From: Leisingera sp. ANG-M7
Lineage (GTDB): Bacteria; Pseudomonadota; Alphaproteobacteria; Rhodobacterales; Rhodobacteraceae
Length of the DNA stretch: 64,000 bases
Assembly (NCBI RefSeq): GCF_000813965.1
Contig: NZ_JWLI01000007.1
Span: 124,001 to 188,000 of the forward strand
Direction of reading: 5' to 3'
A model generated the notes under the pieces. That model did no database searches. It had not been told where the DNA came from and saw nothing but the letters and a program-made list of their open reading frames with translations. A program made the translations under genes and the position numbers. Below, in pieces: positions 1-64,000 of the stretch (its first letter is position 1; each line of letters starts with the position of its first letter).

Positions 1-147
1 GAGGCCAGCGCAGCCTTTCCGGGGATGCTGGAGGTTTCCGCCAAAGGGTTGAAAATCCGCGAGGAAGCCCGCCCGCTGACCCGGATGATCGCCCGCAGCT
101 TTGACGCCTACGAGCTGAGCCACTCAGGCCACAGCACCGCCATCTGA
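1..147 (+). CDS. hemN: C-terminal end of probable oxygen-independent coproporphyrinogen III oxidase (partial)
   Basis: Only the last 48 codons are in the window, ending at TGA 145-147; the gene begins beyond the left edge. The tail contains a short GLKI strand followed by RPLTRMIARSFDAY and ends in STAI. This resembles the end of HemN, where an R-x-L-x-R-x-I-x3-FD-x-Y stretch precedes a final S-R-x-I. HemN is a cytoplasmic radical-SAM enzyme that oxidatively decarboxylates coproporphyrinogen III in anaerobic haem synthesis. The radical-SAM CxxxCxxC motif is outside the window, so this is an assignment from the tail alone. It converges on the yejF gene. Confidence 0.6.
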   Translation, partial: EASAAFPGMLEVSAKGLKIREEARPLTRMIARSFDAYELSHSGHSTAI

Positions 148-240
148 GGCGGTCTTTCGAACACGGAAGCCTCCCGCACGCCGCCGTCCAACGGGAGCAT
201 TTGCCGGTTTTCCAGACAAAAGATATAGGTCAGCCGTCCT

Positions 241-272
241 GACCAAATGTTTCGCGCGCCAAACATTTGGTC
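241..272. terminator. Perfect 12-bp inverted repeat between convergent genes
   Basis: The arms gaccaaatgttt and aaacatttggtc are exact reverse complements, separated by an 8-nt loop. The repeat lies between the stop of the hemN-like gene and the stop of yejF, which converge, so a two-way transcription terminator is the simplest reading. There is no long T-run. A protein-binding site cannot be excluded. Confidence 0.5.
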
Positions 273-358
273 AAACGCGCTGCCGCAACTTCTGGGCGTT
301 GCGTAAGCTGCGAACGCATAGATGCTGCAAAGCCTGACAGAGCGTTAACCCGGACGGG

Positions 359-1948
359 TCAACCGGCGGCGGCCAGCAGCCTGCGGGTGTAGTCTGCCTG
401 CGGGTTGGCAAACAGCTCCCCTGCCGCGCCGGTCTCCACCACGTCGCCCTGATTCATCACCACCACCTGATGCGACATCGCCCGCACCACGTTGAGGTCG
501 TGGGAGATGAACAGATAGGCGAGCCCGTAGCGCGTCTGTAGATCGCGCAAAAGTTCGACAATCTGCACCTGCACCGTCATGTCCAGCGCCGAGGTCGGCT
601 CGTCCAGCACCACCAGTTTCGGGCGCAGCACCATGGCGCGGGCAATCGCAATCCGCTGGCGCTGGCCGCCCGAGAACTCATGCGGGTAGCGGTCCATCGC
701 TGCCGGGTCGAGGCCCACTTCCGTCATCACCTCTGCCACCAGTTCGCGGCTATCGCGGTGCTGATCGACCTTGTGGATGGCGAGGCCCTCGGAAATGATC
801 TGAGCGCAGGTCATCCGCGGGCTGAGAGAGCCGAACGGGTCCTGGAACACGATCTGCATGTCCTTGCGCAGCGCACGCAGGTCGCGGGTGGACCATTTGC
901 GCAGGTCCTGGCCTTGAAATTCAACTGCGCCCTCGGACGCGATCAGCCGCATGATGGCGAGCGCCAGGGTGGTCTTGCCGGAGCCGCTCTCCCCCACGAT
1001 GCCCAGGGTCTCCCCTGCCCGCACGGAGATCGACATCGGGTTCACCGCCTTCACATGCCCGACGGTGCGTTTCAGAAGGCCGCGCTGGATCGGGAACCAG
1101 ACCTTGAGGTCTTTGGCGGCCACCAATTCCTGCGCGTCAGCCGGCACCGGTTGAGGTTGGCCGGAGGGTTCTGCCGCCAGCAGTTTCTGCGTGTAGGGGT
1201 GCTGCGGGTTGGCAAAGATTTCGGCTGCTGGGCCTTCTTCGACGATCTCGCCGCTATTCATCACGCAGACCCGGTCGGCGATGCGGCGCACGATTCCGAG
1301 ATCATGAGTGATGAACAGCAGCCCCATGCCCTCGCTTTCCTTGAGATCGGCCAGCAGGTCGAGGATCTGCGCCTGGATGGTCACATCGAGCGCCGTGGTC
1401 GGCTCATCGGCGATCAGGATATCGGGTTTGTTGGCCAGTGCCATGGCGATCATCACCCGCTGCCGCTGCCCGCCCGAGAGCTGATGCGGGTAGGAGGTCA
1501 GGCGGCTTTCGGCGTCGCGGATGCCGACCTTCTCCAAGAGCTCCAGGATACGCGCGCGGGCGGATTTGCCGGTCAGCCCCTGGTGCAGCGCCAGGGATTC
1601 CTCCAGCTGGCGTTCAATGGTGTGCAGCGGATTGAGCGAGGTCATCGGCTCCTGGAAGATGAAGCTGATGTCATTGCCGCGCACCTGCATCAGGTGGCGC
1701 TCGCTGGCGCCGACCATTTCGGTGCCGTCATAGGTGACGGAACCGCTCACCATGGCGCTGTCGCCCAGGAGGGACACGGTGGAGAGCGCCGAGACCGATT
1801 TTCCGGAGCCGCTTTCACCCACCAGCGCCACGGTTTCGCCACGGCCGACGGAGAAAGATACGCCACGCACGGCCTCTGTCACCTTCCCGTCCTGGCGAAA
1901 GGAGACGCGGAGGTTCTGGACGTTCAGGAGGGGGGAGGTTTTGGTCAT
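359..1948 (-). CDS. yejF: Peptide ABC transporter, double ATP-binding subunit (YejF-like)
   Basis: A 529-residue cytoplasmic ATPase with two complete nucleotide-binding domains in one chain. The first Walker A (GESGSGKS) is at residues 44-51 and its signature LSGGQRQR near 157. A second GESGSGKT lies near 320, with SGGQRQR near 430. Both halves keep the D-E-P-T Walker B. An oligopeptide-type C-terminal extension (NPQHPYT) follows the first domain. It powers uptake through the YejB/YejE permeases encoded just upstream on the same strand. Two fused ATPase halves are typical of YejF, compared with the separate OppD and OppF. In enterobacteria this transporter imports oligopeptides and microcin C; the natural substrate here is unknown. 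Confidence 0.9.
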
Positions 1949-1976
1949 TGTTTTTCCCCTTGCGGCACCACAATGA

Positions 1977-2039
1977 GGGCAGTGCCCGTCCGAGGGCGGA
2001 AACGAAGTGCCCGCCCGTGGGGGCGGACGGACACTGCCC
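1977..2039. repeat. Intergenic hairpin between yejE and yejF
   Basis: The arms gggcagtgcccgtccg (1977-1992) and cggacggacactgccc (2024-2039) pair over 16 bp with one mismatch, and the loop is itself GC-rich and partly self-complementary. It sits in the 133-bp gap between yejE and yejF, the only sizeable gap in the operon. It could be a REP-like mRNA-stabilising or attenuating structure that lowers yejF expression relative to the permeases. No T-run follows on the minus strand, so a simple terminator is less likely. Confidence 0.5.
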
Positions 2040-2081
2040 GGCGTCCCGCCGGGCGATGCATTTCAAACAAGTCTGAGCCGG

Positions 2082-3188
2082 TCATGAAAACGTCTTCCGC
2101 GGATCAAAGGCATCGCGCACGCCCTCAAAGATGAAGATCAAGAGCGACAGCATGATGGCAAAGGTGAAAAAGGCCGTGAAGGCAAGCCAGGGCGCCTCCA
2201 GGTTCTGCTTTGCCTGCAGCGTCAGCTCGCCCAAAGACGGCGCCGAGGACGGCAGGCCGAAGCCAAGGAAGTCGAGACCCGCCAGCAGGCCGATGGTGCC
2301 GGTAATGATGAAGGGCAGCATGGTCAGCGTCGCCACCATCGCGTTGGGCAGCATGTGGCGGAACATGATGGTCAGGTTGCCGACCCCCAGCGCCTTGGCG
2401 GCGCGCACGTATTCCAGGTTGCGGGCGCGCAGGAACTCGGCCCGTACCACTCCGACCAGCGCGGTCCAGCCAAAGAGCACCATCAGGAGCACCAGCAGCC
2501 AGAAGCTGCGGCCCAGGATCGCGAACATGATGATGATGACATAGAGCGAGTTCACCGAGCCCCAGACCTCAATCACCCGCTGAAAGACCAGGTCCGTCAG
2601 GCCGCCAAAATAGCCCTGCACCGCGCCGGCCAGAATGCCAATGAGGCTGGCGGCGCCGGTCACCATCAGGGTGAACAGGATCGACAGGCGGAAGCCGTAG
2701 ATCACCCGCGCCAGCACGTCGCGCTTGGTATCATCGGTGCCCAGGAGGTTCAGCCCGCCAGGCGGCAGTGGTGCGGCGCCGGGGCGGTCGACGGTGGTGT
2801 TGAAGCTGTAGGGGATCGGCGGCCACAGGGTCCAGCCTTCGTGAAAATCATCTGCTGCATAGGTGCCAGCGGCGATTTCTTCAAGGATGGTATCCGGCTC
2901 ATCAAAGCAGTCCTCCACCCCGCCGGAGCGGATCAGGCATTCGACCTCCGGATCGGAATAGACGGCCTCTGTCTGGAAGTCGCCGCCGAATTCGGTCTCC
3001 GGGTAGAACTTGAACACCGGCGCGTAGACCTCGCCACGGTAGCTCACGAGGATCGGCTTGTCGTTGGCGATGAATTCGGCGAACAGCGACAGGCCGAACA
3101 GCACCGCAAAGATCCAAAGCGACCAGTAGGCGCGGCGGTTACGGCAGAAGTTGCGCCAGCGGCGCTGGTTCAGGGGGGAGAGCGCCAT
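2082..3188 (-). CDS. yejE: Peptide ABC transporter permease (YejE-like)
   Basis: A 368-residue inner-membrane permease of the DppC/OppC class. One N-terminal membrane segment (about residues 18-40) is followed by a soluble periplasmic loop of roughly 100 residues, which contains a CLIRSGGVEDCFD cysteine pair. The binding-protein-dependent transport domain then begins near GTDDTKRDVLARVIYGFR. The long loop between TM1 and the core is characteristic of YejE. The gene starts 3 bp after the yejB stop, which implies translational coupling. It pairs with YejB to form the channel for the double ATPase YejF. Confidence 0.9.
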   Translation of the reverse strand: MALSPLNQRRWRNFCRNRRAYWSLWIFAVLFGLSLFAEFIANDKPILVSYRGEVYAPVFKFYPETEFGGDFQTEAVYSDPEVECLIRSGGVEDCFDEPDTILEEIAAGTYAADDFHEGWTLWPPIPYSFNTTVDRPGAAPLPPGGLNLLGTDDTKRDVLARVIYGFRLSILFTLMVTGAASLIGILAGAVQGYFGGLTDLVFQRVIEVWGSVNSLYVIIIMFAILGRSFWLLVLLMVLFGWTALVGVVRAEFLRARNLEYVRAAKALGVGNLTIMFRHMLPNAMVATLTMLPFIITGTIGLLAGLDFLGFGLPSSAPSLGELTLQAKQNLEAPWLAFTAFFTFAIMLSLLIFIFEGVRDAFDPRKTFS

Positions 3189-3191
3189 GGA

Positions 3192-4277
3192 TCAGCCCTC
3201 CCGCTTTTCAAAGTCGATGCGCGGGTCGACCACCACATACATCAGGTCGGAGATGATGCCGACCACCAGCCCCATCAGGCCGAAGATATACATGGTGCCG
3301 AACATCACCGGGTAGTCGCGCGCCACCGCGGCCTCAAACCCCAGCCGGCCGAGGCCATCGAGCGAGAAGATCGTCTCGATGATCAGGGAGCCTGCGAAGA
3401 ACACCCCGATGAACACCGCCGGGAAACCCGCGATGACGATCAGCATCGCGTTTCGGAACACATGGCCGTAGAGGACCCGGTTCTCGCTGAGGCCCTTGGC
3501 GCGGGCGGTCATGACGTATTGCTTCTTGATCTCGTCGAGAAAGGAGTTCTTGGTCAGCAGGGTCAGCGTCGCAAAGGCCGCAATGGTGGAGGCGGTGACC
3601 GGCAGGGCGATGTGCCAGAAATAGTCCATGACCCTGCCAAGCAGGCTGAGACTTTCCCAATTGTCGGACGTCAGGCCGCGCAGGGGGAAGATCTGCCAGT
3701 AGGAGCCGCCGGCAAAGAGCACCAGCAGCATGATGGCAAACAGGAAGCCAGGGATCGCATAGGCCGCAATGATCACACCGCTGGTCCAGGTGTCGAACGG
3801 CGAGCCATCGCGCATCGCCTTGCGGATGCCCATCGGGATCGAGATCAGATAGGCAATCAGCGTTGACCACAGGCCGAGCGAGATTGAGACCGGCATTTTC
3901 TCCAGCACCAGGTCGGTGACATCGATCTTGCGGAAATAGCTCTCGCCGAAATCAAAGCGCGCATAGTTGCCGAGCATGGTCAGGAAGCGTTCCAAGGGCG
4001 GCTTGTCGAGGCCGAACTGTTCTTCCAGCTCCTTGATCAGCTCCGGCGGCAGGCCCTGGCGGCCGGCGTAATTCTCGTTAGCGCTGATCGCCTCTGTGCC
4101 GGCATCGCCGCCGCCGCCGGCAAAGCCCTCGAACACGTCGCCGCCGCCTTCAAGCTGGGCGATGATCTGCTCGACGGGACCACCGGGCACGAATTGCACA
4201 AGGGCGAAGTTCACCACCAGGATGCCAAACAGGGTCGGGATCACCAGCAGCAGGCGCCGGAGGATATAGGCTGCCAT
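3192..4277 (-). CDS. yejB: Peptide ABC transporter permease (YejB-like)
   Basis: A 361-residue permease beginning [14 protein letters not shown], the usual YejB/DppB first membrane helix. I chose the start at 4277 because it lies just beyond the yejA stop and matches the family N-terminus; the upstream in-frame extension overlaps yejA and looks non-coding. A glycine-rich stretch near residues 48-62 lies in the periplasmic loop that follows the first helix, as in other YejB proteins. The C-terminus ends with the family-typical DYPVMFGT ... VDPRIDFE. It is second in the operon order A-B-E-F. Confidence 0.9.
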
Positions 4278-4287
4278 CTCAGGTCCC

Positions 4288-6201
4288 TTACCGCAGCGCG
4301 CCGGCGGATTTGAGCTCCGCCTCACGCGCTGCATCAATCCACCACAGGTCCAGAAGGCCGGTGTCATAGGGCGGCAGGTTTTCCGGCTGGCGGTACATAT
4401 CCCAATAGGCGATCCAGTTCACATCCAGATACCAGGTCGGCACCACAAACCGCTTGGCCCGCAGCACCCGGTCCAGCGCGCGGGCGTTGGCGCGCAGCTC
4501 TTCCTGGGTCTTGGCATCGACAATATTGCCGATCAGTGCATCCACCGCCGGGTCGGCCAGGCCTGCCGGGTTGAACACCGAATACTCATGCGCCTCGGAC
4601 CCGAAATACTGGTAGAGGCCGGTCGAAGGCTCCAGCGACATCGGATAGGCGGAGGAGATCATGTCGAACTCCTTCTCGCGGCGGCGGCTGGTGTACTGGG
4701 CATAATCGACCCGGTTCAGCACTGCATCCACCCCCATGGTGCGCAGGTTGGCGACATAGGGCTGCACGATGCGTTCGATGGTCGGGCTGTCGGCCAGAAA
4801 TTCAACCTTCAGCGGCTCGCCTTGCGCGTTGCGGCGCATGCCGTCGCCGCCGACGGCCCAGCCGGCCTCATCCAAGAGCTTCATCGCCCGGCGCAGGTTC
4901 TTGCGGTCTCCCGGGCGCGACGCCTTGGAGGCATGGGCCATCACCGGTTGCTCAGTCAGGATGGACGGGCTGATCTGGTCGCCCAACGCCTCCAGCACCT
5001 CCTTTTCGCGGCCTTCGGGCAGGCCTTCGGCCGCCAGCGGCGAATCCTGCCAGAAGGAGGAGCGGTGGCGGAACAGCCCGTATTGCAGGCTTTCGTTGGT
5101 CCATTCGAAATTGAACGCCAGCTGCATCGCCTCACGGACGCGGATGTCCTGGAACTTGGGTTTCAGCAGGTTCATCACAAATCCGCTGGCGGCCGGCACA
5201 TTGCCGTCCGGGAATTCTCCCTTGATCACATGCCCCAAGTCGACTGCGGCAAATTCATAGTTGGTGGCCCAGTTCTTGGAGTTGTTTTCGGGGCGCAGTG
5301 TATAGACGCCAGCCTTAAAGCCTTCCATCGCAGCCACATCATCGCCGAAATATTCGACCCGGATGCGGTCATAGTTGTGGCGGCCCACGTTCACGTTCAG
5401 GTGCTTGCCCCAGTAGTCCGGGTTGCGCCTGTAGACGATGCGCTGGTTCACATCGGCGCTTTCCAGCACATAAGGCCCGGAGCCGATGCCGGGATCCAAG
5501 CGCGGCTGGTCGATGCGGCGGTTTTCCGGATCTGCCTCGAACCAGGCCTTGGAAAAAACCGAGGTGCCGCCGACCTGGGTGATCATCGCCCGGCGCGGGA
5601 AATCCGGGGAGAAGTAGAACTTCACCCGGTGCGGCCCCAGCGCCTCCGCCTTGGGAATGCGTTTGCGCACCGCTTCGGCGTAGGATTTCAGTCCCTGCTC
5701 CAGCAGGATGTTGTGGGAGAACACCACATCATCCGCGGTGACCGGGCTGCCGTCAGAAAACTTTGCCTCGGGGCGCAGGTTGAAGATCACCCAATCCTGG
5801 CTTTCGGGGTATTCAAGGCTTTCGGCGATCAGGCCGTAGTAGGACCCGGGCTCATCATAGGAGTCCACCAGAAGGCTTTCGAACTGGGCCGAGGACAGCG
5901 CCCCAGCCCGGCCCTTGCGGGTATAGGGGTTCATGCTGTCGAAGGTGCCGACGGCAGAAATCGACAATTCGCCCCCTTTGGGCGCATCAGGATTCACGTA
6001 ATCGAAATGGTCAAAGCCTTGCGGGTATTTCAGCTCTCCGAACTCGGCAAAGCCATGCGCCTTGATGATGGCCTCTTCCGCCCGCGCCAGCGTGGCCGCG
6101 GCCAATGCCAGGATCAAGCCGAGCGCAAGCGCGGCGGCGGCCTGCAGCGGGTTCACTCTGTCCTTCGCGCGCACGCGCGCTGCAGCTTTGGCGATGTTCA
6201 T
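4288..6201 (-). CDS. yejA: Extracellular solute-binding protein of peptide transporter (YejA-like)
   Basis: A 637-residue periplasmic binding protein of the SBP family 5. A positively charged N-terminus and hydrophobic segment (about residues 18-40, ending LARAEEA) form a signal peptide. The mature protein opens with [15 protein letters not shown], typical of YejA. Further hallmarks are the [14 protein letters not shown]-like region and a long C-terminal lobe. A GGAGG ribosome site precedes the ATG. It captures oligopeptides for YejB/YejE and is the first gene of the operon, so the promoter should lie in the gap before the divergent lipoprotein gene at 6418. Confidence 0.9.
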
Positions 6202-6417
6202 CTGCCATGACCTCCTGTGCCCGGAACTTTGGCCCGGGTTTTCGCCCCCAAGCTAATGTCCGGGGGCGGTAACATTCAAGTTGAGATTGGGTGATCAAAC
6301 GCCTGATCTGGGCATAAAGCAGCCCAAACAAGGGCCTGCGCGCCGCGGCGCTTGCCCGAAATATAATTGCCTGCCAGCCTCATATCACGATTGCGTTATG
6401 AAACGAGGGAGTTTGCG

Positions 6418-6654
6418 ATGCTGAAGTCAATGAGATTTGCCGCCCTTGCGGTTGCCGGGGCCGCTGCACTGAGCGCCTGCGCCCAGCAGGAAGAGGAAGT
6501 CGTCTACACCAGTCCGGAAGAGGCATACTGCGTGCAGACCGGCGGCACATATGTGCTGCGCAGCGGCAAGGCGGGCACCATCGGCGTCTGCATCCTGCCC
6601 GACGGCACAGAGCGCGACGCGCTGGCCTACTACCGTGAGAACAACCCGGCCTGA
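6418..6654 (+). CDS. Small DUF333-like lipoprotein
   Basis: A 78-residue protein. The N-terminus MLKSMRFAALAVAGAAALSAC is a lipoprotein signal peptide with lipobox LSAC (Cys21). The short mature part has YTSPEEAYCVQTGGTYVLR and GVCILPDGTERDA, which matches the DUF333 pattern of an A-x-x-Y-C-x-x-x-G-G segment followed by CxLPDG. Its role is unknown. The start at 6418 is preferred over an upstream ATG because it gives the lipoprotein signal and has a cgaggga ribosome site. The gene is divergent from yejA and is followed by a strong terminator. Confidence 0.8.
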   Translation: MLKSMRFAALAVAGAAALSACAQQEEEVVYTSPEEAYCVQTGGTYVLRSGKAGTIGVCILPDGTERDALAYYRENNPA

Positions 6655-6690
6655 TCAGGCCGCCCGCGGCACACCACTCACGCGAACATC

Positions 6691-6722
6691 AAAAAAGCCG
6701 CTGCAAACCGCAGCGGCTTTTT
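6691..6722. terminator. Bidirectional rho-independent terminator
   Basis: aaaaagccgctg and cagcggcttttt pair around a short caaac loop, with an A-run on one side and a T-run on the other. It lies between the stop codons of the lipoprotein gene (+) and the cytochrome c gene (-) and can serve both. Confidence 0.9.
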
Positions 6723-6751
6723 CACTTGGATAGCTGGGACAGCGGTCCGGC

Positions 6752-7261
6752 TTAGCCGTCCAGGCTGTCCAGATAGGCGATGAGGTTCACCCGGTCGGTC
6801 TGCTTTTTCAGGCCTGAGAACGACATGGTGGTGCCGGAGGCATAGGCCGACGGCTTGGCCAGGAAGGCGTCCAGCTCTTCCGGGGTCCAGGCCTTATCGG
6901 CCAGGCCGGTCAGAGCGCCGGAATAACCGAAGCCGGAAGCAGAGGCGATGTCACGGCCAACCACACCGTACAGATACGGGCCGGTTGCGTTGGCGCCGTC
7001 TTCCAGCTTGTGGCAGGCGGAGCATTTCTTGAATACCTTGGCGCCTTTGGCGGCGTCGGCAGAGGCCATCAGCTCTTCGAAGCTGACTTCCGGCTCGTCG
7101 CTGCCGGCATCTTCGGCCGAGGCAACTTCGATCACATAGGAAGCCTCACCGTGGCTGTCCATGTGATACAGTACTTCTGCGCCCCATTTGCCCAGAAGGA
7201 ATACCAGGAACGCGCCGCAGATGCCTGCGGTCGCTTTGGTGAGGGTCATCGTGTCAAACAT
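6752..7261 (-). CDS. Membrane-anchored cytochrome c (c_y / c552 type)
   Basis: A 169-residue protein. An uncleaved N-terminal anchor (about residues 8-30, AGICGAFLVFLLGKWGAEVLY) is followed by an acidic linker and a class I cytochrome c domain. Haem is bound through CSACH, and the sixth ligand is probably the Met of TTMSFSG. This layout matches Rhodobacter CycY and Paracoccus CycM, which carry electrons from the bc1 complex to terminal oxidases at the membrane. I placed the start at MFDTMTLTK because this is the family N-terminus; the longer in-frame extension lacks support. It is divergent from pheA. Confidence 0.87.
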   Translation of the reverse strand: MFDTMTLTKATAGICGAFLVFLLGKWGAEVLYHMDSHGEASYVIEVASAEDAGSDEPEVSFEELMASADAAKGAKVFKKCSACHKLEDGANATGPYLYGVVGRDIASASGFGYSGALTGLADKAWTPEELDAFLAKPSAYASGTTMSFSGLKKQTDRVNLIAYLDSLDG

Positions 7262-7379
7262 GATCGCGAGTCCATTTAGCTGTCTGCAGGGGTGTCTAAG
7301 GCTTCCCCTCCCAAGTGGCAAGGTATAGACAGCGCGACGAAACGCCCAATTCTTGAAGTTTTGCACGGGGAACACACCC

Positions 7380-8213
7380 ATGAGCCGCAAAATCGCCATT
7401 CAGGGGGAGCTTGGCTCCTACAGCCACGAGGCCTGCCGCATTGCACGCCCGGGCATGGAGGTGCTGCCCTGCCGCACGTTCGAGGAGATTCTGGAGGCGG
7501 TGCGCAGCGGCGAGGCAGAGCAGGCGATGCTGCCAGTGGAGAACTCCACCTACGGCCGCGTGGCCGACAGCCACCGGCTGCTGCCGCACAGCGGGTTGCA
7601 CATCATCGACGAGGCTTTTGTGCGGGTTCATATCAACCTGCTGGCGGTGCCGGGGGCGAAGCTGGAGGATATCCGCGAGGCGCATTCGCATCTGGTGCTG
7701 CTGCCGCAATGCGGAACCTTCCTGCGCGAGCACGGCATCCGCGGCCGCGTTAGCCCCGACAACGCCCGCGCCGCGCGCGACGTGGCTGAGGCCGGAGACA
7801 TCCACTCCGCCGCGCTGGCCAGCGAATTGGCGGGCGAGATCTACGGGCTGGACGTGCTGGCCCGCCATATCGAGGACAACGGCGACAACACCACCCGCTT
7901 CCTGATCATGGCGAAGGACATCGATTACACCCGCCGCGGTGCCCACAACATGATCACCAGCTTCGTGTTCCAGGTGCGCAACATCCCGGCGGCGCTGTAT
8001 AAGGCGATGGGCGGTTTTGCCACCAACGGCATCAACATGACCAAGCTGGAAAGCTATATGGTGGACGGCTCGTTTACCGCCACTCAGTTCTATGCCGATA
8101 TCGAAGGCCACCCGGATGATGCCAATGTGCAGCTGGCAATGGATGAGCTGAGCTATTTCACCACCAATGTGGAAATCCTCGGCGTCTACCCGGCGGACAA
8201 CGGCCGGTTCTGA
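7380..8213 (+). CDS. pheA: Prephenate dehydratase
   Basis: A 277-residue monofunctional enzyme with no chorismate mutase domain, converting prephenate to phenylpyruvate in phenylalanine synthesis. The N-terminal catalytic part begins IAIQGELGSYSHEA and contains the NTTRFL motif around residue 173, whose Thr-Arg pair is catalytic in the family. A C-terminal ACT domain (GGFATNGINMTKLESY) provides phenylalanine feedback. The usual ESRP allosteric motif reads ESYM here. The ATG at 7380 gives the expected MSRKIAIQG start. It is divergent from the cytochrome gene and followed by two dispersed repeat elements. Confidence 0.92.
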   Translation: MSRKIAIQGELGSYSHEACRIARPGMEVLPCRTFEEILEAVRSGEAEQAMLPVENSTYGRVADSHRLLPHSGLHIIDEAFVRVHINLLAVPGAKLEDIREAHSHLVLLPQCGTFLREHGIRGRVSPDNARAARDVAEAGDIHSAALASELAGEIYGLDVLARHIEDNGDNTTRFLIMAKDIDYTRRGAHNMITSFVFQVRNIPAALYKAMGGFATNGINMTKLESYMVDGSFTATQFYADIEGHPDDANVQLAMDELSYFTTNVEILGVYPADNGRF

Positions 8214-8231
8214 CAGGGAAGAAGGCAGGCA

Positions 8232-8293
8232 GGGGCGTTGCCCCTCTTGGCCCCACGGCCAATTCACCCCAGGGTATTTTCCAGCCAGATGAA
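8232..8293 (+). repeat. Dispersed intergenic repeat family 1, copy 1
   Basis: This is one of three copies of a roughly 62-bp element. Its shared blocks are ggggcgttgcccctcttggc, then cacggccaattcacccc, then a gtattt segment ending in gatgaa. The first block forms a small ggggc/gcccc hairpin and the second a ggcc/ggcc hairpin. It begins 19 bp after the pheA stop. The other copies are at 26250-26310 and 62499-62559, likewise just after stop codons. The function is unknown; a terminator or REP-like role is an inference. Confidence 0.75.
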
Positions 8294-8306
8294 GCGACAG
8301 CCCCCG

Positions 8307-8336
8307 CCACGCGCCAGCGTGGCGCCCGGCCCAACG
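8307..8336 (+). repeat. Dispersed hairpin repeat family 2, copy 1
   Basis: A short hairpin ccacgc-gcca-gcgtgg is followed by cgcccggcccaacgg. Two other places in the window (22108-22140 and 39015-39050) show a GC hairpin followed by a near-identical cacgcccaa tail. The copy sits directly after a family-1 repeat, suggesting a composite intergenic element. Confidence 0.5.
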
Positions 8337-8416
8337 GCGCGACGCAATCTTTGATTGCACCAGAGCGGGCGGGAGCAATCCCGTTCAGGCTGAATTATGC
8401 GGAGGGGGGGGTAAGT

Positions 8417-8511
8417 GAGAGGCTGGACATCGACCCAAGCGGGGCTCGTTGTGGCTGCTTCCTTCCGGACCTGACCAGGTTGGCGAGGCGCCTGCCCGCG
8501 CCAACCTCTCG
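8417..8511 (-). ncRNA. ffs: Signal recognition particle RNA (4.5S RNA)
   Basis: Read on the minus strand, the region contains ggtcaggtccggaaggaagc, the universally conserved SRP RNA domain IV that binds Ffh. The ends pair (gagaggttgg with ccagcctctc, one G-U pair), giving a single hairpin of about 95 nt, the usual size of the short bacterial type. The RNA forms the SRP with Ffh and directs co-translational membrane targeting. The exact ends are estimated from the pairing. Confidence 0.95.
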
Positions 8512-8517
8512 AATCCT

Positions 8518-8546
8518 GATATAAGGACCGCCGCGGTGATTGGCAA
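8518..8546 (-). promoter_or_regulatory. Predicted sigma-70-type promoter of ffs
   Basis: On the minus strand TTGCCA (8546-8541) and TATATC (8523-8518) are separated by exactly 17 nt. The -10 box ends 6-7 nt upstream of the predicted 5' end of the SRP RNA. This is a near-consensus housekeeping promoter, as expected for a stable RNA. Confidence 0.75.
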
Positions 8547-8574
8547 GAGCAGCTGCAGCACCGCTGTTGGATGC

Positions 8575-10476
8575 CTAAAGCTGCAGCTCCAGCTCCCAGA
8601 AACCGCTGCTGTTGAAACCGCGCGGCTCGGCCAGCCCGGCGGGCAGCTCCTGAAGATGCTCCGCCGCTCCGGGGCCCGTCACAGCCACGGCGCTGGTGCC
8701 CGGTACCGGTGCCAGCTGCCAGGGATAAGGCATCTCTGCCAGCGGTTCCGGCGGCAAACGCCCGGCGATATAGTCGCGGATCGCCTGGCGGATGCGGACA
8801 GGCGGCAGCGGCAGCGCTTCCGCCTCCTCGAGCATCCGGAACCGGCCGCCGCCGCTGACCCGGTAGCTGTTGAGCGCAACCGCAAAGCGCTGACCAGGAT
8901 CAACCGGACGGCCCTGCCAGCGCAGATCCGTGATCCGCCGGGCTGCAGGATTGAGAAGCTCCCCTGATGCTGAATACCGCGGCGGCTGGGAGACATCGAT
9001 CCGGTAGCTAAGGCCGAAGATCACATCGAAGTTGTGCCCGGCCCGCAGCGGATCGGTCAGCCGCTGGCCGGAGCTGCCTGGCGCAACCCGGTTGAACAGT
9101 CCGGCTGACATTTCCAGCCAGTCCCGCAGCTGTGCGCCAGTGACGGCCACCGCCCGTAATTCATTCGGGAAGACCTGCAAATCGGCAATATGGCGGGCAC
9201 AAAGCTCGCCCGCCGCAATGTCGGTATAGGACTGCGGCCCGGAACGGCCGCCGAATTTGCCCGGTGAGGCCGCCGATAGCAGCGGCAGGCCTACGGCATC
9301 AGTGCCGCGCAGCAGCACCCGCGCCGCGGCGGCTTGGGCGCAGGCAGCCAGGGTCAGGCCACGGTCCGGGGCAAAAAATGTGAAGTAGGAATGCATAGCT
9401 ACCGGGCTGTGGCCAGCCGGCTCCTGCATCCGTTCTTGTGTGCGGGCATGATCCTCTGCCAGCGCCCGAACCAGGGCCGGATCTTCTGCCGCCAGAGATT
9501 GCACCGCGCCGCGCCCGCCCGGCATGGCAACCGGCCGCAAGCAGGCCGAGCCGCCCGACATCTGCCAGCCTCTACCAGTGTATTCCAGTTCCAGCCGGAT
9601 CACTCCCAGATGCGATCCATGGGCACCGGGCATCACCACCGGCTTGGCAAAGGAGTGGTCAGGGTGCGGCAATGTCAGGTGGGTGTGTCCGCCGACCACT
9701 ACGTCGATCTCCGTGAGGACGGCCAAGTCTTTCAGAGCATTTTCGCTGCGGTCACCGCCCGCGGCTGCCAGCCCGGTATGCGCCAGCGCCAGTATCAGAT
9801 CGCAGCCTTCCGCCTTCAGTTGCCGCGCCTTCTTTGCTGCGGCTTCAATAATACCAGCAGCCCGCAGCTGCCCCTCCAGCGCCTGCCGGCACCAGGCCAG
9901 CGTCTGCGGCGGCAGCACAGAAATCACCCCGATCCGCACCGGCGGCAGGTTCGGGCAACAAGGCACCTTCTGCTCCAGCACCGCAGAGGGCGCAAATGGC
10001 AGCACGCGGTCAGGATCAACCGCTGACAGGTTAGAGCACAGCACCGGACAGGGCGCGTCCTTCAGCACATTCGCCAGCGCCTCCAGCCCGGAATCGAAAT
10101 CGTGATTGCCAAGACCGGCGGCGTCATATTCCAGAACCTGAAATGCGCGCATCAGCGGATGCGGACCGGACGCCCGCGGCAGGACATCTCCCAGCGGTGC
10201 CCCCTGCAAACCGTCGCCATTGTCGACAAGGACACAGGCCGCCCCCTGCTGCGCGGCTTCAGCACGCGCCTGGGAAATCAGGGTCGCCACCCGCGACAGC
10301 CCAATGGCCGGGTCCGGCCGGTTGGCGTAGTAATCATGGCTCAGCAGATTGCAATGCAGGTCCGTGGTGGCCAGCACATGCAATTCCCCGGCACTTCGGG
10401 CCTTGGAGGCCGCCGCCCCGCCTGTCATGTCCGAAATACTGCTGACACCGCCTGCCCGCTGCTCCTCTTGCACCAT
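8575..10476 (-). CDS. CpdB-like 2',3'-cyclic-nucleotide phosphodiesterase / 5'-nucleotidase family protein
   Basis: A 633-residue two-domain metallophosphoesterase. The N-terminal domain has the calcineurin-like metal motifs TTDLHCNL (about residues 37-44), NGDGLQG, GNHDFDSG, AHTG and GGHTHLT. The C-terminal domain resembles the 5'-nucleotidase substrate domain, with SAASPGKFGGRSGPQ and a GGGRFRML segment. CpdB enzymes hydrolyse 2',3'-cyclic nucleotides and 3'-nucleotides in the periplasm. Here no signal peptide is visible before the catalytic domain, so the protein may be cytoplasmic or use an unrecognised export route. A second ATG at residue 17 (10428) is an alternative start and also gives no signal peptide. 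It is divergent from nudC. Confidence 0.82.
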   Translation of the reverse strand: MVQEEQRAGGVSSISDMTGGAAASKARSAGELHVLATTDLHCNLLSHDYYANRPDPAIGLSRVATLISQARAEAAQQGAACVLVDNGDGLQGAPLGDVLPRASGPHPLMRAFQVLEYDAAGLGNHDFDSGLEALANVLKDAPCPVLCSNLSAVDPDRVLPFAPSAVLEQKVPCCPNLPPVRIGVISVLPPQTLAWCRQALEGQLRAAGIIEAAAKKARQLKAEGCDLILALAHTGLAAAGGDRSENALKDLAVLTEIDVVVGGHTHLTLPHPDHSFAKPVVMPGAHGSHLGVIRLELEYTGRGWQMSGGSACLRPVAMPGGRGAVQSLAAEDPALVRALAEDHARTQERMQEPAGHSPVAMHSYFTFFAPDRGLTLAACAQAAAARVLLRGTDAVGLPLLSAASPGKFGGRSGPQSYTDIAAGELCARHIADLQVFPNELRAVAVTGAQLRDWLEMSAGLFNRVAPGSSGQRLTDPLRAGHNFDVIFGLSYRIDVSQPPRYSASGELLNPAARRITDLRWQGRPVDPGQRFAVALNSYRVSGGGRFRMLEEAEALPLPPVRIRQAIRDYIAGRLPPEPLAEMPYPWQLAPVPGTSAVAVTGPGAAEHLQELPAGLAEPRGFNSSGFWELELQL

Positions 10477-10524
10477 TCGGCGCCATTTTTGTTTCGCGTT
10501 ATTTGAATCAGCGTTTCTACGATT

Positions 10525-10542
10525 TGCAAAGGATCCTTTGCA
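10525..10542. promoter_or_regulatory. 18-bp perfect palindrome, candidate operator
   Basis: tgcaaaggatcctttgca is self-complementary over its full 18 bp and lies in the 286-bp divergent region between the CpdB-like gene (start 10476) and nudC (start 10763), 49 bp upstream of the former. Its position and symmetry suggest a repressor-binding site; the regulator is unknown. I recognise nothing else in this gap. Confidence 0.45.
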
Positions 10543-10762
10543 GTGCGTGTTAACTTTTTCACACGCGTCTTGCGCTGCCCCCCTGTTACGCCCTGCTCCG
10601 CTGCGAAATGACCCTACGTCAGCCGTGCCAGGTGTGGCCGCATGGCGACAGGCAAGCGCGGATCGTGCCCGAATGCTGGCAACGGCTGCGGCACACTGTC
10701 ATGGATTGCCGCATTTCCCCGTTGAGCGCGGCCCGAAATCCGCCAGTCATAGGAGAATTGCC

Positions 10763-11749
10763 ATGAGACGCGCGGAACAGGTGACCTTCGGCGGCGGCGG
10801 CGGACTTGAGCGCGCCGCGCATTTGCGCAGCGATGCGGCGGCGCTGACGGAGGCCTGGAAGAGCTCTGAGGCGCAGGTTCTGCTGATGTGGCGGGGCAAG
10901 CCGCTCACTCGGCGCAAAGCAGAGGCGGACCTGCCCTGCGGCCTGGCTTGGACCGCGCCCGCGCATCCGCTGGCGGCGGACCGCAAGGGTGACGCCATTT
11001 ACCTGGGCCAGGCCACCGGCGGCACGCATTGCTTTGCCTGCGACATCAGTGACTGGCAGCCGCAGGACCTGGACCGGGAAGCGCTCAACAGCTTTGCCGA
11101 CGCCAGCGAGCAGCAGCACCCGGACCTACCGGACACACACATCTTTGCAGAGCTGCGCCGGATCATGACTTGCCTCACCCCGCTGGAGGCGGAACTGGCC
11201 GCCACTGCCAAGGCGCTGCTGGCCTGGCACCGCAGTCACCGGTTCTGCGCCTGCTGCGGCTCCCCCAGCGATCCGGCGCAGGCGGGGTGGCAGCGGCTGT
11301 GCCCGGCCTGCAAGGCTCCGCATTTCCCGCGCACCGACCCGGTGGTGATCATGCTGATCACCCATGGCGACAGCGTCCTGATGGGCCGCTCCCCCGGCTG
11401 GCCGGAGGGGATGTATTCGCTGCTCGCGGGCTTTGTCGAACCGGGTGAGACGCTGGAGGCCGCCGTGCGCCGCGAAGTGCTGGAGGAGACCGGCGTGCAG
11501 GTCGGCGCTGTCAGCTACCTGTCCAGCCAGCCCTGGGCCTTCCCGATGTCGCTGATGTTCGGCTGCGCTGGCGAGGCGCTGAGCCGCGAGATCACCATCG
11601 ACCCCGAGGAGATCGAGGATGCGCTGTGGGTCAGCCGTCAGGAGATGATGACCGTCTTTGCCGGCGAACATCCGGTTTTGAAGCCCGCGCGCAAAGGCGC
11701 GATTGCGCAGTTTTTGATCAAGAACTGGCTTGCGGACACGCTGGACTAA
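10763..11749 (+). CDS. nudC: NAD(+) diphosphatase / NADH pyrophosphatase
   Basis: A 328-residue Nudix hydrolase of the NudC subfamily. An N-terminal NudC-specific domain is followed by a zinc ribbon (CACC ... CPAC). The catalytic domain carries the Nudix box GFVEPGETLEAAVRREVLEE followed by TGV, and the diagnostic SQPWAFPMS motif lies about 16 residues after it. The enzyme cleaves NAD(H) to NMN(H) and AMP, and in E. coli also removes NAD caps from RNA. An AGGAGA ribosome site 7 bp upstream supports the ATG at 10763 over earlier in-frame starts. The SRPBCC gene follows after 56 bp. Confidence 0.93.
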   Translation: MRRAEQVTFGGGGGLERAAHLRSDAAALTEAWKSSEAQVLLMWRGKPLTRRKAEADLPCGLAWTAPAHPLAADRKGDAIYLGQATGGTHCFACDISDWQPQDLDREALNSFADASEQQHPDLPDTHIFAELRRIMTCLTPLEAELAATAKALLAWHRSHRFCACCGSPSDPAQAGWQRLCPACKAPHFPRTDPVVIMLITHGDSVLMGRSPGWPEGMYSLLAGFVEPGETLEAAVRREVLEETGVQVGAVSYLSSQPWAFPMSLMFGCAGEALSREITIDPEEIEDALWVSRQEMMTVFAGEHPVLKPARKGAIAQFLIKNWLADTLD

Positions 11750-11805
11750 AGCGCATATTTGCCGGAAACGGCGCAGACCCCAAGCCGCAAACGAGGCAGG
11801 CGAAC

Positions 11806-12273
11806 ATGGAATTTCACAGCAAAGAAGACATCGATGCCCCGATTGCCGAGGTGTTCGGTGCGATCTCGGATTTCGCCATGCTGGAGCGGTCCGCCCTGCG
11901 GCGCGGCATTGAGCTGCAGCGCAGCGGTGATCTGGCCCGCCCCGAAGACGGCCTCGCCTGGGACCTTGCCTTCCGCTTCCGGGGCAAGCCGCGCGAGATC
12001 AAGCTGACGATGGCCTCCTACTCGCCTCCGTCGGGCATAGTGCTGGAGGGCAGCGGCAGCGGTATTGACGGGCGGACGGAGGTTGAGCTGCTGGCGCTGT
12101 CGCCGCAGCGGACCCGGATGTCGGTGCGGCTCAAACTGTCGCCGACCTCTCTGACCGGCCGGCTCCTGGTGCAATCGCTGAAACTGGCACGCAGCAATCT
12201 GAACCGCCGTTTCAAGCTGCGGCTGGCGGATTACGCCCGCATCACCGAAGAGCGTCTGAGCCGGTCCGCCTGA
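11806..12273 (+). CDS. SRPBCC (START/Bet v1-like) family protein
   Basis: A 155-residue protein beginning MEFHSKEDIDAPIAEVFGAI, the usual first strand and helix of the SRPBCC fold (I-x-A-P-x-x-x-V-F/W). An alternating strand pattern and a long C-terminal helix rich in Lys and Arg follow. Members bind hydrophobic ligands in a deep cavity; no catalytic motif is visible and the ligand is unknown. It lies 56 bp after nudC on the same strand and may be co-transcribed with it. Confidence 0.75.
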   Translation: MEFHSKEDIDAPIAEVFGAISDFAMLERSALRRGIELQRSGDLARPEDGLAWDLAFRFRGKPREIKLTMASYSPPSGIVLEGSGSGIDGRTEVELLALSPQRTRMSVRLKLSPTSLTGRLLVQSLKLARSNLNRRFKLRLADYARITEERLSRSA

Positions 12274-12318
12274 ACCAGGCAGCCTGAGCCCGCCTTCCGG
12301 AAAGCCTCCGCGCAAATT

Positions 12319-13197
12319 CTAGAACTGCGGCACCAGCCGCGGCCACAGCGCGGAATTGGCGCGGGCAAAGGCGCCAAGGTGGCCGATTTTCCGCAGGCCC
12401 GCCTGTTGCGGGTCCAGCACCTCGCGGCGCTGCAGCACACTCCCAAAGGCATCGCCCAGCCGCCAGACCGCCGCAGGCGGCACCACATCGTCATCTTTCA
12501 TTGCAAACAGATCCACAGGGATGCCGGTTTCCGCCCAGCGCGGCTGCGGCAGGCCCCGCCCCGCTTCCGGCAAGTAACTGCCCGGGGTGGTGCACCAGCG
12601 CCGCCACTGCCAGTAGACACCTGCCGGCAAGTCGGCCCCGAACCCCACCGCGCGCCCGGGCAGATAGCCCAGGGCACGGACCAGCGCCGGCACATGGCCG
12701 AACCAGAAGGCCAGTGCCAGCGCACGGTAGGGCCAGGGATGATCGTGGTGATGCACCAAGCCGCCCGCAACCACGATCATGCGGGCGACGTCCGTCAGGC
12801 CTTCCTGCAGGGGCATCAGCATCGCCCCCAGAGAATGGCCAATAACCAGCAGCGGCACACCCGCATAGTGCCGCTGCATTTCCTGGCGGGCGGCCGGCTG
12901 ATCCGCCAGCGCCCACTCGGCCATAGTGGCCTGTGACCGGCGCGGGTGCATGCACGCCGAGGCCCCGAAATCCCGGTAGTCATAAGTGAGGCAGGCCATC
13001 TGCCGTTCTGCCGCCAGCCAGCGTGCGAAATGCCGGTAATAGCCCTGCGGCACCCCTGTTGCGCCATTCAGCACCACCGCTGCCTTGACCGGTGCCGCCG
13101 GATGATAGAGCCGCCCGGCCAGTTCTGCCTCACCGGCGGCAAAGCGCACGTCCTCCACCCGGACTTCCGCGGCGTGTTCTGCATGGCTGTCGAGCAT
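12319..13197 (-). CDS. Alpha/beta hydrolase
   Basis: A 292-residue predicted serine hydrolase. The nucleophile motif GHSLGA is near residue 119. An oxyanion-type turn NGATGVPQGYY is near residue 44. The late acid and histidine are probably MKDDDVVPP and IGHLGAF. The overall form matches the predicted alpha/beta hydrolases of COG4757. A strong AGGAGG site precedes the ATG. It is divergent from a TetR regulator, and paired operator-like sites lie between them, so it is probably the repressor's main target. The substrate is unknown; an ester is likely. Confidence 0.8.
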   Translation of the reverse strand: MLDSHAEHAAEVRVEDVRFAAGEAELAGRLYHPAAPVKAAVVLNGATGVPQGYYRHFARWLAAERQMACLTYDYRDFGASACMHPRRSQATMAEWALADQPAARQEMQRHYAGVPLLVIGHSLGAMLMPLQEGLTDVARMIVVAGGLVHHHDHPWPYRALALAFWFGHVPALVRALGYLPGRAVGFGADLPAGVYWQWRRWCTTPGSYLPEAGRGLPQPRWAETGIPVDLFAMKDDDVVPPAAVWRLGDAFGSVLQRREVLDPQQAGLRKIGHLGAFARANSALWPRLVPQF

Positions 13198-13207
13198 GGC
13201 ACCCTCC

Positions 13208-13248
13208 TAGACCGATTGGTCTATTCCACCTCTGGACCAATCGGTCTA
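13208..13248. promoter_or_regulatory. Paired operator sites between hydrolase and TetR genes
   Basis: tagaccgattggtcta (13208-13223) and tggaccaatcggtcta (13233-13248) are inverted copies of one 16-bp site, each with tagacc/ggtcta-like half-sites around a 4-bp core. The centres are 25 bp apart and the pair lies between the divergent start codons. This is the arrangement expected for a TetR dimer repressing both genes. Confidence 0.75.
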
Positions 13249-13267
13249 ATGCTGTCAACCTGCCGTC

Positions 13268-13876
13268 ATGACTGACGTGACGACACCCCAGCCCGACCCG
13301 GACAGCCCCATCCCGACCCGCGAGCGGCTGCTGCGGGCGGCGGCCGGCCTGTTCCGCAACAAGGGCTACAGCGGCACCGGCCTGGCCGAACTGCTGGCCG
13401 CGGCGGAGGCGCCCAAAGGATCGCTCTACCATCATTTCCCGAACGGTAAATCCGATCTGGCGCTGGCTGCGGCGGATTGGGCGTCGGAGCAGATGCGGCA
13501 GGTGATTGCAGTGTCTTTTGACCCCGCCCCCAGTTTTCAGGAAGGTGCCAAAACCGTCTGCTACAAACTGGCCAAGCTGTTCGACCTGCAAGGGAAATGG
13601 AGCGGCTGCCCGGTTTCGGCCACGCTGTTCGAGGGGCCGGAGAATGAGGCCTTTCACCAGCACGCCGCCAAGCTTTTCGAGGGCTGGATCACGGAGACCG
13701 CACAGCACGCCGAGCGCCTGGGGCTGCCCAGGGATGAGGCCCGCGCAGCGGCGGAAAATTTCTATATCCTGCTGCAGGGCGGCTGGCAGCTGGCGCGGGT
13801 GCGGCGGGACTCGGACGTGATCCGAGGACTGCACCTGCAGCTGCGCGCACCTGTGCAGACGCAGAAAAACATTTGA
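13268..13876 (+). CDS. TetR/AcrR family transcriptional regulator
   Basis: A 202-residue repressor. The N-terminal helix-turn-helix spans about residues 18-64 (RERLLRAAAGLFRNKGYSGT through APKGSLYHHFPNGKSDL), with the family KGSLYHHF recognition helix. The C-terminal ligand domain includes SGCPVSATLFEGPENEAF, which resembles the LmrA/YxaF-type C-terminal domain. It probably autoregulates and represses the divergent alpha/beta hydrolase through the sites at 13208-13248. The inducer is unknown. Confidence 0.88.
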   Translation: MTDVTTPQPDPDSPIPTRERLLRAAAGLFRNKGYSGTGLAELLAAAEAPKGSLYHHFPNGKSDLALAAADWASEQMRQVIAVSFDPAPSFQEGAKTVCYKLAKLFDLQGKWSGCPVSATLFEGPENEAFHQHAAKLFEGWITETAQHAERLGLPRDEARAAAENFYILLQGGWQLARVRRDSDVIRGLHLQLRAPVQTQKNI

Positions 13877-13902
13877 CGACTCAGGGATCCAGCCGCTACC
13901 GC

Positions 13903-14105
13903 TTGTGTTGATGGTTCCCGTGCCACAGAATCTTGTGTCCGGGATGAAAAGGGAACACGGTGCGGCCTCGCCCAGCGCAAGGCCAATTCCGCGACTGCCC
14001 CCGCAACTGTAAGCGGCGAGCGACCCCGATAGAGCCACTGGCCCGAATGGGCCGGGAAGGATCGGGAAAGCTGCGACCCGCAAGTCAGGAGACCTGCCAT
14101 CGGAT
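13903..14105 (+). ncRNA. Cobalamin (adenosylcobalamin) riboswitch
   Basis: The conserved elements occur in order: ggttcccgtgcc, gggatgaaaagggaacacgg (13941-13960), the cgactgcccccgcaactgta core (13992-14011), agagccactg (14031-14040), gggaagg, then cgcaagtcaggagacctgcc (14079-14098). This matches the cobalamin riboswitch consensus, including the B12 box. It reads toward the gene at 14224 on the same strand. The 118 nt between aptamer and start codon probably hold the expression platform. Expression of the downstream gene should fall when B12 is abundant. Confidence 0.95.
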
Positions 14106-14223
14106 ATGAAACTCGAACCCGGGCGGGGTGTCCGGACAGGGTCTGATGGCACCGCGGGCTTTCCGCTTTCTCATCCGGTCTCTTGTCCCCAAGACCCCCG
14201 CACCACGCGCGGAGGGCGCAAAC

Positions 14224-14628
14224 ATGATGTGGACGGACAAGACGCATTTCTATGCGGCAACGGATTGCAAATACCTCGGGAAACCTTGCCCGGCAGCAGA
14301 GCGGATGATCGCCAAGCTGGCTGAGGCGATGACCAAGGCCAAGCCGCTGACCCAGGAGGATTTCGAAATCACCGGCACCAGCAAGCTGGACGGCTGCCCG
14401 CGCAACTGCCCGGCGCAGTTCGTGGCCAGCCACGACCGGATCCGGCTGTTCTGCGGTGTCGGGGAAGAGGCCCCGCGTGACGGGCTGGACCGGTTTGCCG
14501 ATGCGATTCTCAGCCGCGACGGCACCGGCTTTGCGGCCTCCAAACTGGACGCCCGCCCCTGTGCGCTGATGGAGGCGCTGCCGAAAACGGCAGAGGCACG
14601 TCAGGCGGAGCAGATGCTGGCGCTTTAA
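14224..14628 (+). CDS. Small cysteine-motif protein under B12 riboswitch (DUF1636-like, possible [2Fe-2S] thioredoxin-fold)
   Basis: A 134-residue cytoplasmic protein. The cysteines are Cys15-x6-Cys22 near the N-terminus and Cys58-x3-Cys62 in GCPRNCPAQF, with another at 77. CX5-12C followed by CX3C is the ligand spacing of thioredoxin-like [2Fe-2S] ferredoxins, and the G-C-x3-C ... L-F-C-G-V segment resembles DUF1636. The family identity is my recognition from pattern, not a search. It is the only gene between the riboswitch and a convergent gene, so it must be what B12 regulates. A GGAGG site precedes the ATG; the adjacent ATG at 14227 is equally possible. A role in cobalt or corrin handling is an inference. 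Confidence 0.65.
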   Translation: MMWTDKTHFYAATDCKYLGKPCPAAERMIAKLAEAMTKAKPLTQEDFEITGTSKLDGCPRNCPAQFVASHDRIRLFCGVGEEAPRDGLDRFADAILSRDGTGFAASKLDARPCALMEALPKTAEARQAEQMLAL

Positions 14629-14682
14629 GCCGGCAAGCCAAGCGCAGCAAAACGGAACGGCAGGCCTGATGGGGCTGCCGAC

Positions 14683-15237
14683 TTATTGCGGCCGCAGCCC
14701 TGCCGGACGCCCCGCGTAGGCCCATTCCAGCTGCGCCTGCGTTTCCACAGCGCAAGGGCGCACAGTGCGCAGCCTTGCCAGCGCCTGTGCGGAGTCTTCG
14801 CCGCTTTCGATCATCAGCCGCAGCACCGCCATGCCGGAGCGGCCGCAGCCGCCCTTGCAATGGACCAGCACCCGGCCGCCGCCCTCCAGCGCCATCCGCG
14901 CCGAGGCGCTTGCCTTGGGCCATTTCGCCGCCACCTGCCGCGACGGCACGTCGAAATCCGGCACCGGCAGATGGATCCAACGGCTGGCCATGCTCTGGAT
15001 ATCGCAGCCGAGCCGGTGGCTGCCGGCCGCCGCGTGTTCGTCTGCCGTGGTCATGGAGATCACCAGTCCGGGCTTCCAGGCGTTGATCCGGCCCATGTCG
15101 CCAGCATAGTCGCCGCCCTTGCCCGGCAAGGGGCACAGCGCCAGCCTCCCGCCCGCGACGGGCACCTCGTATATGGAAATATTCACTGCCACAGGCATCT
15201 CCTGCGCCGCAGTCCCAGAGACTTCGTCAGATCGCAT
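14683..15237 (-). CDS. Protein tyrosine / dual-specificity phosphatase-like protein
   Basis: A 184-residue protein with the Cys-phosphatase P-loop HCKGGCGRSG (H-C-x5-R-S/T) near residue 132. A probable general-acid aspartate lies in LPVPDFDVP about 30 residues earlier. The length and single domain match small bacterial dual-specificity or cyclin-phosphatase-like enzymes. The start at 15237 is preceded by GGAGG; a second ATG about 13 residues in (MPVAVNISIYEV) is possible. The substrate is unknown. It converges on the B12-regulated gene and is divergent from dnaX. Confidence 0.8.
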   Translation of the reverse strand: MRSDEVSGTAAQEMPVAVNISIYEVPVAGGRLALCPLPGKGGDYAGDMGRINAWKPGLVISMTTADEHAAAGSHRLGCDIQSMASRWIHLPVPDFDVPSRQVAAKWPKASASARMALEGGGRVLVHCKGGCGRSGMAVLRLMIESGEDSAQALARLRTVRPCAVETQAQLEWAYAGRPAGLRPQ

Positions 15238-15435
15238 GCCGCCTCCTCGCGTTGCGTTCCAATTCCCACTCCCGCCCAGGGTCTTGCAAGGTGATTCTAA
15301 CCGCCAAAGCCGCCGAATCCAAAACCTTTTCTTGGCCGGCTGGCACCTGCCCATCAGCGGTGGACGAACCGGCTGCGCTTCAATACCCTGCGCGCAACGC
15401 GGGACGCCCGCACATCGAATCCGGCACGAGACATC

Positions 15436-17247
15436 ATGAACGATACCCCCAGCGGCACCACCGGCAGCACCGGCCAATCCCAATACCAGGTTCTGGCCCG
15501 CAAATACCGGCCTGAGACCTTTGCCGATCTGGTGGGTCAGGACGCCATGGTGCGGACGCTGAAGAACGCCTTTGCCGCTGACCGGATTGCCCAGGCCTTC
15601 ATCATGACCGGCATCCGCGGCACCGGTAAGACCACTACCGCGCGGATCATCGCAAAAGGCATGAACTGCGTCGGCGAGGACGGTCAGGGCGGCCCTACCA
15701 CCGACCCTTGCGGCAAATGCGAGCATTGCACGGCGATCATGGAAGGCCGCCATGTGGACGTGATGGAGATGGACGCGGCCTCGCGCACCGGTGTGAACGA
15801 CATCCGCGAGATCATTGATTCAGTCCAGTACCGCGCCGCCTCGGCCCGCTACAAAATCTACATCATCGACGAAGTCCACATGCTGTCGACCAGCGCGTTC
15901 AACGCACTGCTGAAAACGCTGGAGGAACCGCCCGCGCATGTGAAATTCATCTTCGCCACCACCGAGATCCGCAAGGTGCCGGTGACGGTGCTGTCGCGCT
16001 GCCAGCGTTTCGACCTGCGCCGGATCGAGCCGGAGGTGATGATTGCCCTTCTGCGCAAGATCGCCACAGCCGAAGGCGCCGAGATAGCCGAGGACGCGCT
16101 GGCGCTGATCACCCGCGCCGCCGAGGGCTCCGCGCGGGATGCGACCTCGCTCTTGGATCAGGCGATTTCCCACGGCGCCGGTGAGACCACTGCCGATCAG
16201 GTCCGCGCTATGCTGGGCCTTGCCGACCGCGGCCGCGTCCTGGACCTGATGGACATGATCCTGCGCGGCGACGCGGCGGCGGCGCTGACAGAACTCAGCG
16301 GCCAGTATGCCGAGGGCGCCGACCCGCTGGCGGTGCTGCGCGATCTGGCGGAGATCACCCATTGGGTCTCGGTGGTGAAGATCACCCCTGACGCCGCCGA
16401 GGACCCCACCGTCAGCCCGGACGAGCGCGCCCGCGGCAAGGCGATGGCGGATGCGCTGGCGATGCGCGTCCTGACCCGCATGTGGCAGATGCTGCTGAAG
16501 GCGCTGGAGGAAGTGGCCGCCGCGCCGAACGCAATGATGGCCGCGGAAATGGCGGTGATCCGGCTGACCCATGTGGCCGACCTGCCCTCCCCTGAGGAGC
16601 TGATCCGCAAGCTGCAGGACACGCCCCCTCCGCCGCCCCCCGGTCCAGGCGGCCCTGGCGGCGGCATGCAAATGCAAGGTATGGGCGCCCAGGCGCTTGG
16701 CGGTGCTGCACCGCAAGGCGGCCCGGCAGGCGGCGCATCCGGCGGCGCACCTGTGGCCCATGGTGGCGGCGGCACGGTAACGGCGCTGGCGCCGCAGGTC
16801 AGCTCCGCCCTCGCCCGCTATCCGTCTTTTGAACACGTGGTGGAACTGATCCGCACCAACCGCGACGTCAAGCTGCTGGTCGAGGTCGAAACCGGCGTGC
16901 GGCTGGTCTCCTACCAGCCGGGCCGGATCGAGTTCACCCCCTCTGCCCAGGCGCCGCGCGACCTGGCCGCCCGGCTTGGCTCAGCGCTGCAGAACTGGAC
17001 CGGCGCCCGCTGGGTAGTCTCCATCGCGCCGGACGGCGATGCCGCAACCATTGCCGAGATCCGCGATGCGGCTGAGAACGCCCTGCGTGAAGAGGCGACT
17101 GCGCATCCGCTGGTGCAAGCCGTTTTAGAGAACTTCCCCAAGGCCAAAATCACCCGCATACGCACACCGGAGGAACTGGCCGCCGAAGTTGCCGCCGAAG
17201 CCCTGCCCGAGGTGGAGGACGAATGGGACCCCTTCGAAGACGGCTGA
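15436..17247 (+). CDS. dnaX: DNA polymerase III subunits gamma and tau
   Basis: A 603-residue clamp-loader ATPase. Walker A GIRGTGKTTT lies near residue 59, a zinc module (CGKCEHC) near 94, DEXH-like IIDEVHML near 142 and the sensor-1 SRCQRFDLR near 185. A low-complexity linker rich in Pro, Gly and Met covers about residues 395-450, after which the tau-specific C-terminal domain follows. It loads the beta clamp and couples the polymerases to the helicase. I see no A-run in the linker that would serve as the E. coli-type frameshift site, so gamma may be made another way or not at all. Confidence 0.96.
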   Translation: MNDTPSGTTGSTGQSQYQVLARKYRPETFADLVGQDAMVRTLKNAFAADRIAQAFIMTGIRGTGKTTTARIIAKGMNCVGEDGQGGPTTDPCGKCEHCTAIMEGRHVDVMEMDAASRTGVNDIREIIDSVQYRAASARYKIYIIDEVHMLSTSAFNALLKTLEEPPAHVKFIFATTEIRKVPVTVLSRCQRFDLRRIEPEVMIALLRKIATAEGAEIAEDALALITRAAEGSARDATSLLDQAISHGAGETTADQVRAMLGLADRGRVLDLMDMILRGDAAAALTELSGQYAEGADPLAVLRDLAEITHWVSVVKITPDAAEDPTVSPDERARGKAMADALAMRVLTRMWQMLLKALEEVAAAPNAMMAAEMAVIRLTHVADLPSPEELIRKLQDTPPPPPPGPGGPGGGMQMQGMGAQALGGAAPQGGPAGGASGGAPVAHGGGGTVTALAPQVSSALARYPSFEHVVELIRTNRDVKLLVEVETGVRLVSYQPGRIEFTPSAQAPRDLAARLGSALQNWTGARWVVSIAPDGDAATIAEIRDAAENALREEATAHPLVQAVLENFPKAKITRIRTPEELAAEVAAEALPEVEDEWDPFEDG

Positions 17248-17621
17248 CGGCGGGCCTGGCGGCCCTCTTGTTCACAATGCCGGCCACCGCCTTTGCCACC
17301 ACTTGCTTTGACACAGGGGAAGCACAAGACAGCGCATGGGATGTCCTTGTGCGGCTCTCGTCCAAACCTGTTGCATTGGCCCTCTTCGCCCTCGCCGGAT
17401 TCGCACTCTATAGCGGAAAGCGACTGCCGTTTTCACTCGCGGGCGCGCTGTGGGGCCTTCTGGCCTTCGTCATAGCCGTAGATAACCACGAGCTTTTCTT
17501 CGACGATAAGAAAGCCTTGGGCATAATCGAAGACTGCACCGCCTCCCCCCACTTGTTCATCGCGCTTGCAATTGCGATATGTGCGGGGATGACTTACGGC
17601 GCCCTGCGCCCCCGCACTTAG
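17223..17621 (+). CDS. Small membrane protein of unknown function between dnaX and ybaB
   Basis: A 132-residue protein whose ATG lies 25 bp inside the 3' end of dnaX in another frame. The N-terminus (RRRLTAGLAALLFTMPATAFA) is a signal peptide or anchor. Two or three further membrane segments are visible, at about 50-64, 72-87 and 112-130. A cysteine follows the signal (TTCFDTG) and another lies in EDCTASPH. A cytosine-rich terminus ends 10 bp before ybaB, so the gene is in the dnaX-ybaB transcript. I do not recognise the family. The long hydrophobic pattern and tight packing argue that it is real. Confidence 0.6.
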   Translation: MGPLRRRLTAGLAALLFTMPATAFATTCFDTGEAQDSAWDVLVRLSSKPVALALFALAGFALYSGKRLPFSLAGALWGLLAFVIAVDNHELFFDDKKALGIIEDCTASPHLFIALAIAICAGMTYGALRPRT

Positions 17622-17631
17622 GAGAAGACAG

Positions 17632-17976
17632 ATGCTCAAAGGCCTCGGCGGTCTTGGCGACATGGCCAAGATGATGAAATCGGCACAGGAACTGCAGACC
17701 AAGATGGCGCAGATGCAGGAAGACCTGCACAACGTCATGGTGACCGGCGAGGCCGGCGCGGGCCTGGTCAAGGCAACCGCCTCTGCCAAAGGCGACCTGA
17801 AAGCGCTGGACATCGACCCCTCGATCTTCAACGGCGACGACAAGGAAGTGGTCGAGGACCTGATCCTGGCCGCCATCAAAGACGCCCAGGCAAAGGCCGC
17901 GGAAAAGGCGCAGGACGAAATGGCCAAGCTGACCGAAAGCATGGGCCTGCCCAAAGACATCAAGCTGCCGTTCTAA
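17632..17976 (+). CDS. YbaB/EbfC family nucleoid-associated protein
   Basis: A 114-residue DNA-binding protein with the family opening LGDMAKMMKSAQELQTKMAQMQ, a coiled-coil helix. The sheet segment with VMVTGEAGAGLVKATASAKG follows, then the C-terminal DEMAKLTESMGLP motif. YbaB/EbfC dimers bind DNA as tweezers and affect nucleoid structure. It is normally found between dnaX and recR, as here. A GGAG site lies upstream and a strong terminator follows. Confidence 0.95.
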   Translation: MLKGLGGLGDMAKMMKSAQELQTKMAQMQEDLHNVMVTGEAGAGLVKATASAKGDLKALDIDPSIFNGDDKEVVEDLILAAIKDAQAKAAEKAQDEMAKLTESMGLPKDIKLPF

Positions 17977-17994
17977 GAACCGGCAAGCTGAATG

Positions 17995-18030
17995 CAAAAA
18001 AGGCGGCCCGTCTGGTGCCGCCTTTTTCTT
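17995..18030. terminator. Rho-independent terminator after ybaB
   Basis: aaaaaaggcggc and gccgccttttt pair around a ccgtctggt loop, with a T-run on the plus strand. It sits between ybaB (+) and the acetyltransferase (-), whose stop codons converge here. Confidence 0.88.
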
Positions 18031-18038
18031 TGCCTGCC

Positions 18039-18542
18039 TCATCCAGTCTCCAGCCGGAACTTCAAGAAACGCTGCCCCTCGTATTGCACCGCCCCGGTCT
18101 GCACCGCCCCAAGCCGCATCAGCGGCCGCAGATGGCGTCGGGTCGGCGGCAGCAGGAAGGTGACAAAGGGAATGCGCGGATCCTGGCGGGCAAACGCCAG
18201 TGCCTTGCGCGCAATGGCGGGGCCAAGGCCAAAACAGTCCGCCCGCAGCACCAGCCCGAAATCCCACTCTGCGCCTTCTTTCTGGAACCCACCCCAGCCG
18301 AGGTAATCCTCACCGTGCAAGAAAGCCCAATGGCCCAGCCCGTCGCGCTGCCAGCGGGCTTCCTTGGCGGCCACGAAATCCCTGGCAGCGGCCTCATCCC
18401 ACGCGCCTGTCAGCAACGGCATATGCGCCGCCATCCGCGGGTCTGACATGTGGCGGGCAATCTCCTGCGGCGGCACCTCTGTCAGCCGGGCAAAACGCAG
18501 CCGGGGAGATTTTCCTGCTTCCCGCCATGTGCCGCTAGCCAT
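18039..18542 (-). CDS. GNAT family N-acetyltransferase
   Basis: A 167-residue single-domain acetyltransferase. The central region (DGLGHWAFLHGEDYLGWGGF) and the LVLRADCFGLGPAIARKALAFA stretch fit the GNAT beta4 strand and the acetyl-CoA-binding helix, though the classical Q/R-x-x-G-x-G/A loop reads FGLGPA. The RimJ/RimL-like subgroup is likely. The acceptor is unknown. It is on the opposite strand between ybaB and recR, interrupting an otherwise co-linear group. Confidence 0.7.
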   Translation of the reverse strand: MASGTWREAGKSPRLRFARLTEVPPQEIARHMSDPRMAAHMPLLTGAWDEAAARDFVAAKEARWQRDGLGHWAFLHGEDYLGWGGFQKEGAEWDFGLVLRADCFGLGPAIARKALAFARQDPRIPFVTFLLPPTRRHLRPLMRLGAVQTGAVQYEGQRFLKFRLETG

Positions 18543-18677
18543 CCCGAACCCTCCGCCGTTTCAGGCTAGGCATACCCCCGGCACGCAGCAAAACAAACCC
18601 CGAACATTTTGCTGCCCTGCCCTTGCACTTCCCTGTCCCGATCAGCCTATATGGCTGGGAAGCAAAGGGCCCAAGGC

Positions 18678-19277
18678 ATGATCAAGAACTCCACCAGCGA
18701 TATTGAAGACCTGATTGCCCTGATGGCCAAGCTGCCGGGACTGGGGCCGCGCTCGGCGCGCCGCGCGGTACTGCATCTGATCCGCAAGCGGGCGCTGCTG
18801 CTGACGCCCCTGGCCGATGTGATGAGCGAGGTGGCAGCGACAGCCCGCGAATGCCTCAACTGCGGCAATGCCGGCACCAGCGAGATCTGCCCGATCTGCA
18901 CCGACGAGGTGCGCGGCAACGGCGAACTGTGCGTGGTCGAGGATGTGGCCGACCTCTGGGCGATGGAGCGCTCAGGCGTGTTCAAGGGCCGCTACCATGT
19001 GCTCGGCGGCACGCTCTCGGCGCTGGATGCGGTGGGACCTGAGGATCTGCGCATCCCGCGGCTGATCGACCGGGTCGCCACCGAAGGCATCAGTGAAGTG
19101 ATCCTGGCGCTGAATGCCACCATCGACGGCCAGACCACGGCGCATTACATCGCCGATCAGCTGCAGGGACAGGTGAAGCTGACCTCATTGGCGCAGGGCG
19201 TGCCGATCGGCGGGGAGCTAGATTACCTCGATGACGGCACCATCTCCGCCGCGATGCAGGCGCGCAAGGAAATCTGA
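18678..19277 (+). CDS. recR: Recombination protein RecR
   Basis: A 199-residue protein of the usual RecR length. An N-terminal helix-hairpin-helix ([14 protein letters not shown], about 20-33) precedes a four-cysteine zinc finger (CLNCGN ... CPIC). The Toprim domain follows, with [15 protein letters not shown] and [17 protein letters not shown], and the protein ends with a Walker-like C-terminus. It acts with RecO and RecF to load RecA onto gapped DNA. The ATG at 18678 with an AAGG ribosome site matches the family N-terminus; an in-frame ATG 27 bp upstream is less likely. Confidence 0.95.
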
Positions 19278-19292
19278 CGCCGCGGCCGGGCG

Positions 19293-19338
19293 CAAAATTC
19301 TTCGAAGAATTTTGGCCGGAAAATTCGAAATTTTCCGG
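19293..19338. terminator. Two tandem palindromes between convergent genes
   Basis: The first (19293-19314) is a perfect 22-bp palindrome centred on ttcgaa. The second (19316-19338) has arms ccggaaaatt and aattttccgg around cga. They lie between the stops of recR (+) and the aldolase gene (-). The A/T-rich arms suit intrinsic termination in both directions. Confidence 0.75.
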
Positions 19339-19348
19339 CTCTCCTCCG

Positions 19349-20398
19349 TTAGCCGTAGAAACGTTGCAGCCCCTGTACCGCCCGGGACAGCGCACCATCG
19401 CCGGTGTCCTTGTGCAGCACCAGGCGGATCGCGCCGGAACTGCCGCCGCCGATCACCACGCCCTCGGCTGCCAGATGCGCCCGCAGATCATCATTGCGCC
19501 CGTCAGCGGGCGTGAAGAACACCATGTTGGTGGCCTGAGACACATCACCCGCGCCCAGCCCCCGCAGCACTCCGGCCAGGTCCGCTGCCCGTGCGTGATC
19601 CTCTGCCAGCCGCTCAGCGTTATGCTCCAGCGCATAGAGCCCGGCCGCTGCCAGCACGCCCGCCTGCCGCATGCCGCCGCCCAGCATCTTGCGCCAGCGC
19701 CGCGCCCTGGCGATCAGATCCGCTGGCCCGACCAGCACAGATCCCGCCGGTGTGCCCAGCCCCTTGGACAGGCATACCGACACCGTGTCCGTCAGCCCGG
19801 CAAGATCCGTTTCCGCGCACCCCAGCGCGGTGATTGCGTTGAAGAACCGCGCCCCGTCCAGATGCACCGACAGCCCGCCAGCCCGGCCGGCCTCCGCCGC
19901 TGCGGCCATATCCGCCAGCGGCACTGCCAGCCCGTTATGGGTGTTTTCCAGCGACACCAGGCGGCTGACGGGAAAATGCGGATCATCCTCCTTTACCGCA
20001 GCCCGGATCTCTGCCGGGTCCAGCGCCCCGTCCGCGCGCACGGGCAGAGGGCAGAGCGCAATGCCGCCCAGAACCGAGGCGCCAGCCGCCTCGTAGGCGT
20101 TCACATGGTAGCCGCTGCCGCAGATCACTTCCTCGCCGCGCTGGCAATGCGCCAGCATGGCAGCAAAATTGCTCATGGTGCCGGTGGGCACAAAAAGAGC
20201 CGCTTCCTTGCCCAGCCGTTCGGCCAGAACGGCCTCCAGGCGGTTCACCGAGCGGTCTTCGCCATAAACGTCATCGCCCAGCTCCGCTGCGGCCATTGCC
20301 TGCAGCATCCCCGCATCGGGCCGCGTCACCGTATCGCTGCGCAGGTCGCACAGGGCCGCATTGTCCCCGGCCCGCGCCATGCCGGCGTATTGGTTCAT
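19349..20398 (-). CDS. Low-specificity L-threonine aldolase-like beta-hydroxy-amino-acid aldolase
   Basis: A 349-residue PLP enzyme of the threonine-aldolase group (fold type I). The N-terminal DLRSDTVTRPDAGM and GDDVYGEDRSVNRLE are family hallmarks. The PLP aspartate is in LDGARFFNA and the Schiff-base lysine in CLSKGLGTPAGS (about residue 211). It cleaves beta-hydroxy-alpha-amino acids to glycine and an aldehyde. Its ATG overlaps the stop of the upstream hydroxylase gene by four bases (ATGA), so the two are translationally coupled. That suggests the natural substrate is the hydroxylase product and not free threonine. Confidence 0.85.
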   Translation of the reverse strand: MNQYAGMARAGDNAALCDLRSDTVTRPDAGMLQAMAAAELGDDVYGEDRSVNRLEAVLAERLGKEAALFVPTGTMSNFAAMLAHCQRGEEVICGSGYHVNAYEAAGASVLGGIALCPLPVRADGALDPAEIRAAVKEDDPHFPVSRLVSLENTHNGLAVPLADMAAAAEAGRAGGLSVHLDGARFFNAITALGCAETDLAGLTDTVSVCLSKGLGTPAGSVLVGPADLIARARRWRKMLGGGMRQAGVLAAAGLYALEHNAERLAEDHARAADLAGVLRGLGAGDVSQATNMVFFTPADGRNDDLRAHLAAEGVVIGGGSSGAIRLVLHKDTGDGALSRAVQGLQRFYG

Positions 20399-21072
20399 TC
20401 CGTCACCTGTTCATAGGCCAGCGCCGCCACGATGTGGACACGCCGGGTTTCGCCTCCGTTCAATGCGGTGTGGTAGCCGCGGGTGTCAGTGAAATAGACA
20501 GAGCCGTCGGCTGGCAAGTGGGTGACGTGATGATTCACGATAAACAATGATCCGGGATTGGAAAGCACCGGGATATGCAGCCGCGGCTCCGGATCGCGGT
20601 GCCACGAGTTGCAGTTGTAAAGCCCCTTGGACAAAACCCGCGTGCGCCCGATCGGAAAGCGTTTGGCCAGTTCCTCGTGCACATGCTCGAAGTAGGTTCC
20701 TGCAAATTTCGGATTGAACTCGGAAAACTCCACCTCCGGCACCAGATCCTCGCGCGGCTCCTCGACATAGCGGCTGTCGGCGCGCAGCCAGTAGCGGCCC
20801 GACAGATCATTGGCGGTCCACTCGGACTGCCCCGGCCGCTGAGTCAGCGGCAGCGCGGCAAACCCCTGGTCCTGCATGCCGCCCATGAAGTCCTCGCGGC
20901 GCAGACATTCCTGCAGTGCCTCCTGCAACAGCTGGATGTCGAACGTCAGCTCCAGCCGCTGGATGCCCGGCCCCGGCACAAACTCCGCCACCGAGGCGGA
21001 ATCGGGCATGGCCTGCATGGCCCGGGTGACGGCCTGCACATCGGCGTCCTTGATCTGCGGTGAAAAAGTCAT
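20395..21072 (-). CDS. 2-oxoglutarate/Fe(II)-dependent hydroxylase (aspartyl/asparaginyl hydroxylase-like)
   Basis: A 225-residue protein with a jelly-roll oxygenase C-terminus. The iron ligands would be His158-x-Asp160 in WHRDP and His201 in RGYHTALN, and Arg210/Arg211 in GETRRVHIV would hold 2-oxoglutarate. The RLHIPVLSNPGS segment matches the Asp/Asn beta-hydroxylase family (PF05118-like). The start at 21072 has a GGGAG site; the longer upstream extension reads into the divergent promoter. It is transcribed first, then the coupled aldolase, and is divergent from a LysR regulator. Hydroxylation of the beta carbon of an amino acid is an inference. Confidence 0.72.
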   Translation of the reverse strand: MTFSPQIKDADVQAVTRAMQAMPDSASVAEFVPGPGIQRLELTFDIQLLQEALQECLRREDFMGGMQDQGFAALPLTQRPGQSEWTANDLSGRYWLRADSRYVEEPREDLVPEVEFSEFNPKFAGTYFEHVHEELAKRFPIGRTRVLSKGLYNCNSWHRDPEPRLHIPVLSNPGSLFIVNHHVTHLPADGSVYFTDTRGYHTALNGGETRRVHIVAALAYEQVTE

Positions 21073-21211
21073 GCTGCGCGCTCCCAGTTTCGTTCCGTTC
21101 GCATGTTCGGGTGTTGCACTTGACGCCAGCATTGCAGACTGCTTCCCGTCCCAAAAGCAGCGTTTCCGCAATCCTTCTTGCAAAAATTGCAACACATGGC
21201 AGGGTAACTCC

Positions 21212-22099
21212 ATGCGCCGCAAGATCCCGCCCACCTCCGCCCTCTTGTGTTTCGAGGCAGCAGCCCGCTCCGGCAGCTTTGCCCAGGGCGCCCGCGCCAT
21301 GAACCTGTCGCAAAGCGCCTTCAGCCGCCAGATCCAGGGGCTGGAGGCGCAGACCGGTCAGACCCTGTTCAAACGCGAGCGCCAGCGGGTGCATCTGACC
21401 GGCGCAGGCGGAATGCTGCTGCAGGAGCTGGCGCCGCAGCTTGAGGCGCTGGAAGCCACCTTTTACCGGCTGCGCACCCGCGACAATCCCTACGGCGCGC
21501 TCAACATCGGCACCTATCCGACGCTGGGCAGCCGCTGGCTGATGCCGCGGCTTGCGGAACTTGCTCAGGCGCTGCCGCGGCTGACGGTCAACACCATCAC
21601 CTACCTGGACAATGCACAGGTGGATGCCAGCCTGGTGGATCTGGCCATCGTGCAGGGCGATCCGCCGTGGCCCGGTTTCCGTGCCGATCTCCTGATGCCG
21701 GAAACCCTGGTGGCGGTGGCGGCCCCCGGCCTGCTGGAAGCTCCGCCGCAGGAGGCTGCCCGCCTGCTGGACCACCCGTCGCTGCAGCACACCACCCGCC
21801 CGCTCAGCTGGCAGATCTGGTTCGAAGATCTGGGCCAGGCGCTGCCCGCCCGTCCCACCGGCCCCCTGTTCAGCCAGTTCGAGATGCTGATCGACGCGGT
21901 GAAATACGGCCACGGGGTGGCGATCCTGCCGGAGCTTCTGGTCCGCCGCGAGCTGGCGGAAGGCAGCCTGACCCTGGCCCACCCGCACCGCTGCACGCCC
22001 GCCAGCGCTTATTATCTGCTGACACCGCAGGCCAAGACGGGCATCAGCCGGATCGAACGGGTCCGGACCTGGCTGCTGGAACAGGCGCCCGGCGCCTAG
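21212..22099 (+). CDS. LysR family transcriptional regulator
   Basis: A 295-residue regulator. The N-terminal winged helix (residues 7-65) includes FEAAARSGSFAQGARAMNLS and QSAFSRQIQGLE. The effector-binding domain has two lobes (from about 90), with GVAILPELLVRRELAEGSL near the C-terminus, like GcvA-type members. It is divergent from the hydroxylase-aldolase operon across a 139-bp gap and is the likely activator of that operon. The gap holds several ttgca-type half-sites (ttgcac, ttgcaa) that could be binding elements. Confidence 0.9.
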   Translation: MRRKIPPTSALLCFEAAARSGSFAQGARAMNLSQSAFSRQIQGLEAQTGQTLFKRERQRVHLTGAGGMLLQELAPQLEALEATFYRLRTRDNPYGALNIGTYPTLGSRWLMPRLAELAQALPRLTVNTITYLDNAQVDASLVDLAIVQGDPPWPGFRADLLMPETLVAVAAPGLLEAPPQEAARLLDHPSLQHTTRPLSWQIWFEDLGQALPARPTGPLFSQFEMLIDAVKYGHGVAILPELLVRRELAEGSLTLAHPHRCTPASAYYLLTPQAKTGISRIERVRTWLLEQAPGA

Positions 22100-22107
22100 A
22101 CGCCACC

Positions 22108-22140
22108 GCGCCGCGCATCAGCGCGGCGCCACGCCCAAGG
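22108..22140 (+). repeat. Dispersed hairpin repeat family 2, copy 2
   Basis: A 9-bp stem gcgccgcgc-atca-gcgcggcgc is followed by cacgcccaagg, the tail shared with the other two copies (8307-8336 and 39015-39050, the last inverted). It begins 8 bp after the LysR stop, between convergent genes, where it may also terminate transcription. Confidence 0.55.
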
Positions 22141-22174
22141 CTGCCAAGGGGCCCGCAGGGGCACCTGCAGGCGC

Positions 22175-22200
22175 GGGAGCACTCCGGTATGCGGGCTCCC
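22175..22200 (-). terminator. Hairpin directly after kinase stop codon
   Basis: On the minus strand, gggagc and gctccc arms start at the base after the kinase gene stop and enclose a GC-rich loop. There is no T-run. It is a weak candidate terminator. Confidence 0.3.
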
Positions 22201-24351
22201 CTAGCGGAACAGCGCCTTGTACAGCTTTTCCTTGGTGAACGGCTTGTCCAGCACCTGAACCCCATCCAGTTCCGGGTAACCCGCCTGCGCAGCGCTGAAG
22301 GCAAAGCCGCTCATCATCACAGCGTTCAGCCCGGGCTGGAGCTGCCGCAGCCGGGACAGTGTTTCCCAGCCGCCGCGCCCCGGCATGCTCATGTCGATCA
22401 CCGCGCCGTCAAACGGTCCTTGAGTCTGAATAAGCGCCAGCGCCGCATCATAGCCATCCGCGCTTGCGACCTCGCAGCCGCGCAGCTGCAACAGGCCGGC
22501 GACAGCACGGCGCACGGTGTCCTCGTCATCCACCACCAGGATACGGCGCGCCTGCCCTTTGCGCGGCTCTGGCGCCGCGGCGGGTCCGGCGGCCTGAACC
22601 TCAGCCGCCTCGCAGGCCGGGAAATAGAAGCGGAAGGTGCTGCCGCCGCCCTCCCGGCTGTCCACGGCCAGCCCGCCCCGGTGGCTGCTGATGATGCCCA
22701 TCGCCGCCGCCAGCCCCAGACCGCGGCCGCCGGGCTTGGTGGTAAAGAACGGATCGAATATCCGCGCCACGGTATCGCGTGCCATGCCGCCGCCTGTGTC
22801 GCGCACCTCCAGCATGACGCAGGGGCCCGCAGGCATCCTGCGCCCCGCCAGCAGCCGCCGCCGCTCTGCCGAGCCCAGGCTGCTGCGCCGGGTGGAGACC
22901 GTCACCGTGCCGGCCCCCGGCCCGATCGCCTCAACCGCATTCAGCACCGCCTGCATCAGCAGCTGACCGGCCTGGGCCGGATCCATCCGGGCAGTCAGTT
23001 CCCCTGCCTCCAGATCCAGAACCACCGCCTTGCCCAGCTTGCACTCTGGTGGCACCAGCGCCAGCGTCTCACGGACGATCCGGTTCAGATCGCAGGCCTC
23101 CGGCTGCGGGGTGCCGCCGCCCCTTGCATAGCCCAGCAGCTGCCGCATCAGCCGGGCCGAATCCTGCAGCCCCGCCTTCACAGACTGCACATCCGCTGCT
23201 GCCGGATGCGCGGCCTCCAGATGCGCCAGCGCCAGCTCGCTGCGGCCCTGCATCCCGGCCAGCAGGTTGTTGAACTCATGCGCGATTGTGCCCGCCAGCA
23301 GCCCAAGGCTTTCGGCCTTGCGCCGCAGCAGCAGCGCCTGTTCCGCCTGGCGCCGCCGCCGCTCCGCCCTGCCGCGGCATAGCTCATGCGCAGCCCGTGC
23401 TGCACAGACGCCGATCAAGCTGCTGTTCTGAAATCCGGCGGCCATCTCGCCGTCGTGCAGCAGCGCAAAATGGCCAATCAGCTGCCCATTCTCATCCCGC
23501 AGCGGCATCCCGAAATAGGAGACCACCCCCTGCGCCCGGAACGCCTCCTGCGCCGGAAACATCTCTTGCAGCCCTTTGGGCACCAGAAAGGGTTCTCCCT
23601 CTTGCAGGAAAGCGCAAGGGGCGCCCTCATAAGACATCAGCTCCTCGCCGCTGCCTGCAGCGGCCAGCCCGCCATCACAGCATGCCAGAACCCTGTAGCA
23701 GCCCGGGCTGTCAGCCGTGTATTCAGCGATGAAAGCCCTTCGCACCCGGAAGGCGCGCTGCATCTGAACCGCCAGCTGCCGCAGGGCCGCCCGGGGCGAC
23801 AGGCTGCCTGCCCCCGCCCCGCGCGCCAGCGCCGCCAGGACTGCGGCCTGCTGCATGGAGGCCAGCTCCGCCCCCAGCCGCCGGGCAAACTGCTGCATGG
23901 CTGCTACGGCCTCTGCTGTCAGCGCCGCCCCTGGCGGCTGCCGCCAGGCCGCCTGCACCAGGCCGGCAACTGCGCCCGCAGCGTCCAGCAAGGGCACCCC
24001 GGCATAGGCGTTGATGTTTTCTTCGATGAACATCGCGTCTTCCGGGTACAGCTGCTGCACCCGGTCCGCGAAAACCTGCGGCGCGGCGCGCAGCACCACG
24101 TCCCGGCACGGCGCGCCGCGCGCGTCATATTCGAAATCCCCCAGCGGCATCCCGTCGAACCAGCTGGCCACCACCTTCAGGTGCTCGCCCTGCCGGATCC
24201 GCAATGCGCTGACTGTGACCAGATCCGCGCTGAATCCCCGTGCCAGCTGATCTGCAAATGCCTGGCAGAACCCGGCGCCGCTTGCGCCCGCCAGCTCTTC
24301 CAGATCCAAGCGGCTGCCTGCCCCAAGCGCCGCACCCCCGGATGCGTCCAT
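22201..24351 (-). CDS. Hybrid sensor histidine kinase with two GAF-like domains and a receiver
   Basis: A 716-residue cytoplasmic protein with no membrane segment. Two similar GAF-type sensor modules (about residues 15-155 and 175-330) share a GAPC motif and a P-E-D/Q-A-M/F segment. The kinase H-box is IAHEFNNLLAGM, with N-box-like LMQAVLNAVE and G-boxes DTGGGM and GGRGLGLA. A receiver follows with acceptor Asp in AVIDMSMPG and the KPF signature near the end. The start at 24351 is chosen because AGGAG lies 8 bp upstream; an ATG six codons earlier has no good site. No cognate regulator is adjacent, so its output may act through the fused receiver or a distant partner. Confidence 0.87.
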   Translation of the reverse strand: MDASGGAALGAGSRLDLEELAGASGAGFCQAFADQLARGFSADLVTVSALRIRQGEHLKVVASWFDGMPLGDFEYDARGAPCRDVVLRAAPQVFADRVQQLYPEDAMFIEENINAYAGVPLLDAAGAVAGLVQAAWRQPPGAALTAEAVAAMQQFARRLGAELASMQQAAVLAALARGAGAGSLSPRAALRQLAVQMQRAFRVRRAFIAEYTADSPGCYRVLACCDGGLAAAGSGEELMSYEGAPCAFLQEGEPFLVPKGLQEMFPAQEAFRAQGVVSYFGMPLRDENGQLIGHFALLHDGEMAAGFQNSSLIGVCAARAAHELCRGRAERRRRQAEQALLLRRKAESLGLLAGTIAHEFNNLLAGMQGRSELALAHLEAAHPAAADVQSVKAGLQDSARLMRQLLGYARGGGTPQPEACDLNRIVRETLALVPPECKLGKAVVLDLEAGELTARMDPAQAGQLLMQAVLNAVEAIGPGAGTVTVSTRRSSLGSAERRRLLAGRRMPAGPCVMLEVRDTGGGMARDTVARIFDPFFTTKPGGRGLGLAAAMGIISSHRGGLAVDSREGGGSTFRFYFPACEAAEVQAAGPAAAPEPRKGQARRILVVDDEDTVRRAVAGLLQLRGCEVASADGYDAALALIQTQGPFDGAVIDMSMPGRGGWETLSRLRQLQPGLNAVMMSGFAFSAAQAGYPELDGVQVLDKPFTKEKLYKALFR

Positions 24352-24583
24352 AACCAATACTCCTGCCATCCCTGCACGGGCCGGCCTTCCGGGTCCGGAC
24401 CCCTGGCAAACTCACAAAACACTGTCCTTCCGCGCCGCAGACCAGCCCCCTTTTACCCAAGGGCGTCCTCCGCAGTGCTCAATTCTGCAGGCAGCCTGGA
24501 ACATGGCTGCACCGCAACATCATGCTGCGCGAACTACACGTGCGCAGTCAACATCTTGTATGATTGAGACTCAATTCTAACAG
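24352..24583. other. Intergenic region upstream of the hybrid kinase
   Basis: Together with the terminator that follows, this is about 326 bp without a gene. It should hold the kinase promoter. I see no RNA gene or repeat. The stretch near 24550-24580 is locally AT-rich (tgattgagactcaattctaa). Confidence 0.4.
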
Positions 24584-24622
24584 AAAAAGCCGCAAATCCG
24601 GAGCACCGGATCTGCGGCTTTT
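24584..24622 (-). terminator. Rho-independent terminator after trcR
   Basis: aaaaagccgcaaatccgg and ccggatctgcggcttttt pair with one mismatch around an agca loop. On the minus strand it follows the trcR stop by about 55 bp and ends in a T-run. Confidence 0.88.
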
Positions 24623-24677
24623 TACAGATTTTCCATTTGCCGGACCGGCCGGCTGACCTAGGACGGGCAGGTCCGCA

Positions 24678-25448
24678 TCAGAAGCGGCTGTCCTCGTCGT
24701 CGTCCTCATCATCGCCGCCCGCGGGCAGGTTGAAGAAGCTGTCGGCGTCCAGGACGTCCTCTTCTTTCTTCTCGTCCTCGTCGTCATTGAGGCCGCCGCC
24801 CAGGGTGAAGGTTTCCAGACCCTCGATGGCGGACGGGATCTTCGGCTCAGCGTCCATCTCCAGCGACTGCTCGGTGGAGACCAGCTTGCGGCGCTCGTCA
24901 TCGCTCATCACGCCGCCTTCGGCTGCCTTCTTGGCCGCGGCTTTCTGCACCGCGGAATCCAGCTCGGACTGCTTGCACAGGCCCAGCGCCACTGGGTCGA
25001 TCGGCTGCATGTTGGCGATGTTCCAGTGGGTGCGCTCGCGGATCGACTGGATGGTCGGCTTGGTGGTGCCCACCAGCTTGGCGATCTGGCCGTCGCTGAG
25101 TTCCGGGTGGAACTTGACCAGCCACAGGATCGAGTTCGGACGGTCCTGGCGCTTGGACAGCGGAGTGTAGCGCGGGCCGCGGCGCTTTTCCTCGCCGGCC
25201 GCTGCCGGGTTGAACTTGAGCTTCAGCTTGTGCAGCGGGTTGGCCTGCGCCTTGTCGATCTCTTCCTGGGTCAGCTGGTTGTTTGCCATCGGGTCGAAGC
25301 CCTTGACGCCCACCGCCACTTCACCGTCGGCGATGCCCTGGATCTCCAGCTCGTGCATGCCCACGAAATCCGCGATTTGCTTGAAGCTGATTGTGGTATT
25401 GTCCACCAGCCACACGGCGGTTGCCTTGGCCATCAACGGTTTTGCCAT
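24678..25448 (-). CDS. trcR: Cell-cycle transcriptional regulator TrcR (DUF1013)
   Basis: A 256-residue protein conserved in alphaproteobacteria. The N-terminus MAKPLMAKATAVWLVDNTT is the family start, and helix-turn-helix-like segments occur in the N-terminal half (SFKQIADFVGMHELEIQGIA) and again near ELSDGQIAKLVGTTKPTIQS. The C-terminus is strongly acidic (EDEKKEEDV ... GGDDEDDDED). An AGGAG site lies 8 bp before the ATG. The name follows usage for DUF1013 proteins; DNA binding is predicted from the two HTH-like segments. Confidence 0.85.
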   Translation of the reverse strand: MAKPLMAKATAVWLVDNTTISFKQIADFVGMHELEIQGIADGEVAVGVKGFDPMANNQLTQEEIDKAQANPLHKLKLKFNPAAAGEEKRRGPRYTPLSKRQDRPNSILWLVKFHPELSDGQIAKLVGTTKPTIQSIRERTHWNIANMQPIDPVALGLCKQSELDSAVQKAAAKKAAEGGVMSDDERRKLVSTEQSLEMDAEPKIPSAIEGLETFTLGGGLNDDEDEKKEEDVLDADSFFNLPAGGDDEDDDEDSRF

Positions 25449-25594
25449 GTGCTCATCTCCTTAAAACACCTTTGATCCCCGGATACATCTCTCCCGCCGC
25501 CTGAAATGGCGTCCCCGGCGATCCGGGGCAGGTTTCCGTTGTCGGGGAACTTCCGCCCTATATAGTCGGCATCGATGCATAAGGAAAGAGGCCA

Positions 25595-26242
25595 ATGCGC
25601 AAGTTGTTCACAGGTATATTTGCGGCTGTTCTGACCCTGCTGCCGGTGCTTGCGGCGGCGGACGGCGAGCCTGCGGGCGACTTCGACTACTACGTGCTGT
25701 CGCTCAGCTGGTCGCCGAACTGGTGCACGCTGGAGGGCGACGCCAAGGGCGCGGACCAATGTGATGCCCGTCATGATTACGGCTGGACGTTGCATGGCCT
25801 CTGGCCCCAGTACCACCGCGGCTGGCCCAGCTACTGCCGCACGGCAGAGGCCCCGCCGAGCCGCGCAATGAGCCGGGACATGGCAGACATCATGGGCAGC
25901 CCAGGGCTCGCCTGGCACCAGTGGAAGAAACACGGCACCTGCTCCGGCCTCAGCGCGCGGGACTACTACACCGCGATGCGTGCGGCCTACGAACGCGTCA
26001 CCCGCCCCGCCGCCTTCCGCAGTCTCGAGAAGCCGGTGACCCTGCCTGCCGCCGTTGTTGAGCAGGCCTTTCTGCAGGACAACCCGGACCTCAGCCGCGA
26101 CAGCCTGACCATTACCTGCCGCGACGGCGCCATCCAGGAGGCCCGTATCTGCCTGTCCAAGGCACTGGAGCCGGTGCCCTGCGGGCGCGACGTGATCAGG
26201 GACTGCACATTGAAAAACGCCCGCTTCGCGCCCATCCGCTGA
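25595..26242 (+). CDS. Ribonuclease T2 family protein
   Basis: A 215-residue secreted RNase. A signal peptide (about residues 1-22, ending LAAADG) precedes a domain with both catalytic segments: CAS1 WTLHGLWPQ (about residues 64-72) and CAS2 WHQWKKHGTC (about 109-118). They supply the two catalytic histidines, Glu/Gln and Lys. Several cysteines fit the disulfides of the family. The enzyme degrades RNA in the periplasm or medium, probably for phosphate or nucleoside scavenging. It is divergent from trcR and is followed by a family-1 repeat. Confidence 0.93.
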   Translation: MRKLFTGIFAAVLTLLPVLAAADGEPAGDFDYYVLSLSWSPNWCTLEGDAKGADQCDARHDYGWTLHGLWPQYHRGWPSYCRTAEAPPSRAMSRDMADIMGSPGLAWHQWKKHGTCSGLSARDYYTAMRAAYERVTRPAAFRSLEKPVTLPAAVVEQAFLQDNPDLSRDSLTITCRDGAIQEARICLSKALEPVPCGRDVIRDCTLKNARFAPIR

Positions 26243-26249
26243 ACAGGCA

Positions 26250-26310
26250 AGGGCGCTGCCCCTCTAGGCCCCACGGCCAATTCACTCCGGGATATTTCGG
26301 GCCAGATGAA
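26250..26310 (+). repeat. Dispersed intergenic repeat family 1, copy 2
   Basis: It begins 8 bp after the RNase T2 stop. Blocks shared with copies 1 and 3 are gggcgctgcccctct, ggccccacggccaattcac and a gatattt segment ending gccagatgaa. The same orientation relative to the preceding gene is kept in all three copies. Confidence 0.75.
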
Positions 26311-26527
26311 CAGGGGACCCAGTCTTCATCTTTCCCCAAATACACAAACCCTGCCACGCAGCCAGCGCCGCCGCCGGCAGGTGCGGAAACATGCCTCCGC
26401 CCCGCCCCAAGGCGGTAAAGCGCCTGTGAAGCGGAAACTGCCGCGTTTCGTGCTACATTACACCACGTGCCGCGCCCGGCCCTGCCTGAACGGCACTCCG
26501 TTTTGGTCAGCGAGAAGGAGGAAGCGC

Positions 26528-27385
26528 ATGGCAAAAACAATCGGTAACCCGCTCAGCTGGCTTCTGCAGGGTGCAGAGACCACCTCCCACCACGTTGGCC
26601 AATCCGTCAGCGAAATGCGCAGCACCGGCGCTGCGGCAATGCCGGAGGCACGCAAGCTCAGCATGGATGACATCATCCATTCGCTGGCCGCCGGGCTGGA
26701 GGATTTTGCCGCATGCCGCTCCGACGCGATGTTCCTGGTGCTGTTTTATCCCATTATCGGCATCGCGCTCATCGTGATGAGCCTGTCGATGAACCTGTTG
26801 CCGCTCGTTGTGCCGATGATCATGGGCTTTGCCATCCTTGGCCCCGTCGCGGCAGTCGGCCTGTATGAGATGTCATCGCGCCGCGAGGCCGGGATGGAGA
26901 CCCGCTGGATGGATGCCTTCGCGGTCATTCGCTCGCCCTCCTTTGGCGCCATTCTGGTGCTGGGCTTGTATCTGGCAGCCCTGTTCATCATCTGGCTGGT
27001 GGCGGCAGACATGATCTACAGCCGCACCCTGGGGCCAGAGCCGCCGGCCTCGATCATGGGCTTCGTCGGCGACGTGCTGACCACCCGCGAGGGCTGGATG
27101 ATGTCAATCAGCGGCGGCATCGTGGGCGCGGTTTTTGCCTTTGCCGCATTGGCGATGAGTCTGGTGTCCTTCCCGCTCCTGATGGACCGCCATGTCGGCC
27201 TGCCGGTCGCGGTCGCAACCTCGATCAAGGTGCTGCGCAAGAACCCGATGGTCTGCATGACCTGGGGCCTGATCGTCGGCGTGTCGCTGATCGTCGGATC
27301 AATCCCCTTCCTGGCAGGGCTGATCATCGTGGTGCCGGTGCTGGGACATGCGACCTGGCATCTGTACCGGCGCGCGGTGGAGTGA
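26528..27385 (+). CDS. DUF2189 family membrane protein
   Basis: A 285-residue inner-membrane protein. A soluble N-terminus (about 1-45) leads into the first of about six membrane segments, beginning near DAMFLVLFYPIIGIALIVMS. The LGPVAAVGLYEMSSRREAG motif between helices 2 and 3 is characteristic of DUF2189. The C-terminal half is highly hydrophobic, ending VVPVLGHATWHLYRR. The function is unknown. The ATG at 26528 has a GGAGG site and gives the usual family start. Confidence 0.82.
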   Translation: MAKTIGNPLSWLLQGAETTSHHVGQSVSEMRSTGAAAMPEARKLSMDDIIHSLAAGLEDFAACRSDAMFLVLFYPIIGIALIVMSLSMNLLPLVVPMIMGFAILGPVAAVGLYEMSSRREAGMETRWMDAFAVIRSPSFGAILVLGLYLAALFIIWLVAADMIYSRTLGPEPPASIMGFVGDVLTTREGWMMSISGGIVGAVFAFAALAMSLVSFPLLMDRHVGLPVAVATSIKVLRKNPMVCMTWGLIVGVSLIVGSIPFLAGLIIVVPVLGHATWHLYRRAVE

Positions 27386-27392
27386 ACACCTG

Positions 27393-27434
27393 AAACCAAA
27401 CAAGGGCCGGCGCATCCGCCGGCCCTTTGGTTTG
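27393..27434. terminator. Bidirectional rho-independent terminator
   Basis: aaaccaaacaagggccggcg and cgccggccctttggttt pair around a catc loop, with A- and T-rich outer arms. It lies between the DUF2189 gene (+) and the quinone oxidoreductase gene (-), which converge. Confidence 0.88.
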
Positions 27435-27448
27435 CAGGCCTGAAGCAG

Positions 27449-28432
27449 TCAGCCCACCTTCAGGACGATCTTGCCGATATGGCCGGAGCTTTCCATCCGG
27501 GCATGGGCCGCTGCCGCCTCGTCCAGCGCAAATTCGCTGTCCATCACCGGCGCCACCTTGCCTGCTTCCAGCAGGGGCCAGACCGCCTCCGCCAGATCCT
27601 GGGCGATCTGCGCCTTGGCCAGGTCGCTCTGCGGGCGCAGGGTCGATCCGGTCAGCGTCAGCCGCTTGACCATCATCAAGGCAAAGTTCAGCTCCACCTT
27701 GGGGCCTTGCAGAAAGGCGATCTGCGCCAGCCGCCCGTCCTCGGCCATCGCCTTGATGTTGCGCGGGATATAATCGCCGCCGACCATGTCCAGCACCAGA
27801 TCGGCGCCGCCCTCATCCCGCAGCACCTTGACGAAATCCTCGTCCCGGTAGTTGATCGCCCGCTCGGCGCCCAGGTCCAGGCAGGCCTGGCATTTCTCAT
27901 CCGACCCCGCAGTCGCAAACACCCGCGCTCCGAACGCCCTGGCCAGCTGAATCGCTGTTGTGCCGATGCCGGAAGAGCCGCCATGTACCAGGAACCGTTC
28001 GCCGGCCTTCAGCCCGCCGCGGGTGAAGACGTTGGACCAGACGGTAAAGAAGGTCTCCGGCAAACACGCTGCCTGTTTCAGATCCATGCCCACCGGGATT
28101 GGCAGGCAATGCGCCGCCGGCGTTGCCACATATTCCGCATACCCCCCGCCCGGCAGCAGCGCGCAGACCTGATCGCCCGCCACGATGCCGCTGACGCCCG
28201 CGCCCACGGCCAAAACTTCGCCCGAGGCTTCCAGCCCCGGCAGGTCGCTGGCGCCCTTGGGCGGATCATAGGCACCTGCGCGCTGCAGCGCATCGGGGCG
28301 GTTCACCCCGGCATAGGCCACTTTGATCACCACCTCGCCATGGCCCGGTTGCGGCACCGGGCGTTCACACATCTTCAACACCTCGGGCCCGCCGGGTTTG
28401 GTGATCTCCACCGCGCGCATCATCTCTGTCAT
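27449..28432 (-). CDS. NAD(P)H quinone oxidoreductase (zeta-crystallin/PIG3-like MDR)
   Basis: A 327-residue zinc-free medium-chain dehydrogenase. The N-terminus MTEMMRAVEITKPGGPEVLK is the usual family start and AGVNRPDALQRAG is the PIG3/qor substrate-domain motif. The Rossmann fingerprint is VHGGSSGIGTTAIQLA (about residue 144). The enzyme would transfer hydride from NADPH to quinones or similar acceptors. The start at 28432 is supported by a strong AGGAGG; longer extensions run into the promoter region. It stands alone next to a double-HxlR regulator. Confidence 0.88.
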   Translation of the reverse strand: MTEMMRAVEITKPGGPEVLKMCERPVPQPGHGEVVIKVAYAGVNRPDALQRAGAYDPPKGASDLPGLEASGEVLAVGAGVSGIVAGDQVCALLPGGGYAEYVATPAAHCLPIPVGMDLKQAACLPETFFTVWSNVFTRGGLKAGERFLVHGGSSGIGTTAIQLARAFGARVFATAGSDEKCQACLDLGAERAINYRDEDFVKVLRDEGGADLVLDMVGGDYIPRNIKAMAEDGRLAQIAFLQGPKVELNFALMMVKRLTLTGSTLRPQSDLAKAQIAQDLAEAVWPLLEAGKVAPVMDSEFALDEAAAAHARMESSGHIGKIVLKVG

Positions 28433-28650
28433 CGGCTGATTTCCTCCTGATCCTTGCCCTCTGCCTAGCATCCGGCAGAGTGAGCGCAAACAGCAAAGGC
28501 GCCGCAGTTGGGGCGGAATGCGGAGTGGCCGCGCCGGCAGCAGGAATCTGTCAGAGCGGCATTACAAACGCTGTCACAGAACTTCGGCCGGTATTGTAAT
28601 AGCAGCGCGGACTTTCCTGACTTCCGCCCTCTTTCAACTAACAACCGTTT

Positions 28651-29196
28651 CTACAACATGAAGGTAATTTCAGGTGCAATGAGCCGGCTGATCCGGCCGC
28701 CAGTGTTCACCGCACAATAAATGGACCTCGGCGGGCGGGCGGCGCTATCCACGCTGCGGCACACCCAATTCCTTGCCTCCATGGATTTCAATGATTGCGA
28801 CAATGCCCGATCTGTTATCGTCGGCAGGGTTCGCTTGATGCCGCTGAATTGGCTTGGTGTGTGGAGCGATGTCAGAACCGGCAAAGTCCATGAGCGGCGC
28901 AGCAAAGGCTGATCTTCCGCTGTCGAAACACCTTGAATCTTATGGGCAAGGGCCGCCGCCGCAATCCCCAGCTGCGTAAGGCGGAATTCCGGGCGCAGCG
29001 GATGACCATACCCAGGGTTTCGTTCAATCAATCCAATTTCGATCAGGTGATCCATGCTTTGCGCGAAGGCGGTTCTGCCTGCCCCTGTCGCGGCCAGCAG
29101 GGGCGCTTGCCGTCCGGCAATGCCCGAATGCAGGCACGAGAGTATAGGCATCGCCCAAGCCTTCGACGTGATGTTGACAAACGCTTCTATGTCCAT
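28651..29196 (-). CDS. Transcriptional regulator with two tandem HxlR-type winged-helix domains
   Basis: A 181-residue protein that seems to be two HxlR-like domains in series. The first (about residues 8-85) has KAWAMPILSCLHSGIAGR and FAQSMDHLIEIGLIERN. The second (about 95-170) repeats the pattern with RSWTLPVLTSLHT and ALSQSLKSMEARNWVCR. HxlR proteins usually carry one domain and dimerise, so this would be a built-in dimer. The ATG lies 39 bp from the divergent VOC gene. No ribosome site is visible, but a TATACT box ends 3 bp upstream of the ATG, so the mRNA may be leaderless or the true start downstream. Confidence 0.65.
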   Translation of the reverse strand: MDIEAFVNITSKAWAMPILSCLHSGIAGRQAPLLAATGAGRTAFAQSMDHLIEIGLIERNPGYGHPLRPEFRLTQLGIAAAALAHKIQGVSTAEDQPLLRRSWTLPVLTSLHTPSQFSGIKRTLPTITDRALSQSLKSMEARNWVCRSVDSAARPPRSIYCAVNTGGRISRLIAPEITFML

Positions 29197-29235
29197 AAAG
29201 TATAGTTAGTATATTTTTAGTTATAAGGAAAGCCC
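29197..29235. promoter_or_regulatory. Compact AT-rich divergent control region
   Basis: Only 39 bp separate the start codons of the double-HxlR gene and the VOC gene. The stretch is almost all A/T and contains two direct agtata repeats and TATATT/TATACT promoter-like boxes. A single regulator bound here would control both genes. Confidence 0.5.
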
Positions 29236-29616
29236 ATGTCACTGATTGCAGTCGACCAAACCATCACCATCGCAATGTCAGTCAGGGATCGCCATGCGAG
29301 CGCAAAGTGGTACGAAACCATGCTGGGATTTGAGTTGCTCTATCATGCCGATGAGGCGGGCTGGTCCGAGCTTCGGACAAACACGCCCGGCGTCGCTATC
29401 GGCCTTGGCGAGCACACCAAGCCAGCACCCGGCAACTGCGTGCCTGTCTTTGGGATCGCTGATCTGGATTCGGCCCGGCAGAAACTGGAGCAGGCGAAAG
29501 TCAAATTTGATGGCGAGACGGATGTCGTCGAAGGCATGGTCAAAACCGCGACTTTCTACGACCTCGACGGCAATGCGCTGATGCTTGCGCAGGATTTGAC
29601 CGGCGGGAATGAGTAA
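29236..29616 (+). CDS. VOC family (glyoxalase/bleomycin-resistance-like) protein
   Basis: A 126-residue protein of the vicinal-oxygen-chelate fold. The N-terminal half has VRDRHASAKWYETMLGFELL. The second half has VFGIADLDSARQKLEQAKV and a typical ending TATFYDLDGNALML, in which the last strand would give a metal-ligand residue (D or E). Such proteins act as lyases, isomerases, dioxygenases or drug-binding proteins. The metal residues are not fully diagnostic, so the activity is open. It is probably regulated by the divergent double-HxlR protein. An aagga ribosome site lies upstream. Confidence 0.8.
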   Translation: MSLIAVDQTITIAMSVRDRHASAKWYETMLGFELLYHADEAGWSELRTNTPGVAIGLGEHTKPAPGNCVPVFGIADLDSARQKLEQAKVKFDGETDVVEGMVKTATFYDLDGNALMLAQDLTGGNE

Positions 29617-29880
29617 CACGCGGAATTCCTATGCCTCTGCGGCGTGCCTGCTTCCGGCAGGCACGGCTTCAGCTGCAACTCACTGCACGTCTTCAAAACT
29701 GAGCGTTCATCTGCAGTCGCCAGATATGTCCCCATAACGGCCGCCTAAAACCTTCGCAGCATTCGCCGCTCTGGGCTCTCTCCCGCCATCTGCAGCAAGG
29801 TACGCGCATATGCGCTTTGGCTGACGGCAAGTCCCGTGCCGCCAGCAGACAGGTATCCGACCTCGGGACTGCCCCCCCCT
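29617..29880. other. Intergenic region between VOC gene and COQ9 gene
   Basis: 264 bp between convergent genes. I see no RNA gene, no strong terminator and no coding sequence. The composition is intermediate, with a run of seven C just before the COQ9 stop. Confidence 0.35.
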
Positions 29881-30582
29881 TCAGCGCCGCGGATCAACCG
29901 ACCCCGGCAGATCATCGCGCCCCTTTGGTGGCTTGATCTGTTCGGCCAGCCAGTTCGGCCCCACCAGCAAGGGCTTCAGAAGCGGATTCTTCTGCAGACC
30001 GGCCTTCAGTTTCTCGAAGTTCATCACGTTATCGATGCGCCGGTCGAGGAAATCCCAGGTCGCCTGATGCTCCAGGCTGTCATCGCCCAGCCAGAACAGC
30101 ACCGTGGCAGAATAGACGCCAGCCAGCGTCGCGCGCTTGGTGTACCAGTTCAGATCGTCCGAGCCGTCGCCCAGCGTGTCCCAGATCAGGTCGCAGGTGG
30201 TCCAGATCGCCTTGACGCCATCGCCGGCATATTGCGGCAGCGCCAGCAGCGTGGTGCCCCGGCGCACCGCCTCCTTGTCCTCGACCGCTTCCAGCCGGAA
30301 CCGCACCGCCGCCGCAACCTTGTCGCGGAACCGCATCCCCGACAAGTCCTCGGCCTCAAGCCGCTCCAGCATCCGCGAATCGCCCCGGGCGTGAAACGCC
30401 AGCGCCAGGTCGACACCGCCGCGCGGGCAGACCGCATGGGCCAGCACCTCCGGCACATCTGCATCCTGGCAGGCGGCGCGGAACGTCACCTCCGACCAGC
30501 CGTCAAACGGCACATGATTCAGCGCCGCATCCAGCAGTTTATCCTTGATACCCTCCGGTGCGTGATCGTGGTCCTTGGTCAT
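29881..30582 (-). CDS. COQ9 family ubiquinone biosynthesis protein
   Basis: A 233-residue protein with the family pattern. An N-terminal helical part resembles TetR-type HTH (KDKLLDAALNHVPFDGWSEV, about residues 12-31). The COQ9 core has NWYTKRATLAGVYSATVLFWLGD and a membrane-binding amphipathic helix before the C-terminus. COQ9 binds lipids and helps COQ7 in ubiquinone synthesis. The start MTKDHDHAP has a GGAGG site; an upstream ATG 14 codons earlier is less likely. It is divergent from rpsU, an arrangement I associate with Rhodobacteraceae. Confidence 0.85.
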   Translation of the reverse strand: MTKDHDHAPEGIKDKLLDAALNHVPFDGWSEVTFRAACQDADVPEVLAHAVCPRGGVDLALAFHARGDSRMLERLEAEDLSGMRFRDKVAAAVRFRLEAVEDKEAVRRGTTLLALPQYAGDGVKAIWTTCDLIWDTLGDGSDDLNWYTKRATLAGVYSATVLFWLGDDSLEHQATWDFLDRRIDNVMNFEKLKAGLQKNPLLKPLLVGPNWLAEQIKPPKGRDDLPGSVDPRR

Positions 30583-30680
30583 CTCAGCCTCCCGCTGGCA
30601 GCGTCCTGGTACCCTACTAGACAAAATATACGCGCTTTGCTATACGGCCACCTCCTGCAAATCCTTGCAACTCAACTTAG

Positions 30681-30698
30681 AAAGGTGGTGAAAACCAC
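30681..30698 (+). promoter_or_regulatory. Ribosome site of rpsU inside a GNRA hairpin
   Basis: aaaggtgg is the Shine-Dalgarno region. gtggt (30685-30689) and accac (30694-30698) pair around a gaaa tetraloop, and the stem ends at the base before the start codon. The ribosome site would be partly hidden, a possible point of translational control of S21. Confidence 0.5.
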
Positions 30699-30905
30699 AT
30701 GCAGGTTAGTGTTCGCGACAACAACGTCGATCAGGCGCTTCGTGCCCTGAAGAAAAAGCTGCAGCGTGAAGGCGTCTTCCGTGAAATGAAGCTCAAGCAA
30801 CATTTCGAGAAGCCGTCCGAGAAAAAAGCGCGCGAGAAAGCTGAAGCGATCCGCCGTGCCCGTAAACTGGCACGCAAGAAAGCCCAGCGCGAAGGTCTGC
30901 TGTAA
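30699..30905 (+). CDS. rpsU: 30S ribosomal protein S21
   Basis: A 68-residue basic protein that starts [20 protein letters not shown], the family motif, and ends with a long Lys/Arg-rich helix ([20 protein letters not shown]). S21 binds near the 3' end of 16S rRNA and helps initiate translation. It is divergent from COQ9 and is followed by a terminator about 68 bp downstream. Confidence 0.96.
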
Positions 30906-30972
30906 GCCGGCCCCGCTCTCCAGCTTTGGACAGCACTATGGCAGGTCCCAGGACCCGCCGCTAAAAGATCAG

Positions 30973-31004
30973 ACAACCCCCGCGGCCCTGCCCGGGGGTT
31001 TGTC
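30973..31004 (+). terminator. Terminator-like hairpin after rpsU
   Basis: acaacccccg and cgggggtttgt pair around a GC-rich loop, ending in a short T-run on the plus strand. It lies about 68 bp after the rpsU stop. Confidence 0.65.
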
Positions 31005-31091
31005 ATTTGTGGCACCTCTTTCGGCTGATCGCGCACCGCGGCGTACCGGTCTCCCCCTGGAAGACACACGTAAAAATGTCAAATTGATCAC

Positions 31092-31114
31092 AAATACATC
31101 TTTAGGGTGTATTT
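31092..31114. promoter_or_regulatory. Inverted repeat in AT-rich promoter-like stretch
   Basis: aaataca and tgtattt are perfect 7-bp arms with a 9-nt spacer, just after ttgatc. They sit in the long region between rpsU and the CAP/RTX gene. It may be an operator; the regulator is unknown. Confidence 0.4.
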
Positions 31115-31305
31115 CTCTGCCACCTTCTGCTATACACAGACTCACGGCAGGGCAGATCAGTTGCGTTTCCCTAACCATTGCCCCGCCGGCCGGGATTGGA
31201 ACACCCGGTTCTCCGAAACCCTGGGCAATCGGCGCTTCCCCCTTGTAACCGGCGCCGGTCTTGGTCCCTGCAAACAAGGCTCATCTTTCAGGGTTTCCAT
31301 TTTTT

Positions 31306-31339
31306 CCGGACGCTGCCATTTCCCCCCGGCAGCGTCCGG
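31306..31339. terminator. Strong 12-bp hairpin in the rpsU-CAP/RTX gap
   Basis: ccggacgctgcc and ggcagcgtccgg pair perfectly around a 10-nt C-rich loop, and six T residues precede the stem. Read on the minus strand it would end in A-rich sequence on one side only. It could be a terminator for a small RNA or an attenuator 290 bp upstream of the secreted protein. Confidence 0.45.
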
Positions 31340-31632
31340 TTCGTTTGCCCTCCCCGTTTTTGGCAGCTGCTCTGGAACCGCTCTGGCGCACCGCGAATCC
31401 CGGATGCCGCGCCCTGACCGCCAGCCAGCCTCCGGCCGCTACAGCACCCGCAGCCGCGCTGCCGGCGGGGTTTCAGGCCAGATACGCAGGAATCCGCGTA
31501 CCATAACCGCACTTCGGGCAGAGCTTTGCCGCAAAGCGCCGCCTGCACATTGCTGCCCTTTTTACGCCCTGAAAATTCGTTAACGGATCAGGGCACCGCC
31601 GCACAGCCGGCTCACTCACGGAGCAGTTTACA

Positions 31633-32979
31633 ATGTCACAGGCAAGCGATCTCGAGCGTCAGATGCTCGAACTGATCAACGCGGAACGCACATCGCGCGG
31701 GCTCAATCCGGTTCAGCTGGAGCTGCGCCTCAACGAGTCCGCCGAGGATCACAGCGATTGGATGCTGCAGCAGGATGTGTTTTCCCACACCGGCGCAGGC
31801 GGCTCCAGCGCAGGCGACCGGATGGAGGACGCGGGATTTGTCTTTTCCGGCAGCTGGACCTGGGCGGAAAACATCGCCTGGCAAAGCGAACGCGGCGCCC
31901 CCGGCCTCGCCGATGACGTCATCGACCTGCACAACGCGCTGATGAACAGCCCCGGCCACCGCGCCAACATCCTGAATGCCAACGTCGAGGTCATCGGGAT
32001 CGGGATCGAACAGGGCAACTTTAACGGCTGGGACGCAGTTATGGTGACCCAGAATTTCGCCAAGACCAGCGCAGAGCTGCAGCTCGACACCGGGTCCGGC
32101 GGCGGCAGCCAGCCCACCAGCGGCAACGACAACCTGACCCTGACCAGCGCCGGCAGCCTGGAGGGGCTAGCGGGAAATGACACGCTGAACGGCAGCGCAG
32201 GCAACGACAACCTGCTGGGCCAGGACGGCCGCGACCTGCTGCAAGGCGGCCATGGCGCCGACTCCCTGTATGGCGGCGCACATTCGGACACCCTCAACGG
32301 TGAAGGCGGCGACGACAAGATGTGGGCCGGCGACGGCTCCGACACACTGAACGGCGGCAACGGCCATGACACCATGTACGGCAACCGCGGCGATGACAAA
32401 CTGTGGGGCCTTGACGGCAACGATACGATTGACGGCGGCAAGGGCCACGACGTGCTTTACGGAAACCTCGGCCTGGACACCCTCTGGGGCGGCGACGGCA
32501 ACGACACGATGGACGGCGGCCGCGGCAACGACCTGCTGTTCGGCAACATGGGTTTTGACGTGATGCTGGGCGGCGACGGCAGCGACACCCTGAACGGCGG
32601 CAACGGGAATGACAATCTGGCTGGCAATTTTGGCGATGACAGGCTGAACGGCGACGGCGGCAGCGACACGCTGTCTGGCGGGACTGGGCACGACACCCTG
32701 GACGGCGGGGCCGGCAATGACCTGCTGAGCGGTAATGGCGGCGGCGACCTTTTCATTTTCTCCGCCGGTGACGATACCGTCAGCGACTTTGACCCGAACG
32801 CCAGCGGCGAACTGATCGACCTCCGGCCGGCTGACGGCATCACCAGCTTCAGCGACCTGATGACCAATCACACCAGCCAGACCGCAAACGGGCTGCTGAT
32901 CACCGACGGCAACGGCGACAGCATGCTGCTGACTGGTATCACAGAACAGGACCTCAGCTCGGGCGACTTCCTGTTCTGA
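31633..32979 (+). CDS. CAP-domain protein with RTX (hemolysin-type calcium-binding) repeats
   Basis: A 448-residue secreted protein without a classical signal peptide. Residues about 8-145 form a CAP/SCP domain, with LINAERTSRGLNPV, a histidine in EDHSDWM, WAENIAW and SPGHRANILN supplying the usual His/Glu/Glu/His cavity. Residues about 175-375 are tandem GGxGxDxLx-type nonapeptides that bind calcium. The tail (about 376-448) has FIFSAGDDTVSDFDPNASGE and ends GDFLF, a type I secretion signal. No type I exporter genes are nearby. CAP-RTX fusions are seen in marine bacteria, and a role in binding or hydrolysing lipids or sterols is an inference. Confidence 0.85.
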   Translation: MSQASDLERQMLELINAERTSRGLNPVQLELRLNESAEDHSDWMLQQDVFSHTGAGGSSAGDRMEDAGFVFSGSWTWAENIAWQSERGAPGLADDVIDLHNALMNSPGHRANILNANVEVIGIGIEQGNFNGWDAVMVTQNFAKTSAELQLDTGSGGGSQPTSGNDNLTLTSAGSLEGLAGNDTLNGSAGNDNLLGQDGRDLLQGGHGADSLYGGAHSDTLNGEGGDDKMWAGDGSDTLNGGNGHDTMYGNRGDDKLWGLDGNDTIDGGKGHDVLYGNLGLDTLWGGDGNDTMDGGRGNDLLFGNMGFDVMLGGDGSDTLNGGNGNDNLAGNFGDDRLNGDGGSDTLSGGTGHDTLDGGAGNDLLSGNGGGDLFIFSAGDDTVSDFDPNASGELIDLRPADGITSFSDLMTNHTSQTANGLLITDGNGDSMLLTGITEQDLSSGDFLF

Positions 32980-33006
32980 TCCCCTGTCCCCGCCGGGCAA
33001 AAAAGC

Positions 33007-33033
33007 AAAAGGGGCGCCGCGGCGCCCCTTTTT
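33007..33033 (+). terminator. Rho-independent terminator
   Basis: aaaaggggcgcc and ggcgcccctttt pair around a short centre and end in a T-run on the plus strand, 27 bp after the CAP/RTX stop. It can also serve the converging PPK2 gene. Confidence 0.9.
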
Positions 33034-33049
33034 CCGTGCCGGTCAGGTC

Positions 33050-33967
33050 TCAGTAAATCTTCGGCACATACAGCTCATCCGGCAGCACCTGGCGCTCGTA
33101 ATCCGGGTTGTACTTGCGGTCCGGAAGCTCGACCTTCTCGTGCTGCACCTCCTCATAGGGGATCTTGGTCAGCAGGTGCTCGATGCAATTCAGCCGCTCG
33201 CGCTTCTTGTCGTTGCCCTCGACGATGTACCAGGGCGCCTCGGGGATATTTGTGCGCTTGAACATCGCCTCCTTGGCCTTGGTGTACTGTTCCCAGCGGA
33301 TCCGGCTCTCCAGATCCATCGGCGACAGTTTCCACTGCTTCATCGGGTCGTGGATGCGCATCAAAAACCGCAGCTGCTGCTCCTCATCGGTGATCGAGAA
33401 CCAGTATTTCAGCAGGATAATGCCAGAGCGCACCAGCATCCGCTCGAATTCGGGAACGTCCTGAAAGAACTGCTCGACCTGGTCCTCGCTGGCAAAGCCC
33501 ATCACCCGCTCGACCCCCGCCCGGTTGTACCAGGAGCGGTCGAACAGCACGATTTCGCCGCCTGCGGGCAGATGCGGCACGTAGCGCTGGAAATACCACT
33601 GGCTCTGCTCGCGGCGGTTCGGCGCCGGCAGTGCCACCACCCGCGCAACCCGCGGGTCCAGCCGCTGGGTGATCCGCTTGATCACCCCGCCCTTGCCGGC
33701 ACTGTCGCGGCCTTCCATCAGAATGCAGACCTTGGCGCCGGTGTGCTGAACCCAGTCCTGCACCTTGATCAGCTCCGCCTGCAGCCGCAGCAGGTTGCGG
33801 AAATAGACTTGCCGGTCAAGCATTTCAGGATGCTGCTCGCGGTAGACCTTGCGGATCTCCTGGCTCAGCATCGGCTCGGAAAACTCGATCTCGATGTCTT
33901 CGTCCAGCGTGTCCTGCAGCTCCGCTTCCAGCCAGTCGAGGGAGGCGGTTTCAAATTCGCGGGTCAC
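33050..33967 (-). CDS. ppk2: Polyphosphate kinase 2
   Basis: A 305-residue PPK2 of the single-domain class I type. Walker A is EGRDSAGKGG (about residues 85-94), the lid segment has LPAPNRREQSQWYFQRYV and Walker B is IVLFDRSWYNRAGVERVMGF. It transfers phosphate between polyphosphate and nucleoside diphosphates. The start is GTG at 33967 with an AAGGAAGGA site. Its 3' end converges on the CAP/RTX gene and shares its terminator. Confidence 0.93.
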   Translation of the reverse strand: MTREFETASLDWLEAELQDTLDEDIEIEFSEPMLSQEIRKVYREQHPEMLDRQVYFRNLLRLQAELIKVQDWVQHTGAKVCILMEGRDSAGKGGVIKRITQRLDPRVARVVALPAPNRREQSQWYFQRYVPHLPAGGEIVLFDRSWYNRAGVERVMGFASEDQVEQFFQDVPEFERMLVRSGIILLKYWFSITDEEQQLRFLMRIHDPMKQWKLSPMDLESRIRWEQYTKAKEAMFKRTNIPEAPWYIVEGNDKKRERLNCIEHLLTKIPYEEVQHEKVELPDRKYNPDYERQVLPDELYVPKIY

Positions 33968-34150
33968 GGGCGGGTTCCTTCCTTGTCAGGTGGTGCAAAG
34001 CCTGCTTTCTAGCGGCGCCATGTGACGGCTTGATGTCACCCCCCGCCTGCAGCTTCCCTCAAGGCAAGCGGAATTCCCGGGCAGGTTCAAGCGCAAAAAG
34101 AGCACAACCCCTGCGCCGCCTGCTGGAAACCGGGCGGATGAGCGGTTTAT

Positions 34151-34999
34151 GTGCACGCCATGAACTTTGTCCTGACCTCCCTGCCCCAAACCTGGCCCTG
34201 GCTGATCCTGATAGCAGCGCTGACTGCCGGCTGGTGCGGGCAGCGCGGGCCGGCCTTTGCCCTTCTTGCCGCCTTCGGAGGTGCTGCCTTGGCGCGCGGG
34301 CATCTGGAGCCGCTGAGTCTGGCGGTGCTGGCGGCCGGCCTGCTGCTTGCCGTCCTCATCCCCAGCACCCGCGGCCCTGCCGGATTGGCCGGGCATGCAG
34401 TGCTGGTGCTGTGGTCGCTAGCGCTTGGCGCGCATTTGCTGCCAGGGGTACAGAATCTGCTGATCCTCGACCAGGTTCGGGCCGCCCCCGGCAGCGCGCC
34501 CTATTCCCTGCACCTGAATCTGGACAAGCCGCTGGTGTTCTTCGCCTTGCTGCTGGCCTGGCCTGCGCTGCTGCAGCGCAAGGATCCGGCAGGCAAACCC
34601 GCCTTCCAGTCCGGCCTGCTGCTCCTTGCCGCGCTGCTGCCGCTGGCCCTCCTCACCGGCGCGCTGGACCTGGAGCCCTCGCTGCCGGACTGGACCCTTC
34701 TTTGGATAGCTTCGAACCTGCTGCTCACCTGCCTGGCAGAGGAAGCCTTCTTCCGCGGCTACCTGCAGCAGGGCCTCTGCCTCCGCTTCGGGCCTGCCGC
34801 GGGCATTGCCGCCGCAAGCATTCTTTTCGGCCTCGCCCATGTGGCCGCAGGTCCGGCGGTAGCCGCATTCGCCGCGTTCCTGGGGCTGGCCTGCGGACTG
34901 GGCTATTCGGGATCGGGCCGGTTCCGCGTGCCGGTGCTGATGCACTTTGCCTTCAACATCACCCACCTCTTGCTGTTCACCTACCCCGGTCCGGCCTGA
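34151..34999 (+). CDS. CPBP family intramembrane metalloprotease
   Basis: A 282-residue polytopic membrane protein with about eight hydrophobic segments. The three CPBP motifs are in the C-terminal half: EEAFFRGYLQ (about residues 197-206), FGLAHVAAG (about 226) and HFAFNITHL (about 266), giving the Glu-Glu-x3-Arg and His ligands of a metalloprotease. The best-known relative is the CAAX protease Rce1; bacterial members act on membrane peptides. The start is GTG at 34151 or the ATG at 34160; both fit. Confidence 0.85.
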   Translation: MHAMNFVLTSLPQTWPWLILIAALTAGWCGQRGPAFALLAAFGGAALARGHLEPLSLAVLAAGLLLAVLIPSTRGPAGLAGHAVLVLWSLALGAHLLPGVQNLLILDQVRAAPGSAPYSLHLNLDKPLVFFALLLAWPALLQRKDPAGKPAFQSGLLLLAALLPLALLTGALDLEPSLPDWTLLWIASNLLLTCLAEEAFFRGYLQQGLCLRFGPAAGIAAASILFGLAHVAAGPAVAAFAAFLGLACGLGYSGSGRFRVPVLMHFAFNITHLLLFTYPGPA

Positions 35000-35013
35000 A
35001 AATGCGCCGCCCC

Positions 35014-35046
35014 GGTGTACAGGGGGTGTACAGGGGGTGCACACAT
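35014..35046. repeat. Short tandem repeat ggtgtacaggg
   Basis: Two exact 11-bp units (35014-35024 and 35025-35035) are followed by a degenerate third (ggtgcacacat). They lie in the 68-bp gap between the convergent CPBP and Lrp genes. The meaning is unknown; it may be a slippage product. Confidence 0.55.
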
Positions 35047-35067
35047 GTCACCCCCCAATATCCCGCC

Positions 35068-35526
35068 TCAGACCGGCAGCGCCGTGGTCTTGAATACGGT
35101 GCGCAGGGCAAAGCTCGACTGCATCTGCGCCACCCCCGGCAGCCGCGCCAAGTGCTGGCGGTGGATGCGGGCAAAATCCTCGGTGTTTTCCGCCACCACC
35201 TTGAGGATGTAATCCGCGGTGCCTGCCATCAGGTGGCATTCCAGCACATCCGGAATCCGCGACACCGCCTTCTCGAACGCGTCCAGAACTTCGTCCGCCT
35301 GGCCGGACAGGGTGATCTCCACAAACACCGTCGACGGCACGTTCATCTTGCGCGCATCCAAAAGGGCGACATATTCGCGGATATAGCCCTCCGCCTCCAG
35401 CCGCTGCACCCGCCGGTGACAGGCCGAAGCGGACAGGTTCACCCGCTCCGACAGGTCGGCGTTGGAGATGCGCCCCTGCTTTTGCAGTACCGAGAGAATG
35501 CGACGATCTGTTTCGTCTAGCGACAT
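35068..35526 (-). CDS. aldR: Lrp/AsnC family regulator, probable activator of alanine dehydrogenase
   Basis: A 152-residue protein. The N-terminal AsnC-type HTH (DRRILSVLQKQGRISNADLS, then LSASACHRRVQRLEAEGYI) is followed by a RAM effector domain with ECHLMAGTADYILKVVA. The start MSLDETDRRIL is the family N-terminus and has an AGGATC ribosome site; upstream in-frame ATGs would run through the promoter. It is divergent from ald, and an operator-like palindrome lies between them, so it is probably AldR, which controls alanine catabolism in response to alanine. Confidence 0.88.
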   Translation of the reverse strand: MSLDETDRRILSVLQKQGRISNADLSERVNLSASACHRRVQRLEAEGYIREYVALLDARKMNVPSTVFVEITLSGQADEVLDAFEKAVSRIPDVLECHLMAGTADYILKVVAENTEDFARIHRQHLARLPGVAQMQSSFALRTVFKTTALPV

Positions 35527-35544
35527 TTTGCGAAGATCCTTGCT

Positions 35545-35561
35545 GTATATTGCCAATATAC
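35545..35561. promoter_or_regulatory. Operator-like palindrome between aldR and ald
   Basis: gtatattgccaatatac is a perfect 17-bp palindrome around a central c. It is nested inside a wider inverted repeat, cgaagat (35531-35537) and atcttcg (35570-35576). This A/T-rich nested symmetry fits an Lrp/AldR binding site in the 139-bp divergent gap. Confidence 0.65.
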
Positions 35562-35665
35562 GCGAAGAATCTTCGAAGGGCATGTTTTTATTCTGCCCAA
35601 ATAAGCAGCACATTCCGGACTGCCTGCGGCAATATGCCCGCAGAGAGTTTTGAGGAGATACTCAC

Positions 35666-36784
35666 ATGAAAATCGGCTGCCCCACCGAAATCAAACCGCA
35701 GGAATTCCGCGTCGGCATGACCCCGGACGCCGCCCGCGAAGCCGTCCTGCGCGGCCACGAGGTTGTCATCCAGCAAGGCGCAGGCATGGGCGCAGGCTTC
35801 ACCGACGAGGACTACGTTTCCGCCGGTGCCGTGATCCTGGACACCGCCGAGGAAATCTTTGCCACCGCCGACATGATCGTCAAGGTGAAGGAACCGCAGG
35901 CGGTTGAGCGCAAGATGCTGCGCGAGAACCAGCTGCTGTTCACCTACCTGCACCTGGCGCCCGATCCGGAGCAGACCAAAGATCTGCTTGAAAGCGGTTG
36001 TACTGCAATTGCTTACGAGACCGTCACCGACGACCGCGGCGGCCTGCCGCTGCTGGCGCCGATGTCGGAAGTGGCCGGCCGCCTGGCCCCCCAGGTTGGC
36101 GCCTACACCCTGCAGAAGGCCAACGGCGGCCGCGGCGTGCTGATGGGCGGCGTCCCCGGCGTGGCCCCGGCCAAGGTTGTCGTGATCGGCGGCGGTGTCG
36201 TCGGCACCCACGCAGCCAAGATCGCGGCCGGCATGGGCGCGGATGTCACCATCCTCGACCGCTCGCTGACCCGCCTGAAGTACTTGGACGACGTCTTCGG
36301 CCGCTCCTTCAAAAACCAGTACTCCACTGCCGGCGCCACCGCTGAACTGGTGCGCGAGGCCGACATGGTGATCGGTGCGGTTCTGGTCCCCGGTGCGGCA
36401 GCGCCGAAACTGGTGTCCCGCGCACAGCTCTCTGAGATGAAGCCGGGCGCAGTTCTGGTGGACGTCGCCATCGACCAGGGCGGCTGCTTCGAGACCTCCA
36501 AGGCAACCACCCACGCCGACCCGATCTATGAAGTCGACGGCATCATGCACTACTGCGTCGCCAACATGCCGGGCGCCGTGGCGCGCACCTCGACCCAGGC
36601 TCTGGGCAACGCGACCCTGCCCTTCATGCTGAACCTGGCCAACAAAGGCTGGCGCCAGGCCTGCGAGGACGACCCGCACCTGCTGAACGGCCTGAACGTG
36701 CACGCAGGCCAGCTGACCTACTACGCCGTGGGCGAGGCCCTGGGCCTGGACGTGCTGTCGCCGAAACTGGCGCTGAAGCAGTAA
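35666..36784 (+). CDS. ald: Alanine dehydrogenase
   Basis: A 372-residue NAD-dependent enzyme converting L-alanine to pyruvate and ammonia. The N-terminus [20 protein letters not shown] carries the catalytic-site Arg, and the KVKEPQ lysine and HLAPD histidine are the usual pyruvate-binding residues. The Rossmann motif is [16 protein letters not shown] (about residue 171). It ends with the family GEALGLD segment. A GGAG site lies 8 bp upstream. Control is probably by the divergent Lrp-type regulator. Confidence 0.96.
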
Positions 36785-36815
36785 GCCCACGCCAACGGAC
36801 AGTGAGAACAGACAG

Positions 36816-36844
36816 AAAGCCCCGCCAGTCCGGCGGGGCTTTTT
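36816..36844 (+). terminator. Rho-independent terminator after ald
   Basis: aaagccccgcc and ggcggggcttt pair around an agtcc loop, then a T-run. It lies 32 bp after the ald stop. Confidence 0.92.
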
Positions 36845-36925
36845 GCTGCCCCGGTTTGCGCAAGAACCGGATCGACCTGACCGGCGGAAACGGCCTTTCT
36901 GGAATCTCTCAAAGAGGCTTCCAGA

Positions 36926-37522
36926 ATGCTCCAGACCACTGCCGCCCTCATCGTATTCCTGTTCCCGCTCGCTTTCAGCCCAGGCCCCGGCAACCTGTTC
37001 TTTGCCGCCAATGCCGCGCGTTTCGGCTTTGCGGCCACGATTCCGGCCAACGCGGGGTATCACCTGGCAACCTGGGTCGTGACGGCGGCAATCGGGCTTG
37101 GCTTCGTCACCGCCATGGACCAGGCGCCGCAGCTGTTTGCAGCACTCAAGACCGCAGGTTCCTTCTATGTGCTGTGGCTCGCCTGGCAACTGGTCCGGGC
37201 CGGAGCGCTGGAAGGCGTGCAGCAGGCCCGGGCGGCCAGTTTCACAGACGGCGCAGTTCTGCTGGTGCTGAACCCCAAGGCCTATGTGATCATCGCGCTG
37301 ATGTTCTCGCAATTCTTAGGTCCAGCAGAGGCCCCGCGCCTGTGGCCGGTGCTGCTGATTACGACCATCTTCACCCTCAACAACCTTCTGGCCTTCTCGG
37401 TCTGGGCGCTGGCTGGCGGCAGTATCGCCAAGCTCTTCCAGACACCGGAAGGCGCCCGCTGGCTGAACCTTCTGTTTGGTGCCGTGCTGGCCGCGGTCGC
37501 GACCTGGATGCTGCTGACCTGA
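36926..37522 (+). CDS. LysE family translocator
   Basis: A 198-residue inner-membrane exporter with six predicted helices. The first helix ends in SPGPGNLFFAANAARFG, the characteristic S-P-G-P motif of the LysE/RhtB family. The loop LLVLNPKAYVIIALMFSQF holds the family NPK motif. Members export lysine, threonine, homoserine or other small compounds; the substrate here is unknown. It is a single gene between the ald terminator and mscL. Confidence 0.88.
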   Translation: MLQTTAALIVFLFPLAFSPGPGNLFFAANAARFGFAATIPANAGYHLATWVVTAAIGLGFVTAMDQAPQLFAALKTAGSFYVLWLAWQLVRAGALEGVQQARAASFTDGAVLLVLNPKAYVIIALMFSQFLGPAEAPRLWPVLLITTIFTLNNLLAFSVWALAGGSIAKLFQTPEGARWLNLLFGAVLAAVATWMLLT

Positions 37523-37658
37523 GGCATGCGGCGTGTGATCCGCCCCCAGTTCCACCTCTGGCATGCTGTTACCGTCCTCATATTCCCCGTTTACAGAGTG
37601 AAACGCCGCTCCTAGCCTGAAGCGCATAACAACGCGACAGGGATGAAAGGAAACGGGC

Positions 37659-38090
37659 ATGCTGGACGAATTCAAGGCCTTCATTGCCAAGGGCAATGTG
37701 ATGGATATGGCGGTGGGGATCATTATCGGCGCTGCATTCACCGCAATCGTAAAATCGATGGTCGATGATCTGATCAACCCGATCATCGGGCTGTTCACCG
37801 GCGGTGTGGATTTCACCAACAATTTCGCGGTGCTGGGCGGCGATGGCGCCAGCTACAGCTCGCTGGAGGCTGCGCGCGAGGCTGGCGCCTCGGTCTTTGC
37901 CTATGGCTCCTTCCTGATGGCGGTACTGAACTTCCTGATCATCGCCTGGGTGGTGTTCTTGCTGGTCAAATCCGTGAACCGCGCCCGCGACGCGATGGAG
38001 CGGCAGGAGGACGCCCCGGCAGAGGAGGTACCCGCAGGCCCGACAGAGCTTGACGTGCTGCTGGAAATCCGCGACTCGCTGAAAAAATAA
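37659..38090 (+). CDS. mscL: Large-conductance mechanosensitive channel
   Basis: A 143-residue channel. The N-terminal helix [20 protein letters not shown] is the MscL signature and leads into TM1 ([17 protein letters not shown]). The periplasmic loop with [16 protein letters not shown] and TM2 ([18 protein letters not shown]) follow. The C-terminal charged bundle ends [10 protein letters not shown]. It opens under extreme membrane tension to release solutes in hypo-osmotic shock. It is followed by mscS on the same strand. Confidence 0.96.
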
Positions 38091-38116
38091 CGCCGGTACA
38101 CCGGCACCAAGGAATT

Positions 38117-38144
38117 GCAGAGGGGCGGGTTTCCGCTCCTCTGC
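38117..38144 (+). terminator. Hairpin between mscL and mscS
   Basis: gcagaggggcg and cgctcctctgc pair over 11 bp with one G-U, with a gtttc-containing loop, and a short T-run follows. It may partly terminate mscL transcription or buffer expression of mscS. Confidence 0.55.
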
Positions 38145-38167
38145 GCGTTTGAAAGGATAACAACGCA

Positions 38168-38974
38168 ATGGAACAATTGATCGAACAGGCCGGCGCGCTG
38201 TGGCCGCTGGTGGTGGCTGGCGTTAAGGCGCTGGTTGTACTGATCCTGGGCTGGATTGCCACCGGGTGGATCAGCGGCGCGGTGCGCAACCGCATCAACA
38301 AGACGCCGCAGATCGACCCGACACTGGGGAATTTCGCCGCCAGCATGATCCGCTGGGTGCTGCTGGCGGTGGTGCTGGTCGCGATCCTCGGCATCTTCGG
38401 CATTCAGGCCACCAGCCTGGTTGCGATGCTGGGAGCCGCCACCCTGGCGATCGGCCTGGCGCTGCAGGGCACCCTCAGCGATCTGGCCGCAGGTTTCATG
38501 CTGATCCTGTTTCGCCCCTACAAGATCGGCCAGTATGTCGACATCGGCGGCACCGCGGGCACGGTGAAGGACGTGAATCTGTTCGTGACCGAGCTGGCAA
38601 CACCTGACAATGTGCAGATCATCGTTCCCAACGGCCAGGCCTGGGGCTCGGTCATCACCAACTTCTCGCATCATGCCACCCGCCGCGTCGACATGGTGTT
38701 CGGCATCGACTACAGCGACAGCGCCGAAGCCGCCAAGGCGATTATCCTGGCAGAGGCGAATGCGGATGCGCGGGTGCTGCAAGATCCGGAGCCCTGGGTA
38801 CGGGTCACCAACCTGGGTGACAGCTCTGTCGATCTGACCGCGCGGGTCTGGTGCAAAGCGGAGGACTACTGGGAAGTGAAATTCGCCCTCACCCAAGGGG
38901 TGAAAGAGGCCTTTGACACCAAGGGCATTTCCATCCCCTATCCGCACTCTGTGGAAATCAAAAAGGCGGGCTGA
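38168..38974 (+). CDS. mscS: Small-conductance mechanosensitive channel (MscS family)
   Basis: A 268-residue channel of canonical MscS length. Three membrane helices (about 14-38, 55-78, 85-110) are present, the last with the gly-rich pore helix ATLAIGLALQGTLSDLAAGF. The beta domain follows (FRPYKIGQYVDIGGTAGTVKDVNLFVT, VPNGQAWGSVITNFS). The C-terminal alpha/beta domain ends PYPHSVEI. It relieves osmotic stress at lower tension than MscL. The ATG follows an aaagga ribosome site and the gene sits 77 bp after mscL. Confidence 0.93.
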   Translation: MEQLIEQAGALWPLVVAGVKALVVLILGWIATGWISGAVRNRINKTPQIDPTLGNFAASMIRWVLLAVVLVAILGIFGIQATSLVAMLGAATLAIGLALQGTLSDLAAGFMLILFRPYKIGQYVDIGGTAGTVKDVNLFVTELATPDNVQIIVPNGQAWGSVITNFSHHATRRVDMVFGIDYSDSAEAAKAIILAEANADARVLQDPEPWVRVTNLGDSSVDLTARVWCKAEDYWEVKFALTQGVKEAFDTKGISIPYPHSVEIKKAG

Positions 38975-39014
38975 GGCTCTCCCGCCCGTCTTTGGCCCCT
39001 GCCGGGGCCGCATC

Positions 39015-39050
39015 CCGTTGGGCGTGGCGCCCCGCCTTTGGCGGGGCGTT
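39015..39050 (-). repeat. Dispersed hairpin repeat family 2, copy 3 (inverted)
   Basis: On the minus strand, cgccccgcc-aaa-ggcggggcg is a 9-bp stem followed by ccacgcccaacggg, matching the tails of the copies at 8307 and 22108. It lies between mscS (+) and the converging hypothetical gene (-). Confidence 0.55.
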
Positions 39051-39075
39051 TGCACACACGGCGAGACCTGGACGC

Positions 39076-39612
39076 CTACTGTTGCCGCGCGCCCTTTAAA
39101 GCCCGCAGGGCCGCATTGCGCGCTCTTACCGCGCGGGCGCGCTCCTGCACTCTGTTTTCCGGTTTGGCTGGCGGCCAGCCTGCCAGAACGGTGACGCCGT
39201 CCTCATCCGCAAACGCCCACTGCGCCGCGATCAGCTGGTAGTTCTTGACCTCCCAGCCGGACGGGTCGGGCTGAAACCGGAATCGCCAGGTGCCCCGGAC
39301 CCTCACCGGCAGCCGCAGCTGACGTATGCTGTTCATCGCCTGATGGCCATTTATGGCCGCGCGCACCCCCGTCGCACGCAGCTTTTTCATCCGCACGACC
39401 AGGTTGGCAGCCTCCCGGAGCCGCCGGCCGGCAAACACCACCTCAATCTCTGCATCAGGCTGCACGATCCCCTTGACCACAAGATCGCCGCGGTTGTTGC
39501 GGCTGAAGACCGGCACCAGCTCCACCACCACGTCACGCACCTCGCGCTTGAACAGGCCCGCGTCCTCGATCAGCGGGGTGACTTGCACTGGAGGGCGGCG
39601 GCGGTTGGTCAT
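39076..39612 (-). CDS. Hypothetical protein of 178 residues
   Basis: I do not recognise the family. The predicted protein is soluble and basic, with no signal peptide or membrane segment. The middle (VVVELVPVFSRNNRGDLVVKG ... EIEVVFAGRRLREAANLVV) looks like beta-strand-rich sequence, followed by GTWRFRFQPDPSGWEVKNYQ. The C-terminus is a basic helix (ERARAVRARNAALRALKGA). The ATG is at 39612, and codon use resembles the surrounding genes. It is alone between convergent mscS and a GNAT gene. Confidence 0.6.
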   Translation of the reverse strand: MTNRRRPPVQVTPLIEDAGLFKREVRDVVVELVPVFSRNNRGDLVVKGIVQPDAEIEVVFAGRRLREAANLVVRMKKLRATGVRAAINGHQAMNSIRQLRLPVRVRGTWRFRFQPDPSGWEVKNYQLIAAQWAFADEDGVTVLAGWPPAKPENRVQERARAVRARNAALRALKGARQQ

Positions 39613-39786
39613 TCGGCAGTCCCAAACACCGCCCTCCGGAAAGCGCGGTGCCTATGTTGTAGTCCCTAGTCGCCCTCAACCTAGCCCAGGGGCGTTAAAG
39701 AAGCGTTGCATAGCGTTGCGCACAGAAAATGCATCAGCCTCGGCAAGTGAGCCGCAAAACATTGAAACAATGGAATGTTTGCAGCT

Positions 39787-40314
39787 TCAACGCCTGACAG
39801 CCCGCTTCATGACCAGCGTCGGGCTGCCCCTGTACTGCGCCTCGCCCGCGGGTGCATAACCCAGCTTGAGCGCCACCCTGTGCGACACTTTGTGGGAGGG
39901 ATCGAATATGCAGGCCGTTTCCGCCCAATCCGTCATCTCTGCGGCCCAATCGTGGATCCGGCCGACCGCCTCGGTTGCGATCCCCTGCCCGTGCACCTCC
40001 GGCGCTAGCACCCAGCCCGCTTCCGGCACCCCGGCAAGCGGCGGCTCCATGCCACGCTGGTAGTCGGCAAAGCCCACCTCGCCGATGAACAGGCCGTTCT
40101 CGCGCAGGGTGACGGCCCAATAGCCAAAGCCCAGTGCCTGCCAATGGCCGATGTAGCGCAGCAACCGGGCCCAGCTTTCTTCTGGAGTGGACGGCGTGCC
40201 GGAGATGAAACGCACCACCTCCGGCTCCGCCCAGAGCGCCGCCACGGCCTCGAAATCCTGCACCCGGTGCGGGCGCAGGATCAGCCGCTCTGTTTCAAGC
40301 GTTGGCGCGGTCAT
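39787..40314 (-). CDS. GNAT family N-acetyltransferase (RimJ/RimL-like)
   Basis: A 175-residue acetyltransferase. The N-terminus LETERLILRPHRVQDFEAVA is typical of the RimJ/RimL-like group. The acetyl-CoA loop is LAPEVHGQGIATEAVGRI (Q-x-x-G-I-A-T type), and a late segment SHRVALKLGYAPAG is the usual substrate-site helix. The acceptor is unknown. Its ATG overlaps the ytoQ stop by four bases (ATGA), indicating translational coupling in a short operon. Confidence 0.87.
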   Translation of the reverse strand: MTAPTLETERLILRPHRVQDFEAVAALWAEPEVVRFISGTPSTPEESWARLLRYIGHWQALGFGYWAVTLRENGLFIGEVGFADYQRGMEPPLAGVPEAGWVLAPEVHGQGIATEAVGRIHDWAAEMTDWAETACIFDPSHKVSHRVALKLGYAPAGEAQYRGSPTLVMKRAVRR

Positions 40315-40760
40315 GCAGGCAGCTTGCCGGTCAACACATAGGTGAGGATTTCGACCACCTGGCGGGGCTCCTCCGCGACTGCCAGCGCGGCAGCATGGAC
40401 CTCTTTCAATGCGTGCTGATGCTCCGGCGGGCTGAGCACGATGATCGACTTGCCCAGTGCTGCGGCATAGCCCGCGTCAAAGGCCGCGTTCCACTGTTTG
40501 TACTTGTCGCCAAAGCGCACCACCACGACATCGGCATCCGCGATCCCCTTGCGGGTGCGGATCGCGTTGACCATCGCGCCCTTGTGGTCGTGCCAGTACT
40601 TGTTCTCTTCGGCGCCCAGCACCGCCACGCCGCAATCATCGCTGGCATCGTGATCCGTTACCGGCGCGCTGAAGCTCACTTCCAGCCCCTTGGCGCCTTC
40701 GATAATCTGTTCCCGCCAGTCGGTGTGGATCTCGCCCGAGAGATAAACATTCAATGCCAC
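40311..40760 (-). CDS. ytoQ: YtoQ family protein
   Basis: A 149-residue protein with the family opening NVYLSGEIHTDWREQI and a nucleoside deoxyribosyltransferase-like fold. Conserved blocks are DHDASDDCG, LGAEENKYWHDHKGA and VRFGDKYKQWNAAFDAGYAA. The biochemical function is not established. The start is GTG at 40760 with an AGGAAAGGAC site. It overlaps both neighbours: the upstream phosphoribosyltransferase by 10 bp and the downstream acetyltransferase by 4 bp. Confidence 0.85.
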   Translation of the reverse strand: MALNVYLSGEIHTDWREQIIEGAKGLEVSFSAPVTDHDASDDCGVAVLGAEENKYWHDHKGAMVNAIRTRKGIADADVVVVRFGDKYKQWNAAFDAGYAAALGKSIIVLSPPEHQHALKEVHAAALAVAEEPRQVVEILTYVLTGKLPA

Positions 40761-41413
40761 GTCTTGTCCTTTCCTGCGCCAGCGTCCGGGGCCGCAGCCA
40801 GTGCGGCCATGACCTCGTCATCGCTGGTTTGCGTAAAATCCCTGTAATGCGCGCCGACCGCCCAGAACTCCCTGGGGCTCAGCAAACAGACCAGAGTATC
40901 CACCAAGGGGCGCAGTTCGTCCACCGCTTCCGGCGGCGCAACAGGAACCGCCAGGATGACCTGCGCAGGCTTACGTTCCTTCAGCCAGAAATGTGCCGCC
41001 ATAAAGGTGGCGCCGGTGGCAATCCCGTCGTCCACCACAATCACGGTGCGCCTTTCCAGCACGATCGGGTCGCGCCCTTGCAGATAGCGGGCGCGGCGGG
41101 CAGCGTTCTCTTCCCGTGCCTGGGCGACCTGGGCGGCAAAATCCTCCGGCCTCATACCCGTGGCCTTCAGCAGAGCACCGTTGAAAATGGGATTGCTGCC
41201 CTCCGCCAAGGCGCCAGCGGCCAGTTCCGGGTTGGAGGGCATGCCGATCTTGCGGATCAGGATCAGGTCCATGGGCGCGTGCAAGGCTTGCGCAATCGGC
41301 AGGGCGACAGGCGCTCCTCCCCGCGGCAGCGCCAGCACCACAGGGTCCGTCATCGGCCGTTCAGCCAGTTCCTTGGCCAGCTGAAGCCCGGCGGAAATCC
41401 GGTCTTCAAACAT
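40751..41413 (-). CDS. Phosphoribosyltransferase family protein
   Basis: A 220-residue type I PRTase. The PRPP-binding motif is VIVVDDGIATGATFMAA (about residues 121-137), and the PP loop LALPRGGAPVA lies near residue 31. Members of this stand-alone group have unknown specificity. The ATG at 41413 (MFEDRISAG) matches the family start and has a GGTGGAG site. It overlaps ytoQ by 10 bp and is likely the first gene of a three-gene unit. Confidence 0.85.
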   Translation of the reverse strand: MFEDRISAGLQLAKELAERPMTDPVVLALPRGGAPVALPIAQALHAPMDLILIRKIGMPSNPELAAGALAEGSNPIFNGALLKATGMRPEDFAAQVAQAREENAARRARYLQGRDPIVLERRTVIVVDDGIATGATFMAAHFWLKERKPAQVILAVPVAPPEAVDELRPLVDTLVCLLSPREFWAVGAHYRDFTQTSDDEVMAALAAAPDAGAGKDKTWH

Positions 41414-41459
41414 TTCAGTCTCCACCCCGTTACCTAGCGCGGAAGCTGCAAAGGCAACC

Positions 41460-42095
41460 TCAGCGCCGCCGCGCCACCAGGTAGCGCCCAGGTGTATCGG
41501 CCGGGTAGTTGCCGGTCTCGATGATCTCGAACCCTGCCTTCTGCACTGCCGTCTCCAGCCTGCGGATGTCGATAAAATCCACAAAGCTGGGCGCCTTGCC
41601 TGCCAGCCGCATCAGCGGAATGGCCGCCGAGAACACCCAGTACTTCCAGCTGCCCCGCATCTCGCCCAAACAAGGGGTCTTGGAGATGAAAAGCCCGCCG
41701 GGCTTTACCCGGCCCGCGACGCCGTCCAGAACCTCTGCCAAGTCCGGCAGCAGATGCAGCAGGTTATGCGCCAGGACCGCATCAAACGGCCCCTCGGGCG
41801 CCTGCCCGGCGCTGCAGCATAGAAACTCGACATTGCCAGCACCTGCATCCCAGGCCCGCTCGCGGCCCACCTCCAGCATCGCCTCAGACAGATCGGTTGC
41901 GACGATCTTGGAGACACCACGTGACAGCTCAATGGCCGTGGACCCGGTGCCGCAGCCCAGCTCCAGCACGGTGTCATCCGCCTTGAGATAGGATCGTGTC
42001 CGCTCCAGCGCAAAGCGGTAAGCGTCTTCGTCCCGGATCTTGGATTCGGCGTATTTCGGGGCGATCTTGTTCCAAAAGCGGGCGTCGGCAGTCAT
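41460..42095 (-). CDS. Class I SAM-dependent methyltransferase
   Basis: A 211-residue enzyme. Motif I is VLELGCGTGSTAIELS (about residues 43-58), motif II contains KIVATDLSEAMLEV, and motif III is VLAHNLLHLLPD, all of the UbiE/Methyltransf_11 pattern. The acceptor is unknown; a small molecule or lipid is likely. It lies 46 bp upstream of the phosphoribosyltransferase and may be co-transcribed with it. It is divergent from a LysR regulator. Confidence 0.87.
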   Translation of the reverse strand: MTADARFWNKIAPKYAESKIRDEDAYRFALERTRSYLKADDTVLELGCGTGSTAIELSRGVSKIVATDLSEAMLEVGRERAWDAGAGNVEFLCCSAGQAPEGPFDAVLAHNLLHLLPDLAEVLDGVAGRVKPGGLFISKTPCLGEMRGSWKYWVFSAAIPLMRLAGKAPSFVDFIDIRRLETAVQKAGFEIIETGNYPADTPGRYLVARRR

Positions 42096-42182
42096 GGCAA
42101 CTCTCCTTGGGTCCCCGTACCCTACCTATGCAGGAACCACGGATAAATTGCCGAAATCCGCAAGGTTGTTATACGTATTTGC

Positions 42183-43076
42183 ATGATGAGCCCTGACTGG
42201 AACCATATCCGCGCCTTTCTCGCCACCGCTGAAACCGGTTCTCTGTCAGCAGCGGCACGTAAGCTTGGTCTCACCCAGCCGACGCTCTCGCGCCAGGTTG
42301 CGGCACTGGAGTCAGAGCTGGGGGTGCTGTTGTTTGAGCGCCTTGGCCGTGCACTTGCGCTGACGGAAGCAGGACAGGAGCTGCTGGCGCACAGCCGCAG
42401 GATGGGCGAGGCAGCTGATGGGCTAGCCCTGGCGGCAACAGGACAAGCGCAGACCATCGAAGGGCTGGTGCGCATCACCGCCAGCGATGGCATCTCGGCC
42501 CATATCCTGCCCGGGGTGCTGGAACGACTGCGCCAGCAAGCGCCCCGGCTGCGGATTGAGATAGTTGCCGCGGACGACATCCGCGACCTGCAGCGGCGCG
42601 AGGCGGATATTGCGGTCCGCCACGTCCGCCCGGAACAGCCGGAACTGATAGCCCGCAAGATGCAGGACACCACTGCCCGCTTTTATGCCGCCCGCAGCTA
42701 TCTGGAACGCCGCGGCACGCCGCGCTGCCGTGCCGACCTCAGCACTCATGACTTTGTTTCCTTCGGCGACATTCCTCAGTTCCTGGCCTACCTGGAACCG
42801 CTTGGCATCCGGCTGAGCGAAGAGAACTTCCCTGTCGGCTCAACCAGCGGCCTGGCGGCCTGGGAACTGGTCCGGCAGGGATTCGGCATCGTGCCGATGC
42901 TGGACGCCATCGCCCGCAAAAGCCCGGACGTGGAGCCACTGGATCTGGAGGACATGCCAACGCTGGAATTTCCGCTGTGGCTGGCCACTCACCGCGAGCT
43001 GCACACCAGCCGCCGCATCCGTCTGGTGTTCGACATTCTGGCCGACTACCTGACCGGGCTGAAGATGCGGTTCTGA
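42183..43076 (+). CDS. LysR family transcriptional regulator
   Basis: A 297-residue regulator with N-terminal winged helix (about 5-63; FLATAETGSLSAAARKLGLT and QPTLSRQVAALE). The effector domain follows, with TSGLAAWELVRQGFGIVPML near its C-terminus. It is divergent from the methyltransferase gene across 87 bp and may control it. An adjacent second ATG (42186) could be the true start. Confidence 0.9.
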   Translation: MMSPDWNHIRAFLATAETGSLSAAARKLGLTQPTLSRQVAALESELGVLLFERLGRALALTEAGQELLAHSRRMGEAADGLALAATGQAQTIEGLVRITASDGISAHILPGVLERLRQQAPRLRIEIVAADDIRDLQRREADIAVRHVRPEQPELIARKMQDTTARFYAARSYLERRGTPRCRADLSTHDFVSFGDIPQFLAYLEPLGIRLSEENFPVGSTSGLAAWELVRQGFGIVPMLDAIARKSPDVEPLDLEDMPTLEFPLWLATHRELHTSRRIRLVFDILADYLTGLKMRF

Positions 43077-43095
43077 ACCTCCGCCGCAAAGGAAA

Positions 43096-43170
43096 AGGGC
43101 GGCCCCGGAACCGGGAGCCGCCCAAAAGTTTTCCTCAAAACTTTTGCCAAGGCTTTTGCTCAAAAGCCTT
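43096..43170. terminator. Three tandem hairpins between LysR and pheT
   Basis: gggcggc/gccgccc (43096-43122), aaaagtttt/aaaactttt (about 43123-43145) and aaggcttttg/caaaagcctt (43149-43170) follow one another between convergent stops. The A/T-rich outer arms suit termination in both directions. The tandem layout resembles 19293-19338. Confidence 0.75.
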
Positions 43171-43180
43171 GAACCCGCCG

Positions 43181-45577
43181 TCAGCCGCGCAGGGTGCCGC
43201 CGGTGGCCTTGGTGACCTTGGCAATGATCTTCTCGCTCACCGCCTCGATGTCCTTTTCCTTCAGCGTTTGATCACTGGGCTGCAGCCGCACGGTGATCGC
43301 CAGCGACTTCTTGCCCTCACCCAAACTGCCACCGATGAACTCGTCAAAGACGCGCACATCCTCGATCAGCGCCTTGTCGGCACCGGCCGCCGCGTTGACC
43401 AAGGTCAGCGCTTCGACGCTGTCGTCCACCACAAAGGCAAAGTCCCGCTCCACCGCCTGCAGGTCGCTGATCGCCAGCGCCGGGCGGGTGGCCGAGGATT
43501 TGCGCGGCATCGGAATTTCATCCGGGAAAATGGTAAAGGCCACGGCGGCCCCCTTGATGCCCATCTCCTTCAGCACTTTCGGGTGCAGCTCGCCAAAGAC
43601 GCCGAGGGTCTTCTTCGGCCCCAGGCAAATCCGGCCATGGCGGCCCGGGTGCCACCAGGCAGCCCCTTCGCGCAGAACCTGTACTTTGGCCGGTGCGCCA
43701 ATGGCAGCCAGAACCGCTTCAATATCAGCCTTGGAATCATAGAGATCCACCGCGCGCGAGGCGCCGTGCACGTCCTTCGGCCCGGTACGGCCCACCAGCA
43801 AGCCTGCGATCTGGTTCACCTGCTCGCCCGGTTCGCCGCCGGTGAAGGCAGGGCCTGCCTCAAACAGCGCCAGATCCATGAAGCCGCGCGCCTGGTTGCG
43901 GGCCGCAGCCTGCAACAGGCCTGCCAGCAGATCGGGGCGCATGTGCGACATCTCGGAGGAGATCGGGTTGGCCAGCATGGTGGCATCATCGCCGCCGCCG
44001 AACAGCGCAGCCGAGGCCTTGTCGATGAAGCTGTAGCTGACAACTTCGTTGTAGCCGAGGCTGGCGCAGGTGCGGCGCGCCATCTGCTGTCGCCGCTGCT
44101 GCGGAGTCATCACCGGCTTAGGGATGCCGTCGGTCAGCCGCGGCAGCGGCTTGCCCTGCAGCTTGGTCAGCGACGCTATACGCGCGACCTCTTCCACCAG
44201 GTCGGCCTCGCCCTGCACGTCCGGACGCCAGCTGGGCACATGCGCCATATTGCCTTCCAGGCGGAAGCCCAGGCGGGTCAGGGTCTGGCGCTGATCGCTC
44301 TCCGGGATCTCCATGCCCACCAGCGACTGCACCCGGTCCGCATCCAGCTTGTAGGCGCGCGAATGATCCGGCACGTCGCCCGCGATCACCACCTCAGACG
44401 GCTCGCCACCGCACAGGTCCAGGATCATCTGGGTCGCCCTGTGCAGGCCCTCGATGGTGTATTCCGGGTCGACGCCGCGCTCAAAACGGTAGCGCGCGTC
44501 GGAGTTGATCTTGAGCGCGCGGCCCGCCATGGCGATCTGCACATGGTCCCAGAACGCGCTCTCCAGGAACACATCCACGGTTTCCTCCGTGCAGCCGGTC
44601 TCCTCGCCGCCCATGATGCCGCCGATGCTTTCCGGGCCATTGGCATCCGAGATCACCATTTGGTCCGCGCCGAAGGTGTATTCTTTCTCATCCAGCGCCT
44701 TCAGCGTCTCGCCGCCCTGCGCGCGGTGCACCCGCAGATCACCGGACACCTTGGCCGCATCAAACACATGCAACGGGCGGTTCTGGTCGAAGGTGAAGAA
44801 GTTGGTGATGTCCACCAGCGCCGAAATCGGGCGCAGGCCAATCGCCTTCAGCCGGTCCTGCAGCCACTGCGGGCTGGGGCCGTTCTTCACACCCTTGATC
44901 ACCCGGCCCGCGAACAGCGGGCAGCCGTCCAGCGTGTCATCGTCGATGGTCACTTTGATGGGGCTGGCGAAATCGCCCGGGACCGCTTCAAACGCGCGGG
45001 TTTTCAGGGTGCCAAGGCCGCGCGCCGCCAGGTCGCGGGCAATGCCGTAGACGCCCAGCGCATCAGGGCGGTTCGGAGTGATCGCGATTTCGATCACCGG
45101 ATCGACTTTGGCTGGATCGTTCTCCGCCAGCCAGTCCACAAACTTGTCGCCGACCGCGCCCGAAGGCAGCTCGATGATGCCGTCATGCTCGTCCGACAGC
45201 TCCAGCTCACGCTCGGACGCCATCATGCCAAAGCTCTCAACGCCGCGGATCTTGCCGACGCCGATGGTGATGTCGAGGCCGGGGATATACATGCCCGGCT
45301 TGCAGACCACCACGGTGATGCCTTCGCGCGCGTTCGGCGCGCCGCAGATGATCTGCAGTTCCCCCTCGTCGGTGTCCACCTTACAGACCCGCAGCTTGTC
45401 AGCATCCGGGTGTTTCTCGGCGTGCTTCACATAGCCGAGCTTGAAATCCTTCAGCGCATCCGCCGGATTGACGACCCCTTCGACCTCAAGGCCCAGATCG
45501 GTCAGGGCGTCAGTGATCTCTTCCACCGAAGCGTCGGTGTCGAGGTGGTCTTTCAGCCAGGAAAGCGTGAATTTCAT
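43181..45577 (-). CDS. pheT: Phenylalanine-tRNA ligase beta subunit
   Basis: A 798-residue protein of the expected length. The N-terminus MKFTLSWLKDHLDTDASVEE is the family start, an EMAP-like tRNA-binding domain lies about residues 40-155 (GYVKHAEKHPDADKLRVC), then the B3/B4 editing region, the B5 domain and the FDX-ACB anticodon-binding domain at the C-terminus (FPAVERDFAFVVDD-like). It pairs with PheS. The start at 45577 is preferred over an upstream ATG with no family match. pheS is 3 kb away, not directly adjacent. Confidence 0.95.
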   Translation of the reverse strand: MKFTLSWLKDHLDTDASVEEITDALTDLGLEVEGVVNPADALKDFKLGYVKHAEKHPDADKLRVCKVDTDEGELQIICGAPNAREGITVVVCKPGMYIPGLDITIGVGKIRGVESFGMMASERELELSDEHDGIIELPSGAVGDKFVDWLAENDPAKVDPVIEIAITPNRPDALGVYGIARDLAARGLGTLKTRAFEAVPGDFASPIKVTIDDDTLDGCPLFAGRVIKGVKNGPSPQWLQDRLKAIGLRPISALVDITNFFTFDQNRPLHVFDAAKVSGDLRVHRAQGGETLKALDEKEYTFGADQMVISDANGPESIGGIMGGEETGCTEETVDVFLESAFWDHVQIAMAGRALKINSDARYRFERGVDPEYTIEGLHRATQMILDLCGGEPSEVVIAGDVPDHSRAYKLDADRVQSLVGMEIPESDQRQTLTRLGFRLEGNMAHVPSWRPDVQGEADLVEEVARIASLTKLQGKPLPRLTDGIPKPVMTPQQRRQQMARRTCASLGYNEVVSYSFIDKASAALFGGGDDATMLANPISSEMSHMRPDLLAGLLQAAARNQARGFMDLALFEAGPAFTGGEPGEQVNQIAGLLVGRTGPKDVHGASRAVDLYDSKADIEAVLAAIGAPAKVQVLREGAAWWHPGRHGRICLGPKKTLGVFGELHPKVLKEMGIKGAAVAFTIFPDEIPMPRKSSATRPALAISDLQAVERDFAFVVDDSVEALTLVNAAAGADKALIEDVRVFDEFIGGSLGEGKKSLAITVRLQPSDQTLKEKDIEAVSEKIIAKVTKATGGTLRG

Positions 45578-45666
45578 CGGTCGGGGACCCCTTGGCAGAC
45601 ATGCGTGTTTGACCTGAGGCAATGGCAAAGAATGCGCCAAGGTTCAAGGGTTCTGCGCGACTGCCC

Positions 45667-46482
45667 TCAAGGATAGCTGGGAGTGAGGTTCAAAAGCTCA
45701 TCCAATTGCCGCCCGATCCAGCCATGCGGGATGAAATGGCCGCCGGGATGGGTGTCCAGCACCACTTGGCCGCGCGTGCAGCCGGCCCAGACCGTGCGCT
45801 CCAGTTTGAGGAAGTCGACCACCTGCCACTGCCCCAGCGCCCGCGCCGCGCCGCAGCCCAGCCGCGCCCGCCACAGCGCTACCGGATAGGTCCGCTCGCC
45901 GCCCGGGCCATAGGGGAAATCCATCACAGTGTCCTTCAGGCCGTGCACATGGCGCACCTCGCGCGGGGCCTCAGCGCAGGTCTCGGTTTGCAGGATGGTG
46001 CCGGCCACCGCCAGAAGCGCCGCCACATCATTGCCGCTGTTGCAGACATACCGCCAGGCCATGGCCGAACCGTAGGAATAGCCCGAGACGAAAATGCGTT
46101 CGGGGTCAACCGGATAGCGTTTGGCGACGTCCTCCAGCACCCGGTCGGCAAAGGCAACGTCTTCTGTTTCCGCGGACCAGAAATCCCAGGTCTTGTTGCG
46201 CCCGTTCGGGGTCACCAGCAGCACCCCGCGGCGCATGGCAGAGGCCCCCACCCGCTCGCTCTTCTGCGCATGGCGGCCGGTGCGGGACCAGCCATGGAAA
46301 TGCAAGAGCACCGGCAGGGGCGAGACCCCGTCCCAGCCCTCCGGCTCCATCACATGATAAAAGCGGCCGCCCAGTTCACAGGGCGTAGCGCCAAGGCATT
46401 CAGCAGGTTTCGAAGGCCCCATGGCGACCGCGGCAGAAGCCCACAACAGGACGGCGGAAATGGATATGGCTGCTCGGATCAT
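45667..46482 (-). CDS. Secreted LpqC/PHB-depolymerase-like esterase
   Basis: A 271-residue protein with an N-terminal signal peptide (about residues 1-21, ending ASAAVAMG). The serine hydrolase core has LLHFHGWSRTG, the nucleophile motif VSGYSYGSAMAW and a late histidine in LDTHPGGHF. This matches the LpqC/esterase D-like group of poly(3-hydroxybutyrate) depolymerase relatives. It probably acts on esters or polymers outside the cytoplasm. It lies 89 bp upstream of pheT on the same strand. Confidence 0.8.
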   Translation of the reverse strand: MIRAAISISAVLLWASAAVAMGPSKPAECLGATPCELGGRFYHVMEPEGWDGVSPLPVLLHFHGWSRTGRHAQKSERVGASAMRRGVLLVTPNGRNKTWDFWSAETEDVAFADRVLEDVAKRYPVDPERIFVSGYSYGSAMAWRYVCNSGNDVAALLAVAGTILQTETCAEAPREVRHVHGLKDTVMDFPYGPGGERTYPVALWRARLGCGAARALGQWQVVDFLKLERTVWAGCTRGQVVLDTHPGGHFIPHGWIGRQLDELLNLTPSYP

Positions 46483-46629
46483 ATGGCAGAGCCTAGCCAA
46501 CCCGCGGCAGCTGTCACGTCACAAGTTTGTGGGGGCCGCCGCCTGCCCTGCAAACATTCCCCGGACGCGATGTTTTGAGATTCCCCCGGTTTCGCGCATA
46601 CTGATCTCCTCACTGCCAGGGAGACACCG

Positions 46630-47760
46630 ATGACGGATCAGCATTCCGGGGTTCAAAACGCCTTCTTCGTCATTGCCGACCTGTCGGGCTACACCAAATT
46701 CATGGCCGGCACCCCGCTGGAGCATTCCAAGGGAATCCTGGACGCGCTGTTCGGCGTACTGCTCCCTGCCATCCGGGCGCCGCTACAAGTTTCAGGCCTG
46801 CAAGGCGATGCGGTCTTTGCCTATGCCTTTGAAACCGAGGTGATGACCAAGCAATTCATCCTCGATTTTGCCGAAAGCCTCTACTGCGTCTTCGCCCGTG
46901 AGAAGGAGAAGATGATCCTCAACACCGGCTGCACCTGCGACGCCTGCAGCAAGATCGGCGATCTGGAACTGAAGCTGGTGGTGCATCACGGCGAATGCAT
47001 CCAGCAGCACAGCCGCGGCACCCATGAACTGGCCGGTCCCGACGTGATCACCGCGTTCAGGCTTCTAAAAAACTCCGTCACCGAACGCACCGGTCTCACC
47101 GCTTATACACTGCTGTCCTGCGATGCGCTGAGGGCGATGGACCTGGTTGATTTCTTTGATGAAAGCGAGTTCCACAGCGAGGACATCGAACATATCGGCC
47201 AGGTCGAATATGTGGTCCGCGACATGCGCGTTGCCTGGCAGCGCCGCCGTGCGACCGAGCGCAGTTTTGTCGGTGCCGGCGATGACCTGCTGTTTGACGA
47301 ATGGATCATCCCGCTGGCTGTTTCGCCAGAGGTCGCCTTTACCATCTGCACCCGCCCTGACTTGCGCACCGAATGGCTGGGCGCCGACAAGATGGACCTG
47401 TTGAACACCAACAAGGGCAAGATCGAACCCGGCACGATGTACCACTGCTACCACGGCGACGCGCTGTTTCCCTATGAAGTGCTGGACTGGAACCCCGGCG
47501 AATATGTCACCGGCCGCTACAACCTGCCTATGGGGCTGATGATGTATGAGACCATCGAGATGGAAGAGGTCGGCGGTGGCACCCTGGTCAAGCTGCGCTA
47601 TGCCAAGACACGCTCGCCTAAGCTGATGGGCAAGCTGATGGCCGGAATGGTCAACCGCAAGCTCCGCGGCTTTATCGTGCCGGACAAGGAAAACCGGGTC
47701 GCCAGGATCAAGGCGCTGGGGAAACGGCTGGGAAGTGCATCAGCGGCAGAACCTGCCTGA
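46630..47760 (+). CDS. DUF2652 (cyclase-homology-like) plus SRPBCC fusion protein
   Basis: A 376-residue protein in two parts. Residues about 10-200 match DUF2652 (NAFFVIADLSGYTKFM, LQGDAVFAYAF, LKLVVHHGECIQQ), which resembles a class III cyclase domain with the first metal Asp (IADLSGYT) and GDAVFAY retained. Other catalytic residues cannot be confirmed. Residues about 225-360 form an SRPBCC-type ligand domain (LAVSPEVAFTIC, EWLGADKM, GTLVKLRYAK). A CX4C-like CTCDACSK cysteine cluster lies near 100. It is on the strand opposite to pheS/pheT and interrupts that region. The function is unknown. Confidence 0.7.
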   Translation: MTDQHSGVQNAFFVIADLSGYTKFMAGTPLEHSKGILDALFGVLLPAIRAPLQVSGLQGDAVFAYAFETEVMTKQFILDFAESLYCVFAREKEKMILNTGCTCDACSKIGDLELKLVVHHGECIQQHSRGTHELAGPDVITAFRLLKNSVTERTGLTAYTLLSCDALRAMDLVDFFDESEFHSEDIEHIGQVEYVVRDMRVAWQRRRATERSFVGAGDDLLFDEWIIPLAVSPEVAFTICTRPDLRTEWLGADKMDLLNTNKGKIEPGTMYHCYHGDALFPYEVLDWNPGEYVTGRYNLPMGLMMYETIEMEEVGGGTLVKLRYAKTRSPKLMGKLMAGMVNRKLRGFIVPDKENRVARIKALGKRLGSASAAEPA

Positions 47761-47906
47761 GGTGTCACGCTCAAGCCGCGCCACCGCCTGACCGCGGGGA
47801 GGCAATCCAAAGGCAGTGTGCGGCAGTTTATCCCGGCCCAATCTGTACGGCGTCTAAACCTGTGTGCTTGCGGCTCCAAATCGCCTGCCCCTGCGGGCGG
47901 TCTCTC

Positions 47907-47927
47907 GTGCATTGCACAGCAATGCAC
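47907..47927. repeat. Small perfect inverted repeat in the gap before the AT-rich membrane gene
   Basis: gtgcattgc and gcaatgcac pair around aca, with a wider tcgcctg/caggcga pair (47881-47887 and 47934-47940). It lies in the 257-bp gap between convergent genes. It is a possible terminator. Confidence 0.4.
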
Positions 47928-48017
47928 TGCCGACAGGCGATTGCTGGCAATCGCCGAGAGGAATGCGATGGCGCGGCGGCCCCTCGGCCCTGTTCCGCGC
48001 ATAGCCGAAAATCGCTG

Positions 48018-48596
48018 TTAAAAAATGCCAGAGACAAACTGAACGACAAAAGCCATGCCGAAAAGTATGAGCAGCCAAAGAATAGCGTAAGCGAGAGATG
48101 AGAATCTTTGAACCGTAAAGAAATCCACCTCTTTGCCGACACTCTCAGAGCACCTTACTGAGGCGAAGTAGGCAGCCCTTTGATTTAGGTAGATACAATC
48201 CAAAGTGATAAGTTCGCCTGCGGCGATAAAGGGCACTTTGATCAAGCACTGGCCATTTTCGATGGCCTCATAGCTCACCTTTTGGCCCGGGTTTATTGAA
48301 ATATTACGAGGAAAATGGCTTAATTCGAGACTTACATCAGCGGCAGGCTTCCTACCTTTGTTCTGAACAAAAAACTGCTCATTGAAGATTTCTAGGAAAT
48401 GATGCTCTTCCGGCGGTCCATGTTGATCTTTAGAGAGATTAAGGTTGTGCAGGCTAGAATGCGCCCGCCCAAAGACCAAAATTGGCCTTAGACGAAAAAC
48501 ATAGAAAACGAGCGCAGCAACAAGCGTGAATGCCAGAGCAACGAATTGGTCACCCAGCGACGTTATAAAAGCCCAGACTACGTTCACAACCTCCAT
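48018..48596 (-). CDS. AT-rich membrane protein of unknown function directly after pheS
   Basis: A 192-residue protein with a membrane segment near the N-terminus (about 15-35, FVALAFTLVAALVFYVF) and another at the C-terminus (about 168-188, AILWLLILFGMAFVVQFV). The middle is a soluble region with ISINPGQKVSYEA and VPFIAAGELITLDC, resembling a small beta-rich domain. Base composition is markedly lower in G+C than the rest of the window (24 of 60 in 48061-48120). The ATG follows the pheS stop with no gap, so it is read from the pheS mRNA. I do not recognise the family. Recent acquisition is an inference. Confidence 0.65.
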   Translation of the reverse strand: MEVVNVVWAFITSLGDQFVALAFTLVAALVFYVFRLRPILVFGRAHSSLHNLNLSKDQHGPPEEHHFLEIFNEQFFVQNKGRKPAADVSLELSHFPRNISINPGQKVSYEAIENGQCLIKVPFIAAGELITLDCIYLNQRAAYFASVRCSESVGKEVDFFTVQRFSSLAYAILWLLILFGMAFVVQFVSGIF

Positions 48597-49670
48597 TTAC
48601 CGGCTCAAACCGCCATGCAGCGCCGGCATGTCCAGGCTCTGGAAGCCATAGTGGCGCAGCCAGCGCAGGTCGCTGTCGAAGAAGGCGCGCAGGTCGGGGA
48701 TGCCGTATTTCAGCATCGCCAGGCGGTCGATGCCGATGCCGAAGGCAAAGCCCTGATAGATTTCCGGGTCGATGCCGCCGGCCGCGATCACCTTGGGGTG
48801 CACCATGCCGGAGCCGAGGATCTCCATCCAGTCGTCGCCCTCGCCGATTTTCAGCGTGCCGCCCTCCCAGGAGCAGCGGATATCCACCTCTGCCGACGGC
48901 TCGGTGAAGGGGAAATGCGAGGCGCGGAAGCGCAGCTCGACGTCGTCCACCTCAAAGAAGGATTTGACGAATTCCTCCAGCACCCACTTCAGGTTCGCCA
49001 TCGAGATGTCCTTATCCAGCGCCAGGCCTTCGACCTGGTGGAACATAGGCGTGTGGGTCTGGTCGTAATCGGCGCGGTACACGCCGCCCGGGCAGATGAT
49101 GCGCAACGGCGCGCCCATCTTCTCCATCGAGCGGATCTGCACCGGCGAGGTATGGGTGCGCAGCACATGCGGCGGGCGGTCGTCGCCCTCGGCGCGGTGC
49201 ATATAGAAGGTGTCCATCTCGGCGCGGGCCGGGTGGTGGCCGGGGATGTTCAGCGCATCGAAGTTGTACCAGTCGGTGTCGATCCGCGGCCCTTCGGCGA
49301 CGGAGAAGCCCAGTTCGGCAAAGATCGCGGTGATCTCTTCCTGCACCTGGCTGATCGGATGCAGGCTGCCCTGTCGCTGCGGGCGCGACGGCAGGGTCAC
49401 GTCCAGCCACTCGGTGCGCAAGCGCTCGTCCAGAGCGGCATCTTCGAGACCGGCCTTCTTGGCCGCCAGGGCTGAGTTGATCTCATCCTTCAGCGCGTTC
49501 AGCGCGGGACCTGCGACCTGGCGCTCTTCCGGGGTCATCTTGCCCAGCTCGCGCATCTTCAGCGCCACCTCGCCCTTCTTGCCGACGGCGGCAAGGCGGA
49601 TCGCCTCCAGTGCGGCCTCGTCAGCGGCCTCTGCAATCTGACCCAGGTATTTGGCTTTAAGATCGTCCAT
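48597..49670 (-). CDS. pheS: Phenylalanine-tRNA ligase alpha subunit
   Basis: A 357-residue catalytic subunit. The N-terminal coiled coil ([20 protein letters not shown]) is followed by the class II catalytic domain: motif 1 near [14 protein letters not shown], motif 2 with [17 protein letters not shown] and motif 3 in [21 protein letters not shown]. PheS with PheT charges tRNA-Phe. An ATG at 49670 with GAGGGG at good spacing is preferred; a GTG one codon earlier is possible. The AT-rich membrane gene is fused to its 3' end without a gap. Confidence 0.96.
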
Positions 49671-50029
49671 CACGGCCCCTCGAATTCTGCTTGTGCCCTG
49701 CTACCACAAGGGCGCGCGAAAGCAAGAGGGCGGGGACGGATGCGTGGGCGGCTGTGTTGCCGGGCGCCTTTCGGATTCCCTTTCCATGCCCTGGCTTCGC
49801 TTTTTGCACAATCTGAGATCGCATAAAACTGCCTGAGGAGCGTTTCCCTTTATGGCGAGAAAGAACCCCGCCGAACCTCTACCGCCTGCAAACACATGTC
49901 CGCAAGCGCACCATCAAATTCCCGCCTTCCAAAGGCTATGCGGCACCAGGACAGGGTTCGCCCCCTTTACACCTTTAACGATAGCAATAAAGTCATAGCA
50001 GGTCCGCCCCTTATCAGAGGAAATTGCTG
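49671..50029. other. Intergenic region between pheS and the lipoprotein gene
   Basis: About 360 bp between divergent genes. It should hold the pheS promoter and that of the lipoprotein gene. I see no RNA gene or repeat. The AT content rises toward the lipoprotein gene. Confidence 0.4.
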
Positions 50030-51196
50030 ATGCAGTTTGTGCAGTTCAAAGTCCCTCTCATTGCTATGTTGTTGGTTTCCTTGGCAGCTTGCTCCCGCCC
50101 CTATTCCCCGCCAGAGATCCGCGGTGCGATGTCTTTTGCCGGCGCTTCAGATCTGGCAGCGGACTCCAAACGCGTTAGAGTTATCATGACCCATGGTATG
50201 TGCTCTCAATCTCATCAGGCTTTCGGAGGGCCGGGCCAGAACTGGGTTGCAGACCGTTCCGAAACTATCGCCGGCCTGGTTGGCGACACTGGCTACACCC
50301 GCCAGCAGCAATACAAGCCCGTTAAAGAGTACAAGGGAACATCACGGTCTCCCGCGGTGTCCCGTTACGATCTCAATATTCATGCTGCCGACGGCACAAC
50401 CTACGAGTTAAAAATGCTGAAATGGGGCCAAAGCTTCTGGCCAGCCTTCAACGCCCTGGATATTCTTGAAGCTGAAATCCAGAAACCGCCTATCACGCGC
50501 GCCTCACTGAACCACAGTTTGAAAACGGAACTTATGGATAACTGTCTGGTCGATGCAGTTGCCTATGGCGGTTCGCGGGGAGATAGTTTGCGTTCCGCAT
50601 ACAGAGAAGCCATGTGCGACCTCATGGGCGGAAAAATTTCAGGAGCCAATACAGGCCGACCAAATGAAAAGGTAACCTGCAGCGGTATGGCCTCAGGATC
50701 ACAGGTACCGGCAATTCTGGTCCCGGAATCGCTCGGCTCAAAAATCATGATGGATGCAATCCTTTCCATCAAGGGAGGCAATAAAGAAGGGGCGCTAGGA
50801 TCCGTAAGGGCAATCCATTTGGCGACCAATCAAATTCCCCTGCTGTCTCAGGCTCAAGCCAGCGAAAACACAGTCAGAAATTCCACCGGTCAAGGCGGCG
50901 AACCGGGCGCTAATGACTTCAGAACTCTTGTTCGGCAACTCTCCAGCAGAAACACATCCCGGGCCATCAGCGAGCCGATTTCAGTGGTTGTTTACAGTGA
51001 CCCGAACGATCTGATCGGCTACCCCCTGACCAAGGAGTGGATTCCGGATGACGGTACAGCTCAATTAACCAATGTTCTCATCTCTAACGGCAGCACATAC
51101 TTTGGCAGTATCGCGAATCCCGCAAGCGCCCATAGCGGCACAGCGCGGCCGGAAGTTTTCAAAATGATCATTCACGGTTCAGACACCCAAATCTGA
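50030..51196 (+). CDS. Secreted lipoprotein with alpha/beta-hydrolase-like features
   Basis: A 388-residue predicted lipoprotein. The signal peptide ends in the lipobox LAAC at Cys21. The mature protein contains VRVIMTHGMCSQ (an HG-type oxyanion turn near residue 53), a possible nucleophile VPESLGSKIM (E-S-x-G-S in place of G-x-S-x-G), and a late VVVYSDPNDLIGYPL with the usual acid position. The catalytic assignment is an inference. Base composition is lower than neighbours (29 of 60 G+C in 50461-50520), suggesting transfer. An AGAGGA site supports the ATG at 50030; a TTG two codons earlier is possible. I do not recognise the family. Confidence 0.6.
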   Translation: MQFVQFKVPLIAMLLVSLAACSRPYSPPEIRGAMSFAGASDLAADSKRVRVIMTHGMCSQSHQAFGGPGQNWVADRSETIAGLVGDTGYTRQQQYKPVKEYKGTSRSPAVSRYDLNIHAADGTTYELKMLKWGQSFWPAFNALDILEAEIQKPPITRASLNHSLKTELMDNCLVDAVAYGGSRGDSLRSAYREAMCDLMGGKISGANTGRPNEKVTCSGMASGSQVPAILVPESLGSKIMMDAILSIKGGNKEGALGSVRAIHLATNQIPLLSQAQASENTVRNSTGQGGEPGANDFRTLVRQLSSRNTSRAISEPISVVVYSDPNDLIGYPLTKEWIPDDGTAQLTNVLISNGSTYFGSIANPASAHSGTARPEVFKMIIHGSDTQI

Positions 51197-51316
51197 GTTT
51201 GGAATGGCAGTTTCTTTCATCCTAGCCATCACTGCCAGGCACAGGCCGCCTGCGCAGGTTGCAGGGGGCACAGGACCACCCTTGGCCACCGCCCGGCAAA
51301 GCTTCCTGTTTTATGC

Positions 51317-51322
51317 TATACT
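51317..51322 (+). promoter_or_regulatory. -10-like TATACT box before DUF1326 gene
   Basis: tatact lies 55 bp before the DUF1326 ATG, in a 180-bp gap. No good -35 is evident. It is a weak single-element prediction. Confidence 0.35.
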
Positions 51323-51376
51323 TGCGGTGCGCAGGCCAACGCGCATCCCAGTCAGCAGCAACCGGAGGAGACAGCC

Positions 51377-52012
51377 ATGGCACATGTGGATTGGTATATC
51401 GAAGGCCGCAGCTTCGGGAACTGCAACTGCAACTACGGCTGCCCCTGCCAGTTCGAGGACCTGCCGACCCACGGCAATTGCACCGGGTTCGAGGTGCTTC
51501 ACATCGACAAGGGCCATTTCGGTGAAACAGACCTGACTGGCACAAGGTCCGCCCTGCTCTACGCCTGGCCCGGCCCGATCTTCGAAGGCAAGGGTGTGCT
51601 GCAGGCAATAATCGACGACCGCGCCTCTGATGCCCAGCGCGCAGCGCTGGAAACCGTGCTCCTTGGAGGAGAAACCGATGAAGAAGCCACCCACTGGTGG
51701 GTGTTCCGCGCCATGTGCGACACCGTGCACGAGACGCTGACCAAGCGGATCGACTATGAGGTGGACATCGATAGCCGCACCGCCAAACTGGATATCGAAG
51801 GGCTGGTCACATCCACCGGCCGCCCGATCCAGGCACCTCACGGCGGCGGCGAGCACCGGGTCCAGATCGGCATCCCCGGCGGCATTGAGTTCACCCTGGC
51901 CGAGATAGGCAGCGCCTCCACCAAATCCGATGCGGCGATCAAGCTGGACCTGGACGACAGCTATGGCCAATGGGCCATCATCCGCCACGGCCCGCACGGG
52001 ATCGCGGCCTAG
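51377..52012 (+). CDS. DUF1326 family protein
   Basis: A 211-residue protein with the family's cysteine-rich opening (FGNCNCNYGCPCQFE, residues about 13-27), which looks like a metal or redox site. The region continues with GNCTGFEVLHIDKGHFG and ends GQWAIIRHGP. The function is unknown. It has a GGAGGAG site. Its stop codon shares bases with the converging sterol-desaturase-like gene (CTAG). Confidence 0.8.
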   Translation: MAHVDWYIEGRSFGNCNCNYGCPCQFEDLPTHGNCTGFEVLHIDKGHFGETDLTGTRSALLYAWPGPIFEGKGVLQAIIDDRASDAQRAALETVLLGGETDEEATHWWVFRAMCDTVHETLTKRIDYEVDIDSRTAKLDIEGLVTSTGRPIQAPHGGGEHRVQIGIPGGIEFTLAEIGSASTKSDAAIKLDLDDSYGQWAIIRHGPHGIAA

Positions 52013-53175
52013 TCCCCGGGCTTGCTTTCCGGCCGCTTCTTCCAGCGCTTCTGGTTGAACGGGTACAGGAACTGCCGCCAATAGCCGTTTGGCACGGTGT
52101 CGCCGGCCACGCCGTATTTCGCCGGCCAGTCCTCCTCCGGCAGGTGGTGGGTGCCGAACAGCCAGTCATAGAGCGGGAAATGCGAGGCATAGTTGATGTC
52201 GATCGCCGCCCGCTCGCTGCCGTGATGCCAATGGTGATAGCGCGGCGTCACTAGGAACCGCTCCATAAAACCCAGCTTCCAGCCGATGTTGGCGTGGATG
52301 AAGCTGGAGTAGAAATAAACGATCAGAAGATAGCCCTGGATCGCCTCCGGCTTGAAGCCGAGCGTGAACATCGGCACTGCGGTCAGCCCGCGCAGCACCG
52401 CGATCTCGATGAAATGCATCCGCGCGCCGGCCAGCCAATCCATCTTCTTGGCCGAGTGGTGGATCGCATGGAAATGCCACAATGCCGGGAAGGTGTGGAA
52501 TGCGCGGTGCACCCAGTACTGCACGAAATCGGTTGCCGCCATGATGATCAGCACCTGCACCGCAAAGGGCAGATTGGTGATATGGGCGCGGATCCCCTCC
52601 AGATCAAACTCGGTGTTCACATAGTTGGCCGGCGCCATGGTCAGGAAGGTCAGCACCTGTACCAGCATGGAGCTGACCAGGTAATAGAACATGTCCTCGC
52701 GCCATTCAGTGCGGAACACGGTCTGCTCCCGCCGCGCCGGAAAGAACCGCTCCAGCGGCACAAACAGGAACCCGACCAGCAGCACGTTCACGACGAAGTA
52801 GTCGAGCCCGAAATACAAGCTCTGCGGCGCCTCGCCTGCCTGCTGCGGCTGCGCCGTGGCCATCAGCGAGGCAACAACCGACAGCCCCAGCGCCGCCCAG
52901 CCTAGGCTTTTCTGGCGGCTCAGGATCAGGCTCAGCAGCGACAGCGCATAGCCCGCCAGCAGCACAAACCGCAGAAAGGCGGTGACATAGCCGCTGGAAT
53001 GCACGAACGCGATCTGCGGATAAGAGAACGTCTCAGGGTACCAGCGCAGCAGTACCAGCAGCAGGCCTGTGACGGCTGCCAGCAGCGCCATGGATCCCGA
53101 CAGCCAGCCGCTGCCCAGCGGGCGCGCCTCGCGCGGGGTTTCCAGTTGCGCGATCACATCCCGGATGAACTTCAT
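52009..53175 (-). CDS. Fatty acid hydroxylase / sterol desaturase family membrane protein
   Basis: A 388-residue polytopic membrane enzyme. Several N-terminal membrane segments (about 28-120) precede the catalytic part. The histidine motifs are HRAFH (HX3H), HAIHHS (HX2HH) and HHWHHGS (HX2HH), the di-iron set of the sterol desaturase/fatty acid hydroxylase superfamily. The lipid substrate is unknown; hydroxylation of a fatty acid, ceramide-like or sterol compound is likely. The ATG at 53175 is preferred over an earlier one with poor composition. Its 3' end overlaps the DUF1326 stop. Confidence 0.87.
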   Translation of the reverse strand: MKFIRDVIAQLETPREARPLGSGWLSGSMALLAAVTGLLLVLLRWYPETFSYPQIAFVHSSGYVTAFLRFVLLAGYALSLLSLILSRQKSLGWAALGLSVVASLMATAQPQQAGEAPQSLYFGLDYFVVNVLLVGFLFVPLERFFPARREQTVFRTEWREDMFYYLVSSMLVQVLTFLTMAPANYVNTEFDLEGIRAHITNLPFAVQVLIIMAATDFVQYWVHRAFHTFPALWHFHAIHHSAKKMDWLAGARMHFIEIAVLRGLTAVPMFTLGFKPEAIQGYLLIVYFYSSFIHANIGWKLGFMERFLVTPRYHHWHHGSERAAIDINYASHFPLYDWLFGTHHLPEEDWPAKYGVAGDTVPNGYWRQFLYPFNQKRWKKRPESKPGD

Positions 53176-53302
53176 GCTGGCCTCTCTCCTCCGAACCTCC
53201 GGGCAGTCTCTCACAACCGGCAACGGCCTTCGATTATGGAATTCAATAGCACAGCCGCCATACGGCAGGACAGCGGCTGTGCGGCTATTACCGGGGCGGC
53301 AA

Positions 53303-53686
53303 TCAATAAATCAGCTTCACCGCGGTACCGCTGGCATTCCGGCAGCCCCAGCTGAACGGGCAGACACCAATTTCACCAATTTCCGTATTGATGACTGCAT
53401 CGGCACCGAGTTTCGCCGCCTCAATCCGCAGCTTTTGCTCTGCCTGAGCAACTGTGGGAGCAGGGTGGAAGGCGGTTGGTTTGCCCACCGACGTTTTAAC
53501 CGCCCCGAGCACTTGGAAATTGCCGCCATTGACAGTCGCGCCGCGCTCAAGGGCAATCTGGCCCACCGGTGTCACCGAGGTCTGTGCGGCCTCTTGCGTC
53601 TGCTTGTCCAACTGCGCCGGATAGCTGAATTCATCGGCGCATGCCGCCAGTGCCAGCAGCGGCAGTACAAGGATAGTTTTCTTCAT
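53303..53686 (-). CDS. Small lipoprotein, DUF4156/UPF0145-like
   Basis: A 127-residue protein. The N-terminus MKKTILVLPLLALAACADEF is a lipoprotein signal with Cys at the lipobox LAAC. The mature part contains EAAKLGADAVINTE, seen in the YbjQ-like and DUF4156 groups that form small alpha/beta folds. The function is unknown. The start at 53686 has a GGAG ribosome site. It is a single gene between the sterol desaturase and an AraC regulator, all on the minus strand. Confidence 0.65.
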   Translation of the reverse strand: MKKTILVLPLLALAACADEFSYPAQLDKQTQEAAQTSVTPVGQIALERGATVNGGNFQVLGAVKTSVGKPTAFHPAPTVAQAEQKLRIEAAKLGADAVINTEIGEIGVCPFSWGCRNASGTAVKLIY

Positions 53687-53840
53687 TATTTTCTCCGCGG
53701 TAACATGCTGATTGGCCCGTCTTGAAAACAGGCCCGCAACGGGCAGTAATCCCGCACTTTCCCGCAATACAAGTGCCGGACGACACAACCGCAGGCGCGG
53801 CGCTTACACGTGGCGGTAAAGCAACGGGCCCGGCGACTGT

Positions 53841-54629
53841 TCAAACCACCCGCTTCATCATGCCCTGCAAGGACTGGCGGCTGGCGTAGCCCAGCCTTTG
53901 CGCCACCTGCTCCATCTTTTCACCGCGCGCCTCGGCCCGCAGCGCGATCTGGCAGCGCAGCCGGTCGCGCCAGTGCCCGAAGCTAAGGCCGGTTTCCTGC
54001 TGGAACCGGCGGGTGAAACTGCGGCGGCTCATCCCCGCCAGCGCCGCCCAATGGTCAATCGTCTGACCACTGCCCGGGCTGTCCATCAGCGCATCGCAGA
54101 CCCGCCGCAGCCGGGCGTCACCCGGATAGGGCAGCGACAGCGGCGATTTCGGCGCCGCGCCCAGCTCGATCAGGATAAGCCGGCTCAGATGGTGCGCCCG
54201 CGGCGGCAGCGGCCAGGGATTGTTCATTTCGCACAGCGCCGCGATCAGCCTAGCCAGCAGCGGCCCTACCAGCACCGCCCGGCACTCCGCCATGGCTTCC
54301 GCTTCCGGCTCCGCCGGGTCGATATACAGCGATTGCAGCTGCACCTCCCCCGCCATGCGGATTTCGTGCAGCATCCCAGCCGGCACGATCAGCCCAGACC
54401 CCGCAGGCACCGCCCAACTGGTGCCGCCAGCCTCCGCGGTCATCAGCCCGGCCACGGCATAGACCAGCTGATGGCGCGGGTGATCATGCCAGGTTGAGAG
54501 ATAGCCGTCCGCGTATGTGCGCGCGTAGGAAGCCACCCCATGCGGCAGCAACTGCACCGCATCGGACGAGGACGATCCCCGCCGCCGGATATCCGCATTC
54601 TGGCCCATTTGCGCGAAAACTGGCCCCAT
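53841..54629 (-). CDS. AraC family transcriptional regulator with cupin sensor
   Basis: A 262-residue regulator. The N-terminal cupin-like domain includes WHDHPRHQLVYAVAGLMTAE and PAGSGLIVPAGMLHEI. The C-terminal double HTH has IDHWAALAGMSRRSFTRRFQQE then GLSFGHWRDRLRCQIALRA and ends near RLGYASRQSLQGM. No ribosome site is visible at the first ATG (54629), so the true start may lie a few codons in. It is divergent from an FMN-type gene at 54677 (47-bp gap) and may control it. Confidence 0.85.
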   Translation of the reverse strand: MGPVFAQMGQNADIRRRGSSSSDAVQLLPHGVASYARTYADGYLSTWHDHPRHQLVYAVAGLMTAEAGGTSWAVPAGSGLIVPAGMLHEIRMAGEVQLQSLYIDPAEPEAEAMAECRAVLVGPLLARLIAALCEMNNPWPLPPRAHHLSRLILIELGAAPKSPLSLPYPGDARLRRVCDALMDSPGSGQTIDHWAALAGMSRRSFTRRFQQETGLSFGHWRDRLRCQIALRAEARGEKMEQVAQRLGYASRQSLQGMMKRVV

Positions 54630-54676
54630 GGCGGCAAAAGGGCAAGCTAAAACGCAACCAAAAGGAGGCCGGACCC

Positions 54677-55279
54677 ATGCAAACCCTCACCAGCATTGAT
54701 GAGCTTGAAGAGATCTACGGCGCCCCGGTACCGCAGTCGCTTACCAAAGTCACCCCCCGCCTGACGCCGCTTTACCGCGACTGGATCGGGACCTCGAAGT
54801 TCATGATCCTGTCCACCATCGGCCCTGAAGGCACCGACGCCAGTCCGCGCGGCGATGACGGCCCGGTGGTCCATATAGCGGACAACCGCACCCTCTGGCT
54901 GCCCGATTGGCGCGGCAACAACCGCATCGACAGCCTGCGCAACATCGTCCGCGACCCGCGCGTCAGCCTGATGTTCATGGTGCCCGGCTGCAACAACGTG
55001 GTTCGGGTGAACGGCACCGCCGTGCTGACCGCAGACGCAGGCCTGCGCAGCCATTTCGCCCGCAAGACCCTGCTGCCCGCCACTGTCGCGGTGATCACCA
55101 TCGAAGAGCTGTACTTCCAATGTGCCAAGGCACTGATGCGCTCCCGCCTGTGGGATGCAGAGGCTGACCGCCCCGCCGTGCCCACCGCAGGCCAGTTCCT
55201 GAAGGAACAGGAAGCGGCGTTCGAAGCAGAGGCTTATGACGCAGGCTATGCGGAATATGCCAAAAGCCGGATGTGGTGA
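54677..55279 (+). CDS. Pyridoxamine 5'-phosphate oxidase family (MSMEG_1061-like) flavoprotein
   Basis: A 200-residue split-barrel flavoprotein. The N-terminus (LTSIDELEEIYGAPVPQSLTK) and GPEGTDASPRGDDGPVVHI, then LWLPDWRGNNRIDSLRNIV, match FMN-dependent PPOX-class proteins of the MSMEG_1061 type. The substrate is unknown. It has a strong AGGAGG site. It is divergent from the AraC gene and likely controlled by it. Confidence 0.82.
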   Translation: MQTLTSIDELEEIYGAPVPQSLTKVTPRLTPLYRDWIGTSKFMILSTIGPEGTDASPRGDDGPVVHIADNRTLWLPDWRGNNRIDSLRNIVRDPRVSLMFMVPGCNNVVRVNGTAVLTADAGLRSHFARKTLLPATVAVITIEELYFQCAKALMRSRLWDAEADRPAVPTAGQFLKEQEAAFEAEAYDAGYAEYAKSRMW

Positions 55280-55424
55280 CCTCTGCGGCGCGCCCGGCCA
55301 CGGCCCTGCGGACAAGCAGATTTTCCGCGCGACAACATTAACTTAGGACTTGCCAGAAGGTTTGCGGCATGCGCATGCTGGATGCTGTTCTGCTCCTCAT
55401 GGAAATCCCGCCGTGCCCTCCCAT

Positions 55425-56462
55425 ATGGACCGCACCAGCCTGACCTGGAAAGTCACGCCCGACCTTTTGGGCGTGGTCGATACCTCGGGCGTCTTCATGG
55501 ATACCAATCCCGCCTGGTTCCGAACCCTCGGCCTGCTGCCGGAGGAAATCGAAAGCCGCCAATTCTTTGACTTCCTGCACCCGGATGACATGTCCCGGAC
55601 AGAGGCAGCATTTGAGCGTGTCAAACACGGGCAGCCAGTGCTGCAGTTCGAAAACCGCTACCGCCACAAGGACGGCAGTTACCGCTGGCTGTCCTGGAAC
55701 GCGGTGCCGGAGGGCGACCGTTTCTATTGCAACGCCCGGGATGTGACCGAAGCCAAGATGAACGCGGCCCATCTGGCGGACCGCGAGCAGGAGGCCCGTT
55801 TCCGCGAGCAGTTCATCGCCGTGCTGGGCCACGACCTGCGCAACCCGCTGTCCGCGGTCGGCGCCGCACTGCGGCTTCTGGAGAATGAACCGCAATCGGC
55901 CAAGGCGCTTGAGATCCTAGCCCTTGGGCGCCAGTCAGTCACCCGTATGTCTGCGCTGATCAACGACATCCTCGATTTTGCCCGCTCACGGCTGGGGGAT
56001 GGGATCGAGGTGGCGCGCACGGCCAGCACAGAAATCCGCCCGGTTCTGGCGCAAACGGTGGAGGAAATCCGGCTGGCAAACCCGGATACGCCGATCACTG
56101 AAAGCTACAGTTTCACTGACCCGCTGAACTGCGACACGGACCGCATTGCGCAGCTGGTCTCCAATCTGTTGTCCAACGCGGTAACGCACGGCGCCCCGGG
56201 AAAACCGGTGACCCTGACCGCAGCCGATGACGGCGGTGATTTCGTCTTGTCCGTTGCCAACCAGGGGGAACCGATCCCCGAGGCAACCATGACTCTGCTG
56301 TTCGAACCTTTCACCCGCGCCGAAACCCGCGAGTCGCAGAACGGGCTGGGCCTCGGCCTCTACATTGCCCAGCAAATCGCCAAGGCGCACCGCGGCCACC
56401 TTTCGGCTGCGTCGGACAGCCAGCAGACTGTCTTCACCCTGCGGATGCCCCGTCAGGGCTGA
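55425..56462 (+). CDS. PAS-domain sensor histidine kinase
   Basis: A 345-residue cytoplasmic kinase. A PAS domain with PAC-type end occupies about residues 5-120 (LLGVVDTSGVFMDTNPAWFR, YRHKDGSYRWLSWNAVP). The dimerisation/H-box is FIAVLGHDLRNPLSAVGAAL and the ATPase has LVSNLLSNAVTHGAPG and NGLGLGLYIAQQIAK. No receiver is fused. The start is uncertain: ATG 55425 or GTG 55413; upstream non-ATG extensions lack family sequence. No response regulator is adjacent. It lies 114 bp upstream of a cyclase gene on the same strand. Confidence 0.85.
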   Translation: MDRTSLTWKVTPDLLGVVDTSGVFMDTNPAWFRTLGLLPEEIESRQFFDFLHPDDMSRTEAAFERVKHGQPVLQFENRYRHKDGSYRWLSWNAVPEGDRFYCNARDVTEAKMNAAHLADREQEARFREQFIAVLGHDLRNPLSAVGAALRLLENEPQSAKALEILALGRQSVTRMSALINDILDFARSRLGDGIEVARTASTEIRPVLAQTVEEIRLANPDTPITESYSFTDPLNCDTDRIAQLVSNLLSNAVTHGAPGKPVTLTAADDGGDFVLSVANQGEPIPEATMTLLFEPFTRAETRESQNGLGLGLYIAQQIAKAHRGHLSAASDSQQTVFTLRMPRQG

Positions 56463-56575
56463 ACCGCGCGCGCATAGAATTGCGCCTCAGGCCTGCATCA
56501 GGACGCGCTGCAGCAATAGAATCTGGTTTTTCAGCGCTGTGCCCGCTACCCTTCGACAGTGGGGAGGGCCAGCTG

Positions 56576-58315
56576 ATGGAGCGCCGCCTGGCTGCAATTC
56601 TGGCAGCCGATGTCGTGGGGTATTCAAGACTCGTCCAAGCGGACGAGGCGGCAACGCTCAAACGGATGAAGGAAATTTGGGACGAAATCTTCATCCCGCT
56701 GGTGAACGGAAACAGGGGCCGCATCTTCAAGACCATGGGCGATGGTGCGCTGGCCGAATTCGCCAGCGCCGTGGACGCGGTCGAATGCGCGGTGGCGCTG
56801 CAGAATGCCCTGCGTGCCAGAAATGCAGAAACCAAAGACGAAGCACCGATCGAGTTCCGGATCGGCATCAACCTAGGTGACATCGTGGCAGAGGGCGACG
56901 ATGTGCTGGGCGAAGGCGTCAACGTCGCAGCACGGCTCGAAGCGGCAGCGCCTTCAGGCGGCGTGCTGACCTCGGACCACGTGCACAGCCAAGTCCGCGG
57001 CAAGGTCGGTGTGACCTTCATCGACGCAGGCCGGATCAGCCTCAAGAACATTGACGGGCCGTTCCGGGTCTGGCGCTGGGACGGCGGCACGGCCACAGCC
57101 AAACCCGCAGCCCGGAAACGGGAAAAACTGTCCATCGCTGTGCTGCCGTTCACCAACATGTCCGCCGACCCGGAGCAGGAGTTCCTCGCCGACGGGCTGA
57201 GCGAGGACATCATCACCGGACTGTCGAAAATCCGCTGGTTCCTGGTGATCGCCCGCAACTCCACCTTCACCTACAAGGGCCAGGCCGTCGACATCAAACG
57301 CGTCGCCGCCGAACTTGGCGTTCGCTACGTACTTGAGGGCAGCGTGCGGCGGGCCGGCAACCGCGTCCGTGTTACCGCGCAGCTGATCGATGCCTCAACC
57401 GGCCTGCATGTCTGGGCCGAACACTATGACCGCGAGCTGCAGGATATCTTCGATCTGCAGGACGAGATCACACTGACAATCGTCGGCCGGGTGGAGCCGG
57501 AAATGGCCGCTGCCGAACGCGAGAAGGCGATCAGCCGCAGAACCGAAAGCCTGGACGCCTGGGCTTGCTACCAGCGCGGCCTCTGGCACATGTGGGATTA
57601 CAGCCGCGAAGACCACCAGACGTCGCTGGATCTCCTCAGACAGGCAACAGAGCTTGATCCGGATTTCTCCACCGCGCACGCCTACCTTTGCTATGCTTAC
57701 TACGAAGGCGTGGTGATGGGCTGGCCGGACGACCCGGAGAGCCATCTGGAACTGGGCATGGCGTCAGCACGCCGCGCCTTGCAGATCGACGACACCGATC
57801 CAGTGGGCTATTTCGCGATCGGCCGGATCCACATGATGCAGGGCAGCCACGACCTGTCTATCGCGGCTCTGGAGCGCGCGATACAGCTCAACCCCAGCTT
57901 CAGCCAGGCGCATCACGGGCTGGGCATGGTGCTGACCCTGGCAGGCCGCCTGGACGAGGCGCGCGCTAGCGAAGAACGTGTCGAGCCCCTGAGCCCGCGC
58001 GATCCCATCCTCTGGGCAACAACGATCACCCACGCACTGGCAGATGTGCTGGCAGGCGACACAGAGGCCGCGCTGGCCTGGGTGGACAGGACAATGCAGC
58101 TGCCCCGGGCCACCGGATATTGGCCCCATGCGGTCAAGGCCGCGGCTCTGGTGCAGGCCGGGCGCCTGGACGAAGCCAGAGTCTCAGTGCAGGCAGCGAT
58201 TGGCGAACTGCCGAAACTATCCCTCAGCTATCTGGCCCGCAGCCTCCCCACCAAGCATCCCGGCGGGCTGGACCCATATCTGGATGCACTGAGGGAAGCA
58301 GGGCTGCCCGAGTAG
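56576..58315 (+). CDS. Class III adenylate/guanylate cyclase with TolB-like and TPR domains
   Basis: A 579-residue protein with no membrane segment. The N-terminal cyclase domain (about 1-170) retains both metal Asp residues (AADVVGYSRL and FKTMGDGALAEF), the Lys used in purine recognition (FKTMGD) and the N-R pair (GVNVAARLEA). A TolB-like segment follows (LSIAVLPFTNMSADPEQEF, about 190-310), then TPR-like repeats to the end. The layout matches a large rhizobial-type family of soluble cyclases. The start at 56576 has GGGGAGGG upstream. It may work with the PAS kinase encoded just before it. Confidence 0.87.
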   Translation: MERRLAAILAADVVGYSRLVQADEAATLKRMKEIWDEIFIPLVNGNRGRIFKTMGDGALAEFASAVDAVECAVALQNALRARNAETKDEAPIEFRIGINLGDIVAEGDDVLGEGVNVAARLEAAAPSGGVLTSDHVHSQVRGKVGVTFIDAGRISLKNIDGPFRVWRWDGGTATAKPAARKREKLSIAVLPFTNMSADPEQEFLADGLSEDIITGLSKIRWFLVIARNSTFTYKGQAVDIKRVAAELGVRYVLEGSVRRAGNRVRVTAQLIDASTGLHVWAEHYDRELQDIFDLQDEITLTIVGRVEPEMAAAEREKAISRRTESLDAWACYQRGLWHMWDYSREDHQTSLDLLRQATELDPDFSTAHAYLCYAYYEGVVMGWPDDPESHLELGMASARRALQIDDTDPVGYFAIGRIHMMQGSHDLSIAALERAIQLNPSFSQAHHGLGMVLTLAGRLDEARASEERVEPLSPRDPILWATTITHALADVLAGDTEAALAWVDRTMQLPRATGYWPHAVKAAALVQAGRLDEARVSVQAAIGELPKLSLSYLARSLPTKHPGGLDPYLDALREAGLPE

Positions 58316-58322
58316 CGCCAAC

Positions 58323-58352
58323 AAAAAAGGCCGCCCGATTGGGCGGCCTTTT
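58323..58352. terminator. Bidirectional rho-independent terminator
   Basis: aaaaaaggccgccc and gggcggccttttc pair around gatt, with A- and T-runs. It lies between the convergent cyclase (+) and rplT (-). Confidence 0.9.
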
Positions 58353-58375
58353 CTGAATTCGAACTCTCTGGCGCC

Positions 58376-58741
58376 TTAGGCCGCCAGCGCGTCCTGTGCC
58401 TGACGGACGATCGCACCGAAGGCTTCGGGCTCGTGCACGGCCAGGTCGGCCAGAACCTTGCGGTCCACTTCGATGCCGGCCAGGGTCAGGCCGTTAATGA
58501 AGCGGGAGTAGGTCAGCGCTTCGTCGTGCGAACGGACAGCAGCGTTGATACGCTGGATCCACAGCGCGCGGAAGTTGCGCTTGCGGTTCTTACGGTCGCG
58601 GGTTGCGTACTGGTTGGCCTTGTCGACGGCCTGACGGGCAACCTTGAAGGTGTTCTTGCGGCGGCCGTAGTAACCTTTGGCTGCCTTGATGACCTTCTTG
58701 TGACGGGCGTGAGTTGTGGTACCACCTTTAACGCGGGACAT
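58376..58741 (-). CDS. rplT: 50S ribosomal protein L20
   Basis: A 121-residue protein that starts [20 protein letters not shown], the family motif, and is rich in Lys and Arg ([20 protein letters not shown]). L20 is an early assembly protein of the 50S subunit. It follows rpmI by 15 bp, the usual rpmI-rplT order. infC is not present in the window. Confidence 0.97.
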
Positions 58742-58756
58742 ATCTCAGATCTCCTC

Positions 58757-58957
58757 TTAGCGGTCGTAGGGCATGAAGCCCTTGACGATCTTTGCGTCCG
58801 GTGCGGACAGGGTGGTGGTGCCGCGGGCGTCGCGGATGAACTTGGTGGTCCGCTTGATCATGCCGTGGCGCTTGCCGGCCTGACCTGCTTTCACCTTGCC
58901 GGTGGCGGTAATCTTGAAGCGCTTCTTGGCGCTCGACTTTGTCTTCATCTTGGGCAT
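58757..58957 (-). CDS. rpmI: 50S ribosomal protein L35
   Basis: A 66-residue protein beginning [20 protein letters not shown], the L35 signature. The start at 58957 gives the normal length; an upstream ATG adds 15 residues with no family match. It forms an operon with rplT. Confidence 0.97.
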
Positions 58958-59073
58958 TTCCGTCTCCTTCAATGCGGGTTCGCTAGACGCGCGACTCGGC
59001 ATGCCTCGACGGCCGGCCGCGCGGAACAGAGCTGCCCTTTAAGCAATGCAGGCCGGATGGGCAAGCGGATTCT

Positions 59074-59295
59074 CTAGAAAAGCTGCGCCGCAACCCGGGA
59101 AAACACGTCCGGGATCTCCTCAACACTGTAGCCGCCCGGGTTCACCATCACCGCATAGGTCACCAGCCCGATGGCAATCAGGATGGTCAGAACCGACGCG
59201 CGCGGCGCGCGGCGCTCGCTGAGCGCGGTCAGGATCCCCGGTACCGTAAAGGCCCCTATCACAAGCCCCAGAACCAGCGCCAGATCCGTCTGCAT
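59074..59295 (-). CDS. Small two-helix membrane protein (73 aa)
   Basis: A 73-residue hydrophobic protein with two predicted helices (about 5-24 and 34-52) and a short charged loop with SERRAPRAS between them. The C-terminus is EEIPDVFSRVAAQLF. It lies between pyk and rpmI on the same strand. I do not recognise the family and its function is unknown. Hydrophobic pattern and context support it. Confidence 0.6.
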   Translation of the reverse strand: MQTDLALVLGLVIGAFTVPGILTALSERRAPRASVLTILIAIGLVTYAVMVNPGGYSVEEIPDVFSRVAAQLF

Positions 59296-59390
59296 GACCC
59301 ACCCCCATCAGAACAGCAACACGGGATGATGGTAGGGGCAGGCAGCGGCATTTCAATCACGCCCCTGCCCTGCGGCAGACCGGCCTGCAA

Positions 59391-60836
59391 TTACTCCGGG
59401 TCTGTGCTGTAGATCAGCCGCTCGTCGCAGGGGGCGATGCGCAGGATGTTGGTGGTTCCCGGCACGTTGAAGGGCACGCCTGCGGTCACCACAATCTGGT
59501 CGCCCTCAGCGGCATAGCCGCCTGCCCGCGCTGCCCGCGCCGCATTGACCACTGCGCCCTTGAAGCGGTCCAGTTCCGGCGTCATCACGCATTTGCAGCC
59601 CCAGCTGAGGCACAGCCGCCGCGCGGTGGTGCTGACCGGCGTCATCGCGATGATCGGCACACCGGGGCGTTCCCGCGCTGTCAGCAGTGCGGTGGTGCCG
59701 GACTGGGTGAAGCAGCAGATCGCCTTGATCTCGGTCTTCTCTGCAATCTCCCGCGCTGCGGCGACGATGCCATCGGCCACGGTGGTGCCCTTGGCCGAAC
59801 GCGAGGCGGCGATGATCTGGGTATAGGTCGGGTCGGCCTCGACCTCGATGGCCACCTTGTCCATGGTCCGCACAGCCTGCACCGGATACTGGCCGGCCGC
59901 GCTTTCGGCGCTCAGCATTACCGCATCGGCGCCCTCATAAATCGCGGTGGCCACATCGGAGACTTCGGCCCGGGTCGGCATCGGGCTTTCGATCATACTT
60001 TCCAGCATCTGGGTTGCCACGATCACCGGCTTGGCCGCGGCCCGGCACTTGCGCACCAGCCGCTTCTGGATCGGCGGCACAGCTGCCACCGGCAACTCGA
60101 CGCCGAGATCGCCGCGCGCAACCATGATGCCGTCGGACGCATCCAGGATGGCTTCGAAATCCTCCACCGCCTGCGGCTTCTCGATCTTGGACAGCACCGC
60201 AGCGCGGCCATCGGCCAGCGCGCGCGCCTCGTAGACATCCTTGGCCCGCTGCACAAAGGACAGCGCTAGCCAGTCCACACCAAGGGCGCAGACAAATTCC
60301 AGGTCCGCCCGGTCCTTCTCTGACAAAGCGGCCAGCGGCAGCACCACGTCGGGCACATTCACCCCCTTGCGGTTGGAAATCGTGCCGCCGGTCTCCACCG
60401 TGCAATCGGCAAAATCCGGCCCGCAATCATCCACCACCAGGCGGATCTTGCCGTCGTTCACCAAGAGATGCGCGCCCGGTTCCAGTGCCTGGAAGATCTC
60501 CGGATGCGGCAGGCAGACGCGGCTCACGTCGCCCTCAGCTTCATCCAGATCAAGGCGGAACTTCGCCCCCTCCTCCAACTCCTCGGCGCCATTGGCAAAC
60601 ACCCCGACGCGCAGCTTGGGGCCTTGAAGATCGGCCAAAATCGCAATCGGGCTGTCCAGATCCTGCTCCACCTGGCGAATGATCTTGTGCTTCTCGGCAA
60701 TCTCTGGATGGCTGCCGTGCGACATGTTCAGGCGGAACACATCAGCGCCTGCTTCATGCAGCGCTCGAATGGTCTCGTAGGTCTCCGAGGCCGGCCCCAA
60801 AGTGGCGACAATCTTCACATTGCGCGATCGTTTCAT
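59391..60836 (-). CDS. pyk: Pyruvate kinase
   Basis: A 481-residue glycolytic enzyme. The N-terminus KRSRNVKIVATLGPASETYE and DVFRLNMSHGSH are family hallmarks. The active-site segment MVARGDLGVELP (about residues 235-246) follows KIEKPQAVEDFEAIL, and CRAAAKPVIVATQMLESM lies after. A C-terminal allosteric domain ends with SGTTALLTARERPGVPI and later. It makes pyruvate and ATP from phosphoenolpyruvate. It is single, divergent from the amidohydrolase gene. Confidence 0.96.
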   Translation of the reverse strand: MKRSRNVKIVATLGPASETYETIRALHEAGADVFRLNMSHGSHPEIAEKHKIIRQVEQDLDSPIAILADLQGPKLRVGVFANGAEELEEGAKFRLDLDEAEGDVSRVCLPHPEIFQALEPGAHLLVNDGKIRLVVDDCGPDFADCTVETGGTISNRKGVNVPDVVLPLAALSEKDRADLEFVCALGVDWLALSFVQRAKDVYEARALADGRAAVLSKIEKPQAVEDFEAILDASDGIMVARGDLGVELPVAAVPPIQKRLVRKCRAAAKPVIVATQMLESMIESPMPTRAEVSDVATAIYEGADAVMLSAESAAGQYPVQAVRTMDKVAIEVEADPTYTQIIAASRSAKGTTVADGIVAAAREIAEKTEIKAICCFTQSGTTALLTARERPGVPIIAMTPVSTTARRLCLSWGCKCVMTPELDRFKGAVVNAARAARAGGYAAEGDQIVVTAGVPFNVPGTTNILRIAPCDERLIYSTDPE

Positions 60837-60956
60837 TGGGGTCCTCTCCTTCGGGTCTTGACTTCATGTTACCGCAAACAGCTCGGGGTGCTTATCCCCC
60901 AATTCCCATTTCCGCGCAACTCCCGTAAAGAGATTGCGGCAAAACATATCAGGCTC

Positions 60957-61694
60957 ATGACATACACACCGTTTTTTGTTCACGGCGCAGACCGCCCCGC
61001 CCGCTGGCTGATCACCTGCGACCACGCAACCAACCATGTGCCGGAGTTTGCCGGCGGCGGCGACCTCGGCCTCCCGCGCGAGGACATGGAACGCCACATC
61101 GCCTATGACGTCGGCGCCTATGAGGTTTCTAAACTGCTCGGCGAAATGCTGAATGCGCCGGTGGTGGCGTCGAATTTCTCCCGCCTGGTGATCGACCCAA
61201 ACCGCGGCGAGGACGATCCTACTCTGCTGATGAAGCTCTATGACGGCACCATCATCCCCGCCAACCGCCACGCGGGCGAGGCAGAGCTGAAGGAACGGCT
61301 GGAAGGCTGCTACCGTCCCTACCACCGGGCACTGGCGCAGCTGGCGGAGCGCCCCCGCACCGTCATCATCTCCGTCCACAGCTTCACCCGCCAGCTGCGC
61401 GGCCGCAGCCCGCGCCCCTGGGAAATTGGCATTCTGTTCCCCGAAGGCGAGCGTTTCTCTCCCTTCGTCGTTGACGAGTTGAACCGCGAGGACGGCCTGT
61501 GCGTGGGCGTCAACGAGCCCTACACCGGCTATCTGCCCGGCGACGCAATCGAAACTCACGCCACCAAACCGGGCCGCCCCAACACGCTGATCGAACTGCG
61601 GAATGACCTGATTGCTGAGCACAAGGGCCAGCACGCCTGGGCCGAACGCTTGGCCGAAGTACTGCCCAAGGCACTGGAGGCTTCCGGTCTCTGA
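60957..61694 (+). CDS. N-formylglutamate amidohydrolase family protein
   Basis: A 245-residue protein of the FGase family. Conserved blocks are ITCDHATNHVPEFAGGGDLG (with the metal-binding D-H), NFSRLVIDPNRGEDDP and VHSFTRQLRGR. The family includes HutG-type enzymes that hydrolyse N-formyl-L-glutamate in histidine degradation, but no other hut gene is near, so the substrate here is open. The ATG at 60957 gives the family start MTYTPFF. Confidence 0.85.
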   Translation: MTYTPFFVHGADRPARWLITCDHATNHVPEFAGGGDLGLPREDMERHIAYDVGAYEVSKLLGEMLNAPVVASNFSRLVIDPNRGEDDPTLLMKLYDGTIIPANRHAGEAELKERLEGCYRPYHRALAQLAERPRTVIISVHSFTRQLRGRSPRPWEIGILFPEGERFSPFVVDELNREDGLCVGVNEPYTGYLPGDAIETHATKPGRPNTLIELRNDLIAEHKGQHAWAERLAEVLPKALEASGL

Positions 61695-61842
61695 CCCGGA
61701 ATTCGGCGCGGATTCCGGCTCGGAAAGCACGTATTCACCGTGCTGTCTTCCGGCGCGGAAAACGGTGGCCCGCGTTGCAGAACCGGCGTCTCGCCCCCAT
61801 ATCTGTAACGGAAACGCGGGATTTTCGGGGAAAGGAGCAGTC

Positions 61843-62082
61843 ATGACCCAGGAAACCCTTTCTGCCTTTTTCGGCTGGCTGACCGTTTTGCACATCGGCC
61901 TTTTCACCCTTTCAGCCGTGCTTCTGATGCTGATGCGGGATTGGGTGGCGGGGCTGCACGCGCGCATGTTCGGCCTGGCGCCTGCGGATGTCAGCCTGAC
62001 AGTTTACCGCTGGCTCGGCACCTACAAGATCGTTATCTTCGCCACCGCGCTTGGACCGTGGCTGGCGCTGCAGCTGGTCTGA
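61843..62082 (+). CDS. Small membrane protein, DUF6868-like
   Basis: A 79-residue protein with two membrane segments (about 10-30 and 62-77). The motif FGWLTVLHIGLFTLSAVLLM and the later YRWLGTYKIVIFATALGPWL match the DUF6868 pattern of a W-C/L-T-V-x-N/H-I-G-L opening and Y-K-I-x-I-F near the end. The function is unknown. An AAAGGAG site supports the ATG. It probably forms a unit with the DUF1244 gene 74 bp downstream. Confidence 0.7.
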   Translation: MTQETLSAFFGWLTVLHIGLFTLSAVLLMLMRDWVAGLHARMFGLAPADVSLTVYRWLGTYKIVIFATALGPWLALQLV

Positions 62083-62156
62083 GGCCGCGCCCATTGCCCG
62101 CCCCTGCCCCGGCTGCTAGGCCTGCGGGGACGCAAGACAATTCCGGAGCCACCGCC

Positions 62157-62471
62157 ATGGACAAACAAACCGAGATCGAAATCCAGGCCGCCGCCTTCCG
62201 CCGCCTGCAAAGGCACCTGATGGAAGACCGCACCGACGTGCAGAACATCGATCTGATGAACATGGCCGGCTTCTGCCGCAACTGCCTGGCCCGCTGGTAC
62301 CAAGAAGCCGCCAACGAGCGCGGCATCGAGATGGACAAGAATGAAGCCCGCGAAATCTACTACGGCATGACCATGGAAGAGTGGAAAGCCAATTACCAGA
62401 CCGAGGCCAGCGCCGAGAAACAGGCGGCCTTTGAAGTCGCCTTCAAGGAAAACGTGACCGACAAGCAGTAA
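62157..62471 (+). CDS. DUF1244 family protein
   Basis: A 104-residue soluble, mainly helical protein. The family core is present (FRRLQRHLMEDRTDVQNID, then LMNMAGFCRNCLARWYQEAA and REIYYGMTMEEWKANYQ). A conserved FCRNC cysteine pair lies near residues 39-43. The function is unknown. The ATG at 62157 has a GGAG site. A family-1 repeat follows 27 bp after the stop. Confidence 0.88.
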   Translation: MDKQTEIEIQAAAFRRLQRHLMEDRTDVQNIDLMNMAGFCRNCLARWYQEAANERGIEMDKNEAREIYYGMTMEEWKANYQTEASAEKQAAFEVAFKENVTDKQ

Positions 62472-62498
62472 CCAGCTGCTCTGCTGATCCGGGACAGA

Positions 62499-62559
62499 GG
62501 GGCGTTGCCCCTCTTGGCCTTACGGCCAATTCACCCCGGAGTATTTGCCCAAAGGTGAA
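62499..62559 (+). repeat. Dispersed intergenic repeat family 1, copy 3
   Basis: ggggcgttgcccctcttggc, then cttacggccaattcaccccg and a gtattt segment ending ggtgaa, closely matching copies 1 and 2. It starts 27 bp after the DUF1244 stop, between convergent genes. Confidence 0.75.
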
Positions 62560-62579
62560 AGGGCTGGCTGGAGGCCGTC

Positions 62580-63068
62580 TCAGCCCCTCAGCCGCAACGC
62601 AGCCCGCGCAAGATCAGCCGGTGCGCCATCCGCATCCACCAATGCCACCTGCAGCGGTGCGCCGGTCTCCCGGTCCACGACCCCGACCGGCGCAGCACCT
62701 TCGGTGACATGCGCCTCCCCCCATTGCGCCAGCGCCAGGAAAGTCAGCGCCAGTCCGCGCCCGGCCTCGGACAGCACATAGGCCTGGCGCACCCGGTCGC
62801 CAGCCTCCTGATAGGGCTGTTTCTCCAGTACCCCCCGCGCCACCAGACTGTTCAGCCGGTCCGTCAGCGTCGAGCGTGGCGCCTTCAGGTCTTCGCGCAT
62901 GTCGTCATACCGGCAAACGCCATAGAAGGCCTCGCGCAGGATCAGGAGCGTCCAGCGGTCGCCAAGGATTTCTGCGGCCAGCGCCATCGGGCACTGTTCC
63001 TTGGGCACCAGGGCGCGGCGGCGGACAGCGGGCAGGGTTTCACGGGAATCAGAAGCTGAGTTTGACAT
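62580..63068 (-). CDS. HxlR family transcriptional regulator
   Basis: A 162-residue regulator. The HxlR winged helix (about residues 25-105) has CPMALAAEILGDRWTLLILR, then YDDMREDLKAPRSTLTDRLN and LVARGVLEKQPYQE. A short C-terminal extension follows. The DNA region toward the divergent dienelactone hydrolase gene carries repeats that fit its binding. It probably represses that gene. Confidence 0.88.
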   Translation of the reverse strand: MSNSASDSRETLPAVRRRALVPKEQCPMALAAEILGDRWTLLILREAFYGVCRYDDMREDLKAPRSTLTDRLNSLVARGVLEKQPYQEAGDRVRQAYVLSEAGRGLALTFLALAQWGEAHVTEGAAPVGVVDRETGAPLQVALVDADGAPADLARAALRLRG

Positions 63069-63071
63069 GCG

Positions 63072-63118
63072 GACTCAGATAGGGGATTTCTATCTAAGTT
63101 CAAAATTGAGACTCAGAT
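63072..63118. promoter_or_regulatory. Operator-like repeats between HxlR and hydrolase genes
   Basis: ctcagatag (63074-63082) and ctatctaag (63090-63098) form an inverted repeat with one mismatch, and gactcagat occurs twice as a direct repeat (63072-63080 and 63110-63118). They lie in the 74-bp divergent gap. Confidence 0.6.
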
Positions 63119-63142
63119 TCGCCAGCAGAAAGGACAGACCCG

Positions 63143-63967
63143 ATGACCAATCGCCCGATGGACCAGGATGACACGCTCGAAGATTTCAAGCCGCGCCGGA
63201 TCACCCTCAACGATGTGGAGAAAACCGTGCATGTGTCCGGCCAGGGCCCGGCGGTGATCGTGATGGCAGAAATGCCGGGGATCAGCCCGCATGTGGCGCG
63301 CTTTGCCCGCTGGGTGCGTGATGCAGGCTTCACCGTCTACATGCCCTCGCTTTTCGGCCGCGACGGTGCCGTGGCCACGGCAGAGGATGGCGCAGACGTG
63401 TTCCGCCGTGCCTGCGTCAGCGCCGAGTTCCGCGCCTTTGCAGGCGGTGGTTCCAGTCCAGTCACCCAGTGGCTGCGGGCGCTGGCGCGCCTCGCGCATC
63501 AGGAGTGCGGCGGCCCCGGCACGGGCGCCATCGGCATGTGCTTCACCGGCAACTTTGCGCTGTCGATGATGCTGGAACCCGCCATGCTGGCGCCGGTGCT
63601 GGCGCAGCCCTCGCTGCCGTTGGACAATCCTGCAGGAGTTGAAAGCCCGCCCGAGGAACTGGCTGCCGTGCGCGAACGGCTGGAGCGCGAGGACCTCACG
63701 GTGCTTGCCTACCGGTTCCAGGGCGACGCCTTCTGCCAGGCGCAGCGCTTTGCGGCTTACTCTGAGGCTTTGGGGGAAAGATTTGACACCCGTACCCTGC
63801 CTGACAGCGCCGCCGCCGCGGAGGTGCCGCCATTCTTTTCCAAACACGTCCCCACACCGCACAGCGTGGTCACCGCGCATCTGGTGGATGAGGCCGGCAG
63901 CCCGACTTTGGCAGCGCGGGATGAGATCCTGGGGTTCTTCAGGCAGCGGCTGACGGAAAGCAGCTGA
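63143..63967 (+). CDS. Dienelactone hydrolase family protein
   Basis: A 274-residue alpha/beta hydrolase. The nucleophile elbow is GMCFTGNFAL (G-x-C-x-G, cysteine at about residue 133), as in dienelactone hydrolases. VIVMAEMPGISPHVARFARWV gives the oxyanion region, and the late histidine is probably in TPHSVVTAHLVDE. It may open cyclic esters or lactones. It is controlled by the divergent HxlR regulator. The window ends 33 bp later. Confidence 0.82.
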   Translation: MTNRPMDQDDTLEDFKPRRITLNDVEKTVHVSGQGPAVIVMAEMPGISPHVARFARWVRDAGFTVYMPSLFGRDGAVATAEDGADVFRRACVSAEFRAFAGGGSSPVTQWLRALARLAHQECGGPGTGAIGMCFTGNFALSMMLEPAMLAPVLAQPSLPLDNPAGVESPPEELAAVRERLEREDLTVLAYRFQGDAFCQAQRFAAYSEALGERFDTRTLPDSAAAAEVPPFFSKHVPTPHSVVTAHLVDEAGSPTLAARDEILGFFRQRLTESS

Positions 63968-64000
63968 TACCTGCGGCGTCTGCCTGATGCTACATCCGTT

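Follow-up and report, generated by a model that had tools for sequence, protein, structure and literature searches.

A cobalamin riboswitch precedes a lone gene for a divergent DUF1636-type protein in Leisingera

Why should a complete cobalamin (B12) riboswitch precede one small gene rather than an operon in Leisingera sp. ANG-M7? We addressed this question in the window, i.e., the whole stretch of 64,000 nucleotides that was analyzed (contig NZ_JWLI01000007.1, positions 124,001 to 188,000), and by comparison with related loci and genomes. The answer proposed below is that the gene encodes a divergent branch of the DUF1636 family that probably aids the cell in acquiring usable B12 under scarcity of the vitamin.

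The riboswitch, its leader, and the conservation of the riboswitch-gene pair

The aptamer matched RF00174 with an E value of 2e-33 over model positions 1 to 189 of 189, without truncation (gathering score, 31.5). It is the same full aptamer as that of the riboswitches of B12 uptake and synthesis operons, except that it is followed by a lone gene. The convergent gene downstream and the TetR-family gene upstream leave a single gene under the riboswitch (Table 1), and nothing ties the TetR-family gene to the riboswitch unit. The RF00174 match and the layout of the open reading frames thus bear out a sequence-only reading of this DNA, which had described a full B12 riboswitch followed by a lone 134-residue gene and then by a convergent gene. 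The end of the aptamer and the start of the gene are separated by 108 bases, and a second in-frame ATG is present at position 14227.

Table 1. Features of the locus and cobalamin riboswitches of the same genome
Feature	Position in the window	Strand	Remarks
TetR-family regulator gene	13268..13876	+	Upstream neighbor
Cobalamin (B12) riboswitch aptamer	13895..14115	+	RF00174, 133.6 bits
CCCCGC in conserved aptamer loop	13999..14004	+	Proposed kissing-loop partner; putative pairing, from reading of the sequence
GGCGGGGTG element (L13-like), 3' of aptamer	14122..14130	+	Pattern upstream of gene in 40/44 loci examined
Hairpin GCGC-GGAGG-GCGC	14207..14219	+	Shine-Dalgarno GGAGG in loop; four pairs in 35/44 loci
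134-aa protein gene	14224..14628	+	ATG at 14224, stop at 14626-14628; divergent DUF1636 branch
DSP/tyrosine-phosphatase-like gene	14683..15237	-	Convergent; bounds the unit
Own-genome riboswitch 1			Precedes lone gene
Own-genome riboswitch 2			Precedes canonical DUF1636, P-loop GTPase frame (cobW-like by motif), cobN, cobG
Own-genome riboswitch 3			Precedes CbtB/CbtA
Own-genome riboswitch 4			Precedes binding-protein/permease/ATPase set
Own-genome riboswitch 5			Precedes GbcA/GbcB-like genes

Two elements lie between the aptamer and the gene. The GCGGGG stretch within GGCGGGGTG is the exact complement of the CCCCGC loop motif, an interaction proposed to be of the kissing-loop type described for E. 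coli btuB. The Shine-Dalgarno hairpin was compared among 44 loci, about 13 of which are close relatives of the window, and two of its four pairs displayed changes on both sides. In the 39 loci with GGAGG, G-C forms the first pair in 32 cases and U-A in 4; at the second pair, C-G occurs in 33 cases and U-A in 3. The hairpin was not found 3' of own-genome riboswitches 2 to 5 (Table 1). The RNA fold of positions 14090 to 14250 was no more stable than that of shuffled sequences (z = -0.48), and a promoter scan found none.

The lone gene was present in 21 of the 21 genus genomes searched. The total for that search was 22 of 61 genomes, the 22nd match (G033; 34%) lying within an unrelated frame of much greater length; we counted it as chance. 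Twenty relative loci were found in Leisingera, Phaeobacter, Tritonibacter, and Roseobacter records, and a profile of 19 rows retrieved relatives in 32 of 394 family genomes. A riboswitch was located just upstream in all 10 of the record loci given to cmscan and in 19 of 20 further loci, the exception (L105) coming from genome G084, whose copy has no riboswitch and sits on a long branch. By genome coordinates, the riboswitch lies 75 to 152 nt from the match in 30 of the 32 relatives, and a weaker one in G429 (51.6 bits by cmscan) brings the total to 31. The pair recurs in relatives at 24 to 29% identity; its conservation goes beyond chance.

The gene is close to dnaX in the window, in 20 of the 20 record loci, and in 9 of 28 other regions. 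Thus, much of the lone branch occupies one conserved place, and the gene lies elsewhere in the remaining regions. A record titled Nocardioides marinus (L074; JAHVJD010000004.1) also contains dnaX and the riboswitch gene; this is probably a mislabeled assembly, since the locus is of the Leisingera type. The window additionally encodes a bacterial small SRP RNA (RF00169, 55.5 bits; positions 8413 to 8511, minus strand), and several relatives likewise have this RNA in the vicinity of the lone gene.

Descent of the protein and its cysteines

The sequence-only reading had suggested a comparison with DUF1636 (PF07845). The window protein produced no Pfam or NCBIfam match at an E value of 10, PF07845 included (cut-off, 31.6 bits), and no significant PDB match. 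The lone-branch rows overall scored 14 to 24 bits on PF07845 (14 to 16 bits for L077, L095, and L097; none for L109), for which reason we speak of a divergent branch rather than of a Pfam member. The connection to the family runs through intermediates that contain six cysteines. All six intermediates scanned pass the PF07845 cut-off with 42 to 107 bits (e.g., L098 to L101 and L103), and the genus alignment matched the intermediates over residues 10 to 96 (hhalign, 98.1%; E = 1e-13). Compared directly to canonical DUF1636, the genus alignment gave a weak match (13%; E = 0.002). The 98.9% obtained with a mixed alignment does not test the lone branch independently, since intermediates are among the rows of that alignment. 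On these alignments, we regard the window protein as a homolog of DUF1636 through the intermediates, so that the DUF1636 lead held for descent, although the Pfam model itself does not recognize the protein. We consider an identity derived from DUF1636, together with riboswitch control as a feature of the sequence, to be highly probable.

A DUF1636 protein of known structure (PDB 9jn8, designated ORF378) matches the canonical DUF1636 protein of the same genome (E = 4e-30) and the six-cysteine intermediates (E = 4e-9) but has no sequence match to the window protein (0.23 with the mixed profile). A literature search on ORF378 found no paper on 9jn8. We also considered a sulfite/nitrite-reductase reading of the motif GCPRNC, which is reminiscent of siroheme enzymes. 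This reading was dropped on layout rather than on profile comparison, as the protein grades into DUF1636 intermediates of quite different layout.

The cysteines of the window protein follow the pattern C15-x6-C22-x35-C58-x3-C62. The two pairs are as first described from the sequence, and all four residues are conserved without exception in the 30 rows aligned. Every row was collected through its similarity to the family, a selection that favors conserved cysteines. Of the 32 family hits, 27 are included in this alignment, those left out being G383 and G336 (the same proteins as L070 and L079), G341, G162, and G326. Cys77 and Cys113 are also present in the window protein and are not kept in all relatives. 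In a larger alignment of 54 rows, Cys15, Cys22, Cys58, and Cys62 are present in every one of the 21 lone-branch rows; 16 of these rows contain Cys77, 3 contain Cys12, and Cys54 is absent throughout. Among the 21 rows of canonical DUF1636, many of which are nearly identical, Cys54 and Cys58 are constant, Cys62 is present in 15, and no row contains Cys22; Cys12 and Cys15 are found in 19, the other two rows being cut at the start. All six positions (12, 15, 22, 54, 58, and 62) are cysteines in nine rows.

The window protein thus has the same size as DUF1636 proteins and shares Cys15 and Cys58 with them. It does not have their canonical set (C-x2-C and C-x3-C at 12, 15, 54, and 58), since positions 12 and 54 are occupied by Ala and Lys, and it differs further in having kept Cys22 and in being encoded by a lone gene that has a riboswitch to itself and, at the ribosome site, a distinctive hairpin. 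Because the intermediates hold both sets of cysteines, the presumed ligands probably moved from one set to the other. The tree is unrooted and therefore does not show the direction of this move. It comprises 46 rows, 8 near-duplicate or cut canonical rows having been left out, and places the 21 lone rows on one side of a weakly supported branch (75/60). Twenty of these rows group together with support of 98/93, and L109, whose branch is long, falls in an open fork beyond this group; long branches are seen for three rows of the tree.

Thioredoxin-like [2Fe-2S] ferredoxins (PF01257; NuoE and the Aquifex ferredoxin) display a C-x(n)-C pair followed by C-x3-C, the first pair ranging from C-x4-C, as in NuoE, to C-x12-C. 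The window protein contains this four-cysteine pattern, in keeping with the ferredoxin-type spacing claimed from the sequence. The correspondence of the individual residues did not hold, however, since the second pair of the ferredoxins and of DUF1636 aligns to positions 54 and 58 rather than 58 and 62 (for the ferredoxins, at non-significant profile scores). The window protein had no Pfam match to PF01257 at an E value of 10, and profile comparisons with NuoE-type ferredoxins were not significant (0.2% by hhalign for PF01257, 18%, and 0.8%). An AlphaFold model built from 19 sequences (pLDDT, 82.1; pTM, 0.76) has the order E-H-E-E-E-H-E-H, which up to the first two-thirds is that of thioredoxin-like ferredoxins. 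Foldseek and VIA-align comparisons of this model gave no thioredoxin-like fold among the matches listed. Two other proteins, L056 and L058, match PF01257 and PF07845 over one region (L056 above the PF01257 cut-off and both weakly on PF07845), which hints that DUF1636 and the thioredoxin-like ferredoxins are akin.

DUF1636 has been placed with the thioredoxin-like [2Fe-2S] ferredoxins, an extra cysteine possibly replacing a missing ligand (PMC4520260). It is listed under electron transport in a second source (PMC12828279). The literature searched contained two papers that mention DUF1636, no paper joining DUF1636 and cobalamin, and no prior account of the lone gene.

Genes that accompany the relatives and the other riboswitches

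The genome of the window contains at least five cobalamin riboswitches (150 of 401 candidates scored; Table 1). The idea that the riboswitch-gene pair might occur beside cob genes was confirmed for canonical DUF1636, which heads a cob operon behind riboswitch 2. More generally, at least 13 of 91 other DUF1636 family hits are preceded by a B12 riboswitch. Riboswitch 5 lies outside the window (G000:C45:67889-68086), and its genes (L113:7086-9516) matched the glycine betaine monooxygenase components GbcA (520 bits) and GbcB (366 bits), both under the cut-off. B12-sparing demethylation may be directly controlled by B12 at these GbcA/GbcB-like genes.

Importer genes accompany part of the relatives. 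Nine of the 32 (in G149, G162, G286, G290, G326, G341, G347, G415, and G425) are the first gene of a riboswitch-preceded operon for an ABC ATPase, a binding protein, and a permease, the last being usually but not always visible, and the other 23 are not in an operon with an importer. As far as seen, eight of the nine operon-head proteins are of the six-cysteine type, and in that of G162 only the lone-branch set of four is present. Similar operons are headed by seven further riboswitch-preceded DUF1636 genes (in G078, G079, G097, G119, G244, G272, and G383) and by three plasmid genes from Sinorhizobium, Ruegeria, and Gemmobacter, all located after a riboswitch; these further heads span two DUF1636 subfamilies. 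At resolved junctions, the importer gene usually starts in the stop codon region of the head gene with a 4-nt overlap. Pfam and NCBIfam searches of one full trio (L114) and of the binding proteins of L123, L129, and L145, the other trios being read by eye, identified FecCD, Peripla_BP_2, and ABC_tran domains. The best NCBIfam names were mixed (F420-0, siderophore, and BtuC) and under the cut-off, so that any substrate is only putative.

Looser arrangements were also observed. A binding-protein-like gene starts 3 nt after the lone-type gene of G393, and that of G135 is followed by another riboswitch and a binding-protein gene. In G425, a MetH-like frame, identified by eye, lies behind the riboswitch-DUF1636-importer operon (L128, 8321 to 9358). 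Genes for a zinc-type ABC transporter or a COG0523-type GTPase are found near lone-type or six-cysteine genes at L116 (G230), L129 (G393), and L185 (Gemmobacter plasmid), which may point to a tie between zinc and B12 economy.

What the protein may do

Judged from sequence and genomic setting, the protein probably helps cells to obtain usable B12 under scarcity. We tentatively propose, at slightly less than even chances, that it is a small, probably Fe-S, redox protein descended from DUF1636, repressed by B12, and serving B12 acquisition; a redox function directed at corrinoids is somewhat more tentative. When cobalamin is plentiful, the riboswitch would fold onto the leader and hide the Shine-Dalgarno hairpin, thereby stopping translation, and the protein would be made when B12 is scarce. 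With less certainty, the four cysteines could hold a [2Fe-2S] cluster from which electrons would pass to the cobalt of a corrinoid, taking Co(III) to Co(II) or Co(I) and thereby allowing corrinoid from import or from new synthesis to be adenosylated and used. The intracellular reduction of cobalt in corrinoids scavenged by bacteria is only partly known. RamA and DUF1638 are reductive recharging proteins in roseobacters, according to PMC12478193. We do not propose the window protein as a partner of either, because they are expected to be needed in the presence of B12, the condition under which the window protein would be repressed.

The sequence-only reading had offered cobalt insertion as a possible role. 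The gene is associated with cobN: a cobN match exceeded the cut-off in 30 of the 32 genomes that carry the gene and in 32 of 48 that do not (Fisher P = 0.0055, not a true probability because the genomes are related; the 48 were the next in order rather than a random draw). Two genomes, G084 and G197, nevertheless keep the gene while lacking a cobN match above the cut-off; each has just two corrin-type (TP) methylases, compared to 6 to 11 in the genomes of the other 30 relatives. G197 has also kept a riboswitch in front of the lone gene (125.9 bits) and has a second one before a set of genes, read by eye, for a TonB receptor, a binding protein, and a permease. These two genomes, the only basis for this point, argue against a role confined to corrin synthesis, and cobalt insertion as the sole role is therefore unlikely. 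Dependence of the gene on CobG was rejected, as the gene does not track CobG. The CobG search matched 75 of 80 genomes and was non-discriminating because the hits were mostly of two kinds, cob-locus and sulfite-reductase-like, and several relatives (e.g., G149, G238, and G415) had no cob-locus hit.

The same two genomes weigh against a related possibility, namely, that the four thiols serve as ligands of Co(II) or Zn(II) and, at low B12, deliver the metal to a CobW-type GTPase or to the cobaltochelatase. In the genome of the window, canonical DUF1636 is followed by a P-loop GTPase frame and by cobN, and the zinc-type and COG0523-type genes mentioned above, whose names were assigned by eye or by record, are close to the lone-type genes of G230 and G393 and to the Gemmobacter gene. 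These neighborhoods favor a metal carrier, whereas the ABC operons, of the FecCD/Peripla_BP_2 kind, are not of a known cobalt type; on balance, we consider a carrier improbable. A function without redox chemistry, as a zinc-finger-like or thiol sensor or regulator or as an importer accessory with structural cysteines, appears to be about as improbable. It would agree with the predicted model, which gave no thioredoxin-like fold among the matches listed, and the 4-nt overlaps, suggestive of translational coupling with the importer ATPase, would fit an accessory, but the lone branch has no adjoining importer partner, and the homology to DUF1636, tied to [2Fe-2S] ferredoxins in PMC4520260, speaks against it. 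Less probable still is a redox partner for a B12-sparing route, in which an enzyme replaces its B12-dependent counterpart at low B12. A single gene under B12 repression fits such a partner, and the riboswitch before the GbcA/GbcB-like genes suggests that B12-sparing control exists in this genome; the relatives, however, belong to importer and cob operons and are not neighbors of genes for alternative enzymes.

A redox protein in the service of B12 acquisition thus remains our preferred reading. Its extension to the whole family is doubtful: DUF1636-type proteins would serve generally as a B12-repressed redox module that renders corrinoids usable, whether imported or newly synthesized, and would head importer and cob operons, and the window protein would belong to a branch that left the operon, kept the riboswitch, and moved its ligands from positions 12, 15, 54, and 58 to positions 15, 22, 58, and 62 by way of the six-cysteine intermediates. 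These intermediates offer a traceable case of a change of metal ligands within a protein family. For the uncharacterized DUF1636 family, a small protein apparently repressed by B12, encoded both at the head of operons and as a lone gene, would provide a testable physiological setting.
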